In this document: positions 1 through 64,000 of the stretch, one piece after another | Layout: every line of letters starts with the position of its first letter | Numbering within the stretch: position 1 is the stretch's first letter | From: an uncultured Clostridia bacterium | Lineage (GTDB): Bacteria; Bacillota; Clostridia; Christensenellales; Borkfalkiaceae | Direction: 5' to 3' | Assembly (NCBI GenBank): GCA_947631005.1 | Contig: CANRJR010000001.1 | Location: 1 to 64,000 of the forward strand | Length of the DNA: 64,000 nt | Program-made: the position numbers and the translations under genes | Notes under the pieces: generated by a model | Database searches by the model: none | Seen by the model: the letters and a program-made list of their open reading frames with translations, nothing else | What the model was told of the DNA's origin: nothing

Positions 1-851
1 TCGTAATATTCGATGACCGAGGGAAGCCCGTCTTGCAGGCAGAGCACCCCCACTTTCTCCTCGGGCGAAGCCTTGCATACCACCTTTGCGCCGCTCTCCA
101 TGCCGCTTTTTATCGTCGCCCCGACAAAGCACGGGTCGGCGATGCGCTGCAACACGTTGTCGACAGCGAACACGTTGATCCATTCGACGCCGCGCGCTTC
201 GAGCGTCTTGCCGTATCCCGCTTTCAATAAGGAGGAATACCACCCGCCGTTGCCGTTGGGCGAAAGCGCGAGCTTGCCCTTTCCTTCGAGCAAAATTTTT
301 CCGTCGAAGCCGACGCTCGGTGCCATCTCCTGCGTGAAAAAGTAGATCTCCGACTGCGGATAGGAAAAATAATCGTGCGCGCGGAAAAATTCCCGCGTTT
401 CCGCGTCGTTCTTCTCGCTCGTCATGATGAAGAGCGGAAGATACGCCCCGCACGCGTTCACCGTGTCTTTGAGATTGCGGATGAGCTGTTCGAAGATATA
501 CAGCGGTTTGGTGACGCCGACGTCGAACGTCCCTTTCGGTCCATCCCAGCCGAGCCGCGTCCCCTGCCCGCCCGCGAGCAAGACCGCCGCGACCTTGCCC
601 GCGCGGACGGCTTGTACGCCGATCTCGGTAAATTCCGCGCGGCGCGCCTCGATGTCCGAAAGGCGCAACCCCGCGATGGGACGGACGGTTTTGCCGCCGC
701 TCAAATCTTCGGGCTGCCGCCAATGTTCGACGACCTCCCAATCAATGGCGTTGAGCCGCGCGACATATTCCTCCTTTTCGGACGGGGAAAGTCCCCCGAA
801 GTCGAGAAGATGCGCCTGTCCGCGCGCGATAAGTTCCTTTGAAAGATCCAT
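1..851 (-). CDS. UTP--glucose-1-phosphate uridylyltransferase / UDP-N-acetylhexosamine pyrophosphorylase family (UDPGP), 3' end truncated by window edge
   Basis: Reverse translation from the CAT at 849-851 gives MDLSKELIARGQAHLLDFGGLSPSEKEEYVARLNAIDWEVVEHW...VAAVLLAGGQGTRLGWDGPKGTFDVGVTKPLYIFEQ, the UDPGP nucleotide-binding motif. Not in the ORF track because it runs off the window. Confidence 0.88.
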   Translation of the reverse strand, partial: MDLSKELIARGQAHLLDFGGLSPSEKEEYVARLNAIDWEVVEHWRQPEDLSGGKTVRPIAGLRLSDIEARRAEFTEIGVQAVRAGKVAAVLLAGGQGTRLGWDGPKGTFDVGVTKPLYIFEQLIRNLKDTVNACGAYLPLFIMTSEKNDAETREFFRAHDYFSYPQSEIYFFTQEMAPSVGFDGKILLEGKGKLALSPNGNGGWYSSLLKAGYGKTLEARGVEWINVFAVDNVLQRIADPCFVGATIKSGMESGAKVVCKASPEEKVGVLCLQDGLPSVIEYY

Positions 852-889
852 GCGATACTCCGAATTGCCGTTGTTTTTTGCTTATGAGG

Positions 890-2953
890 TTATTTTTCGA
901 GCAGGAATGCGCCCGCGCGATAGCTCCCGCCCTCAACGGAAAGCGCGCCGTCTGCCGTATAGGGAAGATCGGTGAAAGCGGCTTTGAGAGAATACCCGTC
1001 GAGCGGGATCTCCACGCCCGTCTCGCAGTCGAGGAAGTGCACGATCACAAGTCTGCGGTTTTTGTAGTCTTTGACGTAAATTTGTCTGCCCTGCGGCTCG
1101 CGGTAGTACTCCACGTTGCAGTCGATCTGCACGATGTCGCCGCGGCGGACAATGTCTTTGACCGACTCGTAAAAGGCGAGCCCCTCTTTGAGAAGCGTCA
1201 TTCTCTCCTTGTTGCGGGGGGAAATGTCGCCCGAGAGGCAGATGCGCCCCATCATCGCCGCGCACAGCGAATAGATCGTGCGGCTCGGCGTCTCGTTCTT
1301 GCGGATAACCGCCCATATCTGCGACTGCCGCGCGGGAACGACGCGCGAGACGTTCGCCGCCACGAGCGGGATCTCGGCGCATTCGTGCGCGTCCGAGAAC
1401 GAGCACATCGAAACCTTGTTCATGCGGAGAGGTTCGATCCTGCTCCCGCCCGAGGAACAGTTCTCGATGACGATGCCCGGGATCTTCTCTTTGAGATGTT
1501 CGAGCCACCAGAGGCTCTCTTCGGTGAGCTGCCGTCCCCCCTCGCCGAGCGAGCCGTCGGGCGCGTCGCACCCGATGCCGATGTTCTCGTTATAGTCGAT
1601 CTTCAAATACTCGAAGCCGTTCTCCCGCAAGGTGCGGACGAGCTTCTCTTCGAGATAACTTTTGACCTGCGGTAGGCGAAGGTCGAGGAAGCGGCGGTTC
1701 TTGCAGGTGAGCGTCTTGCCGTCGCGGCGGACATGCGCCTCTTCAAAGCGGAAGGCGTTGCTGTCCCTGCCCGTGATCTCGAACTCGTACCAAATGCCCG
1801 CCTTCATGCCGTGCGCCTTGATCTTGTCGACGACCCGCTTCATGTCGGGAAAGATCGTGGGATTGATGTCCCAATCGCCGATGGCGTTGCACCAATTTCG
1901 GTCGAGCGGCTTATACCAACCGCTGTCGATGATGAAATACTTCACGCCGAGCGGCGCGACCGCCGCAAGCTGTTTGTCGATCTTTGCCTCGCTCGGATTG
2001 CCCCACGTCGCACAATATTCGTTGTACATCACGGGCATATCTTGCTCGCTCGCGGGGACGGAGAGACGGGCGTCCTGCTCGTGCACGAAGGCGTTGAACA
2101 CGTCTTGAAGCCGCCTTTTTACGGTGAAGCGGGCGCGGTGGGCGGTAAATCTCCCCCCCGCGGGCACGACTTTTCTCCAATGCCCCGATTCATACCCCGC
2201 AAGCCCCGCCGTGATCGAACAGCTCTCCTTTTCCTCGTAGAGCTCCATCTCCCAAGAGTAGGGTGCTTCGGGCATAACCCCCCAAACGACGCCGTTTTCC
2301 GCGTCCTCGATCGCGCCGAACGGGAAATAGCCGCGGTTGGGCATGCTCCCGTTCTGCCCCCACTTTTCGGACTTCACCCCGTAGCGCGCCCAGCTCATGT
2401 CCATGCCGAGGCGGGAGAACGTATCGGTGACGAGGCGGCATTCGCGCGACCACGCGCTCGTCATGCGGTGCAGACGGAAGCCGCACGTCGTGTGCTTGAC
2501 GGGCGAAGCCAGCCCGCTCAACGAGAGCGACGGGAAATATTCGAGCGTCTGCGGCGCGCCCGTGCGGTTTTCATAGGTGATCTCCACGGTGAATACGCCC
2601 GTCTCGCGGTCATACCACAGGCGGTGGATATATTGATTCCCCGCGCCGTCGGTGAGATAGGTGTTGAGATTGCCCTGCGAGAACTCCGTCTGCCGCTCGA
2701 TTTTGAGCAGCGTGGAATTGCGGTTGCGCATGGAGACGCCGGGCGTATAGTCGATGAGCGGTTCGTCGCCCGTAAAGGCGACCTGTACCAAGCTGTCGCA
2801 GTGCAGTTTTTTGGGGTCGACGTCGAACTCCTTGGGATACGCCGTAAACCCGATGACCGTCTTTTTCTCGTGTCCCTCGACGGGCGTTTCGACGTAACTT
2901 ACCACAACGTCGCCGAATTCGTATTTTTTACAGTACATGCCGATACCCTGCAA
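890..2953 (-). CDS. Alpha-galactosidase, GH36/melibiase-like
   Basis: 687 aa; KYFIIDSGWYKP...GDWDINPTIFPDMKRVVDKIKAHGMKAGIWYEFE and YLKIDYNENIGIGCD are GH36 catalytic-barrel motifs. Confidence 0.85.
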   Translation of the reverse strand: MQGIGMYCKKYEFGDVVVSYVETPVEGHEKKTVIGFTAYPKEFDVDPKKLHCDSLVQVAFTGDEPLIDYTPGVSMRNRNSTLLKIERQTEFSQGNLNTYLTDGAGNQYIHRLWYDRETGVFTVEITYENRTGAPQTLEYFPSLSLSGLASPVKHTTCGFRLHRMTSAWSRECRLVTDTFSRLGMDMSWARYGVKSEKWGQNGSMPNRGYFPFGAIEDAENGVVWGVMPEAPYSWEMELYEEKESCSITAGLAGYESGHWRKVVPAGGRFTAHRARFTVKRRLQDVFNAFVHEQDARLSVPASEQDMPVMYNEYCATWGNPSEAKIDKQLAAVAPLGVKYFIIDSGWYKPLDRNWCNAIGDWDINPTIFPDMKRVVDKIKAHGMKAGIWYEFEITGRDSNAFRFEEAHVRRDGKTLTCKNRRFLDLRLPQVKSYLEEKLVRTLRENGFEYLKIDYNENIGIGCDAPDGSLGEGGRQLTEESLWWLEHLKEKIPGIVIENCSSGGSRIEPLRMNKVSMCSFSDAHECAEIPLVAANVSRVVPARQSQIWAVIRKNETPSRTIYSLCAAMMGRICLSGDISPRNKERMTLLKEGLAFYESVKDIVRRGDIVQIDCNVEYYREPQGRQIYVKDYKNRRLVIVHFLDCETGVEIPLDGYSLKAAFTDLPYTADGALSVEGGSYRAGAFLLEK

Positions 2954-2994
2954 AGGGCGGCGATTTCCGCCGCCCTGCCCTCATTGTTTTGTTG

Positions 2995-4455
2995 TTATTT
3001 TCTCGTTTTCCAAACTTGGTCCGACCACATGAGGTCTCTCTTGAAGTTGTTGATCTCGGTATTCTCGTCGATGAGCACGACCTCAACGCCCCACATGTTG
3101 CCGAGGTCGACCATCTCCTGCGCCGTAACGACGGACGACACGACGGTGTGATGCGCGCCGCCCGCATAGATCCATGCCGCAACGCCGTCTTTGAAGTTGG
3201 GCTGATATTTCCACATCAGACCGCCGACGGGGAGGTTGGGCATCTTGTGCGGGTATTTCACGAGCTCGATCTTCTGCACGATCAAACGCATTCTGTCGCC
3301 CATGTCGATCATGGAGACGGCGATCGCGTGAGGTGCTTCGATCCCCTCGAATACGAGACGGGCGGGATCGCTCTTGCCGCCGATCCCGAGCGGGTGCACC
3401 TGGATCTCGGGCTTGGTCGCCGCGAACTGCGGGCTGACTTCGAGCATGTGCGCGCCGAGGCAAAGCCCGTCTTTGAGGTCGTAGGTGTAGTCCTCCATGA
3501 GACCCGTGCCCTTTTGATCCGCCATGTATTGCATGGTCGCGCCGAGCGCGGCGATCTTCCAATCGCCCTCCGCGCCGAAGCCGTAGCCCTTGCCTTGCAG
3601 GTCTTGAATGGCGAGCCCGGGAAGCTGGTTCATGCCGTGCAGCGAACCGAAGTGGTCGACGATGCCGATGTAGCCGCCCTTGTCTTTGCAGAATTTCTCC
3701 ATCGCGATCTCGTACTTCGCCTGTTCGCGGACGACCTCGACGCGCTTCGTGCCCATCGTGTACTTCTTCGCATATTCCGCCATGAGCGCGTCCACTTCCT
3801 GTTCGGTGACCATGTCGATATAGTCTACGAGGTCGCCGACGGGATAGTAGTCGACCTGCCAGCCGAGGTTAATGTGCGCGTCCACCTTGTCGCCCTCGGT
3901 GACCGCGACGTCGCGCATGTTGTCGGAGAAGCGGCAAACCTTGACCGTCTTGGAGAAGGCGTAGCCCGCGGCGACCTTGCACCAGCTCGCGAGCTCCGCA
4001 AGCGCGGCGGGATCTTTATAGTAGCCGACGATCACCTTGTTGTCCATGCGCAGACGCGCCACGATGTAGCCGAACTCTCTGTCGCCGTGCGCCGCCTGGT
4101 TCTCGTTCATGAAATCCATGTCGATGGTATCGTAGGGCAGTTTTTCGTTGTACTGCGTCGCGAAGTGGCACATGGGCTTTTGCAGCATTTTGAGCCCCTT
4201 GATCCACATCTTCGCGGGCGAGAACGTATGACACCATGTGATGATGCCGATGCAGTTGTCGTCGGCGTTCACCTTTTTCACGGCTTCCACAACTTCGTCC
4301 GAGCTCTTGCAGGTCGTAAGATATTTCACGGTGACGGGAACGTACTTGTTGACGTATTCCGCCATCTCCTCGGAGTGCGCCGCGACATGCGCGAGCACGT
4401 CGTCCCCGTAGAGCGTCTGCGAACCCGTAAGCCAATACACTACTTTTTCTTTCAT
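2995..4455 (-). CDS. araA: L-arabinose isomerase
   Basis: 486 aa; VYWLTGSQTLYGDDVL N-terminus, GIITWCHTFSPAKMWI, AEGDWKIAALGATMQYM. Confidence 0.95.
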   Translation of the reverse strand: MKEKVVYWLTGSQTLYGDDVLAHVAAHSEEMAEYVNKYVPVTVKYLTTCKSSDEVVEAVKKVNADDNCIGIITWCHTFSPAKMWIKGLKMLQKPMCHFATQYNEKLPYDTIDMDFMNENQAAHGDREFGYIVARLRMDNKVIVGYYKDPAALAELASWCKVAAGYAFSKTVKVCRFSDNMRDVAVTEGDKVDAHINLGWQVDYYPVGDLVDYIDMVTEQEVDALMAEYAKKYTMGTKRVEVVREQAKYEIAMEKFCKDKGGYIGIVDHFGSLHGMNQLPGLAIQDLQGKGYGFGAEGDWKIAALGATMQYMADQKGTGLMEDYTYDLKDGLCLGAHMLEVSPQFAATKPEIQVHPLGIGGKSDPARLVFEGIEAPHAIAVSMIDMGDRMRLIVQKIELVKYPHKMPNLPVGGLMWKYQPNFKDGVAAWIYAGGAHHTVVSSVVTAQEMVDLGNMWGVEVVLIDENTEINNFKRDLMWSDQVWKTRK

Positions 4456-4488
4456 TATGATGATCTCCTTAATTTGATTTTTCTTTCT

Positions 4489-5196
4489 TTATTCGCCCGA
4501 GACGAGCTTGTTGCGCGCTTCGACGACCGCGCTTGCGAGCTCTCCGTCGGTGACGAGGTAGAGCGGGCGCGGGTGTTCCCCCGTCCCCCAGCGGAACACG
4601 AGCGCGCCGTTTTCGGGCAAGCCGAGCGACGCCGCAAGTTCCTCTTCCAATGTGACCAGAAGATAGAGCGCGCCGCGGTATGCGATCGAGCCGAGCACGC
4701 CGAAAGGAACTTCGTCCCCGTTTGGATTTCTCAAAATGATGACGCCGTCTTTCCCGTCGTTGGGTTCGTCGACATATTCGAATTTGATCTCTTGCGGATC
4801 GTGTTCGAAATAGTGTTCCAAGACGGTGAGCGCGTTGTCGGCGTACGGCGCGGGATAGGTCGTGCGGTATTTCGCGAATACCGCTTCCGCGAGCGTATTG
4901 TCGAAGACGCGTTCGTAGTCTAACCCGTCCCCGACGAGCCGATAGAGGAACGCGGCGTTCTCGGGCAACACGATCTGTCCGTTGGCGAACGCCTCCCTGT
5001 CGAGCGGAAGCAGAATGATATAATTCTCTCCCGAATAGGTGACGCGCGCGACCGACTTCAAGACATGCTCGACGTATCCCTCATCCGTCTCATAGCGCAG
5101 AACGTGGTGATAGTCGTATTTGCCGTCGGCGCGGCGTACCTTGTCGATCCGCGTGAGGTGAAAGACGGGATTTTTCAAAAAATCCATGTAATCCAT
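4489..5196 (-). CDS. DUF1292-like protein (possible tandem duplication) inside the arabinose operon
   Basis: 235 aa; DGVIILRNPNGDEVPFGVLGSIAYRGALYLLVTLEE resembles DUF1292; the N-terminal half shows a similar pattern (VTYSGENYIILLPLDRE). Confidence 0.6.
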   Translation of the reverse strand: MDYMDFLKNPVFHLTRIDKVRRADGKYDYHHVLRYETDEGYVEHVLKSVARVTYSGENYIILLPLDREAFANGQIVLPENAAFLYRLVGDGLDYERVFDNTLAEAVFAKYRTTYPAPYADNALTVLEHYFEHDPQEIKFEYVDEPNDGKDGVIILRNPNGDEVPFGVLGSIAYRGALYLLVTLEEELAASLGLPENGALVFRWGTGEHPRPLYLVTDGELASAVVEARNKLVSGE

Positions 5197-5206
5197 CGCG
5201 CGCCTC

Positions 5207-5905
5207 TCACTTCTTCTGTCCGTAATAGGCGTTTTTGCCGTGCTTGCGCTGGTAATGCTTCTCCATCATGAAGCGGTCGGCGCGGGTGACGTCGGGATTG
5301 ACCGCCTCGGTGATCGTCGCCATTTTGGCGACCTCTTCGATGACCGTTGCGTTATACACCGAAGCGTCGGCGTCCTTCCCGAACGCGAACACGCCGTGGC
5401 TCTTGATGAGCACGCCCGGAACTTCGAGCGGCTTCAACCCGTCGGCGCGGAACTTCTCGATGATGGCAAGCCCCGTGTTCTTCTCGTATTCCCCCTCGAT
5501 CTCCGCTTGGGTGAGCGAGCGCGCGCAGGGAATGTCGCCGTAGAAGTAGTCGGCGTGCGTCGTGCCGTAGAACGGAATGGCGCGCCCCGCCTGCGCCCAC
5601 GCCGTGGCATAGGTGGAATGGGTGTGCGTTACGCCGCCCACGTCGGGGAACGCCTTATAAAACTCGATGTGCGTCGGCGTGTCGGACGAGGGACGCAGAT
5701 CCCCCTCCACGACCTTTCCGTTGAGGTCGACGACGACCATATCGCTCGCCTTCATCACGTCGTACTCGACGCCCGAAGGCTTGATGACGATGAGCCCGCT
5801 CGCGCGGTCGATCTCCGAAACGTTCCCCCAAGTGAAGAGCACGAGATGGTGCTTCACGAGATCGAGATTGGCTTTGAGTACCTTTTCTTTCAATGCTTCC
5901 AACAT
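5207..5905 (-). CDS. araD: L-ribulose-5-phosphate 4-epimerase
   Basis: 232 aa; [29 protein letters not shown] and [38 protein letters not shown]. Confidence 0.95.
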
Positions 5906-5920
5906 GGTTTGTTTCCCCCT

Positions 5921-7510
5921 TTATTTGAGCGAATGGACGGCTTCCCGCACGATGGGCAGACCCGCGACGTAGCGGTCGCCGAACGCTTCGAATCCCGCAA
6001 CGTCGGCGGGATCGGGCGCGAGCGTGACCCCCTCCTGTCCCGCGAATACGCTCTCGTCGAGATAAGTTTCGAGGCTCTCGTCCTTTTTCTTGCGGATGAG
6101 GTAGTTTGCGAGGATCGCCATGCCCCACGCGCCGCCCTCGCCCGCCGTTTTCATGACGGTGACGGGCGCGTTGATCGCCGCCGCCAAATAGCTTTGCCCG
6201 ACGCGCTCGGTTTTGAAGAGCCCGCCGTGACCCGTGATCCTGTCGAGCTTTACGCCCTCCTCTTTGAGCATGATGTCGCACCCGACTTTGAGCGCGCCGA
6301 ACGCCGAATACAGATGCGTGCGCATGAAGTTGGCGAGGTTGAAATTGCCGTTCGCCGTGCGCACGAAGAGCGGTCTGCCGTGCTCCACGTTGGTGACGTG
6401 CTCGTTGGAGACGTAGTTATAGGCGAGCAAGCCGCCGCAGTCTTTGTCTCCCTTTTCGGATTCGAAATACAGGGTGTCGTACAGCTTCCAGCGGGGAATG
6501 TCGACGCCGAGAAGTTTGGCAAATTCGCCGAACATGCCGACCCATGCGTTAAGGTCGGACGTGCAGTTGTTGCAGTGCACCATGCCCACGAGGTCGCCGA
6601 CGGGCGTGGTGACGAGGTCGATCTCGGGATAGGGCTTGGAAAGCTCCTTTTCGAGGACGATCATCGCGAACACCGACGTGCCCGCAGACACGTTCCCCGT
6701 GCGCTTTTTAATGGAATTGGTGGCTACCATGCCCGTGCCAGCGTCCCCCTCGGGCGGGCAGAGCGGAATGCCGTATTTGAGGTTTCCCGTGGGATCGAGG
6801 ATCTTCGCCCCCTGTTCGGTGAGCCGACCCGCGTCCTCGCCCGCAACGAGGATCTCGGGAAGCACGCTTTCCACCTTGAACGGGATCTTCCCCTTGACGA
6901 GATCGTTGAACTTTTCGAGCATTTCCTTGTCGTACTGTTTGGTAACGGGGTCGACGGGGAACATGCCCGAGGCTTCGCCGATGCCGATGACTTTCTTGCC
7001 CGTGAGAAGCCAATGGACGTAGCCCTCGAGGGTGGTTTGGAAAGTGATGTCTTTCACGTGCTCCTCGCCGTCGAGGATCGCCTGATAGAGGTGTGCGATC
7101 GACCAGCGGGCGGGAATGTGGTAGTGGAAGAGTTCGGTGAGACGGTCGCCCGCGTAAGCCGCCGTATTGTTGCGCCAGGTGCGGAAAGGCACGAGCAGCT
7201 TGTCGTTCTTGTCAAAGACCATATAGCCGTGCATCATTGCGGAAATGCCGATCGCGCCGACCGTCGTAAGCGTTACGCCGTATTTTTCCTTGACGTCCCG
7301 CGCCATGTCGGCATAGCTGCCCTGCAATCCCGTGATGATATCTTCAAGCGTGTACGACCAAATGTGTCCGATGTGGCGGTTCTCCCATTCGTGGCTTCCC
7401 GAAGCAATGGGCTTATTCGTTTCGTCGACAAGCACCGCCTTGATACGGGTCGAACCGAATTCGATGCCGAGCGCGGTCCTGCCGAGCTCGATGAGCTGCT
7501 TGGTTTCCAT
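5921..7510 (-). CDS. araB: FGGY-family carbohydrate kinase, probable ribulokinase
   Basis: Likely start [30 protein letters not shown] at 7510 (track ORF runs to 7636); FGGY fold with operon context araB-araD-araA. Confidence 0.82.
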
Positions 7511-7621
7511 AGTATCCCCCTTGCGTATTATCGTACATTCGTACGATCCTATTATAGAATAAACGGGCGCAAATTTCAATAGCTGCGCCGAAAAATGTTT
7601 GGAAATTTTTTGACGGACATA

Positions 7622-7653
7622 CGCCGCCCGCCGCATTTTGCGGCGGGCGGCGG
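7622..7653. terminator. GC-rich hairpin downstream of mscS-like gene
   Basis: cgccgcccgccgcattttgcggcgggcggcg inverted repeat just beyond the stop at 7664. Confidence 0.6.
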
Positions 7654-7663
7654 GATAAATCGC

Positions 7664-8629
7664 TTATTTCGTTTGGGGCTTTTCCTCTTGGTCGGGATAG
7701 TGCACGTCCACCTGCGGGAACGGAATGTGCACGTTCTCCTCCGCGAAGAGCAGCCTGATCTCGCGGTTCATGTCGCGCTGGACTTGGAAGAAATCTTCCT
7801 CCTTGCATTTCGCGCCGAATTGCAAGATCACGCTCGAATCGGCGAGCGCGTTCACGCCGAGATAGTCGGGTCCTTCGACCACGCGGGGCAGACGCTCTTT
7901 GAGGCAGTCTTTGTTGTCCGAAAGGATCTTCTCCACCCGTTCGAGATCTTCGTCGTAGGCGATCCCGATATACACGATGGGATAGGAGAGCTCCCTACTC
8001 TGGTTGATGAACACCTTGATGGTGCTGTTGTTCGCGATACGGATGTCGCCGCTGTAATTGATGAGCTTGGTGTTGCGGATGCCGATCTCCTGCACCGTGC
8101 CGCGCCAGCCGTCGATGGTTACGATGTCGCCCACCTGCAACGTTCCGTCGCACACGATGAAGATCCCCGCAACGACGTCGGCGATGAGGCTCTGCATGCC
8201 GAGCCCGATGACGAGGGTGAGAACGCCTGCGCCCGCAACGAGCGCGGTAACGTTGATCCCCCATACGGCGAGAATGCAGATGACCGCGACCACCCATATC
8301 ACCACCTTGATGATGCTGTTTACGAGCTTGCCGATCGTGACGCGGCGGGGCGTGCCGCGGAAGATCTTGTCGATGACCGTACATACGACGTACAGCACGA
8401 CGAGCGCGATAAACAGAACCTGAATACAGCGCACGAGCGGAGGAATGAGTGAGATGAGTTTGTTGACGAGATCGCCGCGGTTGGGGTCGGCATCGCACCA
8501 GCCGCCCTCGCCGTACAGTTCGCCGTAAAACACAAATCCGAGTACGGAGATCGCCGCAAAAACGGCGAGAAGCACGAGCCCTGTTTTGTAGCTCGCGCCG
8601 TACTTCTTTTTCAAAGTGGAATTGTCCAT
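7664..8629 (-). CDS. Small-conductance mechanosensitive channel family (MscS)
   Basis: VAGAGVLTLVIGLGMQSLIADVVAGIFIVCDGTLQVGDIVTIDGWRGTVQEIGIRNTKL; likely start MDNSTLKKKYGASYKTG at 8629. Confidence 0.9.
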   Translation of the reverse strand: MDNSTLKKKYGASYKTGLVLLAVFAAISVLGFVFYGELYGEGGWCDADPNRGDLVNKLISLIPPLVRCIQVLFIALVVLYVVCTVIDKIFRGTPRRVTIGKLVNSIIKVVIWVVAVICILAVWGINVTALVAGAGVLTLVIGLGMQSLIADVVAGIFIVCDGTLQVGDIVTIDGWRGTVQEIGIRNTKLINYSGDIRIANNSTIKVFINQSRELSYPIVYIGIAYDEDLERVEKILSDNKDCLKERLPRVVEGPDYLGVNALADSSVILQFGAKCKEEDFFQVQRDMNREIRLLFAEENVHIPFPQVDVHYPDQEEKPQTK

Positions 8630-8842
8630 TGTCTGCTCCTCGGGAAGTTGTTCGGTTTTCGATGCTCTTCCCATGTTTGCCCCTATTATACTTCGCCGCG
8701 TTTGCCTTGTCAAGAACGTCGTTTTTATTTTTTTTGTTTTTCGGAAAGTTTTTCCGCCGAACCTTTTCTCCCGCCGCTTCTGCCGCCGTTTCTGTCCGCC
8801 GAAACTCCCGCCGCTTCTGCCCGCCGCGGGCGGAAAGCGCGA

Positions 8843-8880
8843 AGAGCCGCCGAAGGCAACGCCTTCGGCGGCTCTTTTTT
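8843..8880 (+). terminator. Hairpin terminator, family A copy 1
   Basis: agagccgccgaaggc-aac-gccttcggcggctctttttt, perfect 15-bp stem. Confidence 0.7.
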
Positions 8881-8893
8881 TGTGCGGTGAAGT

Positions 8894-11800
8894 TTATTCG
8901 GCGGGGTTCTTACCGAGCCCCCATGCGCCTGCGTTTTCGGTGAACGTCCAGCCCTCGGGCGCGTTCGACGCGGTGATCTCGGTATGTTCTTCGATGGAAC
9001 TTCCCATATAGATCTTATCGGGCGTTCCGTCGTAGTCCTGTCCGTTGTACTTCTCGCTCGTCCGTTCCGAGTACATCGTTGCCTGCCGTGCGCCGCTTGC
9101 ATTGCAATACGTCCCGTTGAAGTCGCAGGTAGCAAAGTCGACCGTCAATTCGCAGTGCGTGCCGTATGTGTCCGCTTGATTGGCATTACACATAAATCCG
9201 ATCTCCGCCCACGACGCGTTGTGCTGTGCGGGATCTTCGGGTTGCCCCGTTGTGAAGTGTACGCCCGTGAGAAGCACGTTCGTTGCCTTGGCGAGCGAAA
9301 TGCCGCATTTTGCGTAATTGCGGATGGCGACGTTTTTGATTGTCGCCCTATCGACGCCGTGCAGGTTGATCGCGTGTCCCTTGTACCCGTAGACGATGCA
9401 ATTCTCCATGAGGAAATCTTCGATGATGTTGACGTTGTTATCGACCTCGGTGACTTTGATCGCGGACACTTGGGCATTCTCGCTCGTCGTCTCAAAGACG
9501 AGATTTTGCAAGGTAACATGGTCTGCCGAAACTTCGAACGCCGCCTGTCCCGCCTCGCTGTATTCGCCCGCGTCGATGATGGTATAGGTCGTGGGGTCGG
9601 TATCCGTCTCCTTGTTGCCGAACGAGGTGTCGATATTCGGCGTGCCCGAACCGATGATCGTGACGTTCGGAACGAGAATTTTGAACTGCTCGAGCGCAGT
9701 CGCAACGTATCTGCCGGGGGCGAGATAAATCGTCGCAGCTTTCAACCCGTCTGTATCGTTGAGGTCGTTGATCTCGGGAAGCGCGGTCGCAAAGGGAACA
9801 TATTCGGTATGCCCGCTGTCATGAACGAGGTGAAGAATCAGCGTAATTTGTTTATATGTATTGCCCGTATAAGTGAGGTTGGGCTCTCCTGTGGTAGCCG
9901 TGCGGGAACCGCCGACGATGACCGTCTTGGCGTTTACGTTCTTCAAAGTGTGAAGCTCCACTTCGTCGATTGTCACATTTTCAATCGAGCAATCCTGAAT
10001 AGTGTTGTTCGTGTTGGCTTCGCCTGCAATGCCGCCCACAAACAGTTTGCCGTGATTGGCCTTCTGATACGCTACGTCGGCATTGCATTTCACCGTGCCG
10101 TTCTTGAACGTGCACTGTTTGAGGTCGTTATGGTTATGCAGATAGCCCATGACGCCGCCGACCTTTCTCGTCCCCTCGACGGTGACGTTTTCGACGGAGA
10201 GCCCCGTGTACACCTTGGTTTCGGCGTGGGCTTCCGAGAAGCCCATAATGCCGCCGATGTTGTCGCCTTCGAGGTTGGCTTCCTTATAAATTCCCGTAAT
10301 GGTGCAGGTCGCCGCGCTCTCGCCGTTCACCGTGCAAAATTGCACCGTGCCGTTGCTCTCGCCGATAATTCCGCCGATCTTGTAATGTCCTTTAACGGTG
10401 ATCTTGCCTGTGAGATGGCAGTTCCCGATCCCGCCGTTGCCGCCGAGTTTGCCGACGAACGCGCCAACCGAAGATTTTCCCTCGATGTAGCAGTTCTCGA
10501 TCGTGAGACCCTTGATGGTCGCCTTTTCGATCGAGCCGAACAGCCCGACGCCCAGCGACCCGTTCTCGCCGTCCTCATGCGAGTCGTTGACGTACAAATT
10601 GGAGATCTTCTTGCCATCGCCGTCGAACGTGCCCTTGAACGTGTGCGTGTCTACGCCGATGGGTGCGAACGGTTGCGCCTCCTCTTTGGGCTGTCCGTCG
10701 CCGTCTAAGAGGTCGAGGTTGACATCGACGGTGAGTTTGACCGTTTTATTCTCGAACTCGTTGCGGTCTTTGTTGCTCTCGCTCTGGAAGGCATAGAGCC
10801 CGTTCTTCCCCCGAATTTCGAAAACTTCTTCGATGTTCTCGATCTTGCCTTCGGGGTCGTACGTTACGACGTGCACGAACTCCTCGCTCTCGACCGCGAT
10901 CTCCACGGTAACGTTTTTGATCTTGGTGTAGTCGGTAACGCCCTTGAAGATCCCCGCGCTCTCGCCGTTTGCGTCCACTTTATAGTTGGAAATGGTGTGA
11001 CCCTGCCCGTCGAATGTGCCGTTGAAATGCTCCATGGGCGTCCAATTCTCGATGTTTGTTACGTCGACGTCTTGGTCGAGATACACCGTTTTTCCGCTGA
11101 AATCGCCGAGCCCTTCGCCCGTCGCCTGCCGCAAAAGTTCCAACAATTCGTTGGGCTCGGTGATGTGGAATTCCGCCCTCTCCTCCACCGTCTCCTGCGT
11201 GGAATTGTTGACGAGGATGGTCCAGCCGCTCTCCTCCAAAACAAAGATGCGGTAACCCGTGTAGTCGTCGAATGCGTCGAAATAGCGGAAATAGAAGTCG
11301 CCCACTTTGGCGTCCGCCAATTCCTCGTTGAGCCGCGGCGAAACCTTACCGTAGAACCACGTTGCGCCACGCTCGCCTTGTTCGCCCTGTACGCCCTGCG
11401 GACCTTGCGGACCTGTCGCGCCTGTTTCGCCCTGCAGACCTTGTTCGCCTTGTTCGCCCTGCGGACCTTGCGGACCTGTCGCACCCGTTTCGCCTTGCGG
11501 ACCTTGCGCGCCTGTTGCACCCGTCGCACCCGTCGCACCCGTCGCGCCCTGTGCGCCTGCAGGACCTTGTTCTCCCTGTGCGCCCGCAGGACCAGTTGCA
11601 CCCGTCGCGCCCTGTGCGCCCGCAGGACCAGTTGCACCCGTCGCGCCCTGCGCGCCCGCAGGACCCGTCGCGCCCGTGTCGCCTTTGTCGCCCTTGTCGC
11701 CTTTCAGGCTTTCGAGCCACTCCTCTTCCGTGCCGACGAAACCGTTTTTCACGGCGACGTCGTACGCCGACTGACCCGATCCGCCGACGGCGAGCACCAA

Positions 11801-11899
11801 AGAGGCGGTGAGGCATGCCACGAGCAATACCACGCAGACGATCAAAAGTACGGTCAACGTCTTTCCGAGCGTCTTGACATTTGTGTTCTTCCCCTTCAT
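8894..11899 (-). CDS. Membrane-anchored collagen-like protein with C-terminal right-handed beta-helix
   Basis: N-terminal TM segment, [33 protein letters not shown] followed by ~35 Gly-X-Y triplets (GATGPAGAQ...), then GLUG/beta-helix-like repeats ([34 protein letters not shown]). Confidence 0.85.
11355..11700. repeat. Tandem DNA repeat encoding the collagen-like Gly-X-Y segment
   Basis: Repeated blocks such as gcgcccgcaggaccagttgcacccgtcgcgccctg. Confidence 0.9.
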
Positions 11900-11928
11900 G
11901 ATTGTTTCCTCCTCAAAATCGTTGTTGT

Positions 11929-12684
11929 TTACGCCCGTTTCGCAGGCGTCGGACGGAAAGAGCCCGTCTTGGGTTTGATGAGCCCTTTCGAAAGAAGCGT
12001 CTCGTCGTTTTCATAGGGCGGCGCGTAGTTGCTCTGCTCGCGCTCCTGTTTCTGCGCGTTCCGCTCGGCGAGCATGCTGTCGATGAGCGCGGCGGCGCGC
12101 TTTGCCCGCGTTTCGTTCTTTAAGCGGATCATCGACGGCGTGTCTTTGCCTGCCGCCCCCTTTACGGGTTCGAGCCTGTATTTGCCCTCGCCGTACTCCG
12201 CGGGAACGGCAAAATACAGACAGAGCGTTTTTCCCTTGAAACGGAACGCCGCCACCGTCGCCCTCCCCAAACGAAACGTCTCTTTCTTACGGCTGACGCG
12301 CGCCCTCACCCCCGCGTACGCGAGCAAGGCGTTCTTCATGCGGGAATACCGCGCCTTGACCTCTTCGTCCGACTGAATGAGCCGCGCAAGATACGTGCGG
12401 TCGTAATACGTCTGCGTCTGTCCGTCCGCAACCGCCGTAACTGCCAAGGTCGCCGCCGCTTCCGCGTCTTGCGCACCGTTCTCGGGCGCAAGCGTCGCCA
12501 CGTTCGCGGCGGGCTCGGGTTCGGCAGACTGCTCGGGCGCGGCGGGCTCTTCGGCTTCTTCGCCGTACAGGGCGAAGAACTTTCTCATCGAAAGGATCAC
12601 CGCGACCAAGACCGCCGCGATCGCCACCGACGCCGCAAACGGAAGCCACGCAAGCCCCGACGCAATGCAAACCATCGTTGCCAT
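11929..12684 (-). CDS. Hypothetical membrane protein
   Basis: 251 aa with N-terminal hydrophobic helices and an Ala/Glu-rich linker. Confidence 0.6.
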
Positions 12685-12986
12685 TCCTCTTCCTCCTTAT
12701 TTTCTCCCGTGTTCTTTTGCGGATCTGTGTTCCGCACGCCGAAGCGCGCGGAACATCCACAAACCGCAATCCCTCTTTTCCCGTCTCCCCGCAGAGACGG
12801 TTTCCCCCGATGGGAAGAGAGATGTTTTCATTTTAACAGGCGACCCCCCCTGTCAACCGTTTGAAGAAAATTTTTTGAAATTTTTTTTCAATATGCTAAA
12901 ATTTCATCGGAATGTTCGGAAATGTTATCCACAACATTCGGGATATCCGAAAATGCGACCTACAACATGGGGTCAAAAAGACATGA

Positions 12987-13027
12987 GAAAAGAGCCGCCG
13001 AAGGCGTTGCCTTCGGCGGCTCTTTTC
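12987..13027 (-). terminator. Hairpin terminator, family A copy 2, downstream of spoIVA
   Basis: aaaagagccgccgaaggc-gtt-gccttcggcggctctttt; same stem as 8843-8880 with reverse-complement loop. Confidence 0.75.
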
Positions 13028-13045
13028 TGTAAGTTTCGTTCATTT

Positions 13046-14512
13046 TTACAGCAGGATACAGATGACGCCGCCCTTGCCCTCGTTGACGATGCGCGTTACC
13101 GTCTTTCTCATCTTGCGGCGCACCGTTTCGCCCATCGAGCGGTTCTTTACCGAGAGTTCCTCGCCGAGCATCTCTTTGAGCGTCTTTCCGAACATGTTGG
13201 TGTTCCATGCGCGTTCGGGCTCGGTTGCCATATTCTCGGCGATCTGTTTGACGAACGCTTCGCTCTGTTCCGCCGTGCCGAGCGCGGGACGTACTTCGCC
13301 GCTCACGTCGACGCGGATGATGTGATAGCTCGGCGCGTCCGCATGCAGATTCACCCCCACCCTGCCGCTCTTTTTTACCACCTTGGGTTCGGATAAACTC
13401 ATTTCGACGGGCTCTGGCGGCACGATGCCGTAGCCGTACTCCTGCGCGTCGGCAAACGCCTGACCCACCCGCTCGAATACCTTTTTGGCTTCGGCGAGCT
13501 CGCTGATGTAGCTCATGAGCGCGAAGTCGTTTTCGATCTTTTCGCCGCACGCCTCGCCGATCACCTCGTAGAACACGCCCTCCTTGGGCGAGATTGCGCA
13601 ATGCGCCGTGCCCGTGGCGGCGTCGATCTGCAACGACGCGGGCGGGTTCAGCCGCTCGCTGTCCGCAAAGAGGGTGTCAAGCAGGGCGCAGTCGCTCATC
13701 TTCGCGATCTTAGGAGCGACGGCGCGGATGCCCGCAAGGATCTCTTCGATGACGGGTGCGTCGGCGTCGAGCACCCGCAGCCAATCGGGAAGATCGACGT
13801 CGATGGAGACCACGGGGAACTCGTAGAGCACCCGTTCGAGGATCGCCGAAAGCGCGTCCGCGTCGAGCGTTTCGCAGTTGACGGCGAGCACGGGCGTTTG
13901 ATAGCTCTCCTCCATGGCGGCGCGAAGTTCCTGCGCCGCGCTCGGGTCTTTGCAGTTGAGCAAAATGACGAACGGCTTTCCGATCTCTTTCAGTTCGTCG
14001 TACGCCTGCCGTTCCGCTTTCTCGTACGCCGCGCGGGGAAGATCGGCGATACTGCCGTCGGTGGTGACGAGCACGCCGATGGTGGAATGGTCGCGCACGA
14101 CCCGCCGCGTGCCCTCCTCCGCCGCCGCCCCGAACGGCACGGGGGCGTCGTTCCACGGCGTTTTGACGAGGCGCGGACTGCCGTCCTCCTCGAATCCCCC
14201 CGCCCCCTCGACGGGGAAGCCTACGCAGTCGATGAGGCGCACCTTGGCGACCGCGTCTTTCACCTTGATCTCCGCGCCCTCTTCGGGGACGAATTTGGGC
14301 TCGGTCGTCATGACCGTCTTGCCCGCCGCCGCCTGCGGAAGTTCGTCGGTAAACCGCTTCTTTTTCGCGCCCGCGACCCCCGGCAGGACGAGCTCCTGCA
14401 TGAATTTCTTGATGAACGTCGATTTGCCCGTGCGGACGGGTCCGACCACTCCGATAAAGATATCCCCGCCCGTCCGCGTCGCCACGTCCTCGTACACGCT
14501 GAAAGTTTTCAT
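13046..14512 (-). CDS. spoIVA: Stage IV sporulation protein A
   Basis: 488 aa; VYEDVATRTGGDIFIGVVGPVRTGKSTFIKKFMQELVLP and C-terminal ...VICILL. Confidence 0.97.
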   Translation of the reverse strand: MKTFSVYEDVATRTGGDIFIGVVGPVRTGKSTFIKKFMQELVLPGVAGAKKKRFTDELPQAAAGKTVMTTEPKFVPEEGAEIKVKDAVAKVRLIDCVGFPVEGAGGFEEDGSPRLVKTPWNDAPVPFGAAAEEGTRRVVRDHSTIGVLVTTDGSIADLPRAAYEKAERQAYDELKEIGKPFVILLNCKDPSAAQELRAAMEESYQTPVLAVNCETLDADALSAILERVLYEFPVVSIDVDLPDWLRVLDADAPVIEEILAGIRAVAPKIAKMSDCALLDTLFADSERLNPPASLQIDAATGTAHCAISPKEGVFYEVIGEACGEKIENDFALMSYISELAEAKKVFERVGQAFADAQEYGYGIVPPEPVEMSLSEPKVVKKSGRVGVNLHADAPSYHIIRVDVSGEVRPALGTAEQSEAFVKQIAENMATEPERAWNTNMFGKTLKEMLGEELSVKNRSMGETVRRKMRKTVTRIVNEGKGGVICILL

Positions 14513-14570
14513 AAACGCCTCCGCCGAATTTCTTGCTATGTTACCATATGACGGCGGCGCGGAAAATATG

Positions 14571-14593
14571 CAAACGCCCCCGCATTGGGGGCG
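14571..14593. terminator. Short GC-rich hairpin
   Basis: acgcccccgcattgggggcgt. Confidence 0.5.
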
Positions 14594-14624
14594 TCTATGC
14601 TCGTTTTTCGTCTTTCGGGCGCGC

Positions 14625-15467
14625 TTATGCGTCTGTCTTTTTCGGCTTCATCAGATCGACCGCGTCCGCTTGCTGGGACATGATCTCGCGGTAGTAGGGG
14701 TCGTCGCTGAAATCGCGCAGGCGGGTGTACTCCCCGCCGAGTGCCTCGATGGCGTATTTGAGTTCCTGATATTCGATGAAGCCGATGTCGTCGCGGTCGA
14801 TGGTTTCGAGCAGAACGTCGAGCGCGCGCGGATCGCCGTAGGCGGCGAGGTAGCTCGCGCGCATGGGCATCTCCTCCCCGCTCCCGCGGAAGGCGGCAAG
14901 GAGGATCTCGAAAACGGCGTCGTCCTTTTGCTTGACGCGGGACAGAATTTCGAGCATGAGCTCGGGGCGCACCCCTCTCTTATAGAGGTCGAGCGCGCGC
15001 GGTTTCGCCGCGTCCGCCCCGTTTTTGAGCTGTTCGCAGACGGCTTCCACGACGTTTTCGCTCGAATCCTTCTCCTCGAGAATGGAAAAGTAGCCGTCGA
15101 ATCCCACGGGATCTGCCCCGATGATGTTGACGGCGAGGGTGACGAGCTCCTCGTCTTTCTCTCCCAAAAGCGGGACGAGCGACGCCGCGCAACCGCGGCT
15201 TTCAAGCTCGTTGCAGAGGAAGTCGGAAGCGGGAACGCCCTCCCGCACATGCCGCACGAGCGTTTCCACGAGCTCCCCGTCCGTCATCCCGCCGTAGTAG
15301 CCCTTGGGCGTGTTCTTCACCTTGGGGATATAGGTGTCGCCGAACTGCTTGTAGAGCTTGGGAATGACGCTCTCCCACTGCTTTTCGGTGTATTTCCCCG
15401 CGTTGCGTTGCATGTATTCGGCGAGCTTTTCGTCGAAAAGACCGTCGAAATCAATGAGTTCTTTCAT
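14625..15467 (-). CDS. Hypothetical alpha-helical (HEAT-like) protein
   Basis: 280 aa; helical repeats such as SLVPLLGEKDEELVTLAVNIIG and AAYGDPRALDVLLETIDRDD. Confidence 0.55.
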   Translation of the reverse strand: MKELIDFDGLFDEKLAEYMQRNAGKYTEKQWESVIPKLYKQFGDTYIPKVKNTPKGYYGGMTDGELVETLVRHVREGVPASDFLCNELESRGCAASLVPLLGEKDEELVTLAVNIIGADPVGFDGYFSILEEKDSSENVVEAVCEQLKNGADAAKPRALDLYKRGVRPELMLEILSRVKQKDDAVFEILLAAFRGSGEEMPMRASYLAAYGDPRALDVLLETIDRDDIGFIEYQELKYAIEALGGEYTRLRDFSDDPYYREIMSQQADAVDLMKPKKTDA

Positions 15468-15476
15468 ACGTTTCCC

Positions 15477-17132
15477 TCACATTAAATAGTTCAAGATCCT
15501 CTTTGCCGAGGACGGATCGGCGTCGAAGAGTTTGCAAATGTCGCCGATGGGGCGCACGCCGCCCGAGAGCCGCGCCTCGCGGTAGATCGCCGCCGCCAGC
15601 GCGCTCCTGTCCTCGAAGAGCTCCCACGCGCCGCCCTCGGCGAGCGCGTCGTACACCTCCTCCGCCGCCGCGCACAGCTTGCCCTCGTGCTCCTCGCTGA
15701 ACAGCGCGTACTTGGAATACACGTCCGCAAACGCCTGCAACAGCGCGCCGCTCTTCCGCCGCCCGAGTTCGAGCTCGTGAATGAAAAATTCCCGATAGAG
15801 ATTGCATACCACGATCCCGAACGAATTGTCCTCGTTACGGGCGATGAGGTCGTGAAGCACCGAAATTTTGATCCCCTCGTTGCCGTTGAAGTCGAGCAGA
15901 ACGGCGCGGAGCAGGGCGTCGGCATGGCATTTGACTGCCACTTTCGCCGCCAAAAGCTGCAATTTTTCGTCCCGCCCCTCCATCTCGTCGAACGCCAAGC
16001 GGAATTTCTCTTTGAACTCCTCCGACGCGGCGACGATCTCGGCGGTCTGCCCGTCTTTGGCGTTGAGCGCGAGGAAGAACGCGGCGATCTCGCGGTATTC
16101 GGTTTCGGGCAGACGGTAGTAGTAGTTCATCTTGACGGGTTCGCCCCCGTCGAGCATCAGGCGCAGATGTTCGAGATACCACTGCGCGACCGCCTTGCGC
16201 GGGTAGATGAGCGTTAAAAATTCGAGAGCCTCCACCGCCTGTTCGCTCCTGCCCGTACGGTGGGCGGCGACGGCGTAAAACCACAGCACGTTCGCGTCGT
16301 ACGGAAGCCGCTCTTTGAGGACGGAGAGCTTGTCGTACGCCTCCGCGTCCAGCCCCGTTTCGCAGAGCGCGGTGGCAATGCGGTAGAGATCTTCCGTGCT
16401 CTCGGCGTCGAGCGCGTAGAGCCGCCGCGCGACCTCTTTCGCCCCCGCCCTGTCGTCGCGCGCGCCGAGTACGGCGCAATAGGAAGTGAGAAGCTGAATG
16501 TTGTCGGGATAGGATTTGAGCAGCGCGGTGCACTCCCGCTCCGCTTCGTCCTCCTCCCCCATCATGAGACTGCACATCGCCGCGATGCCGCATGCCGAGG
16601 GATAGTCGGCACTCTCCTCGTCGACGCTGTGCAGGGTGGCGCGCGCCTTTTCGAGTTCGCCGCTTTTGAGTTGGGCGAGCCCCTCCGCGAGCGTTTCGCT
16701 GTCGGGAAGAGGCGTCCCCTTGGCGTACACCAGCCGCAGTTTGGGACGGTCCGCCGCCGCGGCGAGCTCTTCGAACTCCTCCGCCGACACCGAAAACCCG
16801 TCCTCCCCGCACGAAAGTTTATAATAATAGGAGGACTGAAATTCGTTGCCGAGGTGCATGAACGCGACGGCAAGTCCCTCGTACCCCTCCGAAAAATCCG
16901 CTTCGTTGCAGGTGTCGAGGAAGCGATACCACGCGTCGGCGGCGTTCTCCCAAACGCCGAGCTCTTCATACACGTCGGCGGCGAGGGCGTACGCGTCCGC
17001 AAGCGGGTCGTGCATCGCCTCCCGCTTGTTGAGTACGGTGAGCGCGCCGAGATAGTCGCCGTCCGAAAAACGCCGCTCCGCGCTTTCGAGCAAAAAATCG
17101 TCGTCAAGCTGAAATTTTGCGGTCTCTTTCAT
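15477..17132 (-). CDS. TPR-repeat protein
   Basis: 551 aa with repeated TPR-like helices (FSDGDYLGALTVLNKREAMHDPLADAYALAADVYEELGVWENAADAWYRFL). Confidence 0.75.
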   Translation of the reverse strand: MKETAKFQLDDDFLLESAERRFSDGDYLGALTVLNKREAMHDPLADAYALAADVYEELGVWENAADAWYRFLDTCNEADFSEGYEGLAVAFMHLGNEFQSSYYYKLSCGEDGFSVSAEEFEELAAAADRPKLRLVYAKGTPLPDSETLAEGLAQLKSGELEKARATLHSVDEESADYPSACGIAAMCSLMMGEEDEAERECTALLKSYPDNIQLLTSYCAVLGARDDRAGAKEVARRLYALDAESTEDLYRIATALCETGLDAEAYDKLSVLKERLPYDANVLWFYAVAAHRTGRSEQAVEALEFLTLIYPRKAVAQWYLEHLRLMLDGGEPVKMNYYYRLPETEYREIAAFFLALNAKDGQTAEIVAASEEFKEKFRLAFDEMEGRDEKLQLLAAKVAVKCHADALLRAVLLDFNGNEGIKISVLHDLIARNEDNSFGIVVCNLYREFFIHELELGRRKSGALLQAFADVYSKYALFSEEHEGKLCAAAEEVYDALAEGGAWELFEDRSALAAAIYREARLSGGVRPIGDICKLFDADPSSAKRILNYLM

Positions 17133-17995
17133 ACATCGTCTCCGAATAGCGCGCCGAGTGCCGCGCCGTCAAAGGAATAGTCGGTATTGCAATAGTGGCA
17201 GTACACCGAGACGACCCCGCGCTCTTTCAGAAGCGCGAACGCCTCCTCCCGCCCCATCGAACGGATGAGCCCCGCCGCCCGCTCCCGCGAACAGTGGCAA
17301 CGGAAAGCGATCGGACGGGACGACACTTCCCCGTGCCCGTACGAGGCAACGATCTCCGCTGCCCCCCTTTCACGGATCTGCGCCGAGATATTCCCGTACT
17401 TTGCGATCTCCTCCTCCGTGCGCCGCAGAAGTTCGTCGCCCGCGCCGGGCAGGGGCTGGAAAAAGACGCCGCCCGCGCCGACGCACCTGCCGCCCTGTAC
17501 CCGCACGCCGAGCGCGACGGCGGTGGGACGCTGTTCGCTCGTGAGAAAATACGCCGAAAGATCTTCGGCGATCTCCCCCGAAACGAGGGCGCACGTCCCC
17601 ACAAAGGGAATGCCCTCGCCGTCGTCGCGGACGACCGAGAGCGTCCCGTTTCTGCCGACGAACCCGCCCACGTCGAGCTTGCCGTCCGCACGCGGGGGAA
17701 GTTCGGCTTGCGGATGTTCCGCAAAGCCGCGCAGACCGAGCGCGCCGTCGCCCGCCGTACAGATCTTGCCGCCCGCGCCGCCGCCCCGAATCGTAACGGA
17801 GAGGCTGCTCGACGGGTCTTTGAGCCAACTGCAAAGGTACGCCGTTGCCGTGAGCGCGCGCCCGAGTGCCGCCGCGGCGACCGCGGAGAGATGATGGTGC
17901 GAAATCGCCGCGTTGACGAGCTCGGTCGTATCGAGGACGGCAAGGGAAACTGCGTCCCCCCAGATCAAAGTTTTTCGGATCACGCTTTCCGACAT
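17129..17995 (-). CDS. hslO: Hsp33-family redox-regulated chaperone
   Basis: 288 aa; RCHCSRERAAGLIRSMGREEAFALL...VYCHYCNTDYSF has the CxC / CxxC zinc motif; 4-nt overlap with the TPR gene. Confidence 0.92.
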   Translation of the reverse strand: MSESVIRKTLIWGDAVSLAVLDTTELVNAAISHHHLSAVAAAALGRALTATAYLCSWLKDPSSSLSVTIRGGGAGGKICTAGDGALGLRGFAEHPQAELPPRADGKLDVGGFVGRNGTLSVVRDDGEGIPFVGTCALVSGEIAEDLSAYFLTSEQRPTAVALGVRVQGGRCVGAGGVFFQPLPGAGDELLRRTEEEIAKYGNISAQIRERGAAEIVASYGHGEVSSRPIAFRCHCSRERAAGLIRSMGREEAFALLKERGVVSVYCHYCNTDYSFDGAALGALFGDDV

Positions 17996-18708
17996 AGAAA
18001 ATTGAGCCTGTCGCTCCCCTCTTTTTGTTCGCCGAGATGTCCCTCGACCCGTGTGTGAAATCCCGCCGCTTCCAGCGCGCGCACGACTTCCTCCTCCTCG
18101 TGGATATACTGCGTATGCCGCTCGTCGAAGCGGCGGAATCGCCCGTCCTTTTCGCGCACGAAGAGGGTGACGTCGGTCTCCACGCGGTCTCCGTACAGGC
18201 GGTTGAACGAGAGGTAGGTCACCTCGTCCCTGTCGTCGGCAAACATATTATTTGCAACTTTTTCGCGCAGTTTGCATGCCGAACTGATGTCGAACAGGAA
18301 CAGCCCGCCCGCGCGCAGACACGCCGCCGCACTCTTGAACGCCGCAGGCAGACCCGCGGTGGGGATATAGTTGTAGCAATCGTTGGGCGAAAGGAGAAAG
18401 TCGTACGTTTCGGGGGCTTTGAGCCGAGCGGCGTCGGCGCGGAAAAAGGAGACGTCGAGCCCCTCCCGCCCCGCGAGATACGCCGCCTTTTCGAGCATGG
18501 GGACGGAGATGTCCGCGCCCGACATTTTATAACCCGCGCGCGTAAGAAGCCGCGAGAACGCGCCGCTTCCGCAGCCCACTTCGAGCCCGCGCCGCCCCGC
18601 GCCGTTTTCTTCGAGCTTGCGAATAAAATACTGCGACCAAAGGGCATAGTCGCAGTCGTCGTTGAGAAATTCGAACCAATCGGCAAGTGCTTCGTATGCC
18701 ATGGTCAA
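17980..18708 (-). CDS. Class I SAM-dependent methyltransferase
   Basis: GLEVGCGSGAFSRLLTRAGYKMSGADIS motif I. Confidence 0.88.
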   Translation of the reverse strand: MTMAYEALADWFEFLNDDCDYALWSQYFIRKLEENGAGRRGLEVGCGSGAFSRLLTRAGYKMSGADISVPMLEKAAYLAGREGLDVSFFRADAARLKAPETYDFLLSPNDCYNYIPTAGLPAAFKSAAACLRAGGLFLFDISSACKLREKVANNMFADDRDEVTYLSFNRLYGDRVETDVTLFVREKDGRFRRFDERHTQYIHEEEEVVRALEAAGFHTRVEGHLGEQKEGSDRLNFLCRKA

Positions 18709-20009
18709 CGCTTGTTGAGCATTTTGGGGGGACGGGGCGACTTTTTCTTTTTCTTTTTTCCCTCGTCCTCGTCGCGGATGGCGCGCTCGCGCTCGTCGAA
18801 TTCGCGGTTATACTCCACATACTGCGCGTCGTTCTTGTGCTCCTCGGCGTACGCCTTCACGTCCTCCTCCATCGACTGCTTGCTCTCTTTGAGCTTTTGG
18901 AGATCTTCGCGGGAGAACGCTTCGGGAAGCTGATAGAGTTCCACGCCGTCGTCGATGGGCTTGATGGGGCGGGACACGAGCATCGACCTGCCCTGCGCCA
19001 CGATCATGCGCTGGTATTCCTTTGCCGCCGCGCTCGTCGGGGCGGGCTGTTCCGTCTTTGCGCCCGCGGGCTTGTCTTTGTTGTAAAGTCCCCTGCCCGT
19101 CTGCACGCCGATGTTCGGGTTGACGAATTTATCGAACGCCCATTGGCAATAGTCGAGCCAGAGCAGGAAGAGGTAGGAAAATCCGAAGAGCAAGAGCAGA
19201 ATGAGCGCGATGATGAGGATCACGCCCTTCGAAAAGATGGCGAGGAACACGGGCCACGTTGCGAGCGCGGCGAAGAGCACCGTCTGCGGGAACGTGCCGA
19301 TCGTCATAACGACGGCGTTGCGGAAGAGTGCCCACGGACCTTGCCGATAGCTGATGCCGAGCGCGATCATCCACATCGAAACGAGCAGGAAGAAGGCGAC
19401 GAAGATGTAACCGACCACCTTGGACGCGACCATGAGCCCCGCATACTGCGCCCCCGTCGCCACATAAAAGTCGGCGAGGTTGCCCGTAAAGCGCGCGAGG
19501 AAGAGTACGACGCTGAACAATAACGCCGCTTCGAGCACGTTGAGGAAGTTGCGCTTGATGCCGCGCAAAAAGTCGTTCGCGACGAAGATGCCCTCCGTCC
19601 AGATGAGGTTGCGGATGATGTACGCGCCGCCCGAGATCCCGACCGCCGCGATGACCGCCGCGGGGATCATGAGGGCGAAGAACACGAGGTCGCTCTGCAA
19701 AATGGTGATCTCCGCAATGCCCACGATGTCGGGAATGGCGGGATAGCCGAAGGCGAGCCCCGCGCCGTAAGGTCCCGTTATTCCGTTCGAGCCGATGGAG
19801 AGATATCTCCAAAAGATGAGGAAGCCCACGGGAAGAAAGGTGAGAAGCATTAAAAGATTCACGAGCATGAGCCGCCCGAATCTTCCTTTCAAAATATCCC
19901 AAAAGAGTGCCGTGCGGCTGGTGGGAAGCGTACTGCGCGCGTAGTCCTCGTCGCGCTCCTTTCCCTCGAGCCAGCGGGCGACAATGCCTTTATGTTCTCT
20001 ATCTGCCAT
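18705..20009 (-). CDS. Multi-pass membrane protein (DUF624-like)
   Basis: 434 aa with about six hydrophobic segments and a charged C-terminal tail; GRLMLVNLLMLLTFLPVGFLIFW. Confidence 0.55.
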   Translation of the reverse strand: MADREHKGIVARWLEGKERDEDYARSTLPTSRTALFWDILKGRFGRLMLVNLLMLLTFLPVGFLIFWRYLSIGSNGITGPYGAGLAFGYPAIPDIVGIAEITILQSDLVFFALMIPAAVIAAVGISGGAYIIRNLIWTEGIFVANDFLRGIKRNFLNVLEAALLFSVVLFLARFTGNLADFYVATGAQYAGLMVASKVVGYIFVAFFLLVSMWMIALGISYRQGPWALFRNAVVMTIGTFPQTVLFAALATWPVFLAIFSKGVILIIALILLLLFGFSYLFLLWLDYCQWAFDKFVNPNIGVQTGRGLYNKDKPAGAKTEQPAPTSAAAKEYQRMIVAQGRSMLVSRPIKPIDDGVELYQLPEAFSREDLQKLKESKQSMEEDVKAYAEEHKNDAQYVEYNREFDERERAIRDEDEGKKKKKKSPRPPKMLNKR

Positions 20010-20111
20010 ATTTCACCCCGAATTTGTCCGCTTTTGCGCCGAAAAAATTTCCGTCGGATGTTATTGTACTACAAATCAAAAAATATTTCAATTAAAACAA
20101 GGGTAAATTCC

Positions 20112-20140
20112 TTGATTTTTCACACGGCGTATGATAAAAT
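20112..20140 (+). promoter_or_regulatory. Sigma-A-type promoter upstream of lysine riboswitch
   Basis: ttgatt - 17 bp - taaaat. Confidence 0.55.
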
Positions 20141-20149
20141 TATTTCGCT

Positions 20150-20320
20150 GAAAAAGAGGAGCGGCAGAACATGAGTACCGCGCGCGGAGGGATCGCAGGA
20201 AATTCCGCCGAACGCGCACGGGAAAGGGTATCGCCGCCGAAACGCGGCGTCCCTGCCCGCCGCCGTTGGAAGTACGGGTCAATACCCGTGGTTCTGTCAC
20301 TGCGGTGGCGCGCTTTTTCG
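20150..20320 (+). ncRNA. Lysine riboswitch (L-box)
   Basis: gaaaaagaggagcggcagaac...agta...cgccgaaacgcgg...ggttctgtcactgcggtggcgcgctttttc; ends pair as gaaaaag/ctttttc and gcagaac/gttctgt; lies directly upstream of asd-dapA-dapB. Confidence 0.82.
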
Positions 20321-20342
20321 AATGTCCGGGGAAATGCTCGGA

Positions 20343-20378
20343 TCGGGACGGCGGGCGCGCGCGTCCTTTTTTCTTTCC
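20343..20378 (+). terminator. Riboswitch-associated terminator
   Basis: gggacggcgggcgcgcgcgtcctttttt hairpin with U tract before the asd RBS. Confidence 0.65.
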
Positions 20379-20398
20379 TTTGTTTTTCGGAGGTCGGT

Positions 20399-21478
20399 AT
20401 GCAACAAAAATTCCGCGTCGGCGTCGTCGGCGCGACGGGCATGGTCGGACAGAGGTTCGTATCCCTGCTCGAACATCACCCTTGGTTCGAGGTGAAATTT
20501 CTGCTCGCAAGCGCGCGAAGCGCGGGCAAAACCTATGAAAACGCCGTGGGGGGGCGTTGGGCATTGGAGACACCCATGCCCGCGTATGCCCGCGACATGG
20601 TAGTCCTCGACGCCGCCGACCCCTCCCCCCTCCGAGGGCATGCCGACTTCGTGTTCTGCGCCGTCAATATGAAGAAAGAGGAGATCCGCGCGCTCGAAGA
20701 AACGTACGCCCGCGCCGAGATCCCCGTCGTCTCCAACAACTCCGCGCACAGGGGCACGCCCGACGTTCCCATGGTGATCCCCGAGATCAATCCCGAGCAC
20801 CTCGGCGCGATCCCCGCCCAGCGCAAACGCCTCGGCACAAAGCGCGGGTTCATCGCCGTAAAGAGCAACTGCTCTCTGCAATCGTACGTCCCCCTCCTGC
20901 ACCCCCTGCGCCCGTTCGGGATCGAGCGGGTGGCGGTATGCACCTATCAGGCGATCTCGGGGGCGGGAAAGACGTTTTCGACGATGCCCGAGATCTGCGA
21001 CAACGTGATCCCCTACATCGCGGGCGAGGAGGAAAAGAGCGAAAAAGAGCCCCTCAAAATTTGGGGGACGCTGCAAAACGGCGCAATCGAGGCGGCGAGC
21101 TCTCCCGCCATCACGGCACAATGTCTGCGCGTGCCCGTGTCGGACGGACACACCGCGGCGGTGTTCGTCTCCTTTTCCGAGCGTCCCGCAAGAGAGGACA
21201 TTGTATCGGCGTGGGAGAATTTCGAGGGCGAGCCGCAGCGGCTTGGTCTCCCCTCCGCGCCCCGTAAATTCTTGCACTATCTTCCCGAGGACGACCGTCC
21301 GCAGCCCAAGCTCGACCGCATGTGCGAAAACGGCATGGCGGTCACGGCGGGCAGACTGCGCGAGGATACGCTCTTCGATTGGAAATTTATCGGCTGTTCG
21401 CACAACACGCTGCGCGGCGCGGCGGGCGGGGCGGTGTTGCTCGCCGAACTTCTCGCCAAAAAGGGCTATTTCGCCTGA
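20399..21478 (+). CDS. asd: Aspartate-semialdehyde dehydrogenase (archaeal/fungal-type)
   Basis: MQQKFRVGVVGATGMVGQRFVSLL, KSNCSLQSYVPLL, YQAISGAGKTFSTMPEICDNVIPYIAGEE; start after aggaggt-like RBS, not the upstream ATG at 20171 inside the riboswitch. Confidence 0.92.
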   Translation: MQQKFRVGVVGATGMVGQRFVSLLEHHPWFEVKFLLASARSAGKTYENAVGGRWALETPMPAYARDMVVLDAADPSPLRGHADFVFCAVNMKKEEIRALEETYARAEIPVVSNNSAHRGTPDVPMVIPEINPEHLGAIPAQRKRLGTKRGFIAVKSNCSLQSYVPLLHPLRPFGIERVAVCTYQAISGAGKTFSTMPEICDNVIPYIAGEEEKSEKEPLKIWGTLQNGAIEAASSPAITAQCLRVPVSDGHTAAVFVSFSERPAREDIVSAWENFEGEPQRLGLPSAPRKFLHYLPEDDRPQPKLDRMCENGMAVTAGRLREDTLFDWKFIGCSHNTLRGAAGGAVLLAELLAKKGYFA

Positions 21479-21508
21479 ACCGCGCATACATCACAAGGGA
21501 GGAATTTT

Positions 21509-22399
21509 ATGACGGGATTTTTGAAAGGAAGCGCGACGGCGATGATCACGCCGTTCTGCGAAGGCGGCGTAGCCCTCGACAGCTTCCGCGAAATGATCGA
21601 ATATCAGATCGCGGGCGGGACGGACGCCATCGTCGTCCTCGGTACGACGGGAGAACCCTCCGTCATGACCGAAGCCGAACGCGACGCGGCGATCGCTTGC
21701 GCCGTGAAAACCGCCGCGGGCAGGATCGCGGTCATCGTCGGGGCGGGAAGCAACTGCACGGCGACCGCCGTAGAACATGCGAAGCGGGCGGAAACGCTCG
21801 GCGCGGACGGCATTCTCGCCGTCACGCCTTACTATAATAAGTGCACCAAACGCGGGGTCGTCGAATACTACCGCACGGTGTGCGCGGCGGTGCGTATCCC
21901 CGTGATCGCGTACAATGTCCCCTCGCGGACGGGCTTCAACCTCACTCCCGACGCCGCCGCCGAGATCGCCGAGATCCCCAATCTCGCGGGCATCAAAGAC
22001 GCGTGCGGCAACATGGAACAGACGCTCGACACGGCGCGCCGCATCCGCGGAAAGTGCGACCTCTATTCGGGCGAGGACGCGCTCAACCTGCCCATCCTCT
22101 GCGCGGGCGGGACGGCGCTCGTCTCCGTCCTCTCCAACCTCGCGCCGCGGGCGGTAAAGGAGCTCACCGAACGCGTATTCGCGGGCGACCTCGCTTCCGC
22201 AAACGCGCTCGCCGACCGCCTATTCCCCCTCGCCAAGGCTTGCTTTGCAGAGGTCAACCCCATCCCCGTAAAGGCGGGCATGAATTTGCTCGGCTTCCGC
22301 GCGGGCGTGCCGCGCGCCCCGCTCACCGAGATCGAACCGCAAAACCTCGCGGCCCTCAAAACCGCCATGCAAGCATTCGGCTTGGAGGTGAAAGCATGA
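21509..22399 (+). CDS. dapA: 4-hydroxy-tetrahydrodipicolinate synthase
   Basis: LGTTGEPSVMTEAER, YYNKCTKRGVVEYY, AYNVPSRTGFNLTPD. Confidence 0.97.
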   Translation: MTGFLKGSATAMITPFCEGGVALDSFREMIEYQIAGGTDAIVVLGTTGEPSVMTEAERDAAIACAVKTAAGRIAVIVGAGSNCTATAVEHAKRAETLGADGILAVTPYYNKCTKRGVVEYYRTVCAAVRIPVIAYNVPSRTGFNLTPDAAAEIAEIPNLAGIKDACGNMEQTLDTARRIRGKCDLYSGEDALNLPILCAGGTALVSVLSNLAPRAVKELTERVFAGDLASANALADRLFPLAKACFAEVNPIPVKAGMNLLGFRAGVPRAPLTEIEPQNLAALKTAMQAFGLEVKA

Positions 22400-23145
22400 A
22401 CATCCTCTTGTGCGGCGCGTGCGGGAAAATGGGTCGGATGGTGGCGGAACTCGCCGCCGCCCATGGCGACGTTGTGGTGTGCGGCGTAGACATCTCGCCC
22501 GCGCCCATGCCCTTCCCCGTCGTTCCCTCCCTCACAGAAGCCTGCGACGGCGCGGAGGTCCTCATCGACTTCTCCTCCCCCGCCGCCCTTTCGGACGTGC
22601 TCTCGTACGCAACGGCGCATCGTCTCCCCGTCCTTCTCGCCGCGACGGGGTACGGCGCGGAAGATCAAACGAAGATCGAAGAGGCGGCAAGGCGCGTTCC
22701 CGTCTTTCGCACGGGGAATTTGTCGCTCGGCGTGAACGTGCTGCAACGGCTCGTAAAAACGGCGGCGCAGGCTCTCGGCGGGTTCGACGCGGAGATCGTC
22801 GAACGGCATCACCGCGACAAAAAGGACGCGCCCTCGGGCACGGCGTTGATGCTCGCGGACAGCGTGCGGGAGGGCGCAGACCGCGCGCTTACCCCCGTCT
22901 ACGGACGGGCGGGAATGACGGGCGCGCGTTCCAAACAGGAGATCGGCATTCACGCCGTACGCGGCGGGACGATCGTCGGGGAACACGAGGTGATGTTTGC
23001 GGGCGAGGATGAGATCGTCACCCTCTCCCATTCGGCGCGCAGCCGCAAAGTGTTCGCCGCGGGCGCGCTCCGCGCGGGCGCGTGGCTCATCGGTCGCCCC
23101 GCGGGGCTCTACAATATGGACGATCTGCTTTCCGAAATTCTTTGA
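22396..23145 (+). CDS. dapB: 4-hydroxy-tetrahydrodipicolinate reductase
   Basis: MNILLCGACGKMGRMVAELAA...EIVERHHRDKKDAPSGTALMLADS; 4-nt overlap with dapA. Confidence 0.97.
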   Translation: MNILLCGACGKMGRMVAELAAAHGDVVVCGVDISPAPMPFPVVPSLTEACDGAEVLIDFSSPAALSDVLSYATAHRLPVLLAATGYGAEDQTKIEEAARRVPVFRTGNLSLGVNVLQRLVKTAAQALGGFDAEIVERHHRDKKDAPSGTALMLADSVREGADRALTPVYGRAGMTGARSKQEIGIHAVRGGTIVGEHEVMFAGEDEIVTLSHSARSRKVFAAGALRAGAWLIGRPAGLYNMDDLLSEIL

Positions 23146-23236
23146 CGGAAATTTTGCAAATGCCGCCCATTATCGCTTGACGAATCGTCCGCTTTTTTAT
23201 ATACTATTAACCGTTGCGGGGAAAACCCGCGATCGC

Positions 23237-23312
<76 letters not shown>

Positions 23313-23352
23313 TAAAAAGAGAGAAACGCACAAGCGTTTCTCTCTTTTTATG
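23313..23352 (+). terminator. tRNA-Thr terminator copy 1
   Basis: taaaaagagagaaacgcacaagcgtttctctctttttatg. Confidence 0.85.
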
Positions 23353-23388
23353 TGATTAGAGGTTTTGGCTCGGACCGCCGACCCAAAG

Positions 23389-23488
23389 GGCTCCCGAAAA
23401 AAGACGAAGTATTTTTTCGGGAAAAGGAGCCGCCGAGGGCAAACAGAGCTTTTCGCAAGAAAAGCGTAAAAAGCACTCGTGCGGCGAC
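23389..23488 (+). repeat. Structured 100-nt core element (copy E1) after tRNA-Thr
   Basis: ggctcccgaaaaaagacgaagtattttttcgggaaaaggag...gagcttttcgcaagaaaagcg...gcggcgac; related 100-nt element at 41785. Confidence 0.75.
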
Positions 23489-23515
23489 GAGGTCCGAGTC
23501 CGCTCATCAGCTCCA
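23489..23515 (+). repeat. Defective tRNA-Thr 3' tail copy
   Basis: gaggtccgagtccgctcatcagctcca matches the tRNA 3' end but lacks part of the 5' T stem. Confidence 0.9.
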
Positions 23516-23555
23516 TAAAAAGAGAGAAACGCACAAGCGTTTCTCTCTTTTTATG
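23516..23555 (+). terminator. tRNA-Thr terminator copy 2
   Basis: Near-identical duplicate of the hairpin at 23313-23352. Confidence 0.85.
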
Positions 23556-23624
23556 CGATTAGAGGTGGGCTCGGACCGCCGACCCAAAGGGATTCCTCTT
23601 CCCTTATCCGCTCCAAACTGAAAT

Positions 23625-23921
23625 TCAAGCGTTTGCGTCCTTTAAGATCTGCCGAACGGAATCTAAATTTTGGTATCGGACATAGAGCAGATAGTTTTCC
23701 AGCGGCAAAGCGAATTGAGACTTCACGCCTGTTCCGTACGGCATAAGCACACATTCTATCTTTTCGCGTTCCAGATAATCTTTTAAGTTGTCGCCGAAGA
23801 TCCGATCCACTTGCGCGACCAAACAAAAATCATCCTCTTTTACGGCGCGCACCTTTTTTCTTCCGCACTTGGGACATCTCTCGCCTTGAAAAGCAAGATT
23901 GCACCCCTCGCAAAAATTCAT
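23625..23921 (-). CDS. Zinc-ribbon small protein, DUF2007-like
   Basis: 98 aa; CEGCNLAFQGERCPKCG zinc ribbon then a putative-signal-transducing-like domain. Confidence 0.7.
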   Translation of the reverse strand: MNFCEGCNLAFQGERCPKCGRKKVRAVKEDDFCLVAQVDRIFGDNLKDYLEREKIECVLMPYGTGVKSQFALPLENYLLYVRYQNLDSVRQILKDANA

Positions 23922-23931
23922 ACCGCACCTC

Positions 23932-24276
23932 CTAACGCACCCTTATCACTTGGATTTCGATTGCCAATACGCCGTACTTTTCGATCTGTTCGGGGGAATA
24001 ATACGCGTTCATATCCGCCGCGTCGGGGATTTCGTCCGCGCGATATCCGATGGCGGTTTTATCGCAGTCCGAATACAATTCGTAAAAATCCCGATAACGG
24101 GTAAGGGCTACGACAACGCACCCGATGGTTTGACGGGTAACCGTATTCTCAAATACAATTTGGTCGCCGACCTTGATTTTTGCGCGCTTTTCGTCGTAGA
24201 GGCGCATCTCGATCGTCTTTTTGCCCGACCTGACCGATTCGAACGGCGCAGGGGCTAACTTCATGGAATGCGTCAA
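23932..24276 (-). CDS. ASCH-domain protein
   Basis: [40 protein letters not shown], typical ASCH. Confidence 0.85.
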
Positions 24277-24365
24277 ATTCCCCCTCCTCTCACGTTTGTC
24301 ATCGCGCGATCACGCAGAACATTCGAGCGGGCGCGGCTTGCGAATGTGATTTGCGAATGCGGCTT

Positions 24366-24512
24366 TCGGGCGCGGATTTCAGCGCGGCGAAGCGATTCTC
24401 TGCTCGCGTTGCAGAGGTTATCCTCGACGACGACGTCGTATCCGTTGCTTAAAAGTTCGAGGACGGTGTGTGAGCCGATGAATCCCGCGCCGCCCGTTAC
24501 AAGTACTGTCAT
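24366..24512 (-). pseudogene. galE: UDP-glucose 4-epimerase N-terminal remnant
   Basis: [45 protein letters not shown] then loses homology. Confidence 0.8.
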
Positions 24513-24669
24513 AGCGTTCTCCTTTGCCCTATCGTAACACATTTCCCGCAGGAAGTCAACTCCCCGCGCGGGTGCGCCGCGTTTTTTTGGTGGCGCGGGG
24601 AGGCGGGCGGCGCATATTCTGCCATAGAGGGCGGGCGAATGACCGCAAAAGTTCAACCGGAGGCGGGAA

Positions 24670-25704
24670 ATGCTGTCGCTTTGCATGATCGTGCGGGACG
24701 AAGCGGAGGTGCTTGCGCGCTGTCTTGACAGCGTGAAAGAATATGCGGAACAGATCGTGATCGTCGATACGGGCTCGACGGACGGCACGCCGCAGATCGC
24801 GCAACAATATGGGGCGAAACTGCTCTTCACCCAATGGGAGGACGACTTTTCCAAGGCACGCAACCTCTCCTTTTCGGCGGCGGAGGAGGACTATATTCTA
24901 TGGTTAGACGCCGACGACGCGCTCTCCCCGCAGGACGGGGAAAAGCTCCGTCTGCTCAAAGAGCGGCTCGAAAAGACGCCTGCCGATATGGTCATGTGCC
25001 CCTATCAAACGTCGTCCGTCGTGTTCTACCGCGAGCGCGTTTTGCGGCGGGCGGCGCAGTTTGTTTGGAAAGGGCGGGTGCACGAGTGTATTCCCCCGCG
25101 CGGCACGGTCGCGTACGCCGACATGACCGTCCGTCACCTCGGAAGCAACAAAGACCGCGGGACGCGCAACCTGCGCATCTACCGCCGCTGGGCGCAGGAA
25201 GAGCCGCTCTTCGGGCGGGATCTCTTCTACTACGGGCGGGAACTCATGTACCATAAATTTTACCGCGAAGCGGCGGAAAAGCTCGAAGAGATGCTTGCGG
25301 GCGAGGGGTGGTACGTCAACAAGATCGAGGCGTGCAAGACGCTTTCGGAATGCTATCTCGCCATGGGGCGAAGAGACGACGCGCTCCGCGCGCTCTTCGG
25401 AAGTTTTCTCTACGGCGAGCCGCGCGCTTCGGTGCTCTGCGCCGCCGCCGACGTCTTTTTCTCCGAACGGCGTTACCGCGACGCCGCGCTCTGGTACGAA
25501 GCCGCCCTCTCCTGCCGCGACCATAGCGCGGAGGGAGATTTCGAATCGCCGAACTGCCGCGGGCTCTTCCCCGTCCTGCAACTCGTCGTGTGTTACGACC
25601 GCCTCGGCGATCGCGAAAAAGCGTTGTTTTATCATAAAAAAACAGAGGAGATCGCGCCTGCGAACCCCTCCGTTCTCTTCAACCGACAATATTTCGGACT
25701 TTGA
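24670..25704 (+). CDS. Glycosyltransferase family 2 with C-terminal TPR-like region
   Basis: [44 protein letters not shown]...[11 protein letters not shown]. Confidence 0.9.
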
Positions 25705-27240
25705 TCATTCCCACTCGATGGTTGCGGGCGGTTTGGACGTGATGTCGTACACGACGCGGTTGGCGTGCTTGACCTCCCCCGTGATGCGGCAGGACGTACG
25801 CTCCAACACCTCGAACGGAATGCGCGCCCAATCGGCGGTCATGGCGTCGACGCTGGTGACCGCGCGCAGGGCGATGACGTTTTCATAGGTGCGGAAATCC
25901 CCCTGAACGCCGACCGTCTTGCTGTCGGTGATGACGGCAAAATACTGCCATATCTCCCGATCCAAGCCCGCGCGGGCGATCTCTTCGCGGAAAATGGCGT
26001 CGGCGTCGCGCAACGTTTGCAACTTTTTGCGCGTCACCTCGCCCATGATGCGGATGGCGAGCGCAGGTCCGGGGCAGGGTTGCCGCCATACGACGCCGTC
26101 GGGCAAGCCGAGCTCCGCGCCGACCCGCCGCACCTCGTCTTTGAACAGGTCGCGAAGCGGCTCGACGATCTCTTTGAAATCGACGACGTCGGGCAGTCCC
26201 CCCACGTTGTGGTGCGATTTGATGGTCGCGCTCTTGCCCGAACCGCTCTCGATGACGTCGGGATAGATCGTACCCTGTACCAAAAAATCGACCGCGCCGA
26301 TCTTCTTCGCCTCCTCTTCGAATACCTTGATGAACTCCGCGCCGATGATCTTGCGCTTTTGCTCGGGGTCGCTCACTCCTCGGAGCGCGGCGAGAAAACG
26401 GTCGGCGGCGTCCGCCTTGACGAGCTTCATGCCGAGCCCGTCGCGGAACACCCGCATGACTTCCTCGACTTCCCCCTTGCGGTGCAGACCGTGATCGACG
26501 AACACGCAGGTGAGGTTGTCGCCCACGGCGCGGTGAACGAGGGTCGCCGCGACCGCCGAATCGACCCCGCCCGACATCGCGCACAAAACCCGCTTCGACC
26601 CGACGCGCTCTTTGAGCCGCGCGATTTGCGCGGAGACGAAGTTCGACATCGTCCAATCCCCTTTCGCCCCGCACACCGCATAGAGAAAGTTTTCGAGCAG
26701 GCGGTTTCCGTATTCCGAATGGACGACTTCGGGATGAAATTGTACGCCGTAGATCTTCCGCACGGGATCGCCGTACGCCGCAACGGGACAATGCTCGGTG
26801 GCGGCGAGCGTTTGGAATCCCGCAGGCAGGCGGGCGATGAGGTCGGTATGGCTCATCCAGCACGCGCTCGTTTGCGGAATGCCGCGAAAGAGCGGGCTCT
26901 CACCCACGCGGGTGACGGCGCGCTTGCCGTATTCGCCGCGGGGCGCGGAGACCACTTCCCCGCCGAGCGTATGGGCGATAAGCTGCGCTCCGTAGCAGAT
27001 CCCGAGCACGGGGACGCCGAGCGAGAATATTTCGGTCGGCACGCGGGGCGCGTCCGCTTCATACACGCTTTCGGGTCCGCCCGTGAAGATGATGCCGATG
27101 GGATCGTACGAAGCGATCTGCTCCACGGTCATGCCGCAGGGTTTCAGATCGCAATACACGTTGAGGTCGCGCACGCGGCGCGCAATGAGTTGATTGTACT
27201 GCCCGCCGAAGTCGAGCACCAAAATTTTCTGATGTTCCAT
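25705..27240 (-). CDS. guaA: GMP synthase (glutamine-hydrolysing)
   Basis: [47 protein letters not shown]. Confidence 0.97.
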
Positions 27241-27295
27241 AGTTTGTCCGCCTTATTCTGCATGCCCGATGTTTCGCGGCGATCTTTCCGAAATG

Positions 27296-27324
27296 CAAAC
27301 GCCCGTCGGATACGGGCGTTTCGT

Positions 27325-27326
<2 letters not shown>
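27296..27326 (-). terminator. Hairpin downstream of guaB
   Basis: aaacgcccgtcggatacgggcgttt. Confidence 0.6.
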
Positions 27327-29389
<2,063 letters not shown>

Positions 29390-29515
29390 GGTTGTATCCG
29401 CGGCGGAACATACCGTCCCGTTGCATTTTTCCTATTGTACCACAATGCGCAGAAAAAATCAACCGAATCGCGACAATTCGTCATGAAGAAATGCGCATTT
29501 TCATAGAAATAGGGC

Positions 29516-30178
29516 ATGAGAAAAGCATTCTTCGTTCTTTTGCTTCCCCTCCTTGCCGTCCTCCTCGCTGCCTGCGGCGGCAAGAGCTACGACTATACCG
29601 CGCACCTCTCCGAAATCAGAAGCGACATCTTCCGCGCCGAATCCGAAGAGTTTTCGCTCACCCTCACCGTCGGCGCGCGCGAATATCCCTACGCCTCGGA
29701 CGGCGTCGCCTGCCCCTTACAGAACGTCGCCGAGATCTCCCTCACCGCCAAAAACGGCGTCTCGTACGACTATGAGATCTACGTTACTGCGGGCGGCGCG
29801 GAATGGGGCGGCGAGATGTCGTACCGCAACGTCAAGGGGGATTACTACTATTCCCGCGGGATCGAAGTCTTTCCCGAGGGACAGGTCGAAATGCGGGTGG
29901 CGTTCGACGGGCAGACGCGGGAATTTGTCGCAACGTCCGTAAAGACCCCGTCTACCATCTCCCCCGAGCGCGCGCTTGCCGTCGCCGTCGAGCATGAAAA
30001 GGAGACGGTTGCGCGGCTCACGCAGAACGGGGTGTTTGGCGGGGAATTCCGCGTACGGCTGTTGCGGCGGGACGCGAACTACTATTATGTCGGCATCGTC
30101 GACCCGTCGGGCGGGACGCTCTCCCTACTCCTCGACGCGGAAACGGGCGAGGTGCTCGCGCGGCGGGAAAATCCCTGA
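29516..30178 (+). CDS. Lipoprotein, PepSY-like C-terminus possible
   Basis: MRKAFFVLLLPLLAVLLAACGGKS lipobox; VGIVDPSGGTLSLLLDAETGEVLA. Confidence 0.65.
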   Translation: MRKAFFVLLLPLLAVLLAACGGKSYDYTAHLSEIRSDIFRAESEEFSLTLTVGAREYPYASDGVACPLQNVAEISLTAKNGVSYDYEIYVTAGGAEWGGEMSYRNVKGDYYYSRGIEVFPEGQVEMRVAFDGQTREFVATSVKTPSTISPERALAVAVEHEKETVARLTQNGVFGGEFRVRLLRRDANYYYVGIVDPSGGTLSLLLDAETGEVLARRENP

Positions 30179-30283
30179 ATTTCCCAATCGAGGGAATCCC
30201 CCGCGTTGCGGAAAAATCCGCGAATGGATTGACAATCCGTCCCCGTCATGCTATAATGAAAGACGTTCCGAAAGGAGCGTGGC

Positions 30284-31159
30284 ATGATGAAGCATTCCCG
30301 TCGACGGTTCAGAATTCTTGCGGTATGTTTGGCGATATGCGTCTTTTTGGGCGCATGCGTCTCCTTTCTCGCGGTCGCCGAAGCCCTCGTCGACCGCACC
30401 GCCCGCGTCCTCCCCTCCTATGCGCGGGAGGATCTTTCCGCGATCCTGCAAAAGGATCGGGACGATTGGACGGACGACGACTATGAAACCTTGCAACGGC
30501 AGACGGGGATTCTCTCCCGCGAGACGCTCGGCGAAATCGACCCCGCCGTTCTTACCTCCTATCAGGACGCGCTCTTTTTCGAGGGCGAAGTGCGGCACGA
30601 ACTCGTCTCTTTCACCACCCCGCACGACGTGCTCTACGACCCCGTAAAGGACGCGCCGTACAAAGCACCCATCGTCCCCATGCAAGCGGGCGACATCGTG
30701 CTCACTTCCACCTGCCATACGTTCGGTTGGCGGAACGGGCACGCCGTGCTCGTCCTCCCCGACCACCGCATCCTCTGCTCGGTCGCCCCAGGAGAATTGA
30801 GCGAGATCATGCGCTTTACAAACGACGCGGCGATCCCGTGGTTTTGCACTGCCGCGAACTTTATGGTGCTGCGGCTCAAAGGCGTCGACGGGCAGTCCCG
30901 CCGCGCCCTCGCCGAACAAGCCGAAAGCGAGCTCGTCGGCATTCCGTATTCGCTCGCCGTCGGGATCTTCATGAAAAAGGATCAGGGCAAGTCCAAAAAA
31001 GGCACGAACTGTTCCCACCTCGTTTGGCAGGCGTATTACAACGCGGGCTACGACATCGACACGGACGGCGGTCCCGTGTGCACCTCCCGCGACATCTCCA
31101 TGAGCGACCTCTTGGAAGTCGTGCAGGTTTACGGTTTCGACCCCGTTTCGCTCTGGTAA
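30284..31159 (+). CDS. Secreted permuted NlpC/P60 (YiiX-like) hydrolase-fold protein
   Basis: GDIVLTSTCHTFGWRNGHAVLVL ... GTNCSHLVWQAYYNAGYDIDTDGG: His-containing block precedes the Cys block. Confidence 0.7.
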   Translation: MMKHSRRRFRILAVCLAICVFLGACVSFLAVAEALVDRTARVLPSYAREDLSAILQKDRDDWTDDDYETLQRQTGILSRETLGEIDPAVLTSYQDALFFEGEVRHELVSFTTPHDVLYDPVKDAPYKAPIVPMQAGDIVLTSTCHTFGWRNGHAVLVLPDHRILCSVAPGELSEIMRFTNDAAIPWFCTAANFMVLRLKGVDGQSRRALAEQAESELVGIPYSLAVGIFMKKDQGKSKKGTNCSHLVWQAYYNAGYDIDTDGGPVCTSRDISMSDLLEVVQVYGFDPVSLW

Positions 31160-31272
31160 AACAGCCGAAAACGCGATATATGTGCACAAAACGCGCGGCG
31201 AAAATGCGATATAAGTGCGAAAAACGGCGGCGTGCGCACGGAAATATCAAGCTATGAATATCCGAAAACATC

Positions 31273-31317
31273 GGCGCAAAAGCGGCGCGGCGGGGAGACC
31301 CGCCGCGCCGCTTTTCC
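31273..31317. terminator. Strong GC-rich hairpin between convergent genes
   Basis: aaaagcggcgcggcggg-gag-acccgccgcgccgctttt. Confidence 0.75.
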
Positions 31318-31351
31318 CTGTCCGCGAGAATTTTTCAACCGTTCTTGCGGG

Positions 31352-32461
31352 TCAGGTCATGTATTCCGTGAGAATGCGGTTCTGGACGTAGAGATATTCG
31401 TCTTTGATCCGCGTGACGTCGCCGCTCTCGTCGAGATAGGCGCGCGTCTTTTCGTACGCCGTGCGGAAGTCCTCCTTCCAATCGCTCCCGAACTGCTTTT
31501 TGTATTCCTTTGCCGAAATGCCGAACACCGTGCGGAGGGCGAGCATAACAAATTCGAACTTCGCGTCCGCCTCCCCCACCTCTTCGCTCTCGACGACGGG
31601 GAAATGTCCCGAAAGTATGCACTTGATGTACTCGTCGAGGTCGAACGTATTCGTGAACCGCTTGCCGTAGAAAAAGGAACTCGCCGACACGCCGAGCCCG
31701 ATGTACTGTCCGCGTTTCCAATAGTTGAGATTGTGACGGCTGCCGTAGCCCGCCTTGGTGAAATTGCTCACCTCATACCGCAGAAATCCGCGTTCGTTTA
31801 ATAGCGTTTTGCCATATTCGTAGAGTTCGGCAACCTCGTCCCCGTCGGGAAGTTCGCCGTTGAGGTAGTCGGTATAGATGGGCGTGCCGTCCTCGGGCGT
31901 GAGCGCGTACATGGAAATATGGCTCGCGCCGCAGTCCGCCGCCAGCGCGATCGTGTCGCGCACGTCCTCCTTGGTTTGCCCTTTGAGCCCGAGCATGACG
32001 TCCGCCGAAAAGTTCTCCCCGCGGAGCAGACGGGCGCACGCCTCGAAGTCGGCGCGGGTGTGGATGCGCCCGAGGTCGGCGAGCAACGCGTCGTTCGCCG
32101 TCTGCAATCCGACCGAAAAGCGGTTGATCCCCGCGCGCTTATAGATGGCGATCTTTTGGGCGTCCACCGTCCCCGGGTTCATTTCGATGGTAACCTCGGG
32201 GTCTTTGGAAAGATGAAAGGTGCGCGCGAGCTGTTTCATGAGCCCGTAAATATAGTTCGGGTCGATGACGGAGGGCGTACCGCCGCCGATGTACACCGTT
32301 TCGAACGTCTCCTTTTGCAGTTCTTTCCCCCGCATTTCGGCTTCTTTGTAGACGCACGCCATGTACGCCTCGGCAAACCCGAGACGGTTGGGAAAGGACG
32401 TAAAGTCGCAATAGGTGCATTTTTGTTTGCAGAACGGAATATGAACGTAGATCCCCGCCAT
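31352..32461 (-). CDS. hemW: Radical SAM heme chaperone
   Basis: MAGIYVHIPFCKQKCTYCDFTSF; ETVYIGGGTPS. Confidence 0.94.
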   Translation of the reverse strand: MAGIYVHIPFCKQKCTYCDFTSFPNRLGFAEAYMACVYKEAEMRGKELQKETFETVYIGGGTPSVIDPNYIYGLMKQLARTFHLSKDPEVTIEMNPGTVDAQKIAIYKRAGINRFSVGLQTANDALLADLGRIHTRADFEACARLLRGENFSADVMLGLKGQTKEDVRDTIALAADCGASHISMYALTPEDGTPIYTDYLNGELPDGDEVAELYEYGKTLLNERGFLRYEVSNFTKAGYGSRHNLNYWKRGQYIGLGVSASSFFYGKRFTNTFDLDEYIKCILSGHFPVVESEEVGEADAKFEFVMLALRTVFGISAKEYKKQFGSDWKEDFRTAYEKTRAYLDESGDVTRIKDEYLYVQNRILTEYMT

Positions 32462-32465
32462 GGTG

Positions 32466-32768
32466 TTACTCCCGCCAAAGATATTGTGTTAGGTCGACTG
32501 CCCCGCCGCGCACTTCCACGCCCTCCGCGCGCAGCAGTGCCTCCTGCACGCCCATCCCGCCGAACGCAAAGGCGGGCGCGAGCCGTCCCTCGCGGTTGAC
32601 GACCCTGTGACAGGGCACGACGACGGGCGTCGGGTTGCGGTGAAGCGCGTTCCCCACCTGCCGCGCCGCCCGCGGCCGCCCGATGGCGTGGGCGATCATG
32701 CCGTAGGTGACCACCCTCCCCCGCGGCACGGTCTTTACATATTCGTACACCGATTCGTCGAACGTCAT
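32466..32768 (-). CDS. MGMT/Ada C-terminal domain protein (Atl-like size, active-site Cys kept)
   Basis: YEYVKTVPRGRVVTYGMIAHAIGRPRAARQVGNALHRNPTPVVVPCHRVV. Confidence 0.9.
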   Translation of the reverse strand: MTFDESVYEYVKTVPRGRVVTYGMIAHAIGRPRAARQVGNALHRNPTPVVVPCHRVVNREGRLAPAFAFGGMGVQEALLRAEGVEVRGGAVDLTQYLWRE

Positions 32769-32837
32769 CCGTCAAACCTGCCTTTGTTTTATGGTGCTGT
32801 GATCAAGCGGTCTTTGCCGCTTTCCCCGCGCCGCGGC

Positions 32838-34649
32838 TCACTTATCTTTATTGGTCTTTAAGATCTGCATGAACACTTCGGAGGGAACTTCCACGCTGCC
32901 CACTTTCCGCATGCGCTTTTTGCCCTCTTTTTGTTTTTCGAGCAACTTTTTCTTGCGCGTGATGTCGCCGCCGTAGCACTTGGCGAGGACATCTTTCCGC
33001 ACCGCTTTCACCGTTTCGCGGGCGATGATCTTTCCCCCGACCGCCGCCTGTACGGGCACTTCGAAGAGTTGGCGCGGAATGGCGTCTTTGAGGTTTTCGC
33101 AGAGCGTTCTGCCCCGCGAATAGGCGTGATCTTCGTGCACGATGACCGAGAGCGCGTCGCAGATCTCCCCGTTGAGCAGGATGTCGAGCTTGACGAGCTT
33201 GCTTCTTTCGTAGCCCGCGAGTTCGTAGTCGAAGCTCGCATATCCCTTGGTGCGCGATTTGAGTTCGTCGAAAAAGTCGTACACGATCTCGTTGAGCGGC
33301 AGACGGTAGTCGAGCTTGACGCGGCGGGCGTCGAGATAGCTCATGTCTTTGAACACCCCCCGCTTGTCGCGGCAGAGGTCCATGATCGCCCCGAGATAAT
33401 CGGGCGGGGTGAAGATCTCCGCGCGCACGATGGGCTCTTCCATATAGTCGATGTCGGACGGTGCGGGCAGGTGGGACGGGTTGTCCACGAAAAATTCTTC
33501 GCCGTTCGTCTTGTGCACGAGATAGGAGACGGAGGGCGCGGTCGTGATGATGTCGAGATTGAACTCCCGCTCGATGCGTTCCTGCACGATCTCCATGTGA
33601 AGAAGTCCCAAAAAGCCGCAACGGAAGCCGAACCCGAGCGCGACCGAATTGTCGGGCTCGAACACGAGCGACGCGTCGTTGAGCTTCAATTTGAGAATGG
33701 CTTCGCGCAGGTCGAGAAACTTACTTCCGTCGAGCGGATAGATCCCGCAGAACACCACGGGACGCACCTGCTTGTACCCGGGAAGCGGCTCTTCGGCGGG
33801 TGAAATCGCGTCGGTCACCGTGTCGCCCACGGCGACGTCCTCGATGGATTTGATGCTCGCCGCGATGTAGCCGACCTCCCCCGCCGCCAACCGTTCCTTG
33901 GGTTGGAGCGCGGGCGCGAACGCCCCCACCTCGGTCACCTCATACGTCTTTTCGGATCGGAACGTCTTTACGGTGTCGCCCACTTTCACCGCGCCGTCTT
34001 TGATACGGACGAACAAAATGACGCCCTTGTAGTTGTCGTAATAGCTGTCGAAGATGAGGGCGCGCAGGGGCGCGTCGCCGTCGCCTTCGGGGGGCGGAAC
34101 GCGCTTGACCACCGCTTCGAGGATGTCGCGGATGTTCAAGCCCTCCTTTGCCGAAACGCAAGGCGCGTCCTCCGCGTCCAGCCCGATCACGTCCTCAATC
34201 TCCCGCTTGGTCTCCTCGATCCGCGCCGAGGCGAGGTCGATCTTGTTGACGACGGGGACGATCTCGAGGTTGTTGTCGAGCGCGAGATAGACGTTGGCGA
34301 GCGTCTGCGCCTCCACGCCCTGCGTCGCGTCGACGACGAGCACCGCCCCCTCGCACGCCGCAAGAGAACGGCTCACCTCGTAGGTAAAGTCGACGTGCCC
34401 CGGGGTGTCGATGAGGTTGAGCTCGTACTCTTCCCCGTCGAGGGCGGTATAATACATGCGGACGGGCGCGAGCTTGATGGTGATCCCGCGCTCCCTCTCG
34501 ATGTCCATGCTGTCGAGAAGTTGCTCCTCCATGTCCCGCTTGCTCACCTGACCCGTGAGTTCGATGAGGCGGTCGGCAATGGTGCTTTTCCCGTGGTCGA
34601 TGTGCGCGATGATACAAAAATTGCGCAATTTTGGATTGGGTCGTTGCAT
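32838..34649 (-). CDS. lepA: Elongation factor 4
   Basis: Start [34 protein letters not shown]-terminal [23 protein letters not shown]. Confidence 0.97.
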
Positions 34650-34738
34650 GATGTTACCTGTTGGAAGTATTATACAAAATTTTCGGAAATTTGGCAACCG
34701 CTATTGCAAAATTTATGGCGATTTGCTACAATATTCGC

Positions 34739-35503
34739 ATGGAATCCTTTTTGAAGTTTTTGCCCGTGGCGCACCGCGGGCTGCACGACGCCCAATTTCC
34801 CGAAAACTCTCTCGCCGCCTTCCGCACCGCCGCCGAGGCGGGCTACGCCATCGAAACGGACGTGCGCTTCACCAAAGACCGCGCCCTCGTCCTCTTCCAC
34901 GACGATACCCTCCTGCGCATGACGGGCGATCGGCGCGCCGTATCCGATTGCACGCTGGAAGAGCTCTCCGCGCTCCGCCTCGGCGGGACGGACGAGCGCG
35001 TCCCCGTCTTTTCGGAACTGCTCTCGCTCGCAGACGGGAAAGTCCCCCTGCTCATCGAAATCAAAAATATGGCGGGCATAAAGGGCGACGAGATCGCGCG
35101 CGCCATGCTCGCCGAGATTCAAGCAAGCGGCTTCCGCGGCGAATACGCCGTGCAATCCTTTCAGCCCATGTATGTGAAAGCGTACAAAAAACTTTGCCCG
35201 AACGTACCCTGCGGCGTACTCGGGACGGCGGACAGCAAGAAAGCGGACTTCGGCGGGTCTATGCTTTGGAGGATCAAAGCCGCCGTCATCCGCAACCTTT
35301 TGTTGAATTTTACGGTGAAGCCCGATTTCGTGAGCTACCGCCTCCAAGACTTTCCCCGCAAATGCGTCACCCGCTTTCGCGGCATACGCCTCGCGTGGGT
35401 CGTCTCCTCCGAGGAACAGGAATCGCAGGCGCGGAAGATGGTCGACAACATCATTTTCGAAGGCTACCGCCCCGCTCGCCCGTCGCGACACGACGCGCCC
35501 TGA
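34739..35503 (+). CDS. Glycerophosphodiester phosphodiesterase family
   Basis: MESFLKFLPVAHRGLHDAQFPENSLAAFRTAAEAGYAIETDVRFTKDRALVLFHDDTLLRMTG. Confidence 0.92.
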   Translation: MESFLKFLPVAHRGLHDAQFPENSLAAFRTAAEAGYAIETDVRFTKDRALVLFHDDTLLRMTGDRRAVSDCTLEELSALRLGGTDERVPVFSELLSLADGKVPLLIEIKNMAGIKGDEIARAMLAEIQASGFRGEYAVQSFQPMYVKAYKKLCPNVPCGVLGTADSKKADFGGSMLWRIKAAVIRNLLLNFTVKPDFVSYRLQDFPRKCVTRFRGIRLAWVVSSEEQESQARKMVDNIIFEGYRPARPSRHDAP

Positions 35504-35582
35504 CGGCGAAAAACAAGGGAAATGTTTCGACACGTGCGCCCGCGTCATTTCGACGCGGGCGCACGGTTTGTCTTGATATATT

Positions 35583-35766
35583 AGGAATGCTTGGCGCGTG
35601 GGTTGCAATGGCGCGAACGGAAATTCCGATTTGTCATTCATGGTGAAACGAACGGGCATTTCAATTTGTCATTCAGAACGAAGTGAGCGGAGCGAACGCA
35701 GTGAAGAATCTCCCGCAGTTTTATGTCAACAAAATACGCGCCCCTGCGCCGAATCGGCGCAGGGGC
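35583..35766 (+). repeat. 184-bp direct repeat, left copy
   Basis: aggaatgcttggcgcgtgggttgcaatggcgcgaacgg...cccctgcgccgaatcggcgcaggggc; near-identical to 39850-40033. Confidence 0.92.
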
Positions 35767-35807
35767 TTTGTCGGTTGTTTCAATCGCCGCATAAGGGCGA
35801 AATCCCA

Positions 35808-37442
35808 TCAATAGACCGTGGGAACGCCGTCAACATAATGCCAATAGTTGCCCTCTGATTGCGGTTGTTCCTCGCTGAAAAAGTAAACATTTTCCGCGCT
35901 CACTTCATTGTCCTCATCAACGACTACATCTTCCCATTGTTCCTTTGTCCCCGCGTAATAGATCTTCGTCTCCATCGTGAGCATCGCTCTGATCGCACCA
36001 AATCCGATTTTTTTCACCGTAACGGGCACAACAAGCCTTATGATTAACGAATGAAAAAATGTCCGATCCGCGATTTCGGTCAATCCATCGGGCATAATGA
36101 CTTCTTCAAGCGACTGACAATTCGAAAATGCACTATATCCAATCGTCCTGACGCCATCGGGAATTTGGATCTGAAGCAGCTTGTAGCAATTGCTGAACGT
36201 GCTATCCGGAATCTCCGTCAGATCGGACGGAAGTCTTACTCTCTCCAAATTCTCACAATGCGAAAAAATAGATCCACCGATCAATTTCACACCGTCGGGA
36301 AGCGTGATCCCAACCAAATTTCTTTGATCGGAAAACGCCATAGATGCAATATATTTGATGTCGGACGGAAAATCGTCAATCACCGTTCCCGCCTCCATTT
36401 CGCCCTTATATTGATAGAGCACGTTGCCGAGTGTGACATAACCGTCCGATTGGGCATTCAGCCAGGCTGTATCTCGAAAGACATATCCCCCCATCTCTTC
36501 GAGCGCGTTGGGCATTTTGATCTTCCTCAACTGCCAACACCCATCAAACGCAAAATCCTCGATCCGTTTCACCGAATTGGGGATAGAGATCTCCGCAAAA
36601 TTTTGCGAGTGCACGATATCCGTAGATGCAGGGAAGCTGTAAGCAAATGCCGACGCCTCGATTTCTTCCAGCCCGTCGGGCAAAGAGAGCTCCGAAAGAG
36701 AGCAATCTTCAAAACAACGTTTTGAAATGACTTTCAAATTTTTGGAAAACGTGACGCGAGCCAGGTTTCTGCAACTGTAAAATGCCGACGCCCCAAGCTT
36801 CGTAACCGAATCGGGAATCTTGATCGCTGTAAGATTGTTTGTATAAGCAAAGGCGTACGAGCCGATCTCCTCGAGCGTTTCGGGAAGTATGATCGACGTC
36901 GTCTCGGTGTTGCAGTGTTCCCCCGTTTGTCGATTGGGCATTTCGTTTCCGACATGCCATATGAACCCCATGTTCGCTATCTTTTTGACGGGCAACCACT
37001 TAAAATAAGCGGGAATTTTGATCCTGTTCTCAAAAGTGGTCCTGCCCATAGAAACTTCGTAACCCTTTCCATCCTCCATTAAGGTGTATTCAAATCCGTC
37101 TTTGTCGAACCCATGCTCGACAGGTTGGTCAACAGTGAATGAAAACGACGCTTTTTCGGAATCCGCATAGGTGCGCCCGTCCCCTCTCGCAAATACCTCT
37201 ATTTGATGCTCGCCGTATCCTACCTCCTCGGGAACAACAACGCTCGGCGTATCCGTCTCTTGCTCCCCCTCTCCGAATGAAACTGTGTACCCCGACGCGC
37301 CCTCCACCTCGCTCCACGATATCGTTCTCCCGTTTACCTGAAAACCGGTCGGAGCGGATAATTTTTTCCCTGCGCACGCCGTTATCCCAAAGCACAGCGT
37401 CAGAGCAAACAAAGCACTCAACCAACATATCGCTTTTTTCAT
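35808..37442 (-). CDS. BspA-type leucine-rich repeat lipoprotein
   Basis: Lipobox FGITACAGKK, fibronectin-like N-terminal domain, LRR_5 repeats (LPETLEEIGSYAFAYTNNLTAIKIPDSVTKLGASAFYSC). Confidence 0.88.
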   Translation of the reverse strand: MKKAICWLSALFALTLCFGITACAGKKLSAPTGFQVNGRTISWSEVEGASGYTVSFGEGEQETDTPSVVVPEEVGYGEHQIEVFARGDGRTYADSEKASFSFTVDQPVEHGFDKDGFEYTLMEDGKGYEVSMGRTTFENRIKIPAYFKWLPVKKIANMGFIWHVGNEMPNRQTGEHCNTETTSIILPETLEEIGSYAFAYTNNLTAIKIPDSVTKLGASAFYSCRNLARVTFSKNLKVISKRCFEDCSLSELSLPDGLEEIEASAFAYSFPASTDIVHSQNFAEISIPNSVKRIEDFAFDGCWQLRKIKMPNALEEMGGYVFRDTAWLNAQSDGYVTLGNVLYQYKGEMEAGTVIDDFPSDIKYIASMAFSDQRNLVGITLPDGVKLIGGSIFSHCENLERVRLPSDLTEIPDSTFSNCYKLLQIQIPDGVRTIGYSAFSNCQSLEEVIMPDGLTEIADRTFFHSLIIRLVVPVTVKKIGFGAIRAMLTMETKIYYAGTKEQWEDVVVDEDNEVSAENVYFFSEEQPQSEGNYWHYVDGVPTVY

Positions 37443-37700
37443 CCAATCATCCCTCCTTGTTGTTTGTTAGAGCGTTCATACAAAATATATGAATTTATTA
37501 TTTTTATCATAACATAATTGGATAACGATGTCAAAAGAAAAAGCGGGAGATTTTGGAAATATTTCCAAATTTTTTTAACTTTTCGCAACAAATTTAATAA
37601 CATTCCGACATCTCCCTCTTTTTTGATGAATATATTATATGTTTTTTGCCCCCACGCTCTGTTATTTCGATTTGATTCTATTATATCATTCGTGGTGACG

Positions 37701-37943
37701 CGAACGGGCGTTACAATTTGTCATTTCGACCAAGCCGCGATAGCGGCGCGTGGAGAAATCTCCCTTATTCTTATTTCATTTTATACCGCAATGTCATTTT
37801 GAGCGGAGGCGAGCGTAAGCGAGCCGCAGTCGAAAAATCCCCTCGGTCGTTACATATGCTTATATTACAATGCGGGAGATTTCTCCACGCGCTCACTGCG
37901 TTCGCTTGGTCGAAATGACAATAAAAAATAAGGCGAAATGACA
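37701..37943 (+). repeat. Dispersed intergenic repeat, copy 1
   Basis: cgaacgggcgttacaatttgtcat...attttgagcggaggcgagcgtaagcgagccgcagtcgaaaaatcccc...aaggcgaaatgaca; second copy at 38030-38258. Confidence 0.85.
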
Positions 37944-38029
37944 TTTTAGAAACTACGGGGCGAAATGACAAAATAGAAGCGGCTTGATACTTCGCCCCAC
38001 GGCGTTCCGATTTGTCATTAATGGTGAAA

Positions 38030-38258
38030 CGAACGGGCGTTACAATTTGTCATTCAGAGCGAAGCGAAGAATCTCCCTTATTCTTATTTCATTTTATACT
38101 ACAATGTCATTTTGAGCGGAGGCGAGCGTAAGCGAGCCGCAGTCGAAAAATCCCCTTGATCGTTGCATATGCTTATATGATAATGCGGGAGATTTCTCCA
38201 CTTCGCGGGCTTCGCCCGCTTCGGTCGAAATGACAATAAAAAATAAGGCGAAATGACA
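38030..38258 (+). repeat. Dispersed intergenic repeat, copy 2
   Basis: Same landmarks as 37701-37943. Confidence 0.85.
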
Positions 38259-38278
38259 ACGAGAATAAAACATACTGC

Positions 38279-38312
38279 GCTCCTGCGCCGAATCGGCGCA
38301 GGAGCGCAGTAA
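38279..38312. repeat. Palindrome related to those ending the 184-bp repeats
   Basis: gcgctcctgcgccgaatcggcgcaggagcgc versus gcccctgcgccgaatcggcgcaggggc: compensated C-G to T-A change. Confidence 0.75.
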
Positions 38313-38393
38313 AATCTCTGAAAAATCTCCACGCTTCCACGGCGGCTTAAAACCGTCGCCATGGGGAAATATTCTCCATTCGTATCGCTTTTG

Positions 38394-38636
38394 CTACTCT
38401 ATGATGAGTTCGGGGTCGGTAAAAAGCGGGTCGTCGAAAAACGCTGCGGGCGAAACTTCAAGCCCTTTCATGATTAGCATGAGCGTCGTTAAGTTAACGC
38501 TCTTATTTCTTTCGCCCATCAACGATTTTAATGTGCTGTGCGGCATGGCAATTTTCCTTTCAAGCCGATACTGCGACATTCCTTTCTCTTGCAAAATTTT
38601 GCTGATCCGCAACGCGACCGCCGTACTCAACTTCAT
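38394..38636 (-). CDS. XRE-family HTH regulator
   Basis: 80 aa; LRISKILQEKGMSQYRLERKIAMPHSTLKSLM. Confidence 0.88.
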   Translation of the reverse strand: MKLSTAVALRISKILQEKGMSQYRLERKIAMPHSTLKSLMGERNKSVNLTTLMLIMKGLEVSPAAFFDDPLFTDPELIIE

Positions 38637-38699
38637 AGTTTCTCCAAAATAGGGTTGTTTTTACGACACTATTTTATCAAAGCCCACTCTTGCGAATAC

Positions 38700-38769
38700 G
38701 GCGTAATTATATCCCTATTCTCTTGCCAAACGCTACGCCCTATGCTATAATTAGGGCGTAATTATGCCC
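38700..38769 (+). promoter_or_regulatory. Promoter with repeated operator-like sequence
   Basis: ttgcca-17-tataat; repeats ggcgtaattatatccctat (38700-38718) and gggcgtaattatgcccctat (from 38754). Confidence 0.6.
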
Positions 38770-38788
38770 CTATCGCAGGAGAAACGCC

Positions 38789-39559
38789 ATGAGCAACGAA
38801 AAAATGACGGCAGAAGAACGAAAGGCACTTATAAGGATTTTGAAGGCATTTTTTGCTATGGATGCAAGCGCGCTGTTCAATGCCTACGCGATCGAAAGTG
38901 TCGCTTTCGGCGATTTGAAGCCGCGGGATGAAATCCCGTTTGATAAGTTCATAGAGGACTTGGGGCTGACCGCTTGGCAAGTTTACAGCGTTCGCAACTG
39001 TATCGGAGGCGTAGCCATTGCGGAAAACGAAACGATCGCGGACAAGGATATCGGCTTCTTTGAGAAAGAGTGTTTTATCTTCCACATGAACGACGTCTTT
39101 GATACTGCGCCTTATAGCAAGCGAAAAGACGATGATGAAAACGGTCTGCGCCCGTTTAACAAGGAGGGGCTGAACGGTTATATCATGCGTCTGTTTCCAC
39201 TCTTTCATAAGATTCTTGCGACCGAAACGGAACATGATTTTTTTGAAATCGCCTCGCCATTTTTAGACCGCGCCGCGCAAACGGCGTGCTATGAAAAAAT
39301 CGCCAAATTTTTGGTGGCGATCATAACGCGGGGATTGCGGCAAGGCAGCTGTGTTGACCGCTACTTGAAAGGCTTGCCGTATTTGCCGTACTATGTGAAA
39401 CGGCTCTTAAAAGTAAAAAACGGTCACTTCCTGCTTGCGAACAGCGACGCGGAGAACCTTGATTTTCGGCTTGCCGTCCTTTCCGCAATCCACTTCATGA
39501 ACGCGGAACACACCCAGCTCTTTGAACTCAAAGCGCGGAAATGGGCGGGAGACAAATAA
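38789..39559 (+). CDS. Hypothetical protein divergent from the XRE gene
   Basis: 256 aa, normal residue composition, promoter and gcaggag RBS; family not recognised. Confidence 0.75.
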   Translation: MSNEKMTAEERKALIRILKAFFAMDASALFNAYAIESVAFGDLKPRDEIPFDKFIEDLGLTAWQVYSVRNCIGGVAIAENETIADKDIGFFEKECFIFHMNDVFDTAPYSKRKDDDENGLRPFNKEGLNGYIMRLFPLFHKILATETEHDFFEIASPFLDRAAQTACYEKIAKFLVAIITRGLRQGSCVDRYLKGLPYLPYYVKRLLKVKNGHFLLANSDAENLDFRLAVLSAIHFMNAEHTQLFELKARKWAGDK

Positions 39560-39694
39560 AAAACGATAGAAACGCATTCTACCTTTTCGGATTCGCGCTT
39601 TTCGATCGCACCGATTTCGCTTTCGTTTTCGCGACTGTCCGTTTTTCTGTTGTTTCCGTGCGAAATATGAAATAGTTTTGCGGTATTCCAATTC

Positions 39695-39830
39695 GTCATT
39701 CAAAGCGGAGGCGTAGCCGCGCAGTCGAAAAATCCCCTTGGTCGTTGATTAGGCTTATGATACAATAAGGGAGATTTCTCGATTCCGCGGGCTTCGCCCG
39801 CTTCACTCGAAATGACATTTTAGAATCTTC
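39695..39830 (+). repeat. Partial dispersed repeat copy
   Basis: gcggaggcgtagccgcgcagtcgaaaaatccccttggtcgttg...gggagatttctcg...cgaaatgacattttag. Confidence 0.75.
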
Positions 39831-39849
39831 GGGGCGAAATGATAGAAGT

Positions 39850-40033
39850 AGGAATGCTTGGCGCGTGGGTTGCAATGGCGCGAACGGACATTCCGATTTG
39901 TCATTCGTGGGGAAACGAACGGGCATTTCAATTTGTCATTCAGAACGAAGTGAGCGAAGCGAACGCAGGGAAGAATCTCCCGCAGTTATATGTCAACAAA
40001 ATACGCGCCCCTGCGCCGAATCGGCGCAGGGGC
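39850..40033 (+). repeat. 184-bp direct repeat, right copy
   Basis: Near-identical to 35583-35766. Confidence 0.92.
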
Positions 40034-40090
40034 GCGCAGTAAAATTTTCGACAAAATTTAGAAATCGCGCAAAAGACAAATGAGCGTCCG

Positions 40091-40849
40091 TTATACAAAC
40101 TTCGGCGTGAGCGTGAGGAGGGCGAGCTCGGGCGGGTTGTTGATCCGAAGCGCGCACGCGCTGTTTCCGATGCCGCGGCTCACATACATCTGCGTTTTGC
40201 TGTCCGTATAGACGCCCGCCGTATAGCGCGGAAACACCCCCTGTCCGGGCGCGTACAGCCCCATCGGCAACCGCCATTGCCCGCCGTGCGCGTGTCCCGC
40301 CAGCACGAGGGAAGCCCCCGCCGCGCAGTAGGACGCAAAATATTCGGGATGATGGGAGAGCACGACGGAGACCTCTCCCTCCTCAATCAACGTTCCGAGC
40401 TTCTTTCGGGTGAGCGCGAGACGATCTTCGAGCGGCAAATTCCGTTGGGTGAAGTTGGGATCGTCCAGACCTACGATCTTGATCCCCTCCCCCTCCCGCA
40501 AAATATGCGCCGCTTTGTCGCGGAGGAGGATCACCCCTGCCGCCGCCAATTCCCGTTCGAGCGCGGGAAATTCGGGGGTCAGGCTCTCGTGGTTGCCCGT
40601 CACATAATATACGGGCGCGACCGCCGTGAGCGCGCGGATCAACTTGACGGCGCGGTCCATCCCCTGTCGCCGCCGGTCGATGAGGTCGCCCGTCACCGCG
40701 ATCATGTGCGGCGCGCCCGCCTCGACGGCTTGCGCGACCCGCTCCCACCGCTTGTCGTTGTGAAAATCCGAAATGTGGGCGATCCGAAAACCGTCGAACT
40801 GCCGCGGAAGTCCCGCAATGGGTATTTCTACTCGGGTGATCTTCAACAT
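40091..40849 (-). CDS. Metallophosphoesterase (YkuE-like)
   Basis: RIAHISDFHNDK...VTGDLIDRR...VTGNHE...SHHPEYF...LAGHAHGGQWRLP. Confidence 0.92.
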   Translation of the reverse strand: MLKITRVEIPIAGLPRQFDGFRIAHISDFHNDKRWERVAQAVEAGAPHMIAVTGDLIDRRRQGMDRAVKLIRALTAVAPVYYVTGNHESLTPEFPALERELAAAGVILLRDKAAHILREGEGIKIVGLDDPNFTQRNLPLEDRLALTRKKLGTLIEEGEVSVVLSHHPEYFASYCAAGASLVLAGHAHGGQWRLPMGLYAPGQGVFPRYTAGVYTDSKTQMYVSRGIGNSACALRINNPPELALLTLTPKFV

Positions 40850-41070
40850 AACGCCTCCCCCACTATTCTATGACGGCTTCCCTCGACGCGTTCCTGTTCC
40901 TCTCAATCATCAAGGATTTTCTCTTGACGACGGCGCGCGGATTCATCATCTATATTATACACTATTATACCACCCCGACCCCGCCGTGGCAACCGCTTCC
41001 GCAAAAATTCTCGGAATGTGATAAAAACGCTTGCCAACCCGCCCCGCTTTTGCTATAATAGACCATGCGT

Positions 41071-41147
41071 CGAGGAGTAGCGCAGTTTGGTAGCGCGCTT
41101 GGTTCGGGACCAAGAGGTCGTGGGTTCAAATCCCGTCTCCTCGACCA
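41071..41147 (+). tRNA. tRNA-Pro (anticodon CGG), CCA encoded
   Basis: CGAGGAG/CTCCTCG acceptor, CTTGG-TTCGGGA-CCAAG, GTGGG-TTCAAAT-CCCGT; upstream ttgcca-17-tataat. Confidence 0.95.
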
Positions 41148-41462
41148 TGAAAAACCGCCTAATGTATTTGGCGGTTTTTATTTGCCGAGGTCGTGGTTCT
41201 GCCGTCTCCTCGACCATGCCGTTCTATCTGATTTAGGTAGAACGGTTTTTATTTGCCGAGGTCGTGGTTCTGCCGTCTCCCCGACCATGAAAAGACCGCC
41301 TGTTATGTCGGGCGGTTTTTATTTGCCGAGGTCGTGGTTCTGCCGTCTCCCCGACCATGCCGTTCTATCTGATTTAGGTAGAACGGTTTTTATTTGCCGA
41401 GGTCGTGGTTCTGCCGTCTCCCCGACCATGCCGCACGGATTTTTGAACGGACGGCTTTTTTA
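41148..41462 (+). repeat. Array of four degenerate tRNA-Pro 3' tails interleaved with five hairpins
   Basis: gccgaggtcgtggttctgccgtctcc[t/c]cgaccatg at 41184, 41255, 41325, 41396 (spacing 71/70/71 bp), hairpins between. Confidence 0.95.
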
Positions 41463-41584
41463 CGTCCCCCATCTCCTGATGTCACGGGATCGTCGTTCGA
41501 GGTTTCCCGCGATGGGAATGCGGGGCGCAATCGGACGCGCAAAAAATCCGTACAAGAAAAATTTACGAAAGCAAACAAAATTGC

Positions 41585-41612
41585 TTGACACTTCCCGTTT
41601 TTTTTATATAAT
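41585..41612 (+). promoter_or_regulatory. Promoter of tRNA-Pro(AGG)
   Basis: ttgaca - 16 bp - tataat. Confidence 0.7.
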
Positions 41613-41627
41613 TAGATATGCTTTCAA

Positions 41628-41704
41628 TGAGGTGTAGCGCAGTTTGGTAGCGCGCTTGGTTAGGGACCAAGAGGTCGCGTGTTCAAGTCACGTCACCTCA
41701 ACCA
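41628..41704 (+). tRNA. tRNA-Pro (anticodon AGG), CCA encoded
   Basis: TGAGGTG/CACCTCA acceptor, CTTGG-TTAGGGA-CCAAG, CGTG-TTCAAGT-CACG. Confidence 0.93.
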
Positions 41705-41740
41705 CCAAAATCGCACGGATTTCTGTCCGTGCGATTTTGG
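41705..41740 (+). terminator. tRNA-Pro(AGG) terminator hairpin
   Basis: ccaaaatcgcacggatttctgtccgtgcgattttgg. Confidence 0.8.
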
Positions 41741-41759
41741 TGTTATGCAATTTGATTCT

Positions 41760-41774
41760 CGCGACCTCTTGGTC
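41760..41774 (-). repeat. Inverted 15-nt copy of tRNA-Pro(AGG) anticodon/variable-loop segment
   Basis: cgcgacctcttggtc = reverse complement of 41665-41679. Confidence 0.9.
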
Positions 41775-41784
41775 TATTTTGATA

Positions 41785-41884
41785 GGACTCCCATAAAAAG
41801 GCGAAGCATTTTTACGGGAAAAGGAGACATCGCCCGCAAAAGGAGCTTTTCGCAAGAAAAGCGTGAAAAGCGGGCTACGGCGAC
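41785..41884 (+). repeat. Structured 100-nt core element (copy E2) after tRNA-Pro(AGG)
   Basis: ggactcccataaaaaggcgaagcatttttacgggaaaaggag...gagcttttcgcaagaaaagcg...acggcgac. Confidence 0.75.
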
Positions 41885-41885
41885 G

Positions 41886-41917
41886 CGGTCGCGTGTTCAA
41901 GTCTCCCCCTCAACCAC
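41886..41917 (+). repeat. Defective tRNA-Pro(AGG) 3' tail copy
   Basis: cggtcgcgtgttcaagtctccccctcaacca versus tRNA aggtcgcgtgttcaagtcacgtcacctcaacca. Confidence 0.88.
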
Positions 41918-41963
41918 GAAGAGCCTAATTGAACGCGTAAGTGTTTGATTGAGGCTCTTTCGT
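41918..41963 (+). terminator. Hairpin after tRNA tail copy
   Basis: gaagagcctaattgaacgcgtaagtgtttgattgaggctctttc. Confidence 0.75.
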
Positions 41964-42085
41964 TATATTTTGCGGTGCGCTCGGTAAAGCCAACGTACCC
42001 GCCCGATGTCATTCCTATTTTTTGCTGTGCAATATACTTGAAATAATTCCCCTTTTTTGATATACTTGATTTCGGGGAGGCGTCC

Positions 42086-43534
42086 ATGAAAGAGCTTACC
42101 GTAGAAGAAAAAATTGCGGCGATCAAAAATACCGCAGGCTATCAAGACGTGAAAAACGCTTGGTTTCCGCCTTATCATGAAAAAAAGTATTATTTTGTAA
42201 GCTATTCGCACAAGGACTATAAATTGGTCTACGAAAGTTTGCACAGACTGCAAAACGGCGAAACGCAGCTCAATTTATGGTACGACCACAGTCTTGTCCC
42301 GGGCAGGGATTGGGAAATCGAAGCCCGCCGTTATATCGGCGACTTCAAATGCAAGGGCGTCATCTTTTTTTTGAGCGAAAATGCGGTGCTTTCGCAGTCC
42401 ATCCATAAAGAGATTGAATTCGTAAAAAACTGCGGGAAATCGTATCTTTCGATCAATCTACCTTGCGAAACGATCGAGGGGCATATCGGCGAATATTTAT
42501 CCGCCGCGCAAATGCTCAAATTATTAAAGCGACAAGGGCGGGAAATTGAAAATTACGACGAAAAAATGGCTGTTTTAAGGGAGACATTTAACGATAAGAT
42601 AACTTTCCTGCCGTTCAATGAAGATATCGACTCGCAGATCGAGAAAATTCTCTCCTTATGGCGCGAGCCTTTATTGGCGTTCCGTTCCGACGTCGCGGTT
42701 TCCGTAAACGATCTTCAAGTGGAAGTTGTGAAAGCGAATGAATTCGAATATTTGAATGAAGATTGGGAATCCGTCGTTGCCGACGAACTCGGTGACTGTG
42801 CATTCGCGAATTGCCGATGGCTGAAAGAAATCGAGCTGCCCGAGCATATCGCACGGATGGGCAATTATGTATTTTGCAATTGCACAAGCCTTGAAAACAT
42901 CGTCATCCCCGAAAAAGTACATTATATCGCCCGCGGAGTGTTTTCGGGTTGCACAAGTCTGAAAAGCGTAACCTTATCCGAAAAAACAACTACGATCGAC
43001 GCCGCGGCGTTTGAGAATTGCAGCAGTCTGAAAAGCATCACCATGCCAAACAGTGTAACTTCGCTGCGCGAATGGGCGTTCCGCGGTTGCAAAAGGCTGG
43101 AACACATCACTCTGTCCGAGAATATCCCTACGATCGCTATGGACGCGTTCTCTTTTTGCCGCAGTCTGAAAGACATTGTGCTACCCGATCGTTTGACCAA
43201 AATCGAGTCGGGCGCGTTCTTTCGTTGCGAAAGCCTTGAAACCGTATCGATCCCCGACGGCGTAACTTCGATCGGCGGAATCGTGTTCTACGGTTGCACA
43301 CGCCTGAAAAGCATAACGATACCTGCGAGCGTCACGTCGATCGGGAAGAAAACGTTCGGACTTTGCAACAGTTTGAAAGACATTTTTTATCGAGGGACAA
43401 AACAGCAATGGAGAGCCCTCGGCACGAACCTGCTGTGGGACGTCATTGCGCATGACGCTCGGGAGAACGTTATTCACGATTGCACGATCCATTGCGCAGA
43501 CGGGGATTGGAAGAAAGACGAGTTGACCGAATAG
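42086..43534 (+). CDS. TIR-like domain protein fused to BspA-type LRRs
   Basis: YYFVSYSHKDYKLVYESLHRL...LWYDHSLVPGRDWEIEARRYIGDFKCKGVIFFLSENAVLSQSIHKEIEF then LRR_5 repeats. Confidence 0.85.
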   Translation: MKELTVEEKIAAIKNTAGYQDVKNAWFPPYHEKKYYFVSYSHKDYKLVYESLHRLQNGETQLNLWYDHSLVPGRDWEIEARRYIGDFKCKGVIFFLSENAVLSQSIHKEIEFVKNCGKSYLSINLPCETIEGHIGEYLSAAQMLKLLKRQGREIENYDEKMAVLRETFNDKITFLPFNEDIDSQIEKILSLWREPLLAFRSDVAVSVNDLQVEVVKANEFEYLNEDWESVVADELGDCAFANCRWLKEIELPEHIARMGNYVFCNCTSLENIVIPEKVHYIARGVFSGCTSLKSVTLSEKTTTIDAAAFENCSSLKSITMPNSVTSLREWAFRGCKRLEHITLSENIPTIAMDAFSFCRSLKDIVLPDRLTKIESGAFFRCESLETVSIPDGVTSIGGIVFYGCTRLKSITIPASVTSIGKKTFGLCNSLKDIFYRGTKQQWRALGTNLLWDVIAHDARENVIHDCTIHCADGDWKKDELTE

Positions 43535-43641
43535 GTGCGTTTATTCCCCCCGAAAAAGATAATTTTTCTTATCGGGTTTTGTCTCTTGATTATTTTACAA
43601 TTTTGTGATATAATGTGGCTACAAAAGAGAAAAGGAAATCT

Positions 43642-44646
43642 ATGCAAGTCATAAGTCTATTTAGCGGGTGCGGAGGTCTTGATTTAGGATTTGAACGTGC
43701 TGGATTTGAGATTCCGATTGCCAATGAGTACGACGCTTCCATTTGGGATACTTATTGCCTCAACCACCCATGCACCGATTTAATTAAAAGTGATATCCGC
43801 GTGCTTGACGAGAATATGTTCCCGCGCAACGTGGACGGCATGATAGGCGGTCCTCCTTGTCAGTCATGGTCGGAGGCTGGTTCGTTGCGCGGCATAAACG
43901 ATGCGCGCGGAAGATTATTTTACGAATATATTCGAATTTTAAGAACAATTCGACCTAAATTTTTTCTCGCGGAAAATGTAAGCGGCATGCTTGCACAACG
44001 TCATTCGAGTGCGGTTCAACAAATTATTAACACTTTTCAGAGTTGCGGCTATAACGTAACCCTCTCCTTGGTCAATGCGAAAAATTATGGCGTAGCGCAA
44101 GAACGTCGTCGCGTTTTTTATATTGGTTTTCGTGAGGATCTTAATATACAATTCGCATTTCCGCAAGGCTCTACACAAAACGACGATCTGAAATTGACAT
44201 TGCGAGATGTAATCTGGGACTTACAAGACACGGCCGTCCCCGCAGGACCGCGCAACTATCATAATCCCGACGCGATCAATAACAATGAGTATTTTACAGG
44301 TACATTCTCCCCCATTTTTATGAGCCGCAATCGTGTGAAATCTTGGGACGAGCAAGCGTTTACGGTACAGGCGTCGGGACGACAATGTCAACTTCACCCG
44401 CAAGCCCCGAAAATGGTGTTAATTTCACAAAACAAGCGAGAGTTTGTCAAAGGGCAAGAACACTTATACCGAAGAATGACGATTCGTGAAATTGCAAGAA
44501 TCCAAGGTTTCCCCGATTCCTTCCGATTCCTTTATGAGAATACGGATGACGCCTATAAAATGATAGGGAATGCCGTTCCCGTGAATCTTGCATATGAAGT
44601 TGCAATCGCAATAAAAAATGTTTTATGTACATTGGGAGTAAAGTAA
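43642..44646 (+). CDS. DNA (cytosine-5)-methyltransferase, M.HaeIII-like
   Basis: [112 protein letters not shown]. Confidence 0.95.
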
Positions 44647-44648
44647 AA

Positions 44649-45602
44649 ATGAGCGAACAGAGCAACAATTTGGGACGCGCTTATGAATATATTTGTTTGA
44701 TAACTTTGTCGGAAGAAATCAAACGTTTCCGAGACGTTGATATAGAACAAAACAGCGCATATCACGCTGCGCGTCGCGCTTGGTCTACAATAAGCATAGC
44801 TTCGCAAGAAATTTTGCGGGGTAGCGCAAAAGCCACTGTTGCAACGGTGTTTGACATGGAGCCCACGATCATAGATCAAAATGGCGATGTGCTTTTACTT
44901 CAAATCCAACCAGACCAAAAAGGAAAAGATGGGGATGTCCGCGATATTGTCATTACCCGTAAAGATCTTGAATGGGAAATCGGATTAAGCATTAAGCACA
45001 ATCATTTTGCAGTAAAACACAACCGCCTCGCAAAAAATCTCGATTTTGGTGCAAAGTGGTATGCAATACCATGTTCGAAAAGTTATTGGGAAAGCGTCAC
45101 GCCGATTTTTCAACGTTTGGAGCAAGAACAACAGCTTGCGCATGTTTGGCGTGATTTGAAAGATAAAGATACGAATGTCTATATCCCGTTACTCAATGCC
45201 TTCATGAAAGAAGTCAAAAATAGCAATGCGATTGATCCCGCCGTCCCGAAAAAAATGGTCGAATATCTCCTCGGCGAGTTCGACTTTTACAAAATTATAA
45301 GTATAGATTCAAAGCGGCTTACGCAAATCCAAACCTATAATATGCACGGACAACTCAATCATTCGACGCACAAAATAGCACCTAAAATCTTCGTTCCGCT
45401 CGCGGCTCTTCCGACAAGGATCGTTTCGATGGAGTTTAAGCCGAATAGCACAACTACCGTAGAACTCTATATGGATGGCGGTTGGCAATTCAGTTTTCGG
45501 ATTCACAATGCGTCAACGATAGTTGAGCCGAGTTTGAAATTTGATATTCAAATGATTGGAATGCCAACAGCGATTATTTCCATTGATTGTAAATGGAATT
45601 AA
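44649..45602 (+). CDS. Type II restriction endonuclease, HaeIII family
   Basis: GRAYEYICLITLSEEIKR...GDVRDIVITRKDLEWEIGLSIKHNHFAVKHNRLAKNLDFGAKWYAIPCSKSYWESVTPIFQRL; starts 3 nt after the methyltransferase stop. Confidence 0.85.
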   Translation: MSEQSNNLGRAYEYICLITLSEEIKRFRDVDIEQNSAYHAARRAWSTISIASQEILRGSAKATVATVFDMEPTIIDQNGDVLLLQIQPDQKGKDGDVRDIVITRKDLEWEIGLSIKHNHFAVKHNRLAKNLDFGAKWYAIPCSKSYWESVTPIFQRLEQEQQLAHVWRDLKDKDTNVYIPLLNAFMKEVKNSNAIDPAVPKKMVEYLLGEFDFYKIISIDSKRLTQIQTYNMHGQLNHSTHKIAPKIFVPLAALPTRIVSMEFKPNSTTTVELYMDGGWQFSFRIHNASTIVEPSLKFDIQMIGMPTAIISIDCKWN

Positions 45603-45753
45603 AAACTTGTAGTCTGTATTCAAATTGGCGATCCCTCTTTTTATTGACGGTTTCGCCTGTGTACAAAATATCCGACATAAGACGCGGGCGGTCGTCCGCG
45701 TCTTATGTTGTATTTCTTGACGGAATCGGAGAACGAGGCGCGGGGTTGCTCCC

Positions 45754-46638
45754 CTACTTTGCTTGAAGAAAAGCGCGGAGGCGGGATAAAAAGAGCTCGG
45801 CGCATTTCGGGAACACCTGATGTTTTTTCCATGCGATGTCGAGGTGCGAGGTGAGGGCGGGATAGAGCGGCTTGAAACAGAGCGCGCTGTCGCCCGCGGT
45901 ATTGATGATGTGTTCGAGCCCGACGGCGTAGCCGACCCCCTCTTCCACGAGAAGAGACGCGTTGTACAACAAGTCGTATGTGGCGACGATATTCAGCTCT
46001 TCCTGCCGCCTATGAAACCACTCGCCGATCGGGCTCTTCCCGAGCGAATGGCGGGAACGGATGAGCGGGACGCGCCAAAGATCTTCGGGGCAAATGTGCT
46101 CCTTTTCCGCGAGCGGGCTGTCTTTCCGCATGAGGACGCCCCATGTATCGACGAGCGGCAGGCGCAAATATTCGTAATCTCCGAGGTCGGACGGCTCGAT
46201 GAAGATGCCGAAGTCAATGAGCCCCTTGTCGAGCTTTTCGGCGATCGAACGCATATCCCCGCTGTACAAATGAAATTTGACGTCGGGGTGGTCGTGCTGC
46301 ATGTCGCGCGCCGCCCCCGCGATGAGCTTCAACGCATAGCTCTCCCCGCCGCCGATGCGGATGTCGCCGCTCACCCTGCCCGCAGGCGTTTTCAGTTCGC
46401 CCTCCGCCTGACGGTAGAGTTCCAAGATCTCCTCGGCGCGCTGGTACAACAGCCGCCCCGCTTCGGTGAGCGCGATCTTCCTGCTCCCCCGCTCGAACAG
46501 CCTCTGCCCGAGCTCCTCTTCGAGCTGTTGCATCTGGCGGGACAGGCTCGGCTGGGACAAAAACAAACTGTTCGCCGCGCGCGAAATGCTCTGTTCCCGC
46601 GCGACCGCGACGAAATATCGCAAGACCCGTATCTCCAT
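45754..46638 (-). CDS. LysR-family transcriptional regulator
   Basis: Start MEIRVLRYFVAVAREQSISRAANSLFLSQPSLSRQMQQLEEELG. Confidence 0.95.
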   Translation of the reverse strand: MEIRVLRYFVAVAREQSISRAANSLFLSQPSLSRQMQQLEEELGQRLFERGSRKIALTEAGRLLYQRAEEILELYRQAEGELKTPAGRVSGDIRIGGGESYALKLIAGAARDMQHDHPDVKFHLYSGDMRSIAEKLDKGLIDFGIFIEPSDLGDYEYLRLPLVDTWGVLMRKDSPLAEKEHICPEDLWRVPLIRSRHSLGKSPIGEWFHRRQEELNIVATYDLLYNASLLVEEGVGYAVGLEHIINTAGDSALCFKPLYPALTSHLDIAWKKHQVFPKCAELFLSRLRAFLQAK

Positions 46639-46746
46639 CCTTTTCCTCCGCGGACAGCATACCACGGTTTTCCATGCTTGTCAAGCATATCATTCTATAA
46701 AATATAGGTATTTGACATATCTTTACAGCGGGATTATAATGAAAAT

Positions 46747-47316
46747 ATGGATACGGAACAATTCAAGGCGGCGATGAAACGGCAGGACTACATTGGGGGA
46801 AGTTCCGAAATGCACCTGCACATGTTCGAAATGGCAGACCGTGCGCGCAGGATCACGGCAAAGATCAACGGCGGCTATCATACGGCGGACGAACTGCGCC
46901 AGCTCTTCTCCGAGCTCATCGGGCAAGAGGTGGACGAGAAATTCGGACTGTTTCCCCCCTTTTACACCGACTACGGGCAGAATATCAAGCTCGGGAAAGG
47001 GGTATTTCTCAATGCGGGCTGTTGCTTTCAGGATCAAGGCGGGATCGAGATCGGCGACGGCGCGCTCATCGGACATCAAGTTGTGATCGCGACGCTCAAC
47101 CACGATCCCGACCCGAGCAAGCGGCAGAACATGCGTCCCGCGCCCGTCAAGATCGGGAACGGGGTATGGATCGGGGCGCACGCCACCATTCTTCCCGGGG
47201 TGACGGTGGGCGACGGCGCGGTGATCGGGGCGGGCGCGGTGGTGACCAAAGACGTCCCCCAAAACGCGGTCGCCGTCGGCGTCCCCGCAAAAATCGTAAA
47301 ACAAATCCAATCATAA
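46747..47316 (+). CDS. Sugar O-acetyltransferase (left-handed beta-helix)
   Basis: [38 protein letters not shown]...[39 protein letters not shown]. Confidence 0.93.
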
Positions 47317-47334
47317 AAATAAGGAGGATCGGAT

Positions 47335-48510
47335 ATGATCGGAAACTTCACTTACTGCAACCCGACCAAGCTCTACTTCGGCAAAGGCGCGCTGGCGGGG
47401 CTCGACGAAGAGCTCCCGAAATACGGCAAGAACGTTTTGCTCGTGTACGGCGGCGGGTCGATCAAGCGAAACGGCGTCTACGAAAAGGTGCTCGCCCGTC
47501 TCAAAGCGAACGGCAAGACGGTTTTCGAGGACGGCGGCGTGATGCCAAATCCCACCATCGACAAGGTGAAAGAGGGCGTGGCGCGGGCGAAAGCGGCGAA
47601 CGCCGACCTCATTTTGGCGGTCGGCGGCGGGTCGGTCTGCGACTACGCCAAGGCAGTTTCGGTCTCCGTCCATTGCGACGAGGACATTTGGGAGAAGTAC
47701 TTCATCCGCTTCGACGACGTGAGTTGCGAGGTCGTTCCCGTCGGGTGCGTGCTCACCATGGTGGGGACGGGCAGCGAGATGAACGGCGGGTCGGTCATCA
47801 CCAATCCCGCGCAGAAGCTCAAAATCGGACACGTATTCGGGGAAAACGTCTTTCCCAAGTTCTCCGTGCTCGATCCCGAGTTCACGTTTACCCTCCCCAA
47901 ATATCAAATGGTCTCTGGCATATACGACATCATGTCGCACATCCTCGAACAGTACTTTTCGGGGACGGACGACAACACGAGCGACTACATCGCCGAGGGG
48001 CTGTTGCGGTCGCTCATCCATAGCGCGGACATCGCCGTGGAAAACCCGCTCGACTACGAGGCGCGGAGCAACATCATGTGGACGGCGACGTGGGCTCTCA
48101 ACACCCTCATCGCCAAAGGCAAGACGACCGATTGGATGGTGCACATGCTCGGTCAGGCGGTGGGCGCGCATACGAACGCCACGCACGGCATGACCCTCTC
48201 CGCCGTGAGTATGCCCTATTACAGACACATCCTCCCCTACGGCGTTGAAAAATTCGCGCGGTATGCGCAAAACGTTTGGGGCGTTCCCGCAGGCGATCCC
48301 GAGACGACCGCCCGCGCGGGGCTCGCCCGCATGGAGGCGTGGATGAGGAAGTTGGGGCTCGCGATGGATCTCACCGAACTCGGCGCGACGCGGGAGATGC
48401 TCGACGGCATGGTGCAAAGTACGCTCATCATGGACGGCGGCTATAAAATTCTCGAAAAAGCGGAGATCCGCGCGATCTTCGAAGAGAGCTTCGGGGAGGC
48501 GCGGGCATGA
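47335..48510 (+). CDS. Iron-containing alcohol dehydrogenase
   Basis: NFTYCNPTKLYFGKGAL...LLVYGGGSIKRNGVYEKV...ILAVGGGSVCDYAKAVS; MLGQAVGAHTNATHGMTLS. Confidence 0.94.
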   Translation: MIGNFTYCNPTKLYFGKGALAGLDEELPKYGKNVLLVYGGGSIKRNGVYEKVLARLKANGKTVFEDGGVMPNPTIDKVKEGVARAKAANADLILAVGGGSVCDYAKAVSVSVHCDEDIWEKYFIRFDDVSCEVVPVGCVLTMVGTGSEMNGGSVITNPAQKLKIGHVFGENVFPKFSVLDPEFTFTLPKYQMVSGIYDIMSHILEQYFSGTDDNTSDYIAEGLLRSLIHSADIAVENPLDYEARSNIMWTATWALNTLIAKGKTTDWMVHMLGQAVGAHTNATHGMTLSAVSMPYYRHILPYGVEKFARYAQNVWGVPAGDPETTARAGLARMEAWMRKLGLAMDLTELGATREMLDGMVQSTLIMDGGYKILEKAEIRAIFEESFGEARA

Positions 48511-49127
48511 AAGTTCTGCTCCTCAACGGAAGTCCGAGAAAGGACGGCTGTACCTTTACCGCGCTCTCGGAAGTCGCGTGCGGACTGCAAGCGGAGGGCG
48601 TCCAAACGGAACTGTTGCAGATCGGCAACAAGCCCGTGCAGGACTGCGTCGCGTGCGGCGGGTGCGAGCAGACGGGCAGATGCGTATTCGACGACTGCGT
48701 GAACGAATGGCTCGAAAAAGCCGAGACCGCGGACGGGTTCGTGTTCGGGACGCCCGTCTACTATGCGCACCCCTCGGGGCGCGTCCTCTCCGTCCTCGAC
48801 CGAATGTTCTATGCGGGCGGGGCGGCGTTTGCGCACAAGCCCGCCGCCGTGGTCGCCTCCGCCCGTCGGGCAGGCACGACCGCATCGCTCGACGTCCTCA
48901 TGAAATATCTCGGGATCTCCGAGATGCCCGTGGTCTCCTCCACCTATTGGAACATGGTGCACGGAAATTCCCCCGAAGAAGTGCGGCGCGACCTCGAAGG
49001 CATGCAGACCATGCGAAACATCGCAAAGAACATGGCTTGGCTGCTACGTTGCATCGAGGCGGGAAGGCGCGCGGGGATCGACGCGCCCCCCACCGCCCGC
49101 GCCGTATGGACGAACTTTATCCGTTGA
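48507..49127 (+). CDS. Flavodoxin-fold NAD(P)H-dependent FMN reductase
   Basis: MKVLLLNGSPRKDGCTFTALSEVACGLQAEG; CVACGGCEQTGRC. Confidence 0.9.
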   Translation: MKVLLLNGSPRKDGCTFTALSEVACGLQAEGVQTELLQIGNKPVQDCVACGGCEQTGRCVFDDCVNEWLEKAETADGFVFGTPVYYAHPSGRVLSVLDRMFYAGGAAFAHKPAAVVASARRAGTTASLDVLMKYLGISEMPVVSSTYWNMVHGNSPEEVRRDLEGMQTMRNIAKNMAWLLRCIEAGRRAGIDAPPTARAVWTNFIR

Positions 49128-49134
49128 GGCAAGC

Positions 49135-50088
49135 ATGAAAAAGCAGATCGCGCTTCTTATGGGAGCGTTTTTGGCATGTTGTTTGTTGACGGCTTGCGAC
49201 CGTAAAACGCAAAATACGGACGGCGCGCCCGCGGACGGCGTGCTCGTCGCCTACTTCTCGTGCACGGGGACGACCGAGGACGTTGCGGAGAAGATCGCAT
49301 CCAAAACGGGCGGGACGCTCTTTGAGATCGTCCCCGCCGTCCCCTACACCGCCGCCGACCTCGACTACAACTCGGATTGCCGCGCCAACCGCGAACAAAA
49401 CGACCCCGCCGCCCGTCCCGCGCTTGCGCAAACCGCCGACACAGACGGGTACGACGTCGTGTTTTTGGGCTACCCTATCTGGTGGGCGCAAGCCCCGAAG
49501 ATCATCTACACCTTTCTCGAAAGTGGCGATTTTTCGGGCAAGACGATCGTGCCGTTCTGCACGTCGGGTTCGAGCGGCGTCGGGTCGAGCGCGACCAATT
49601 TACATCCGCTTGCGAAGAACGCAAATTGGCTCGACGGCAAGCGATTCCCCGCGGGCGCGCCCTCTTCCGCAGTCGATACATGGGTCGATTCGCTCGGGCT
49701 GGATTTCAAGACGGACGAAAGCGGGCAGACCGAGCAAATTTTTCTGACCGTCGGCGGGCGGAAGATCGCCGTAAAACTCGAACACAACGTTGCGACCGAC
49801 GCGCTCGTCGGGCTTCTGAAAGAGGGCGACGTCACCTATACCGCGCACGAGTACGGCGGGTTCGAAATGGTGGGCAGTTTGGGGCGTTCCCTCCCCCGCG
49901 ACGACGCGCAGACGACGACCGGGGCGGGCGACGTCGTGCTCTACGAGGGGGATCGGATCGTCCTCTTTTACGGAAGCAACGCGTGGAGCTATACGCGGAT
50001 CGGGAAAGTGCAGGGCGTATCCGAAGCGGAATGGAGGGAGATCCTCACCCAAGCCGCCTCGCTCACGGTGACGGTCGGCTTACAATGA
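49135..50088 (+). CDS. Lipoprotein: flavodoxin fused to cyclophilin-like domain
   Basis: CCLLTACDRK lipobox; VLVAYFSCTGTTEDVAEKIA; FLGYPIWWAQAPKIIYTFLE; C-terminal cyclophilin_like region with DVVLYEGDRIVLFYGSNAWSYTRIGKV. Confidence 0.88.
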   Translation: MKKQIALLMGAFLACCLLTACDRKTQNTDGAPADGVLVAYFSCTGTTEDVAEKIASKTGGTLFEIVPAVPYTAADLDYNSDCRANREQNDPAARPALAQTADTDGYDVVFLGYPIWWAQAPKIIYTFLESGDFSGKTIVPFCTSGSSGVGSSATNLHPLAKNANWLDGKRFPAGAPSSAVDTWVDSLGLDFKTDESGQTEQIFLTVGGRKIAVKLEHNVATDALVGLLKEGDVTYTAHEYGGFEMVGSLGRSLPRDDAQTTTGAGDVVLYEGDRIVLFYGSNAWSYTRIGKVQGVSEAEWREILTQAASLTVTVGLQ

Positions 50089-50167
50089 CGGTCGTTGCGG
50101 GAGGATCTTTGCGAAAATATCTTGAAATCCGCGCGGCGATATGCTATAATACAGCCGAGGTATAGCT

Positions 50168-51448
50168 ATGTCGGAAAAGAAAGATATCTTTATATCCTAT
50201 TCCAATGTCGACCGCGACGGGGTGGAACAGATCGTAAATACCATCAAGTACTACGGCGTTTCGTGTTGGTTTCAGTTGCGGGACAGCAAACAGCATTACA
50301 TCGAGGAGATCAATCAGGCGATCAACAACTCGCGCGACTTCGTCATCTTCTTGTCGAACGCAAGCGTCTCCTCGCTCATGGTGCGCAACGAAATCTCCCG
50401 CGCCATCTTCCAGCAGAAAAAGGACGCCTCGTACGACATCGTTCCCGTCGTCATCGGCGACCTTTCCGAAGAAAATCTCGAGATCATCAACCTCTATCTC
50501 GGCAGTCTGAATTGGCTCTACGCCGATAAATACGCCGACCCCGAAAGCCTCGCGCTCGCCATCTTCGAACAGGCGGGCATCGAGCCCGTGCGGACGGAAG
50601 AGCATACCCAGAGTGCCTATTCCACCGAAAAAGAGGCGGAAAAGATCCGTCTCAAAGAGCAAAACAAATATTTCAACGTCTATGCCGAAAAGTATCTCGA
50701 CGAGGTGTTTTTGAAATACGACGACCCCGCGGTGCTCGACGTGGGTTGCGACACGGGCGACAACATCCTGTTGCGCTTGCAGGGGCGCAAATACCGCTTC
50801 CTCGTGGGCGTCGACCGCAACCCCGCCGCCGTAGAAGAAGCCGCCGCCTCCGCGCCCGAAAACGCCGCGTTCCTCTGTTGCGACGTGACTTCGGACGACT
50901 TCGTGCGCACCCTCTTCGGGCAGATGCAACGGCTTCGGATCATCGGCTTCGACGTCATCCATATCTCCGCCGTCCTCCTGCACCTCGCCAAGGTGGACGA
51001 GCTGTTGAAAAACCTGTATATGCTGCTCAACCCCGGCGGGACGATCTTCATCCAGGACGAGGACGACGGCGTGAATCTCGCCTATCCCAATTCCACCTAC
51101 TTCGACGATTGCTTTTACATATGGGAACATTCCAAGGAATCGGGCGACAGGAGCACGGGGCGCAAGCTCCCCTCCATGCTGCAAGAGGCGGGCTTCCGAA
51201 ACATCGCGCTGCATTCCTCGGCGATCTCCTCCGTCGACTTCGGCGGCAAATTCAAGGAGGAGCTGTGGGATCTTTACTTCAATCCCGAACTGTGGTCGGC
51301 GGACAGCGCGGCGTATTTCGACAACTACGAGGCGTTCGACCGCCTCGGCAAGGTACAGGCGCGGCACGCGCAAATGAAAGCCGATTACATGAGCGGAAAA
51401 TACTTCATCATGCTCGGCATTTTCTTCCTTACGGCGACCAAAGAATAG
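50168..51448 (+). CDS. TIR-domain/class I SAM methyltransferase fusion
   Basis: KKDIFISYSNVDRDGVEQIVNTIKYYGVSCWFQLRD...FVIFLSNASVSSLMVRNEISRAI then AVLDVGCDTGDNILLRLQGRKYRFLVGVDRNPAAVEEA...MLLNPGGTIFIQDEDDG. Confidence 0.88.
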   Translation: MSEKKDIFISYSNVDRDGVEQIVNTIKYYGVSCWFQLRDSKQHYIEEINQAINNSRDFVIFLSNASVSSLMVRNEISRAIFQQKKDASYDIVPVVIGDLSEENLEIINLYLGSLNWLYADKYADPESLALAIFEQAGIEPVRTEEHTQSAYSTEKEAEKIRLKEQNKYFNVYAEKYLDEVFLKYDDPAVLDVGCDTGDNILLRLQGRKYRFLVGVDRNPAAVEEAAASAPENAAFLCCDVTSDDFVRTLFGQMQRLRIIGFDVIHISAVLLHLAKVDELLKNLYMLLNPGGTIFIQDEDDGVNLAYPNSTYFDDCFYIWEHSKESGDRSTGRKLPSMLQEAGFRNIALHSSAISSVDFGGKFKEELWDLYFNPELWSADSAAYFDNYEAFDRLGKVQARHAQMKADYMSGKYFIMLGIFFLTATKE

Positions 51449-51489
51449 CCCTCTTTCCGCAAAAAACGCACAAACGCTATCAAACGAAC

Positions 51490-51527
51490 GAAAAAGCGAC
51501 CCCGCTTTCGCGGGGTCGCTTTTTCGT
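51490..51527. terminator. Bidirectional terminator
   Basis: aaaaagcgaccccgctttcgcggggtcgcttttt. Confidence 0.85.
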
Positions 51528-51532
51528 ATTTG

Positions 51533-51730
51533 TTATTCCACGCCTTCGTTGAGTTTTGCCAAAAGCGCGTCGAGGTCCTCGCCGTGTACGGCGACCGCCT
51601 CCGCGATCGTTTCGCCGTGCGCCATTGCGCAGCCGATGCAATGCATGCCCGTCGAAAGCAAGATCTCCGCCGCGTCGGGATTGAGTTCGAGGCAGTCGGA
51701 AATCAACGTATCCGCAGTAATTTTAGCCAT
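51533..51730 (-). CDS. DUF1858 / hybrid-cluster-associated redox disulfide protein
   Basis: MAKITADTLISDCLELNPDAAEILLSTGMHCIGCAMAHGETIAEA. Confidence 0.9.
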   Translation of the reverse strand: MAKITADTLISDCLELNPDAAEILLSTGMHCIGCAMAHGETIAEAVAVHGEDLDALLAKLNEGVE

Positions 51731-51815
51731 ATCAATACACTCCTTGGTTTTGTTCTCGTATATTCTATCACACTTTTTCTTTCATTTCAACCGTTTTGCG
51801 CAAAATTTTTTTGAT

Positions 51816-52271
51816 TTATAGGGTGAACAGCCAATAGATGAGCCCGACCGCCGCCCCCGCCGATACGCCGAATACGATGATGGGTCCCGCAACGATGAAC
51901 ATCTTCGCCGCCATGCCGTACACAAACCCCTCCGTTTTGAACTCGATGGCAGGCGAGGCGACCGAGTTTGCGAACCCCGTGATGGGCACGATGCTCCCCG
52001 CGCCCGCGTTCTTCCCGATGCGGTCGTACACGCCGAGCCCCGTTAAAAGACAGCCCAAAAAGATGAGCAAAACCGACACCGTTCCCGCGAGCATGTCCCC
52101 CGAAAGTCCCGCAAATTCGAGCATATACCGAAAAAACTGCCCGATACAGCAGATGAAGCCGCCGACGGCGAACGCCCTGCCGCACGTTTTGAAGTGCTGG
52201 GTGGGCGGGTCGAACGCGTTCACATAGCGAAGATAGTTGCGGTTGAGATTTTCCCGCGATTGACCCGTCAC
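51816..52271 (-). CDS. spoVAC: Stage V sporulation protein AC
   Basis: NYLRYVNAFDPPTQHFKTCGRAFAVGGFICCIGQF...GAGSIVPITGFANSVASPAIEFKTEGFVYGMAAKMFIVAGPIIVFG. Confidence 0.93.
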   Translation of the reverse strand: MTGQSRENLNRNYLRYVNAFDPPTQHFKTCGRAFAVGGFICCIGQFFRYMLEFAGLSGDMLAGTVSVLLIFLGCLLTGLGVYDRIGKNAGAGSIVPITGFANSVASPAIEFKTEGFVYGMAAKMFIVAGPIIVFGVSAGAAVGLIYWLFTL

Positions 52272-52545
52272 GGGCGAACCTCCGTATCCCGCGGTTCGGG
52301 GAAGCAGGTCTCGTGCTCCCCGCGCGGTCTGCCGAGCTCGTTTCTCTTGATCTTTTTCATGTCCCTAATGTGGGATTTTTGTCTGATTTTTATACCGTTT
52401 TGCCGTTTTTTTCCGAAACCGACCTTTCGGCACAAACCGCCTGCCCGCCAAAAAAACGCGAAAATACGCAAAATAAGCCTTCCCCGAACGGGAAAGGCTT
52501 ACCTTGTTTTTCATCGCTTTATCCTTGCGCGAACGCGCCGCGGCG

Positions 52546-53037
52546 TCAGCAATAGGATGCGAGCATGTCGTACAGCGTCTGATAAAATTCCCCGAGATAG
52601 GCGCGGGCGAGCGTGTCCATGCCGTACGCCTCCAAACGCGCCTGCGGGTTGGTCGTCACGTCCATATAGTACTTGCGTACGACGAGAAACCGTTGCGAAT
52701 AGGCGAGCGAATAGTTGGGATTTTCGGGATAGCGGTACGGACCGTTTTCGTTCCCCTCCGAGCCGATGCTCTCGTAGGCGAGCTGGTAGAGAAGATCTTC
52801 GCGCACGGCGTCGACGTCGTTGTCCGCCTTGCTTTGCAGAACGGAGGTCTCCCGCTCGTAGGCGGAGGAGCGTCCGTTCCAATTCGCGAGCAAGAGCTCG
52901 TACATGCCGTTCACCGCCGTATTCAGCTCCTCGACGATCTTGTCTTTTTTGCTCTGCGCCGCGCGCACCATGGAGAGCTGGACAGGCGAAAGGTCGGCGT
53001 ATTTGGGATCGGTGAGGTCGATGATGTCGATCTTCAT
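52546..53037 (-). CDS. Hypothetical protein, last gene of phage head module
   Basis: 163 aa; 4-nt overlap with upstream phage gene. Confidence 0.65.
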   Translation of the reverse strand: MKIDIIDLTDPKYADLSPVQLSMVRAAQSKKDKIVEELNTAVNGMYELLLANWNGRSSAYERETSVLQSKADNDVDAVREDLLYQLAYESIGSEGNENGPYRYPENPNYSLAYSQRFLVVRKYYMDVTTNPQARLEAYGMDTLARAYLGEFYQTLYDMLASYC

Positions 53038-54323
53038 TTGCGCGCCCTCCTCACTCCCAAGATTACGGCGCGGTATTCGGTTTTACTCGCCGCGCTGCAA
53101 ATGCCGATGACGGCTTCCTTGCAACACACGCTCCGCGGGAAATACCTGCGCTTGTTGAGGGGGAAGTAGAACATCTCTTCGCGGTCTTTCGTGGTGACTT
53201 CGAGGGTGAACGACCCCCTTGTCGCGTCCGACTCCACGCTGTCGAGCCAGACGGGCGCGCCCCCGTCGGCGGCGAAATTCATATGGATCTCCACCTTGCA
53301 TTCGTACGTCCCGGTCGGGAATCCCAGCGGCGTCATGTACATGAGACGGTTGGAGACGATGTATGCGACGTGGTCGCCGCTCGCCGCAAGAAACACGGCG
53401 TTGGTGCAGACGAAGTACCGCTCCCCCGTGTCGGGATCGAATACCATGATCGTGTTCCCGTACGACGCGTGCGTGGTGAGTGCGTAATACTTGCCCGCCG
53501 AGACGCACGATTGGGTGGTTTCGCGAAAGGTGACGGCAGAGTCGGGGGCAAAGGCGATGCGCTCGGACGCGCCGTTGAACACGATCACCCCCTTGTCGGC
53601 GTAAAACACGATGTCCTTCCCCGTACACTGCACGCTCCCCGCCTTGATGAACCCCGTCGAATGCACGAGCGGATCGACCTTGAAGTTGAGGTCGCTCGCG
53701 TCGGCGCGGATGCGGTAGATGGCGTTCTCGCACACGACGAAGAGCATGCGCTTCATGGAGAATACCCCGAGGATGTTGCCGCCCATGCCCGACAGGGATA
53801 TCGTCCCCGCGTCCTCCCCGTCCAAGCGGTCGGGATCGCGGGAGGACGAATAGTGCAGGTGCACGCCGTCGGCGATGAACAGCCGCTCGTTGTGAAAGAC
53901 GGCGCACGTCCCGCCGAAGCTGCCCGTGAGCGCGTTCGCCCGCTCCACGTCGAGTTTGTAGACCGCGCTCTCCGTGAGACAGACGGTGCGCTGCGTCCCG
54001 TCGGCGAGAAAGTAGCTGTACACACAGGTCGGCGTGCCGCGGAAGCCCGAAAAGAACGTCGTCCCGGGGGAGATGAACAGCTTGTCCTCCGTCGTATAGG
54101 AATACTCCGTGCCGCCCGCCGAAAAGAGGCTCAACGTTCCCATGTACGCCGCGCGGATCTGCCTTGTCCCGTCGGCGGGGACGATCTTCCCGTCCGATTC
54201 GCGGCACTGCAAATAGTAATACTTTTGAACGAGCGGCGACGTTTTCAGAAATTCGGGCGTGATGCGGATCTCATAGCGTTCCTTTTCGGGAACGGCGAGC
54301 TTTTTGGGGAGGATCATAACCAC
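53034..54323 (-). CDS. Phage beta-propeller-like head/tail-completion protein
   Basis: 429 aa, repeated blade-like motifs (TAVYKLDVERANALTGSFGGTCAVFHNERLFIADG); position after connector. Confidence 0.6.
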   Translation of the reverse strand: MVMILPKKLAVPEKERYEIRITPEFLKTSPLVQKYYYLQCRESDGKIVPADGTRQIRAAYMGTLSLFSAGGTEYSYTTEDKLFISPGTTFFSGFRGTPTCVYSYFLADGTQRTVCLTESAVYKLDVERANALTGSFGGTCAVFHNERLFIADGVHLHYSSSRDPDRLDGEDAGTISLSGMGGNILGVFSMKRMLFVVCENAIYRIRADASDLNFKVDPLVHSTGFIKAGSVQCTGKDIVFYADKGVIVFNGASERIAFAPDSAVTFRETTQSCVSAGKYYALTTHASYGNTIMVFDPDTGERYFVCTNAVFLAASGDHVAYIVSNRLMYMTPLGFPTGTYECKVEIHMNFAADGGAPVWLDSVESDATRGSFTLEVTTKDREEMFYFPLNKRRYFPRSVCCKEAVIGICSAASKTEYRAVILGVRRARK

Positions 54324-54868
54324 CTCCTCGACGGGATGCTCAACTTTCTCCGCAGAATGCCCGCGGCGCGGAGCGCGTCGCGAAAGCGCGTTTCGAACAT
54401 CGCCGCCTCTTCATACAGACCGCGGACGAGGCAATACTCCGACGCCGTTCCGAGTGCCAACAGCCGTCCCGAGATGCGTCCCGAAAAGGACGGTTCGTCG
54501 TCGAGCCCCTTGTTTTCGGGCGCGTACGCATAGGTCACCTCCACCTCCCCCGTCCCCTCGGGGAGGACGAGGCGGGTGGGTAAGATCTCGAAACGGACGT
54601 CTTTCCCCCATTCGTCCTTGACGGCGTGCACGTCGACGGGCGCATGCGCAAGCTGCATGAACAGCACGCCGTTTTTGGTGGGAGTGACGCGCTCGCGGGC
54701 GATGAGCGGGAAATAGTCGAACGCGATCTCGTTTTCGACGAGGTTGTAGCTACGGAGGAGGAGGTCGATCTGGTCGTCCATCGTGGGCTCTTCGTCCACG
54801 ATGTCGTCCGCGACCTCCGTGCGCCCCGCCTCGAAGGCGGCAAGCGCAAGGATCTCTTTGACCAGCAT
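54314..54868 (-). CDS. Phage head-tail connector / tail-tubular-A-like protein
   Basis: MLVKEILALAAFEAGRTEVADDI...DQIDLLLRSYNLVENEIAFDYFPL; position after MCP. Confidence 0.6.
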   Translation of the reverse strand: MLVKEILALAAFEAGRTEVADDIVDEEPTMDDQIDLLLRSYNLVENEIAFDYFPLIARERVTPTKNGVLFMQLAHAPVDVHAVKDEWGKDVRFEILPTRLVLPEGTGEVEVTYAYAPENKGLDDEPSFSGRISGRLLALGTASEYCLVRGLYEEAAMFETRFRDALRAAGILRRKLSIPSRRWL

Positions 54869-54881
54869 CTTCCCCTCCTTA

Positions 54882-56054
54882 TCAGCCCTGCGTGATCCCC
54901 GAGATCATCGCCTGCCCCGCGGGGCGGTAGCAGAGAAGTTCGGCGTACTTCACGAGCGTTGCCGTATAGACGGGCTTCCCCGCGATCTGTTTGAGGATCT
55001 TGCCGTCCTCGCCCTCGAGCCACTGCCAATCGCAGAGCTGGTGCAGGGCAAAGTCGTCGGTGTTGAGCAAATACATCGTGCCGTCGGGGCAGAAGCGGTC
55101 GGCGACGACGGGAATGCCGTTGAAAGAGAGCGCGCGGAATCCCCCCTCGAGGTCGATGGTCTCGCGCTGGCGGCTCTTGGAGAGCTCGGCAAGCAGGGCG
55201 CGGCGCACGTCCGCCGAACAGACGATGAAGTTCACGCTCCCGCCCGCGGCGGCTTCGAGCTCGTCGATGACCTCTTGCAGTTTGATCTCCGTGATCGCGC
55301 CGAACTCCGTCTTTTTCACGGGTTCGAGCCACGGGTTGGCGGCGCGGGACAAGCCGTACAGATCGCCCGTGCCGAAGATTGCGCCGAGCCCCGTAATTTC
55401 GAGGTCTTTCGACCCTTGCAACACGACGGTGAACGGCGTTACGCCGTCGCTGTCGGGCGCGGGATAGGCGATCGCGTCCCCCGAGAGGGTGATCGTTTTG
55501 CCCGCCCTGTCCACGGCGACGACGGTGCGTTTGGTCGCGACGGACGCCCCCTTGGCGTTGTAGATATCGACGACCATGCCCTCGGCGAGGTTGCGCACGG
55601 TGTCGACGGTGTACGTCGTAGACGATGCGGCGGAGACGGTGGCGAGCTTGCCCGAGCCGTCGCCGAACAGCATTCTGCCGAAGTTGAACGAAGAACTCTT
55701 CACGAGCCCGTCCATTTCGTCGTTGAGCAGGTCGACGAACGCGCCCTCGCCCGAAGCGGACGCGCGGATCGCCTTATCGGAGATCTCGATCACGCCGTAG
55801 AGGTTTTTGAGGGGGACGACGAACTGCGCGTAGCTGTTGCCGCCCGCGGCGGGAAGATCGCCCGTCTCCGTGCCCGCGCCCACGCCGCCGTTCACGCCGT
55901 AGCGCACCGCCTTTCTCACGTCTCTGCCCCATACGTCCGAGGTCGTCCGCTTGATGGCGGCAAGGAGCGGGTTGACCGACTTATTGAGCTGGTCGCACAC
56001 CGCGGGGAGATAGTACGATTTGAGAACGCTGTCTGCCGATTGAGTTGTTACCAT
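54882..56054 (-). CDS. Phage major capsid protein
   Basis: 390 aa; YGVIEISDKAIRASASGEGAFVDLLNDEMDGLVKSSSFNFGRMLFGDGSG; located between scaffold-like and connector genes. Confidence 0.8.
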   Translation of the reverse strand: MVTTQSADSVLKSYYLPAVCDQLNKSVNPLLAAIKRTTSDVWGRDVRKAVRYGVNGGVGAGTETGDLPAAGGNSYAQFVVPLKNLYGVIEISDKAIRASASGEGAFVDLLNDEMDGLVKSSSFNFGRMLFGDGSGKLATVSAASSTTYTVDTVRNLAEGMVVDIYNAKGASVATKRTVVAVDRAGKTITLSGDAIAYPAPDSDGVTPFTVVLQGSKDLEITGLGAIFGTGDLYGLSRAANPWLEPVKKTEFGAITEIKLQEVIDELEAAAGGSVNFIVCSADVRRALLAELSKSRQRETIDLEGGFRALSFNGIPVVADRFCPDGTMYLLNTDDFALHQLCDWQWLEGEDGKILKQIAGKPVYTATLVKYAELLCYRPAGQAMISGITQG

Positions 56055-56069
56055 AAAAAATTCCTCCTG

Positions 56070-56441
56070 TTATTTGCGATTGCGCAGATATGCGAGCGCA
56101 AGTTTTCCCGCTTCTCCGATGGAGGCGGGCTTGGGGGGCGGCGCGGCGACGCCCGCGCCGCCTCCCGTCATCAGGGGCGCGCCTTTGAGGGATTCGAGAT
56201 AGTCTCCCACGATGCGGGCGCGCACCGCTTCATCCGCCGTGACCGCGCGGTACAGCTCGTCGCCGCACGGTGCGCACGCTTCCGCGGGCTGCGCGGCGAG
56301 CTGTTCTTCGAGAGCTTTGAGCCGTTGACTGCGGCGGGTAAATTCGGCTTCGAGCTCCCCGTACGCATGCGCGAGGGCGTCGACGCTCTTGAATTTCCCC
56401 AAAATCGTTTCGGGATTCGCGTTGGTGTTTTCCTCTTCCAC
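56070..56441 (-). CDS. Putative phage scaffold protein (GTG start)
   Basis: VEEENTNANPETILGKFKSVDALAHAYGELEAEFTRRSQRLKALEEQLA, coiled coil directly upstream of MCP. Confidence 0.6.
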   Translation of the reverse strand: MEEENTNANPETILGKFKSVDALAHAYGELEAEFTRRSQRLKALEEQLAAQPAEACAPCGDELYRAVTADEAVRARIVGDYLESLKGAPLMTGGGAGVAAPPPKPASIGEAGKLALAYLRNRK

Positions 56442-56443
56442 GT

Positions 56444-58285
56444 TTATACTCCTTTGCGGCGGTGGGCTTCGAGGTGGCGCATGATCCTCGCCTTTGTCGC
56501 CGCGTCGTTTTCCCCGCCCGAGAGCAGGTAGCGGAGGTGCTCGGTGATATGCAGAGCGTGATCGTCGTACTCGTCTGCATCGACGTCCTCCCGCGCCAGC
56601 CGCGCGTTCTCCCATTCCGCCTTGGAGATGTGGAGACGGGAGATGTCGCGCGCGTTCTCGAACGAACCGTAGCCGAGCGCGTCGAGCACGCGGTTGCGGG
56701 TGTCGTCCGAAAGCGTTCCGTCTGCGTTTTTCAGAAGCCCGAGGGAAAGGAGTTGCAAGAGATCCTCCTTGGCTTGCTCGGGCGTGCGATCGTACGCCGT
56801 GTCGAACGTAACGTCGTCCGCGGAAATGTCGCTCGCGTTGAAATAGCAGAGTTCGGTATCCCCGCCCGTCCCCGTCATGCGCAGCAGCCGCTTGGACGCG
56901 GCGAACTGTTTGTAGAGGTGCAAAATTTGTTTGCCCGTCTCTTTGATTGCGCGTTCCACGCTCTCCACGCTCATGCGCATGCGGTTGGTGTCTTGGTCGA
57001 TGAGCAGTTGCAGCCCCGTCGCGCTCGTCACATGGGTGGGGTTGGCGGAATTGCGCGAGATCTCGCTCATTCCCGAGACGAGGATAAACTCGTTCGCGAT
57101 CCGTTCCTCCTCCTGTTCGAACTCGGCGGGCAGCTTGCCGCAATCGAGAAATCCCGGCATGGGCGACCCTTGGCGGTAGACGAGCACCTTCCCGGGATAC
57201 AGCCCGTCCGCCGCAAGTTCCTCTTCGTCGACCGAGCCCTCCTCGACCGCGATGACCCCCATGGAAAGGCGGTTCAAAAACTCGTGTTTTCTGTTTCTCA
57301 CCGCGTTATATGCCCGCTGCAAGGGGATCATACGGTCGACGACGGACGTTCCGAAGAACGCGCCCGCGAGCCCGATGCACGTCTGCCGTACAAAGGGAAG
57401 CGCGCGTTCGCCGCGGTCGCCGTTTTTGTAGGGAAGCGGTCCTTCGAAGAGGAGGACGTCCCCCGCCACGATTTCAAGCCGACCGTCGGGGTGCGCCCCG
57501 TCCGGACGGGAATACCGTTCGATGACGATCTCGCAGTTTTCGGCGGCGGGACGGAAGTTGCCGTCTGCGGGGCGTTTCCAGCCCCCCGCCGAGGAATAGG
57601 GCGCGAGCGAAAACTCGTCGACGCGCCTGCCTGCGAGCTCCACGCCGAACTTGTCTTTGATCTCCGAGACGGGGATCGCCTTGGCGTGGATAATGCTTTT
57701 CACTTCACTCATGCTTTCCGCGGAGAGCGAATCGGGATAAATTTCAAAGGGCGAGAGGGCAACGACGTTCACATCCCCCTCTTTGAGGGAATGTCCCTCG
57801 GCGTCCGTTCCGATGACGTTGCCGTCGTCGAAATTCCAAACGATCTTGTAAAACGCCGTGCCGCACGTCTCCGACCAGAGGGTGGCGCGGGAGACGATCT
57901 TGTCGAAGTCCAGCCTGCTCTTCACCGAGCGCAGGATGTTCGAGGCGAGCCGCGCCGTTTTCACGTCGCTCTCCTGATCGGAAAAGGGACGCACGGTGAG
58001 CGCGGGGCGCACCTTGGCAAGCCGCGCGAGGCGGGTGTCGACGGTGGGCGCGATGTGGTTGAAACAGCGGCGGGATTGCCAATAGAACGCGGGGTCCTCT
58101 TCCTCGATCTCCCCCGACGGCGACAGGTCGCAGTACTGATTCCCGCTGACGAAGTTCATGTTGAGCTCCCAGCCCCGTTCGAGATGCCGCCGCATTTCCC
58201 TGCGCGAAGCGAAATCTTCCTGCACCTCGTGCACGAGATCTTGCTTGCGGCGGGCTTCGGCTTCCTTCTCGATGTCATGTTTCAT
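56444..58285 (-). CDS. Phage portal protein (P22-like)
   Basis: Likely start MKHDIEKEAEARRKQDLVHEVQEDFASRREMRRHLERGWELNMNFVSGNQYCDL; GTAFYKIVWNFDDG; SATGLQLLIDQDTNRMRMSVES. Confidence 0.88.
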   Translation of the reverse strand: MKHDIEKEAEARRKQDLVHEVQEDFASRREMRRHLERGWELNMNFVSGNQYCDLSPSGEIEEEDPAFYWQSRRCFNHIAPTVDTRLARLAKVRPALTVRPFSDQESDVKTARLASNILRSVKSRLDFDKIVSRATLWSETCGTAFYKIVWNFDDGNVIGTDAEGHSLKEGDVNVVALSPFEIYPDSLSAESMSEVKSIIHAKAIPVSEIKDKFGVELAGRRVDEFSLAPYSSAGGWKRPADGNFRPAAENCEIVIERYSRPDGAHPDGRLEIVAGDVLLFEGPLPYKNGDRGERALPFVRQTCIGLAGAFFGTSVVDRMIPLQRAYNAVRNRKHEFLNRLSMGVIAVEEGSVDEEELAADGLYPGKVLVYRQGSPMPGFLDCGKLPAEFEQEEERIANEFILVSGMSEISRNSANPTHVTSATGLQLLIDQDTNRMRMSVESVERAIKETGKQILHLYKQFAASKRLLRMTGTGGDTELCYFNASDISADDVTFDTAYDRTPEQAKEDLLQLLSLGLLKNADGTLSDDTRNRVLDALGYGSFENARDISRLHISKAEWENARLAREDVDADEYDDHALHITEHLRYLLSGGENDAATKARIMRHLEAHRRKGV

Positions 58286-58545
58286 TCGTTTTCCTCCTTT
58301 AATTGCCTCAACAGGCGTTGTTTTTCGGCTTCCAGCTCCTCGTCCGAGAGGGAGCTTCCGTCCCAATCTCCGAGGAGAAGTTTTACGGCTTTGAGGTCGG
58401 GCGGGACGTCTTTATGCGTCTCCCGCCGCTTGACGAGTTTGAGCTCGCCGTCCTTTGCGTCGTATTCCTCCGTCACCTCCTCGACGCGATAGCCGAGGGC
58501 GACTTTCATGATTGCGTCGCGTACGCGGTCTTGTTTGTCGTTCAT
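58282..58545 (-). CDS. Small phage protein between terL and portal
   Basis: MNDKQDRVRDAIMKVALGYRVEEVTEEYDAKDGELKLVKRRETHKDVPPDLKAVKLLLGD; 4-nt overlaps on both sides. Confidence 0.65.
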   Translation of the reverse strand: MNDKQDRVRDAIMKVALGYRVEEVTEEYDAKDGELKLVKRRETHKDVPPDLKAVKLLLGDWDGSSLSDEELEAEKQRLLRQLKEENE

Positions 58546-59999
58546 CGTCTCCTCCGAAGCTGCCGCATCTTGCGTTCCTTGTCCTTTACGATCTCGTTCG
58601 TCACCTGTTCGGGGCGGGGCGGGCGGGGGCGGCTCATGAGATAGTAGCGCAGCTCGTCCATGGCGTGGTCGTCCCGCTTCACGGGCGCGTCGCCGCTCCC
58701 CCAAAAGTACCCCTTGAATTCGCGGATCATGTTCACGCAGTTGCGGAAGATATAGAGATCGGGCAGTCCGTTTTTGCGCGAGAGATAGCTCTTTACCTGC
58801 GCGATCCCGCTGAACAGGTCTTTGTTGACGCGGGGATTGACGAGGATGCCACGCTCCGCGAACAGTTCGGAGACGCTTTTGAGCCCCGCGAGCGTGCGGC
58901 TCTCCGCAGCCGAATCGATGAGCGCGGAGAGCCGCCCCTTGCCGTCCGTTTTCCACCCGATCCGCCCGCTGACGGCGCGGATGGCGTCGGCGTGAAAATC
59001 GACGCTCTCCCCCGCGCGGTAATGTTCGGCGACGACGTAGACGTTCCCGTCGTAGTCGACGGCGTACCAATGCGCGGACAGCGGATTTTTGAGCCCGGGG
59101 TCGATGGAGATGGTATCCTGCCATTCGGGCGGGACGGGGAAGGGGTCGATGACGTGGACGCTCTCGTCGAACTCGGGATAGACGAGCCCCTCGCGGGTGC
59201 AGAACTTTCCGTACCGCCGCGACTGCAAGGTGGTTTCGTCGAGCGTGCTTTCGAGCAGGGCGATCTCCCGTTTGGAAAGATAGGGGTTGTCTGCCCACTC
59301 CATGAACTCGTACCAGATCTCGGGGTCGTTTTTGGGATTGAGGTAGATGTCCTCATAGACAAAGGTGAGCCCTTTGAGGGGGGTCATCGTGCCGAAGATA
59401 TCCCCCTCCCTGTCGAGCACGCGCATGCGGCATTCGAGATAGATGTCCTCGGACGGCTCCTCGTCGAACCAAACGAAGTCGAGCGAACTGCCCTGAAATT
59501 TTTCCCTGCCCTGATCGCAGCTCTTGAACCCGATGACCGAAACGCCGCCGAACACGTTCTTTACCATAATTTGGTCGATGACCCCCGAAGCGGGCGCGTC
59601 CTTTCTGCCGCTCGTCATCACGATATCCTCGATCCAATCGGGGCGCAAATAGGAGAGGATCTTGCGCTGGGCAACGTCGCGCTGGACCTGCGCCGTCGGC
59701 GAGACCACCCAGCCGAACACGTCCTTTTTGTTGGGACGGTAGGGATGGATTCCGCGGGCGAGGTAGACGGTCTCCGCCGCCCCGCACTCCGTCTTTCCCG
59801 AGCGATTCCCGCCGAACACCCAGCGGTTGCGCTTTTTACAGCGGTGAAAGGCGAGCTGTTTTTTATGTTTTTTTCTGCCCGTGTTGTAGCGGGCGAGGGC
59901 GTCTGCTTCGGCGCGTTTTTTCTGTTCGAGCTCGATTGCGCGGATTTTCAACAGTAATTCGTCCGTATTCGTCAAAATCCCCCCTCCTGCGCGGGACAA
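58542..59999 (-). CDS. Phage terminase large subunit
   Basis: WVFGGNRSGKTECGAAETVYLARG (Walker A), LDFVWFDEEPSEDIYLE (Walker B), nuclease-domain ISIDPGLKNPLSAHWYAVD. Confidence 0.93.
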   Translation of the reverse strand: MSRAGGGILTNTDELLLKIRAIELEQKKRAEADALARYNTGRKKHKKQLAFHRCKKRNRWVFGGNRSGKTECGAAETVYLARGIHPYRPNKKDVFGWVVSPTAQVQRDVAQRKILSYLRPDWIEDIVMTSGRKDAPASGVIDQIMVKNVFGGVSVIGFKSCDQGREKFQGSSLDFVWFDEEPSEDIYLECRMRVLDREGDIFGTMTPLKGLTFVYEDIYLNPKNDPEIWYEFMEWADNPYLSKREIALLESTLDETTLQSRRYGKFCTREGLVYPEFDESVHVIDPFPVPPEWQDTISIDPGLKNPLSAHWYAVDYDGNVYVVAEHYRAGESVDFHADAIRAVSGRIGWKTDGKGRLSALIDSAAESRTLAGLKSVSELFAERGILVNPRVNKDLFSGIAQVKSYLSRKNGLPDLYIFRNCVNMIREFKGYFWGSGDAPVKRDDHAMDELRYYLMSRPRPPRPEQVTNEIVKDKERKMRQLRRRR

Positions 60000-60010
60000 A
60001 ACGCGCTATC

Positions 60011-60718
60011 ATGGCGCGTATGAAACGATTTATCCCTATCCTTGTGTGTATTCTCGCGTTCGCCGCCATCCTCCCTCCCCGCCCGCGGACGGAGGCGCGC
60101 GCCGACGTTTTGCGCTATGCGGTCGCCGCCGATTCCAACGTCTGGTTTTACGGCGCGGAGAGCGAAGCGGAAAAGCTCTTTCTCATCCCCGAATCGTACT
60201 ATGTCCGCGTCCTGTACGAGGGCGACACATACTCCGCGGTAGAATATCTCGTCAACGATCCCCCCTACCGCAAGGTGATGGGCTATTGCCGCACGGGCGC
60301 GCTCACGTTCGTCAACTTCATTCCCGCCCGCCCCTTTTTGCGCCGCGAGATCACGGTGAGTTACACCCTGCCGCTCGGCAACCCGTTCGACGACACGTTC
60401 GGCGACATCGAGCGCACCTTTGTGTACTACGGCGCGCGGTACGAGAGCGGTCAGCTCTACTACTACGTCCTCTCGGGCGACACCTTCGGCTACATCCCCG
60501 CCGCCGAGGAACTCGTCTTTGAACACAACGACGACTATCTCAACGTGCCGTCCGAACCCGTTGCGGGGGAGACGGACGGCGACGGGACGAGCGACGATAG
60601 CAAGTCGCCCGACGTATTGCAGATCGTGCTCATCTGTCTCGCCTGCGCGGCGGCGGTATTCGTGGCGGTGCTCGTGCTCAAAGGGAAACGGCGGTCGCCC
60701 GATTCCGAAGAGCTCTGA
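60011..60718 (+). CDS. Secreted/membrane-anchored hypothetical protein
   Basis: Signal peptide MARMKRFIPILVCILAFAAILPP and C-terminal TM VLQIVLICLACAAAVFVAVLVLKGKRR. Confidence 0.75.
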   Translation: MARMKRFIPILVCILAFAAILPPRPRTEARADVLRYAVAADSNVWFYGAESEAEKLFLIPESYYVRVLYEGDTYSAVEYLVNDPPYRKVMGYCRTGALTFVNFIPARPFLRREITVSYTLPLGNPFDDTFGDIERTFVYYGARYESGQLYYYVLSGDTFGYIPAAEELVFEHNDDYLNVPSEPVAGETDGDGTSDDSKSPDVLQIVLICLACAAAVFVAVLVLKGKRRSPDSEEL

Positions 60719-61203
60719 AAGACGAGCTCCTTGCGCATGCGGCGGACGGCGATCGTCCTCTCCCGCCCCGAGCGGATGGCGAAGAGGGCGCGGCGAAAGG
60801 GCGCGTACCCGCGAAAGGCGGCGCGGAAGCGGCTGTCCGTCCAGCCGTACCCCGTAAGACGGGAGGCGACGCGGCACAAAAGCGCGCTCTGCCTGCGGAA
60901 ATAACTGCGCTCCGAACAGGGCAACACGTTCCCCGCCTGCGTATTGCGAAAATATTTGTAGCCGAGCAAAAACCGCTCTTCGTCCGTGAGCGTAAGCAAA
61001 AGTTCGTCGACGGCGGCTTTCAGGGCATAGAGCTCCTCCGCGACCGCGAACTCGTCAAAGACGTCCCGCGCCGCGCGGTAGCCGTCGCGGCGGTCGAGAA
61101 AGGAGAGCGCGGCTTTGTTCTGCGCCGCCTGCGCGGACGCCTCCCCCAACGCTTCCAGCCTCGGATATGCGTACAAAACAATTTTCGTAAAATCCCGCTT
61201 CAT
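60535..61203 (-). CDS. Sigma-like/ArpU-like regulator; 3' end antisense to 60011-60718
   Basis: VDELLLTLTDEERFLLGYKYFRNTQAGNVLPCSERSYFRRQSALLCRVASRL; C-terminal ~60 aa low complexity, overlapping the opposite gene. Confidence 0.6.
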   Translation of the reverse strand: MKRDFTKIVLYAYPRLEALGEASAQAAQNKAALSFLDRRDGYRAARDVFDEFAVAEELYALKAAVDELLLTLTDEERFLLGYKYFRNTQAGNVLPCSERSYFRRQSALLCRVASRLTGYGWTDSRFRAAFRGYAPFRRALFAIRSGRERTIAVRRMRKELVFQSSSESGDRRFPLSTSTATNTAAAQARQMSTICNTSGDLLSSLVPSPSVSPATGSDGTLR

Positions 61204-61347
61204 GTCACACCAATTTCCGAACGTTTGTTCGTGTTTTTATTATAGCACACCCGTGCGGGAAAAGTCTATTCAACTGCCGAAAATTTTCGGAAAATATTTT
61301 TGGGAAGCCGTTGCGTTTCTCTCGCGCGCGTGGTATAATGTGTATAT

Positions 61348-63978
61348 ATGAGAGTTCAGGCGCGCGTAAAAATCATTTTCGCGGCGGCGGCTTTGTTTGC
61401 CGTCCTTTTGGCATGCGCGCTGTTCTTGCCGCACACGAGGGCGAACGCCGCCGAAACTTCGGACGACGCATCCCTCATGCTGCCCGAAACATACGAACAG
61501 TATTTAGACCTGCAACAGCCGTCCTCCGTCGCCGTGAGCGCGGCGCACACCGTGATCGCCGACGGGAGCAAGCTCTATATCTACGACCGCGCGCGGAACA
61601 GATATTTCGAGTACGAACACCACGGCTACGGCACGCAGGAGGCGAGCGACGTCTCCAAGGTGCAGATCTACACCAAAGACGGCAAAGACAGGATCTTTTT
61701 CTCGGACGGGGACGCCCGTCTCTTCGAATATTTGGGCGACGACGAAAAGATCGTCGACAACATCCCCTGCCCCACCTTCCTCATCGACTCCGAGCGGGGC
61801 TACCTGTTTACGGCGAACGCCTCGGCGGAGACGGGGAAGATCTCCATCAACCGCTACCTGCTCGACGCCGAGAACATCGCGCAGACCAATTTCGCGGCGA
61901 AGAAGTCGGCGGAGGGACGCTCTTCCAACCTCGCCATCGAGGGGGACAAGCTCTACTGTTCCATCGACAACGGCGATTACGTCGTCTACCGCGCCGACAC
62001 GCTCGAACCGTACGGCAACCCCAACGAGCTCGAACTCATCCGCATCGACGAAACCAAGCGCATCATCGGCGACTTAAAGGGCATTTGCGTGCTCGGCGGC
62101 GAACTGTATTACACCGTAAACGGCGCGATCTCCGACCCCGACTATCCCAACGGTCTGTATAAGAGCGTCGGCGAACTGTCCACCCTCCTCATCGGGGACG
62201 ACGGATTTTCCGCGCTCGCCGTGCAGAAGGGCGAGATCTATTGCGTCAAGGGAAAATCCGTGCGCAAACTCACCGTCGGGGAGGACGGCGTGCAGTACGG
62301 CTCTTACGAGATCGCCGCCGCCTCGAATTCCGAGAACCGCCTCTCGGGCGCGGTCGACGTCGCGCGGGCGGGAAATCTCATCGTCTCGGCGGACGCGGGC
62401 AACGGGCGCATTTCGGTGATCTCGTTCGAGAGACGGCAGAACGTCAACGCCGTCGTGTCCTATCAAACCGTCCCCTGCGTCTATGAGGAGATCCCCTACA
62501 CCCCCACGCTCGTCGCAACGGACGGCAACGTGATCGCCGTCGCCGACGCCGTGGGCTACGTCTATTTATACCGCTACGGCGAACTGACGCCCTATTACCG
62601 TCACAGCCTCGGCGGCACTCCCGCCACGGGGCTCGCCTGCGTCTACGGCAACACCTACTTTGTCACCGAACACGCCTACGGCAAGGCGGAAGAGGGCGTA
62701 GCGTCCGTCGAGCGGAGCGGGCACGGAACGAACATCTCCCTCGCCTCCGACCTCTACGGCGACCTCTATGTGCTCTACAACGACGGCTCGGTCGGGAAAT
62801 TTTCCGAGACCGACTTCCTCAACAACGCCGTTTCCGCGGAAAAATGTCCTTTCACGATTTCCGAAACGGGCAAGATCCGCGCCGACTTCGAGGGCAACGT
62901 CTATCATATACAGGGCAACGCGCTCTACAAAAACGGCACGAAGATCTACACGCTGCCCGAAACGGCGTTCGTGTTCGGCGGCGCGGGCGACGTTCCCCTC
63001 TCGGTTGCGATCGGCTTTGAGGACGACGTCTGCTATTTCCTCTACGGGAATTACATCGTACAGACCGAGAACGACGCGGTGGATATCCCCACGCTCAACG
63101 AGATCTCGGCGGCGGGCGTGCACGGTTCGGTGTTCCGCGTGCACCAAAACGGCGAAGGACTGCTCGTCGACATCCCCGCGGGGACGATCGGCATCCGCAC
63201 CGACTTGCAGACGTTGCGCGACGAAGATCCCGCTTTCTTCCCCTACATCTCCTACTATCGCACAAACGAGGATCTGCGCGGCATTCTGCTCACGCAGTCG
63301 GAGAGCGGCTATTCGCTCGTCGTGCTCTATGAAATGAACGCCGACGGCAAGGGGCGCACCTTTACGACGACGCTGTTCCGCACGCATACGCCCGTCCCCT
63401 TGGAGGAATATTGGACGGCGCAGACCGACGTGAAATATCTCACCAACGACGTAAATTCCTATTATTATCCCTGTCTGCATCCCGCGCTCGGCGATCTCCG
63501 CATCAAGCGGGGCACGGAAGTCCGCATCCGCGGCGTCCTCTCCGCGCCCGAACGCGACTATGCCCTCGTCGACTTTATGACGCAGGACAACACCGCGCGG
63601 GCGGGCTTTGTCCCCGTCGCCTACCTCACGATCGTCAACCCCTACCCCGAAGAGGCGGCGCGCTATGAATACGGCTATCTCAAAGAGAACGCCGATGGGC
63701 TCGCCTTTGTCTCGTCGGACGGCGACCGCATCGTCGTCACCGAGCGCACCCTCGTGCGGCTTGTCGGGGAGAACGACGACGGGACGTACGCCGCCGTCCT
63801 CACGCGTGACGGAAAGCTGTACGCCGCAACCGTGCAGAGCGGCATGATCGAGCGGGGCGAATCGGACGCGCTCCGCATCAGCCTCATCGTCGTTCTGTCG
63901 GTCTTGGCGGTGATCATTATCGGCGTCTACGCCGCGCTCGTCCCCGCGAAGTACTTCGGCGACCGCAGAAGAAAATAG
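61348..63978 (+). CDS. Large exported beta-propeller-like protein with C-terminal TM anchor
   Basis: 876 aa, signal peptide, repeated DGKDRIFFSDGDARLFEYLGDD-like units, C-terminal ISLIVVLSVLAVIIIGVYAALVPAKYF. Confidence 0.8.
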   Translation: MRVQARVKIIFAAAALFAVLLACALFLPHTRANAAETSDDASLMLPETYEQYLDLQQPSSVAVSAAHTVIADGSKLYIYDRARNRYFEYEHHGYGTQEASDVSKVQIYTKDGKDRIFFSDGDARLFEYLGDDEKIVDNIPCPTFLIDSERGYLFTANASAETGKISINRYLLDAENIAQTNFAAKKSAEGRSSNLAIEGDKLYCSIDNGDYVVYRADTLEPYGNPNELELIRIDETKRIIGDLKGICVLGGELYYTVNGAISDPDYPNGLYKSVGELSTLLIGDDGFSALAVQKGEIYCVKGKSVRKLTVGEDGVQYGSYEIAAASNSENRLSGAVDVARAGNLIVSADAGNGRISVISFERRQNVNAVVSYQTVPCVYEEIPYTPTLVATDGNVIAVADAVGYVYLYRYGELTPYYRHSLGGTPATGLACVYGNTYFVTEHAYGKAEEGVASVERSGHGTNISLASDLYGDLYVLYNDGSVGKFSETDFLNNAVSAEKCPFTISETGKIRADFEGNVYHIQGNALYKNGTKIYTLPETAFVFGGAGDVPLSVAIGFEDDVCYFLYGNYIVQTENDAVDIPTLNEISAAGVHGSVFRVHQNGEGLLVDIPAGTIGIRTDLQTLRDEDPAFFPYISYYRTNEDLRGILLTQSESGYSLVVLYEMNADGKGRTFTTTLFRTHTPVPLEEYWTAQTDVKYLTNDVNSYYYPCLHPALGDLRIKRGTEVRIRGVLSAPERDYALVDFMTQDNTARAGFVPVAYLTIVNPYPEEAARYEYGYLKENADGLAFVSSDGDRIVVTERTLVRLVGENDDGTYAAVLTRDGKLYAATVQSGMIERGESDALRISLIVVLSVLAVIIIGVYAALVPAKYFGDRRRK

Positions 63979-64000
63979 GCGGAAAACGCGCGCTTTTGTT

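What the first reader, a model, noticed from the sequence alone, without database searches (positions are those of the whole stretch)
23389..23488. Covariation-supported 100-nt element shared by two unrelated tRNA loci
Seen: E1 (23389-23488, after tRNA-Thr) and E2 (41785-41884, after tRNA-Pro AGG) are both 100 nt, in tRNA orientation, and end directly at a tRNA tail copy. Hairpin 1 is cccgaaaaaa-g-ac-GAA-gt-a-ttttttcggg in E1 and cccataaaaa-g-gc-GAA-gc-a-tttttacggg in E2, with compensated A-T/T-A and A-T/G-C changes. Hairpin 2, gcttttc-GCAA-gaaaagc, has a GNRA loop and is invariant. The enclosing helix is cgagggc/gcactcg in E1 and cgcccgc/gcgggc in E2, with several paired changes. Inference: selection on RNA or ssDNA structure; candidate non-autonomous mobile element or structured ncRNA targeting tRNA 3' ends.
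Basis: partly seen in the sequence, partly recalled or inferred. Interest (0 to 1): 0.85.

Follow-up and report, generated by a model that had tools for sequence, protein, structure and literature searches.

The report
Mobile structured repeat that targets RNA genes
The two matching 100-letter stretches are copies of a previously unnamed, strongly folded small genetic element that has spread to hundreds of places in gut Clostridia and their relatives, landing with striking precision at the edges of, or inside, genes for tRNAs and other folded RNAs; no enzyme that could move it was found.

Summary
Real, and larger than reported. E1 (23388-23489) and E2 (41785-41885) belong to one dispersed family, 'E' (about 100-116 nt). 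A covariance model from 43 copies has 30 pairs, 27 with changes on both sides. It finds E in 40/41 genomes of the genus (36 copies here) and in 98/297 of the order. No Rfam family matches. E is two stem-loop domains joined by A(R)AGGAG, ending in CGACG.

Among 219 copies not fetched through tRNA, 76 have tRNA/tmRNA sequence starting within 5 nt of E's 3' end: mature 5' ends, CCA ends (antisense) and interiors. Other copies abut RNase P RNA, THF riboswitches, MobV oriT and parS, or lie inside rnpB. So 'tRNA 3' ends' is too narrow.

In 27/202 copies (1/1064 control positions) the site reads U-O-W-rc(UO)-filler-E-O-W: a duplicated target segment plus a 9-16 nt inverted copy of the cut junction. 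This points to a non-autonomous mobile element with an orderly insertion process. The mover is unknown: RT, Y1, TnpB and IS110 proteins do not track it. Both window copies carry the signature.

The parts
23237..23312 (+). intact tRNA-Thr(GGT), target gene
   Evidence: ARAGORN, Rfam RF00005
23288..23363 (+). first copy of the duplicated target segment (tRNA nt 52 to CCA end, terminator, trailer)
   Evidence: the repeat finder D1
23369..23383 (-). 15-nt inverted copy of the insertion junction (rc of tRNA nt 45-59), followed by a 4-nt filler 23384-23387
   Evidence: the repeat finder I5; same signature in 27 copies
23388..23489 (+). element E1
   Evidence: covariance model R1, 114 bits
23392..23422 (+). 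E1 stem-loop P1 (hairpin 1), C-GAA-G triloop tip
23423..23429 (+). E1 conserved unpaired linker AAAGGAG
   Evidence: near-invariant in the alignments
23430..23484 (+). E1 domain P2/P3 (enclosing helix and hairpin 2)
23485..23489 (+). E1 conserved tail CGACG, the fixed 3' end
   Evidence: GACG invariant in 43 sequences
23491..23566 (+). second copy of the duplicated target segment, directly 3' of E1 (1 nt between)
   Evidence: the repeat finder D1, 99%
23567..23584 (-). second inverted copy of the tRNA-Thr segment, not followed by an element
   Evidence: the repeat finder I4
41628..41704 (+). intact tRNA-Pro(AGG), target gene
   Evidence: ARAGORN
41673..41689 (+). first copy of the duplicated target segment (tRNA nt 46-62)
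   Evidence: the repeat finder D1
41760..41774 (-). 15-nt inverted copy of the junction (rc of tRNA nt 38-52), then a 10-nt filler 41775-41784
   Evidence: the repeat finder I2
41785..41885 (+). element E2
   Evidence: covariance model R1, 90.1 bits
41887..41920 (+). second, decayed copy of the tRNA-Pro 3' part (41887-41903 exact; 41908-41920 92%)
   Evidence: the repeat finder D1, D2

Best explanation
E is a non-autonomous mobile element of about 100-116 nt. It acts as a folded single strand (P1 stem-loop, linker A(R)AGGAG, P2/P3 domain, tail CGACG) and is copied into new places by a machinery supplied in trans. Insertion starts at its fixed 3' end: CGACG(N) is joined to a cut in the target between U and O. 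A second cut, about 20-100 nt further on, makes the target segment O-W double. The 5' side is closed by a sloppy, templated step that leaves a 9-16 nt inverted copy of the junction (rc(UO)) and a 1-12 nt, mostly A-rich, filler before GGG, giving U-O-W-rc(UO)-filler-E-O-W. Targets are chiefly genes of folded RNAs, at their ends or inside, and some palindromic DNA sites. Because O-W is doubled, or E sits at an end or in a peripheral loop, the RNA gene survives. Shown: the family, its structure, multi-copy dispersal, exact 3' junctions, target class and insertion signature. Inferred: that the element is copied and inserted as a unit, the order 3' end first, and a target-primed (retroelement-like) process; the enzyme is unknown.
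For: Structure: 27 of 30 pairs with double changes, none of 500 shuffles as high, same fold in other families. Dispersal: 36 copies here, 40/41 genus genomes, 98/297 of the order, 44 of 125 genera. Empty sites: tRNA-Thr loci of several congeners lack E, others carry it upstream, downstream or antisense at CCA. Targets: 76/219 exact tRNA/tmRNA junctions; 5' and distant flanks show tRNA matches that are not locked to the junction; exact CCA abutment also in other genera and families (L253, L257, L262, L277). RNase P RNA and THF riboswitch junctions. Signature: 27/202 with duplication plus inverted junction copy against 1/1064 control positions; duplication alone 51/202 against 4/1064. Precise 3' end, variable filler at the 5' side and variable duplication length fit target-primed copying better than HUH or DDE transposition, which as a rule leave both ends precise and no or short fixed duplications (established knowledge).
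Against: No partner protein: no ORF family recurs beside E except unrelated genes. Reverse transcriptases are absent from G000, G001 and G005, the genomes with most copies, and present in 6/41. About 30% of copies sit next to nothing recognisable. A general preference for hairpin feet was not found. The GNA triloops (112/186) would suit DNA as well. Some tandem arrays (L195, L150) may be later duplications rather than insertions.
Confidence: 0.6

Rival explanations
1. E is a single-stranded-DNA element of the REP / IS200-IS605 type, moved by a Y1 (HUH) transposase in trans; P1 and P2 are left- and right-end hairpins, A(R)AGGAG and CGACG the guide and cleavage motifs.
For: Two subterminal hairpins, short unpaired conserved motifs, C-GNA-G triloops at the P1 tip (112/186), which are very stable in DNA (general knowledge), insertion beside palindromes, and a CGTC/CGACG tag shared with a REP super-family that also lacks a transposase (PMC3733652).
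Against: Y1 transposases are found in 12/41 genus genomes and not in G001 or G005, and only broken in G000; copy number does not follow them. Y1 elements as a rule leave no target duplication, E does in a quarter of copies.
Confidence: 0.15
2. E has no mover of its own: a folded repeat spread by replication-fork template switching and recombination, with the inverted junction copies as ordinary quasi-palindrome template-switch scars.
For: No candidate enzyme; inverted templated patches with filler and tandem arrays are typical of template switching.
Against: Element ends are constant at unrelated sites, the inverted copy has a narrow length of mostly 12-16 nt and straddles the junction, targets are a special class; random switching predicts none of these.
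Confidence: 0.15
3. E is the scaffold of a guide RNA (omega RNA or bridge RNA type): rc(UO) and the 3' flank are its two guides for the target gene.
For: Two target-derived segments of opposite sense flank the scaffold, 5' part mostly 12-16 nt.
Against: The presumed guides match each copy's own site, so they would have to be re-made at each move; TnpB: 0/41 genomes over cut-off, IS110: 2/41; many copies lack rc(UO).
Confidence: 0.05
4. E is a host regulatory or processing RNA of tRNA and other RNA genes, not a mobile element.
For: Structure under selection on one strand (G-U 109 against A-C 39); some copies lie between a tRNA promoter and the tRNA.
Against: Position differs between congeners at the same gene, about half of the tRNA-abutting copies are antisense, copies also at oriT, parS and REP repeats.
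Confidence: 0.05

Closest known systems
CGTC-tagged REP repeats (Di Nocera et al. 2013, PMC3733652), including RPE-4/RPE-6 of Rickettsia and dRS3 of Neisseria
   Same: dispersed palindromic repeats with an unpaired CGTC tag at one end (E reads CGACG, the reverse complement of CGTCG), no dedicated transposase, some families inserted in palindromes
   Different: those are 20-40 bp single hairpins (8-9 bp stem, 4-5 nt loop, mostly CCA tail), not reported from Firmicutes; E has two domains, about 100-116 nt, structured-RNA targets and the duplication plus inverted-junction signature
GTAG REPs and RAYTs (IS200/IS605-type TnpA-REP)
   Same: hairpins with a short purine-rich unpaired motif (GTAG or GGAG) and probable trans mobilisation
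   Different: no RAYT/Y1 gene tracks E; target duplications present
Bacterial MITEs (NEMIS/Correia, RUP, ERIC)
   Same: size, folding as RNA, non-coding, multi-copy
   Different: no terminal inverted repeats spanning the element, no short fixed duplication, special targets
tRNA-targeting retroelements and SINEs of eukaryotes (Ty3, TRE5; recalled, not tested)
   Same: insertion at tRNA genes, non-autonomous RNA-like unit, fixed 3' end
   Different: no polymerase-III machinery in bacteria, no identified reverse transcriptase

Membership tests
CGTC-tagged REP super-family | CGTC (or TGTC/CCTC) tetranucleotide unpaired at one end | tested here: met
   tail CGACG invariant or nearly so, i.e. CGTCG on the other strand
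CGTC-tagged REP super-family | single 8-9 bp stem, 4-5 nt loop, 20-40 bp total, mostly CCA tail at the other end | tested here: not met
   two domains, 30 pairs, about 100-116 nt
GTAG REP / RAYT system | RAYT (Y1 transposase) in the genome, flanked by the repeats | tested here: not met
   PF01797 in 12/41 genomes, none in G001 or G005; no Y1 gene recurs beside E
IS200/IS605 TnpB omega-RNA element | TnpB gene associated | tested here: not met
   PF07282: 0/41 genomes over cut-off
IS110 bridge RNA | IS110-family recombinase associated | tested here: not met
   PF01548 over cut-off in 2/41 genomes
Reverse-transcriptase-dependent element (group II intron, retron, DGR) | cognate reverse transcriptase gene | tested here: not met
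   PF00078 in 6/41 genomes, none in G000, G001, G005; a mover since lost cannot be excluded
Any described RNA family | Rfam covariance model match | tested here: not met
   no match at gathering score for the window, none overlapping E in other loci, only sub-threshold noise at E1
Classical MITE | terminal inverted repeats and short fixed target duplication | tested here: not met
   no element-spanning inverted repeats; duplications of about 11-238 nt

The most novel reading that the evidence does not exclude
A bacterial counterpart of SINEs: a widespread non-coding element that is copied, 3' end first, into genes of folded RNAs by an unrecognised machinery that senses nucleic-acid structure rather than sequence and leaves a duplicated target plus a 9-16 nt inverted copy of the cut site.
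Probability: 0.35. Interest if true: 0.93.

Novelty: new variant of a known kind. Interest (0 to 1): 0.8.

Why it matters
Small repeats are common in bacteria, but few have a known way of moving and, as far as I know, none has been described that homes to tRNA, tmRNA, RNase P RNA and riboswitch genes with base-level precision. The inverted-junction signature is a strong, testable fingerprint of an unknown insertion process, and copies inside or abutting essential RNA genes show how those genes tolerate and escape insertion. The element occurs across a whole order of gut Clostridia, with a few relatives in other classes and in human faecal phage records, so it can be followed in existing metagenomes.

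Tried and rejected
Rfam at gathering and relaxed thresholds: nothing for E. Shared partner ORF near E: only unrelated genes; the MobV relaxases in four loci are a target (E abuts the oriT hairpin in three of them), not a general partner. RT, Y1, TnpB, IS110 as movers: not consistent. 'E always sits at the foot of a hairpin': 3'-flank folding energy and inverted-repeat-start tests were negative for non-tRNA copies (the 50-nt window is too short for a tRNA). Inverted repeats of 7 bp or more flanking E in general: modest excess, 8.8% against 2.5%. Plasmid collection: no match; phage collection: a few diverged matches in unannotated faecal phage records. Viral contig pattern scan failed twice for technical reasons. 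Literature searches found no description (open-access papers only).

Full report
Observation. The two stretches are real and homologous. A covariance model places them at 23388-23489 and 41785-41885, the only strong copies in the window. They follow an intact tRNA-Thr(GGT) and tRNA-Pro(AGG) and are followed, after one base, by a copy of part of that tRNA.

Family. BLASTN with E1 gave 23 places in the same genome and dozens in congeners. An alignment of 43 diverse copies folds into two domains: stem-loop P1 (TCCCG..AAAAA, usually a C-GNA-G tip), an unpaired linker A(R)AGGAG, a P2/P3 arm, and the tail CGACG. Of 30 pairs 27 show changes on both sides; 89.7% of cells are paired, against 40-55% when partners are slid, and the covariation score is 0.50 against 0.07-0.15. 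G-U cells exceed A-C cells (109 to 39; 59 to 26 in distant copies), so the E strand itself is the one under selection; conserved G-A mismatches and GNA loops leave RNA versus ssDNA open.

Distribution. The model hits 40/41 genomes of the genus (36 copies here, up to 48) and 98/297 genomes of the order in 44 of 125 genera, with rare diverged copies in 6 of 400 genomes drawn across the phylum, apart from G000 itself, and in human faecal phage records. Titles of matching contigs name uncultured Clostridia of rabbit and poultry gut, Candidatus Gallimonas and Candidatus Borkfalkia.

Targets. Of 219 copies not fetched through a tRNA search, 76 have tRNA or tmRNA sequence starting within 5 nt of the 3' end: 26 antisense from the CCA end, 13 sense from nt 1, 23 sense internal, 14 antisense from nt 20-30. 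The 5' flank and distant flanks have fewer matches, not locked to the junction. The exact CCA junction recurs in other genera and families (L253, L257, L262, L277). Rfam shows RNase P RNA at further copies, with one copy inside the RNase P RNA gene of G046 (L230:1107-1216), and THF riboswitch ends at L046, L048 and L071. MobV oriT hairpins, parS and a TGTCATTTCGA repeat are also abutted. About a third of copies have no recognised neighbour.

Insertion signature. In the Thr, Pro, Leu and RNase P loci the order is U-O-W-rc(UO)-filler-E-O-W. A search over 202 copies found the upstream direct copy in 51 and both direct and inverted copies in 27; 1064 control positions gave 4 and 1. The inverted copy is 9-16 nt (mostly 12-16) and straddles the junction; the filler is 1-12 nt. 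At tRNA-Thr, congeners show empty sites, filled sites, sites with only the inverted copy, E upstream of the tRNA and E antisense at CCA, so the element is mobile over short evolutionary times.

Mechanism. A fixed 3' end, a sloppy 5' junction with filler and templated patch, and a long variable target duplication resemble target-primed copying. The steps and the enzyme are inferred. Reverse transcriptase, Y1, TnpB and IS110 genes do not track the element and no ORF recurs beside it except unrelated genes. An ssDNA route or template switching at replication forks remain rivals.

Known relatives. The nearest described kind is the REP super-families. CGTC-tagged REPs also lack a transposase and may sit in palindromes, but are 20-40 bp single hairpins and were not reported from Firmicutes (PMC3733652). 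E meets the tag but not the stem, loop, size or mostly-CCA-tail features, so it is not filed there. It is a new, large family of bacterial non-autonomous structured repeats, with a target class and an insertion signature that I could not find described in open-access papers.

Noticed in passing
L006-L013, L024, L053-L073, L125 (same and related genomes): A second abundant repeat, TGTCATTTCGA..GAGAAATCTC / GAGATTTCTC..TCGAAATGACA, looks like a TGTC/CGTC-tagged REP in Firmicutes; many E copies sit at its centre, and E-free versions exist.
   Followed up: partly
L113 and L132, 3' of tRNA-Thr: A different small element (CTACT..CGCGCTTGTGCCG..GGGGCA) is inserted inside duplicated tRNA-Thr 3' ends, so E may not be the only element with this target.
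   Followed up: no
L230:951-1426: RNase P RNA gene with an E copy inside it (1107-1216), between TTTTGCC and GGCAAGG, plus a second E copy downstream carrying the 3' end of the gene.
   Followed up: partly
L285, L289, L293: In genomes outside the class, E-like copies lie directly before an ATG (GACG-AG/AT-ATG) of genes that look like phage genes; folding of P2 would bring the GGAG linker to Shine-Dalgarno distance of the start codon.
   Followed up: no
L188:3961-4067, L254:1501-1611, L259:1501-1612: E directly upstream of the oriT hairpin of MobV (PF01076) relaxase genes in different families.
   Followed up: partly
L266:2030-2141 and L276:5079-5190: E ends exactly at a parS site (TGTTTCACGTGAAACA) in two genomes.
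   Followed up: no
L195:5665-6191 and L150:7273-7581: Tandem arrays (unit about 200-208 nt) of E with tRNA-Leu 5' fragments and what looks like the tRNA promoter region.
   Followed up: partly
window 20146-20323: Lysine riboswitch (RF00168), without an E copy.
   Followed up: no

What the first reader, a model, noticed from the sequence alone, without database searches (positions are those of the whole stretch)
41628..41963. tRNA-Pro(AGG) locus repeats the same design: terminator, inverted tRNA segment, core, defective tail, terminator
Seen: a 15-nt exact inverted copy (41760-41774) of tRNA nt 41665-41679, then core E2, then tail cggtcgcgtgttcaagtctccccctcaacca with a broken T stem, then a new hairpin. 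The order matches tRNA-Thr although tRNA and flank sequences differ, so the organisation itself recurs. All three tRNAs in the window therefore carry defective tail duplications.
Basis: partly seen in the sequence, partly recalled or inferred. Interest (0 to 1): 0.75.

Follow-up and report, generated by a model that had tools for sequence, protein, structure and literature searches.

The report
tRNA-linked structured repeat units in Clostridia
Behind this bacterium's tRNA genes (and related tmRNA and RNase P RNA genes) sit short gene-less repeat units that fold like RNA and carry a spare copy of the gene's end, apparently a distant, more elaborate counterpart of the long-puzzling "tRNA-linked repeats" of E. 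coli.

Summary
Behind tRNA-Pro(AGG) lie, in order, a hairpin, an exact 15-nt inverted copy of the tRNA, a ~103-nt core, a defective copy of the tRNA tail and a second hairpin. It is not coincidence. The core is a genus-wide family (35 copies here; found in 45 of 46 genomes) with very strong covariation: two hairpins, folded on one strand, RNA-like. About half of sampled copies abut tRNA, tmRNA or RNase P RNA genes, sometimes on the 5' side as a mirror image. Inverted piece and tail pair, closing a stem around the core. At least two unrelated cores use the same slot, and other families of the order show the layout with other cores.

In two relatives this tRNA is followed directly by the window's second hairpin. 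So a unit with a new hairpin went in between, and the downstream tail is the displaced, decayed old gene end.

E. coli K-12 shows the same layout at lys, arg and tyr tRNA loci: the known tRNA-linked repeats (TLR; RtT, RF00391). This is therefore a TLR-like system with unrelated sequence, additional host genes, mirror-image forms and inverted pieces that also match the intact gene. How it spreads is unknown; reverse transcriptase, Y1 and IS110 enzymes are absent from this genome.

The parts
41585..41612 (+). sigma-70 type promoter TTGACA-16-TATAAT of tRNA-Pro(agg)
   Evidence: 12 of 12 consensus matches; consensus scan only
41628..41704 (+). intact tRNA-Pro(agg) gene
41703..41742 (+). first hairpin (terminator-like), new relative to sister species
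   Evidence: 17-bp perfect inverted repeat; relatives G005/G032 have another hairpin directly behind the tRNA
41760..41774 (+). X': inverted copy of tRNA 41665-41679; 7 bp of it pair with the tail start 41887-41893 and close a stem around the core
41784..41886 (+). core A: structured element, hairpin P1 plus long hairpin P2, ending CGACGC
41887..41916 (+). tail: displaced/duplicated tRNA 3' end with decayed T stem, ending CCA
41917..41962 (+). second hairpin = ancestral terminator of this tRNA
   Evidence: aligned with the hairpin directly behind tRNA-Pro(agg) in G005 and G032
23237..23312 (+). tRNA-Thr(ggt), second full example
23311..23352 (+). hairpin behind tRNA-Thr
23369..23383 (+). X' of tRNA-Thr (inverted 15-nt copy)
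23387..23490 (+). core A behind tRNA-Thr (best model score, 114.3 bits)
23491..23515 (+). tail copy of tRNA-Thr 3' end (upstream T-stem 7 nt missing)
23514..23584 (+). second copy of hairpin and of X' behind the Thr tail
41071..41147 (+). tRNA-Pro(cgg)
41148..41480 (+). array of four defective tail copies alternating with different hairpins; no core, no X'

Best explanation
This is a tRNA-linked repeat unit of the TLR type. A gene-less, structured element (core A) has attached itself to the end of a stable-RNA gene together with a spare copy of that gene's end. Shown: each full unit is [gene end - hairpin - X' - core - gene-end copy]. X' and the tail pair, so that core plus tail fold as a closed multi-hairpin RNA ending in CCA. 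The intact gene stays upstream, and the older tail and terminator lie downstream. Inferred: read-through of the leaky first hairpin transcribes the unit, as shown by others for the rrnB repeat in E. coli. Units spread by a copy-in process that duplicates the gene end and so spares the host gene; X' arises from copying the target across the cut or is kept for pairing. The enzyme is unknown.
For: Core family: 35 copies in the own genome and hits in 45 of 46 genomes of the genus. Covariation: 93.1% of cells paired, score 0.489 against 0.145 shuffled and below 0.09 slid. G-U versus A-C cells 62:12, so one strand folds. 86 of 169 sampled copies have tRNA/tmRNA/rnpB sequence within 60 nt, 85 of them at the core's 3' end. 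X' arms match the intact gene across the junction: left arm of 8 nt or more in 38% against 2.6% of controls, right arm 29% against 3.9%. In 19 tRNA loci with X' followed by a tail, the gap is never empty and holds core A, B or C in all but one. Ancestral hairpin found directly behind the tRNA in two relatives. Closing stem predicted and also in E. coli argV. Same layout with other cores in other families of the order and in E. coli lysQ/lysV/tyr/arg.
Against: No transcription data. No insertion event was seen between close strains. No shared enzyme was found. Core A does not match the E. coli RtT model, so common descent with E. coli repeats is unproven and the layouts could be convergent. About half of the sampled A copies are not at RNA genes, and samples are biased because loci were picked by similarity to A. 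Only part of the copies keep a long X'. The E. coli rrnB and rnpB units show no comparable X'.
Confidence: 0.62

Rival explanations
1. Hairpin- or guide-directed insertion. X' is not a relic but a recognition element: a bipartite antisense to the intact gene around the insertion point, used by an unknown recombinase (RNA-guided, or acting on a folded single strand like integron attC) to insert the element.
For: In Pro and Thr units X' pairs on both sides of the junction with a 3-7 nt unpaired stretch near it; the upstream arm has no partner inside the unit, only in the intact gene. Unrelated cores share the slot. An element in the loop of a dispersed palindrome shows no target duplication.
Against: X' is almost never found away from its own target (only one copy with an RNA-gene match on the 5' flank alone), so it is not carried as a portable guide. 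No dedicated recombinase: RT, Y1 and IS110 absent from this genome; A-rich G001 and G005 have a single tyrosine recombinase, the one conserved in the genus.
Confidence: 0.2
2. Replication error: fold-back template switching at tRNA and terminator hairpins makes small inverted triplications (gene end, inverted copy, gene end), and dispersed repeats are captured at the junctions.
For: Order gene end - X' - gene end is that of an inverted triplication (compare the ODIRA model, PMC4689423, found). X' tracks the local tRNA sequence (Thr variant of G005). Hairpins are present at every site.
Against: In all 19 loci a recurring structured element fills the junction, never nothing; fixed order and fixed end at the element's 3' side.
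Confidence: 0.15
3. Decayed tRNA-targeted integrative elements: tail = attR, interior lost.
For: New gene end and terminator upstream, old ones downstream, as after tyrosine-recombinase integration.
Against: Interior is the same intact ~105-nt folded element in dozens of species with compensatory changes, not a random remnant; no integrase inside; also at rnpB and inside the P12 loop of RNase P RNA.
Confidence: 0.05
4. Chance similarity or old tandem tRNA duplication decaying in place.
For: Most tRNA genes here lack the structure.
Against: Shuffle controls, recurrence with unrelated cores, and recurrence across the order and in E. coli.
Confidence: 0.02

Closest known systems
tRNA-linked repeats (TLRs) of E. 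coli K-12, including RtT RNA (Rfam RF00391) and the rrnA/B/D repeats RrA, RrB, RrF
   Same: Directly behind a tRNA (or 5S rRNA) gene; ends with a copy of that gene's 3' end (18-19 bp in E. coli, PMC8144298); behind a first terminator at lysQ, lysV and rrnB; often in tandem; multi-hairpin core, with an inverted piece closing the stem on the tail.
   Different: No match to the RtT model in this window or in 60 genomes of the class; different core; X' reaches across the junction into the intact gene; mirror-image copies on the 5' side; also at tmRNA and RNase P RNA; the core is a dispersed repeat elsewhere too. TLRs are reported to have no known function except CsrA/Hfq binding of RrA/B/F (PMC8144298).
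113-bp repeats behind E. coli rnpB
   Same: Repeated copies of the rnpB 3' end plus terminator.
   Different: No X' and no comparable core detected; in this genus rnpB units carry core A and X'.
Short structured repeats inside rnpB of heterocystous cyanobacteria (STRR)
   Same: A short repeat inserted in an RNase P RNA helix (from general knowledge, not tested).
   Different: Core A in P12 is an RNA-like covarying element also linked to tRNA genes.
tRNA-targeted integrative elements (tyrosine recombinase)
   Same: Gene end regenerated at one side, displaced copy at the other.
   Different: No gene of any kind inside; ~200 bp.

Membership tests
tRNA-linked repeats (TLR) as a layout class | lies immediately downstream of a tRNA or rRNA gene | tested here: met
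tRNA-linked repeats (TLR) as a layout class | 3' end identical to the 3' end of the upstream gene (18-19 bp) | tested here: met
   25 bp exact for Thr and 17 bp exact for Pro(agg) with the rest decayed; up to 47 bp in relatives
tRNA-linked repeats (TLR) as a layout class | transcribed and processed with the upstream gene | not testable with these tools
   no RNA data for this organism
RtT RNA family (RF00391) | match to the covariance model above gathering score | tested here: not met
   no hit in the window; none in 60 genomes of the class including the own genome, while the E. coli control rings
MITE of a DDE transposon | terminal inverted repeats and a short target-site duplication | tested here: not met
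   core ends AGGGCTCC / GGCGACGA are not inverted repeats; filled versus empty palindrome shows no duplication
REP/RAYT or IS200/IS605-derived repeats | Y1 transposase in the genome | tested here: not met
   PF01797 absent from own genome and from A-rich G001, G005, G069
Retroelement or group II intron derivative | reverse transcriptase in the genome | tested here: not met
   PF00078 in 7 of 46 genomes, not in the own genome
IS110 bridge-RNA system | DEDD IS110 recombinase | tested here: not met
   over the cut-off in only 2 of 46 genomes, absent here
tRNA-targeted integrative element | own integrase gene inside the element | tested here: not met
   the unit has no gene; no recurrent gene near A copies
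Integron cassette / attC | IntI-type integrase and RYYYAAC/GTTRRRY boxes | not tested
   only a geometric resemblance of the bipartite X/X' hairpin was noted

The most novel reading that the evidence does not exclude
TLRs of E. coli and the A, B, C units of these Clostridia belong to one widespread class of gene-less elements that are inserted next to, or into hairpin loops of, stable RNA genes by a common undiscovered machinery that recognises the site through complementarity (X') or through the folded strand.
Probability: 0.2. Interest if true: 0.85.

Novelty: new variant of a known kind. Interest (0 to 1): 0.6.

Why it matters
E. coli tRNA-linked repeats have been known since 1978 without an explanation of origin, and mostly without a function. 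Here is a second, unrelated and far richer system: dozens of copies per genome, at least two unrelated cores in the same slot, tRNA, tmRNA and RNase P RNA hosts, mirror-image copies, and empty versus filled sites in related species. It shows that the layout is general and makes its origin testable by comparing close strains. It also matters practically: several contigs of this assembly end within about 250 nt of a tRNA gene, and the units could confuse tRNA annotation.

Tried and rejected
Chance: rejected by shuffled and swapped controls. Reverse transcriptase, Y1 and IS110 enzymes as mobilisers: absent from the own genome. A recurrent gene beside the cores: none. Viral origin: no hit to the A pattern in viral contigs. 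Rfam: no known family for the core. X' as a portable guide: nearly always found with its own target. Duplex energy of the two flanks was a weak discriminator and was replaced by exact arm matching. Papers on tandem tRNA tails, bridge RNA, palindromes in RNA genes and insertion hot spots gave nothing until the TLR paper.

Full report
What is there. Behind tRNA-Pro(AGG) (41628-41704) the window shows, exactly as described, a perfect 17-bp hairpin (41703-41742), a 15-nt exact inverted copy of tRNA positions 41665-41679 (41760-41774; here called X'), a ~103-nt core (41784-41886), a 30-nt tail copying the tRNA 3' end with a damaged T stem (41887-41916), and another hairpin (41917-41962). tRNA-Thr (23237-23312) has the same order, and behind its tail the hairpin and X' are repeated once more. 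tRNA-Pro(CGG) has four tails separated by different hairpins, without core or X'.

Chance is excluded. Against shuffled flanks, the best inverted match for Pro(AGG) is 15 nt (controls up to 11) and the best direct match 17 nt (controls up to 9). In the own genome, with other tRNA genes masked, 6 of 35 scored tRNA genes have a tail copy of at least 12 nt and 4 also have the inverted piece. Most tRNA genes do not have it, so it is a recurring insertion-like feature rather than a constant part of tRNA genes.

The core is a family. Eighteen copies align and fold into two hairpins, P1 and a long P2, with 17 of 25 pairs showing both-side changes. A covariance model finds 35 copies in the own genome and copies in 45 of 46 genomes of the genus, up to 63 per genome. 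Over 125 distinct copies, 93.1% of cells pair, with a covariation score of 0.489 against 0.145 in shuffles and under 0.09 when slid. The alignment was fitted to the model, which inflates these numbers somewhat, but the size of the difference leaves little doubt. G-U or U-G cells outnumber A-C or C-A cells 62 to 12 in a non-redundant set, so it is the strand as written that folds, as expected of an RNA. Named records of the family are uncultured gut Clostridia of rabbit, chicken and ruminants, including Candidatus Gallimonas and Coproplasma; no viral contig matched.

Where the core sits. 86 of 169 sampled copies have tRNA, tmRNA or RNase P RNA sequence within 60 nt, 85 of them directly at the 3' end of the core. 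The sample is biased towards good matches, so the fraction is only indicative. By Rfam, copies sit in the loop region of P12 inside RNase P RNA, behind the 3' end of RNase P RNA and behind tmRNA. On the 5' side of tRNA-Pro and tRNA-Leu there are mirror-image cases in which a 5' part of the tRNA, core A and an internal piece precede the intact gene.

X'. The 5' flank of the core carries a segment complementary to the target around the junction. Arms of 8 nt or more match the intact gene upstream of the junction in 38% of cases (2.6% in controls) and downstream in 29% (3.9%). In several Pro and Thr loci the two arms are separated by a short unpaired stretch near the junction. X' follows the local tRNA sequence: the tRNA-Thr of G005 has GGCAGTCC and its X' has the matching change. 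X' and tail pair and close a stem around the core in the predicted folds of the window units. The Pro fold is only moderately better than shuffles (z -1.95); the Thr fold is far better (z -7.45).

Order of events. In two relatives (G005 and G032) tRNA-Pro(AGG) is followed directly by the hairpin that in the window comes second. The alignment runs from the tail through the hairpin and beyond, and no other copy of that hairpin appears in the own genome. The simplest reading is that a unit [new gene end - new hairpin - X' - core] was added between, and that the downstream tail is the original gene end, now free to decay. An empty versus filled pair at a dispersed palindrome shows core A in place of eight loop bases, with no target duplication.

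Same slot, different cores. Among 154 tRNA loci, 19 have X' followed by a tail. The gap is never empty (63-214 nt). It holds core A in eleven, core A together with B in one, B in three, C-like sequence in three and another element in one (families A and B were recognised by clear sequence similarity, C by a looser one). In 77 tRNA genes from other families of the order, seven have tails and four inverted copies. G059, G074 and G070 show the full layout around other elements, the last one resembling core A at its start.

Comparison with the known. E. coli K-12 lysQ and lysV read tRNA-Lys - terminator - GATTCGAACCTGC (inverted) - element - ATCCTGCACGACCCACCA - the same terminator. lysT/W/Y/Z, argQ/Z/V and tyrT/V have the tail and element with shorter inverted pieces, and argV folds with X' and tail as closing stem. 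Rfam calls the tyr and lys ones RtT, RF00391. These are the tRNA-linked repeats, 22 in K-12 at ten loci, first described in 1978 and defined by the 18-19 bp gene-end copy; [quoted passage not shown] That paper's text has no 'inverted' or 'complementary to'. The window's core does not belong to the RtT sequence family. So the layout is that of a TLR, the element is different, and common descent is not shown.

Mechanism. The enzyme is unknown. Reverse transcriptase, Y1 and IS110 families are absent from this genome. The only tyrosine recombinase in A-rich G001 and G005 is the one conserved throughout the genus, and no gene recurs near A copies. I therefore commit to a TLR-type, gene-less structured element that spreads by an unidentified copy-in process which duplicates the gene end, with X' made or kept by pairing with the target, and with expression by read-through as in E. 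coli. The layout, folding, distribution and displacement are shown; transcription, mobility and the role of X' are inferred.

Noticed in passing
41148-41480: Array behind tRNA-Pro(cgg): four near-identical defective tails alternating with different terminator hairpins, one hairpin used twice; looks like repeated terminator replacement.
   Followed up: partly
L137:3638, L170:192, L173:659: Core A lies inside RNase P RNA (P12 loop region) in three species, with the ribozyme otherwise complete by Rfam.
   Followed up: partly
L022: Two core A copies plus a B element stand behind the 3' end of the tmRNA gene of the own genome.
   Followed up: partly
L068, L084, L134: Tandem arrays of X'-core-X'-core (G033) and of core directly after core (G069), nearly identical copies, suggest recent amplification.
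   Followed up: no
L141-L145, L148: A dispersed palindrome (TGTCATTTCGAC..GTCGACATGACA) carries core A in its loop in many copies of G005.
   Followed up: partly
G000 contigs C4, C7, C9, C12, C13, C21, C22, C29: A tRNA gene lies within about 250 nt of the contig end, as if tRNA-linked repeats break the assembly.
   Followed up: no
L036: Behind tRNA-Arg(acg) and its B unit lies a partial 5' copy of the same tRNA gene.
   Followed up: no
L366: E. coli rnpB is followed by three repeats of its 3' end plus terminator, without a core or inverted piece.
   Followed up: yes
20146-20323: Lysine riboswitch upstream of a 435-aa reading frame.
   Followed up: no
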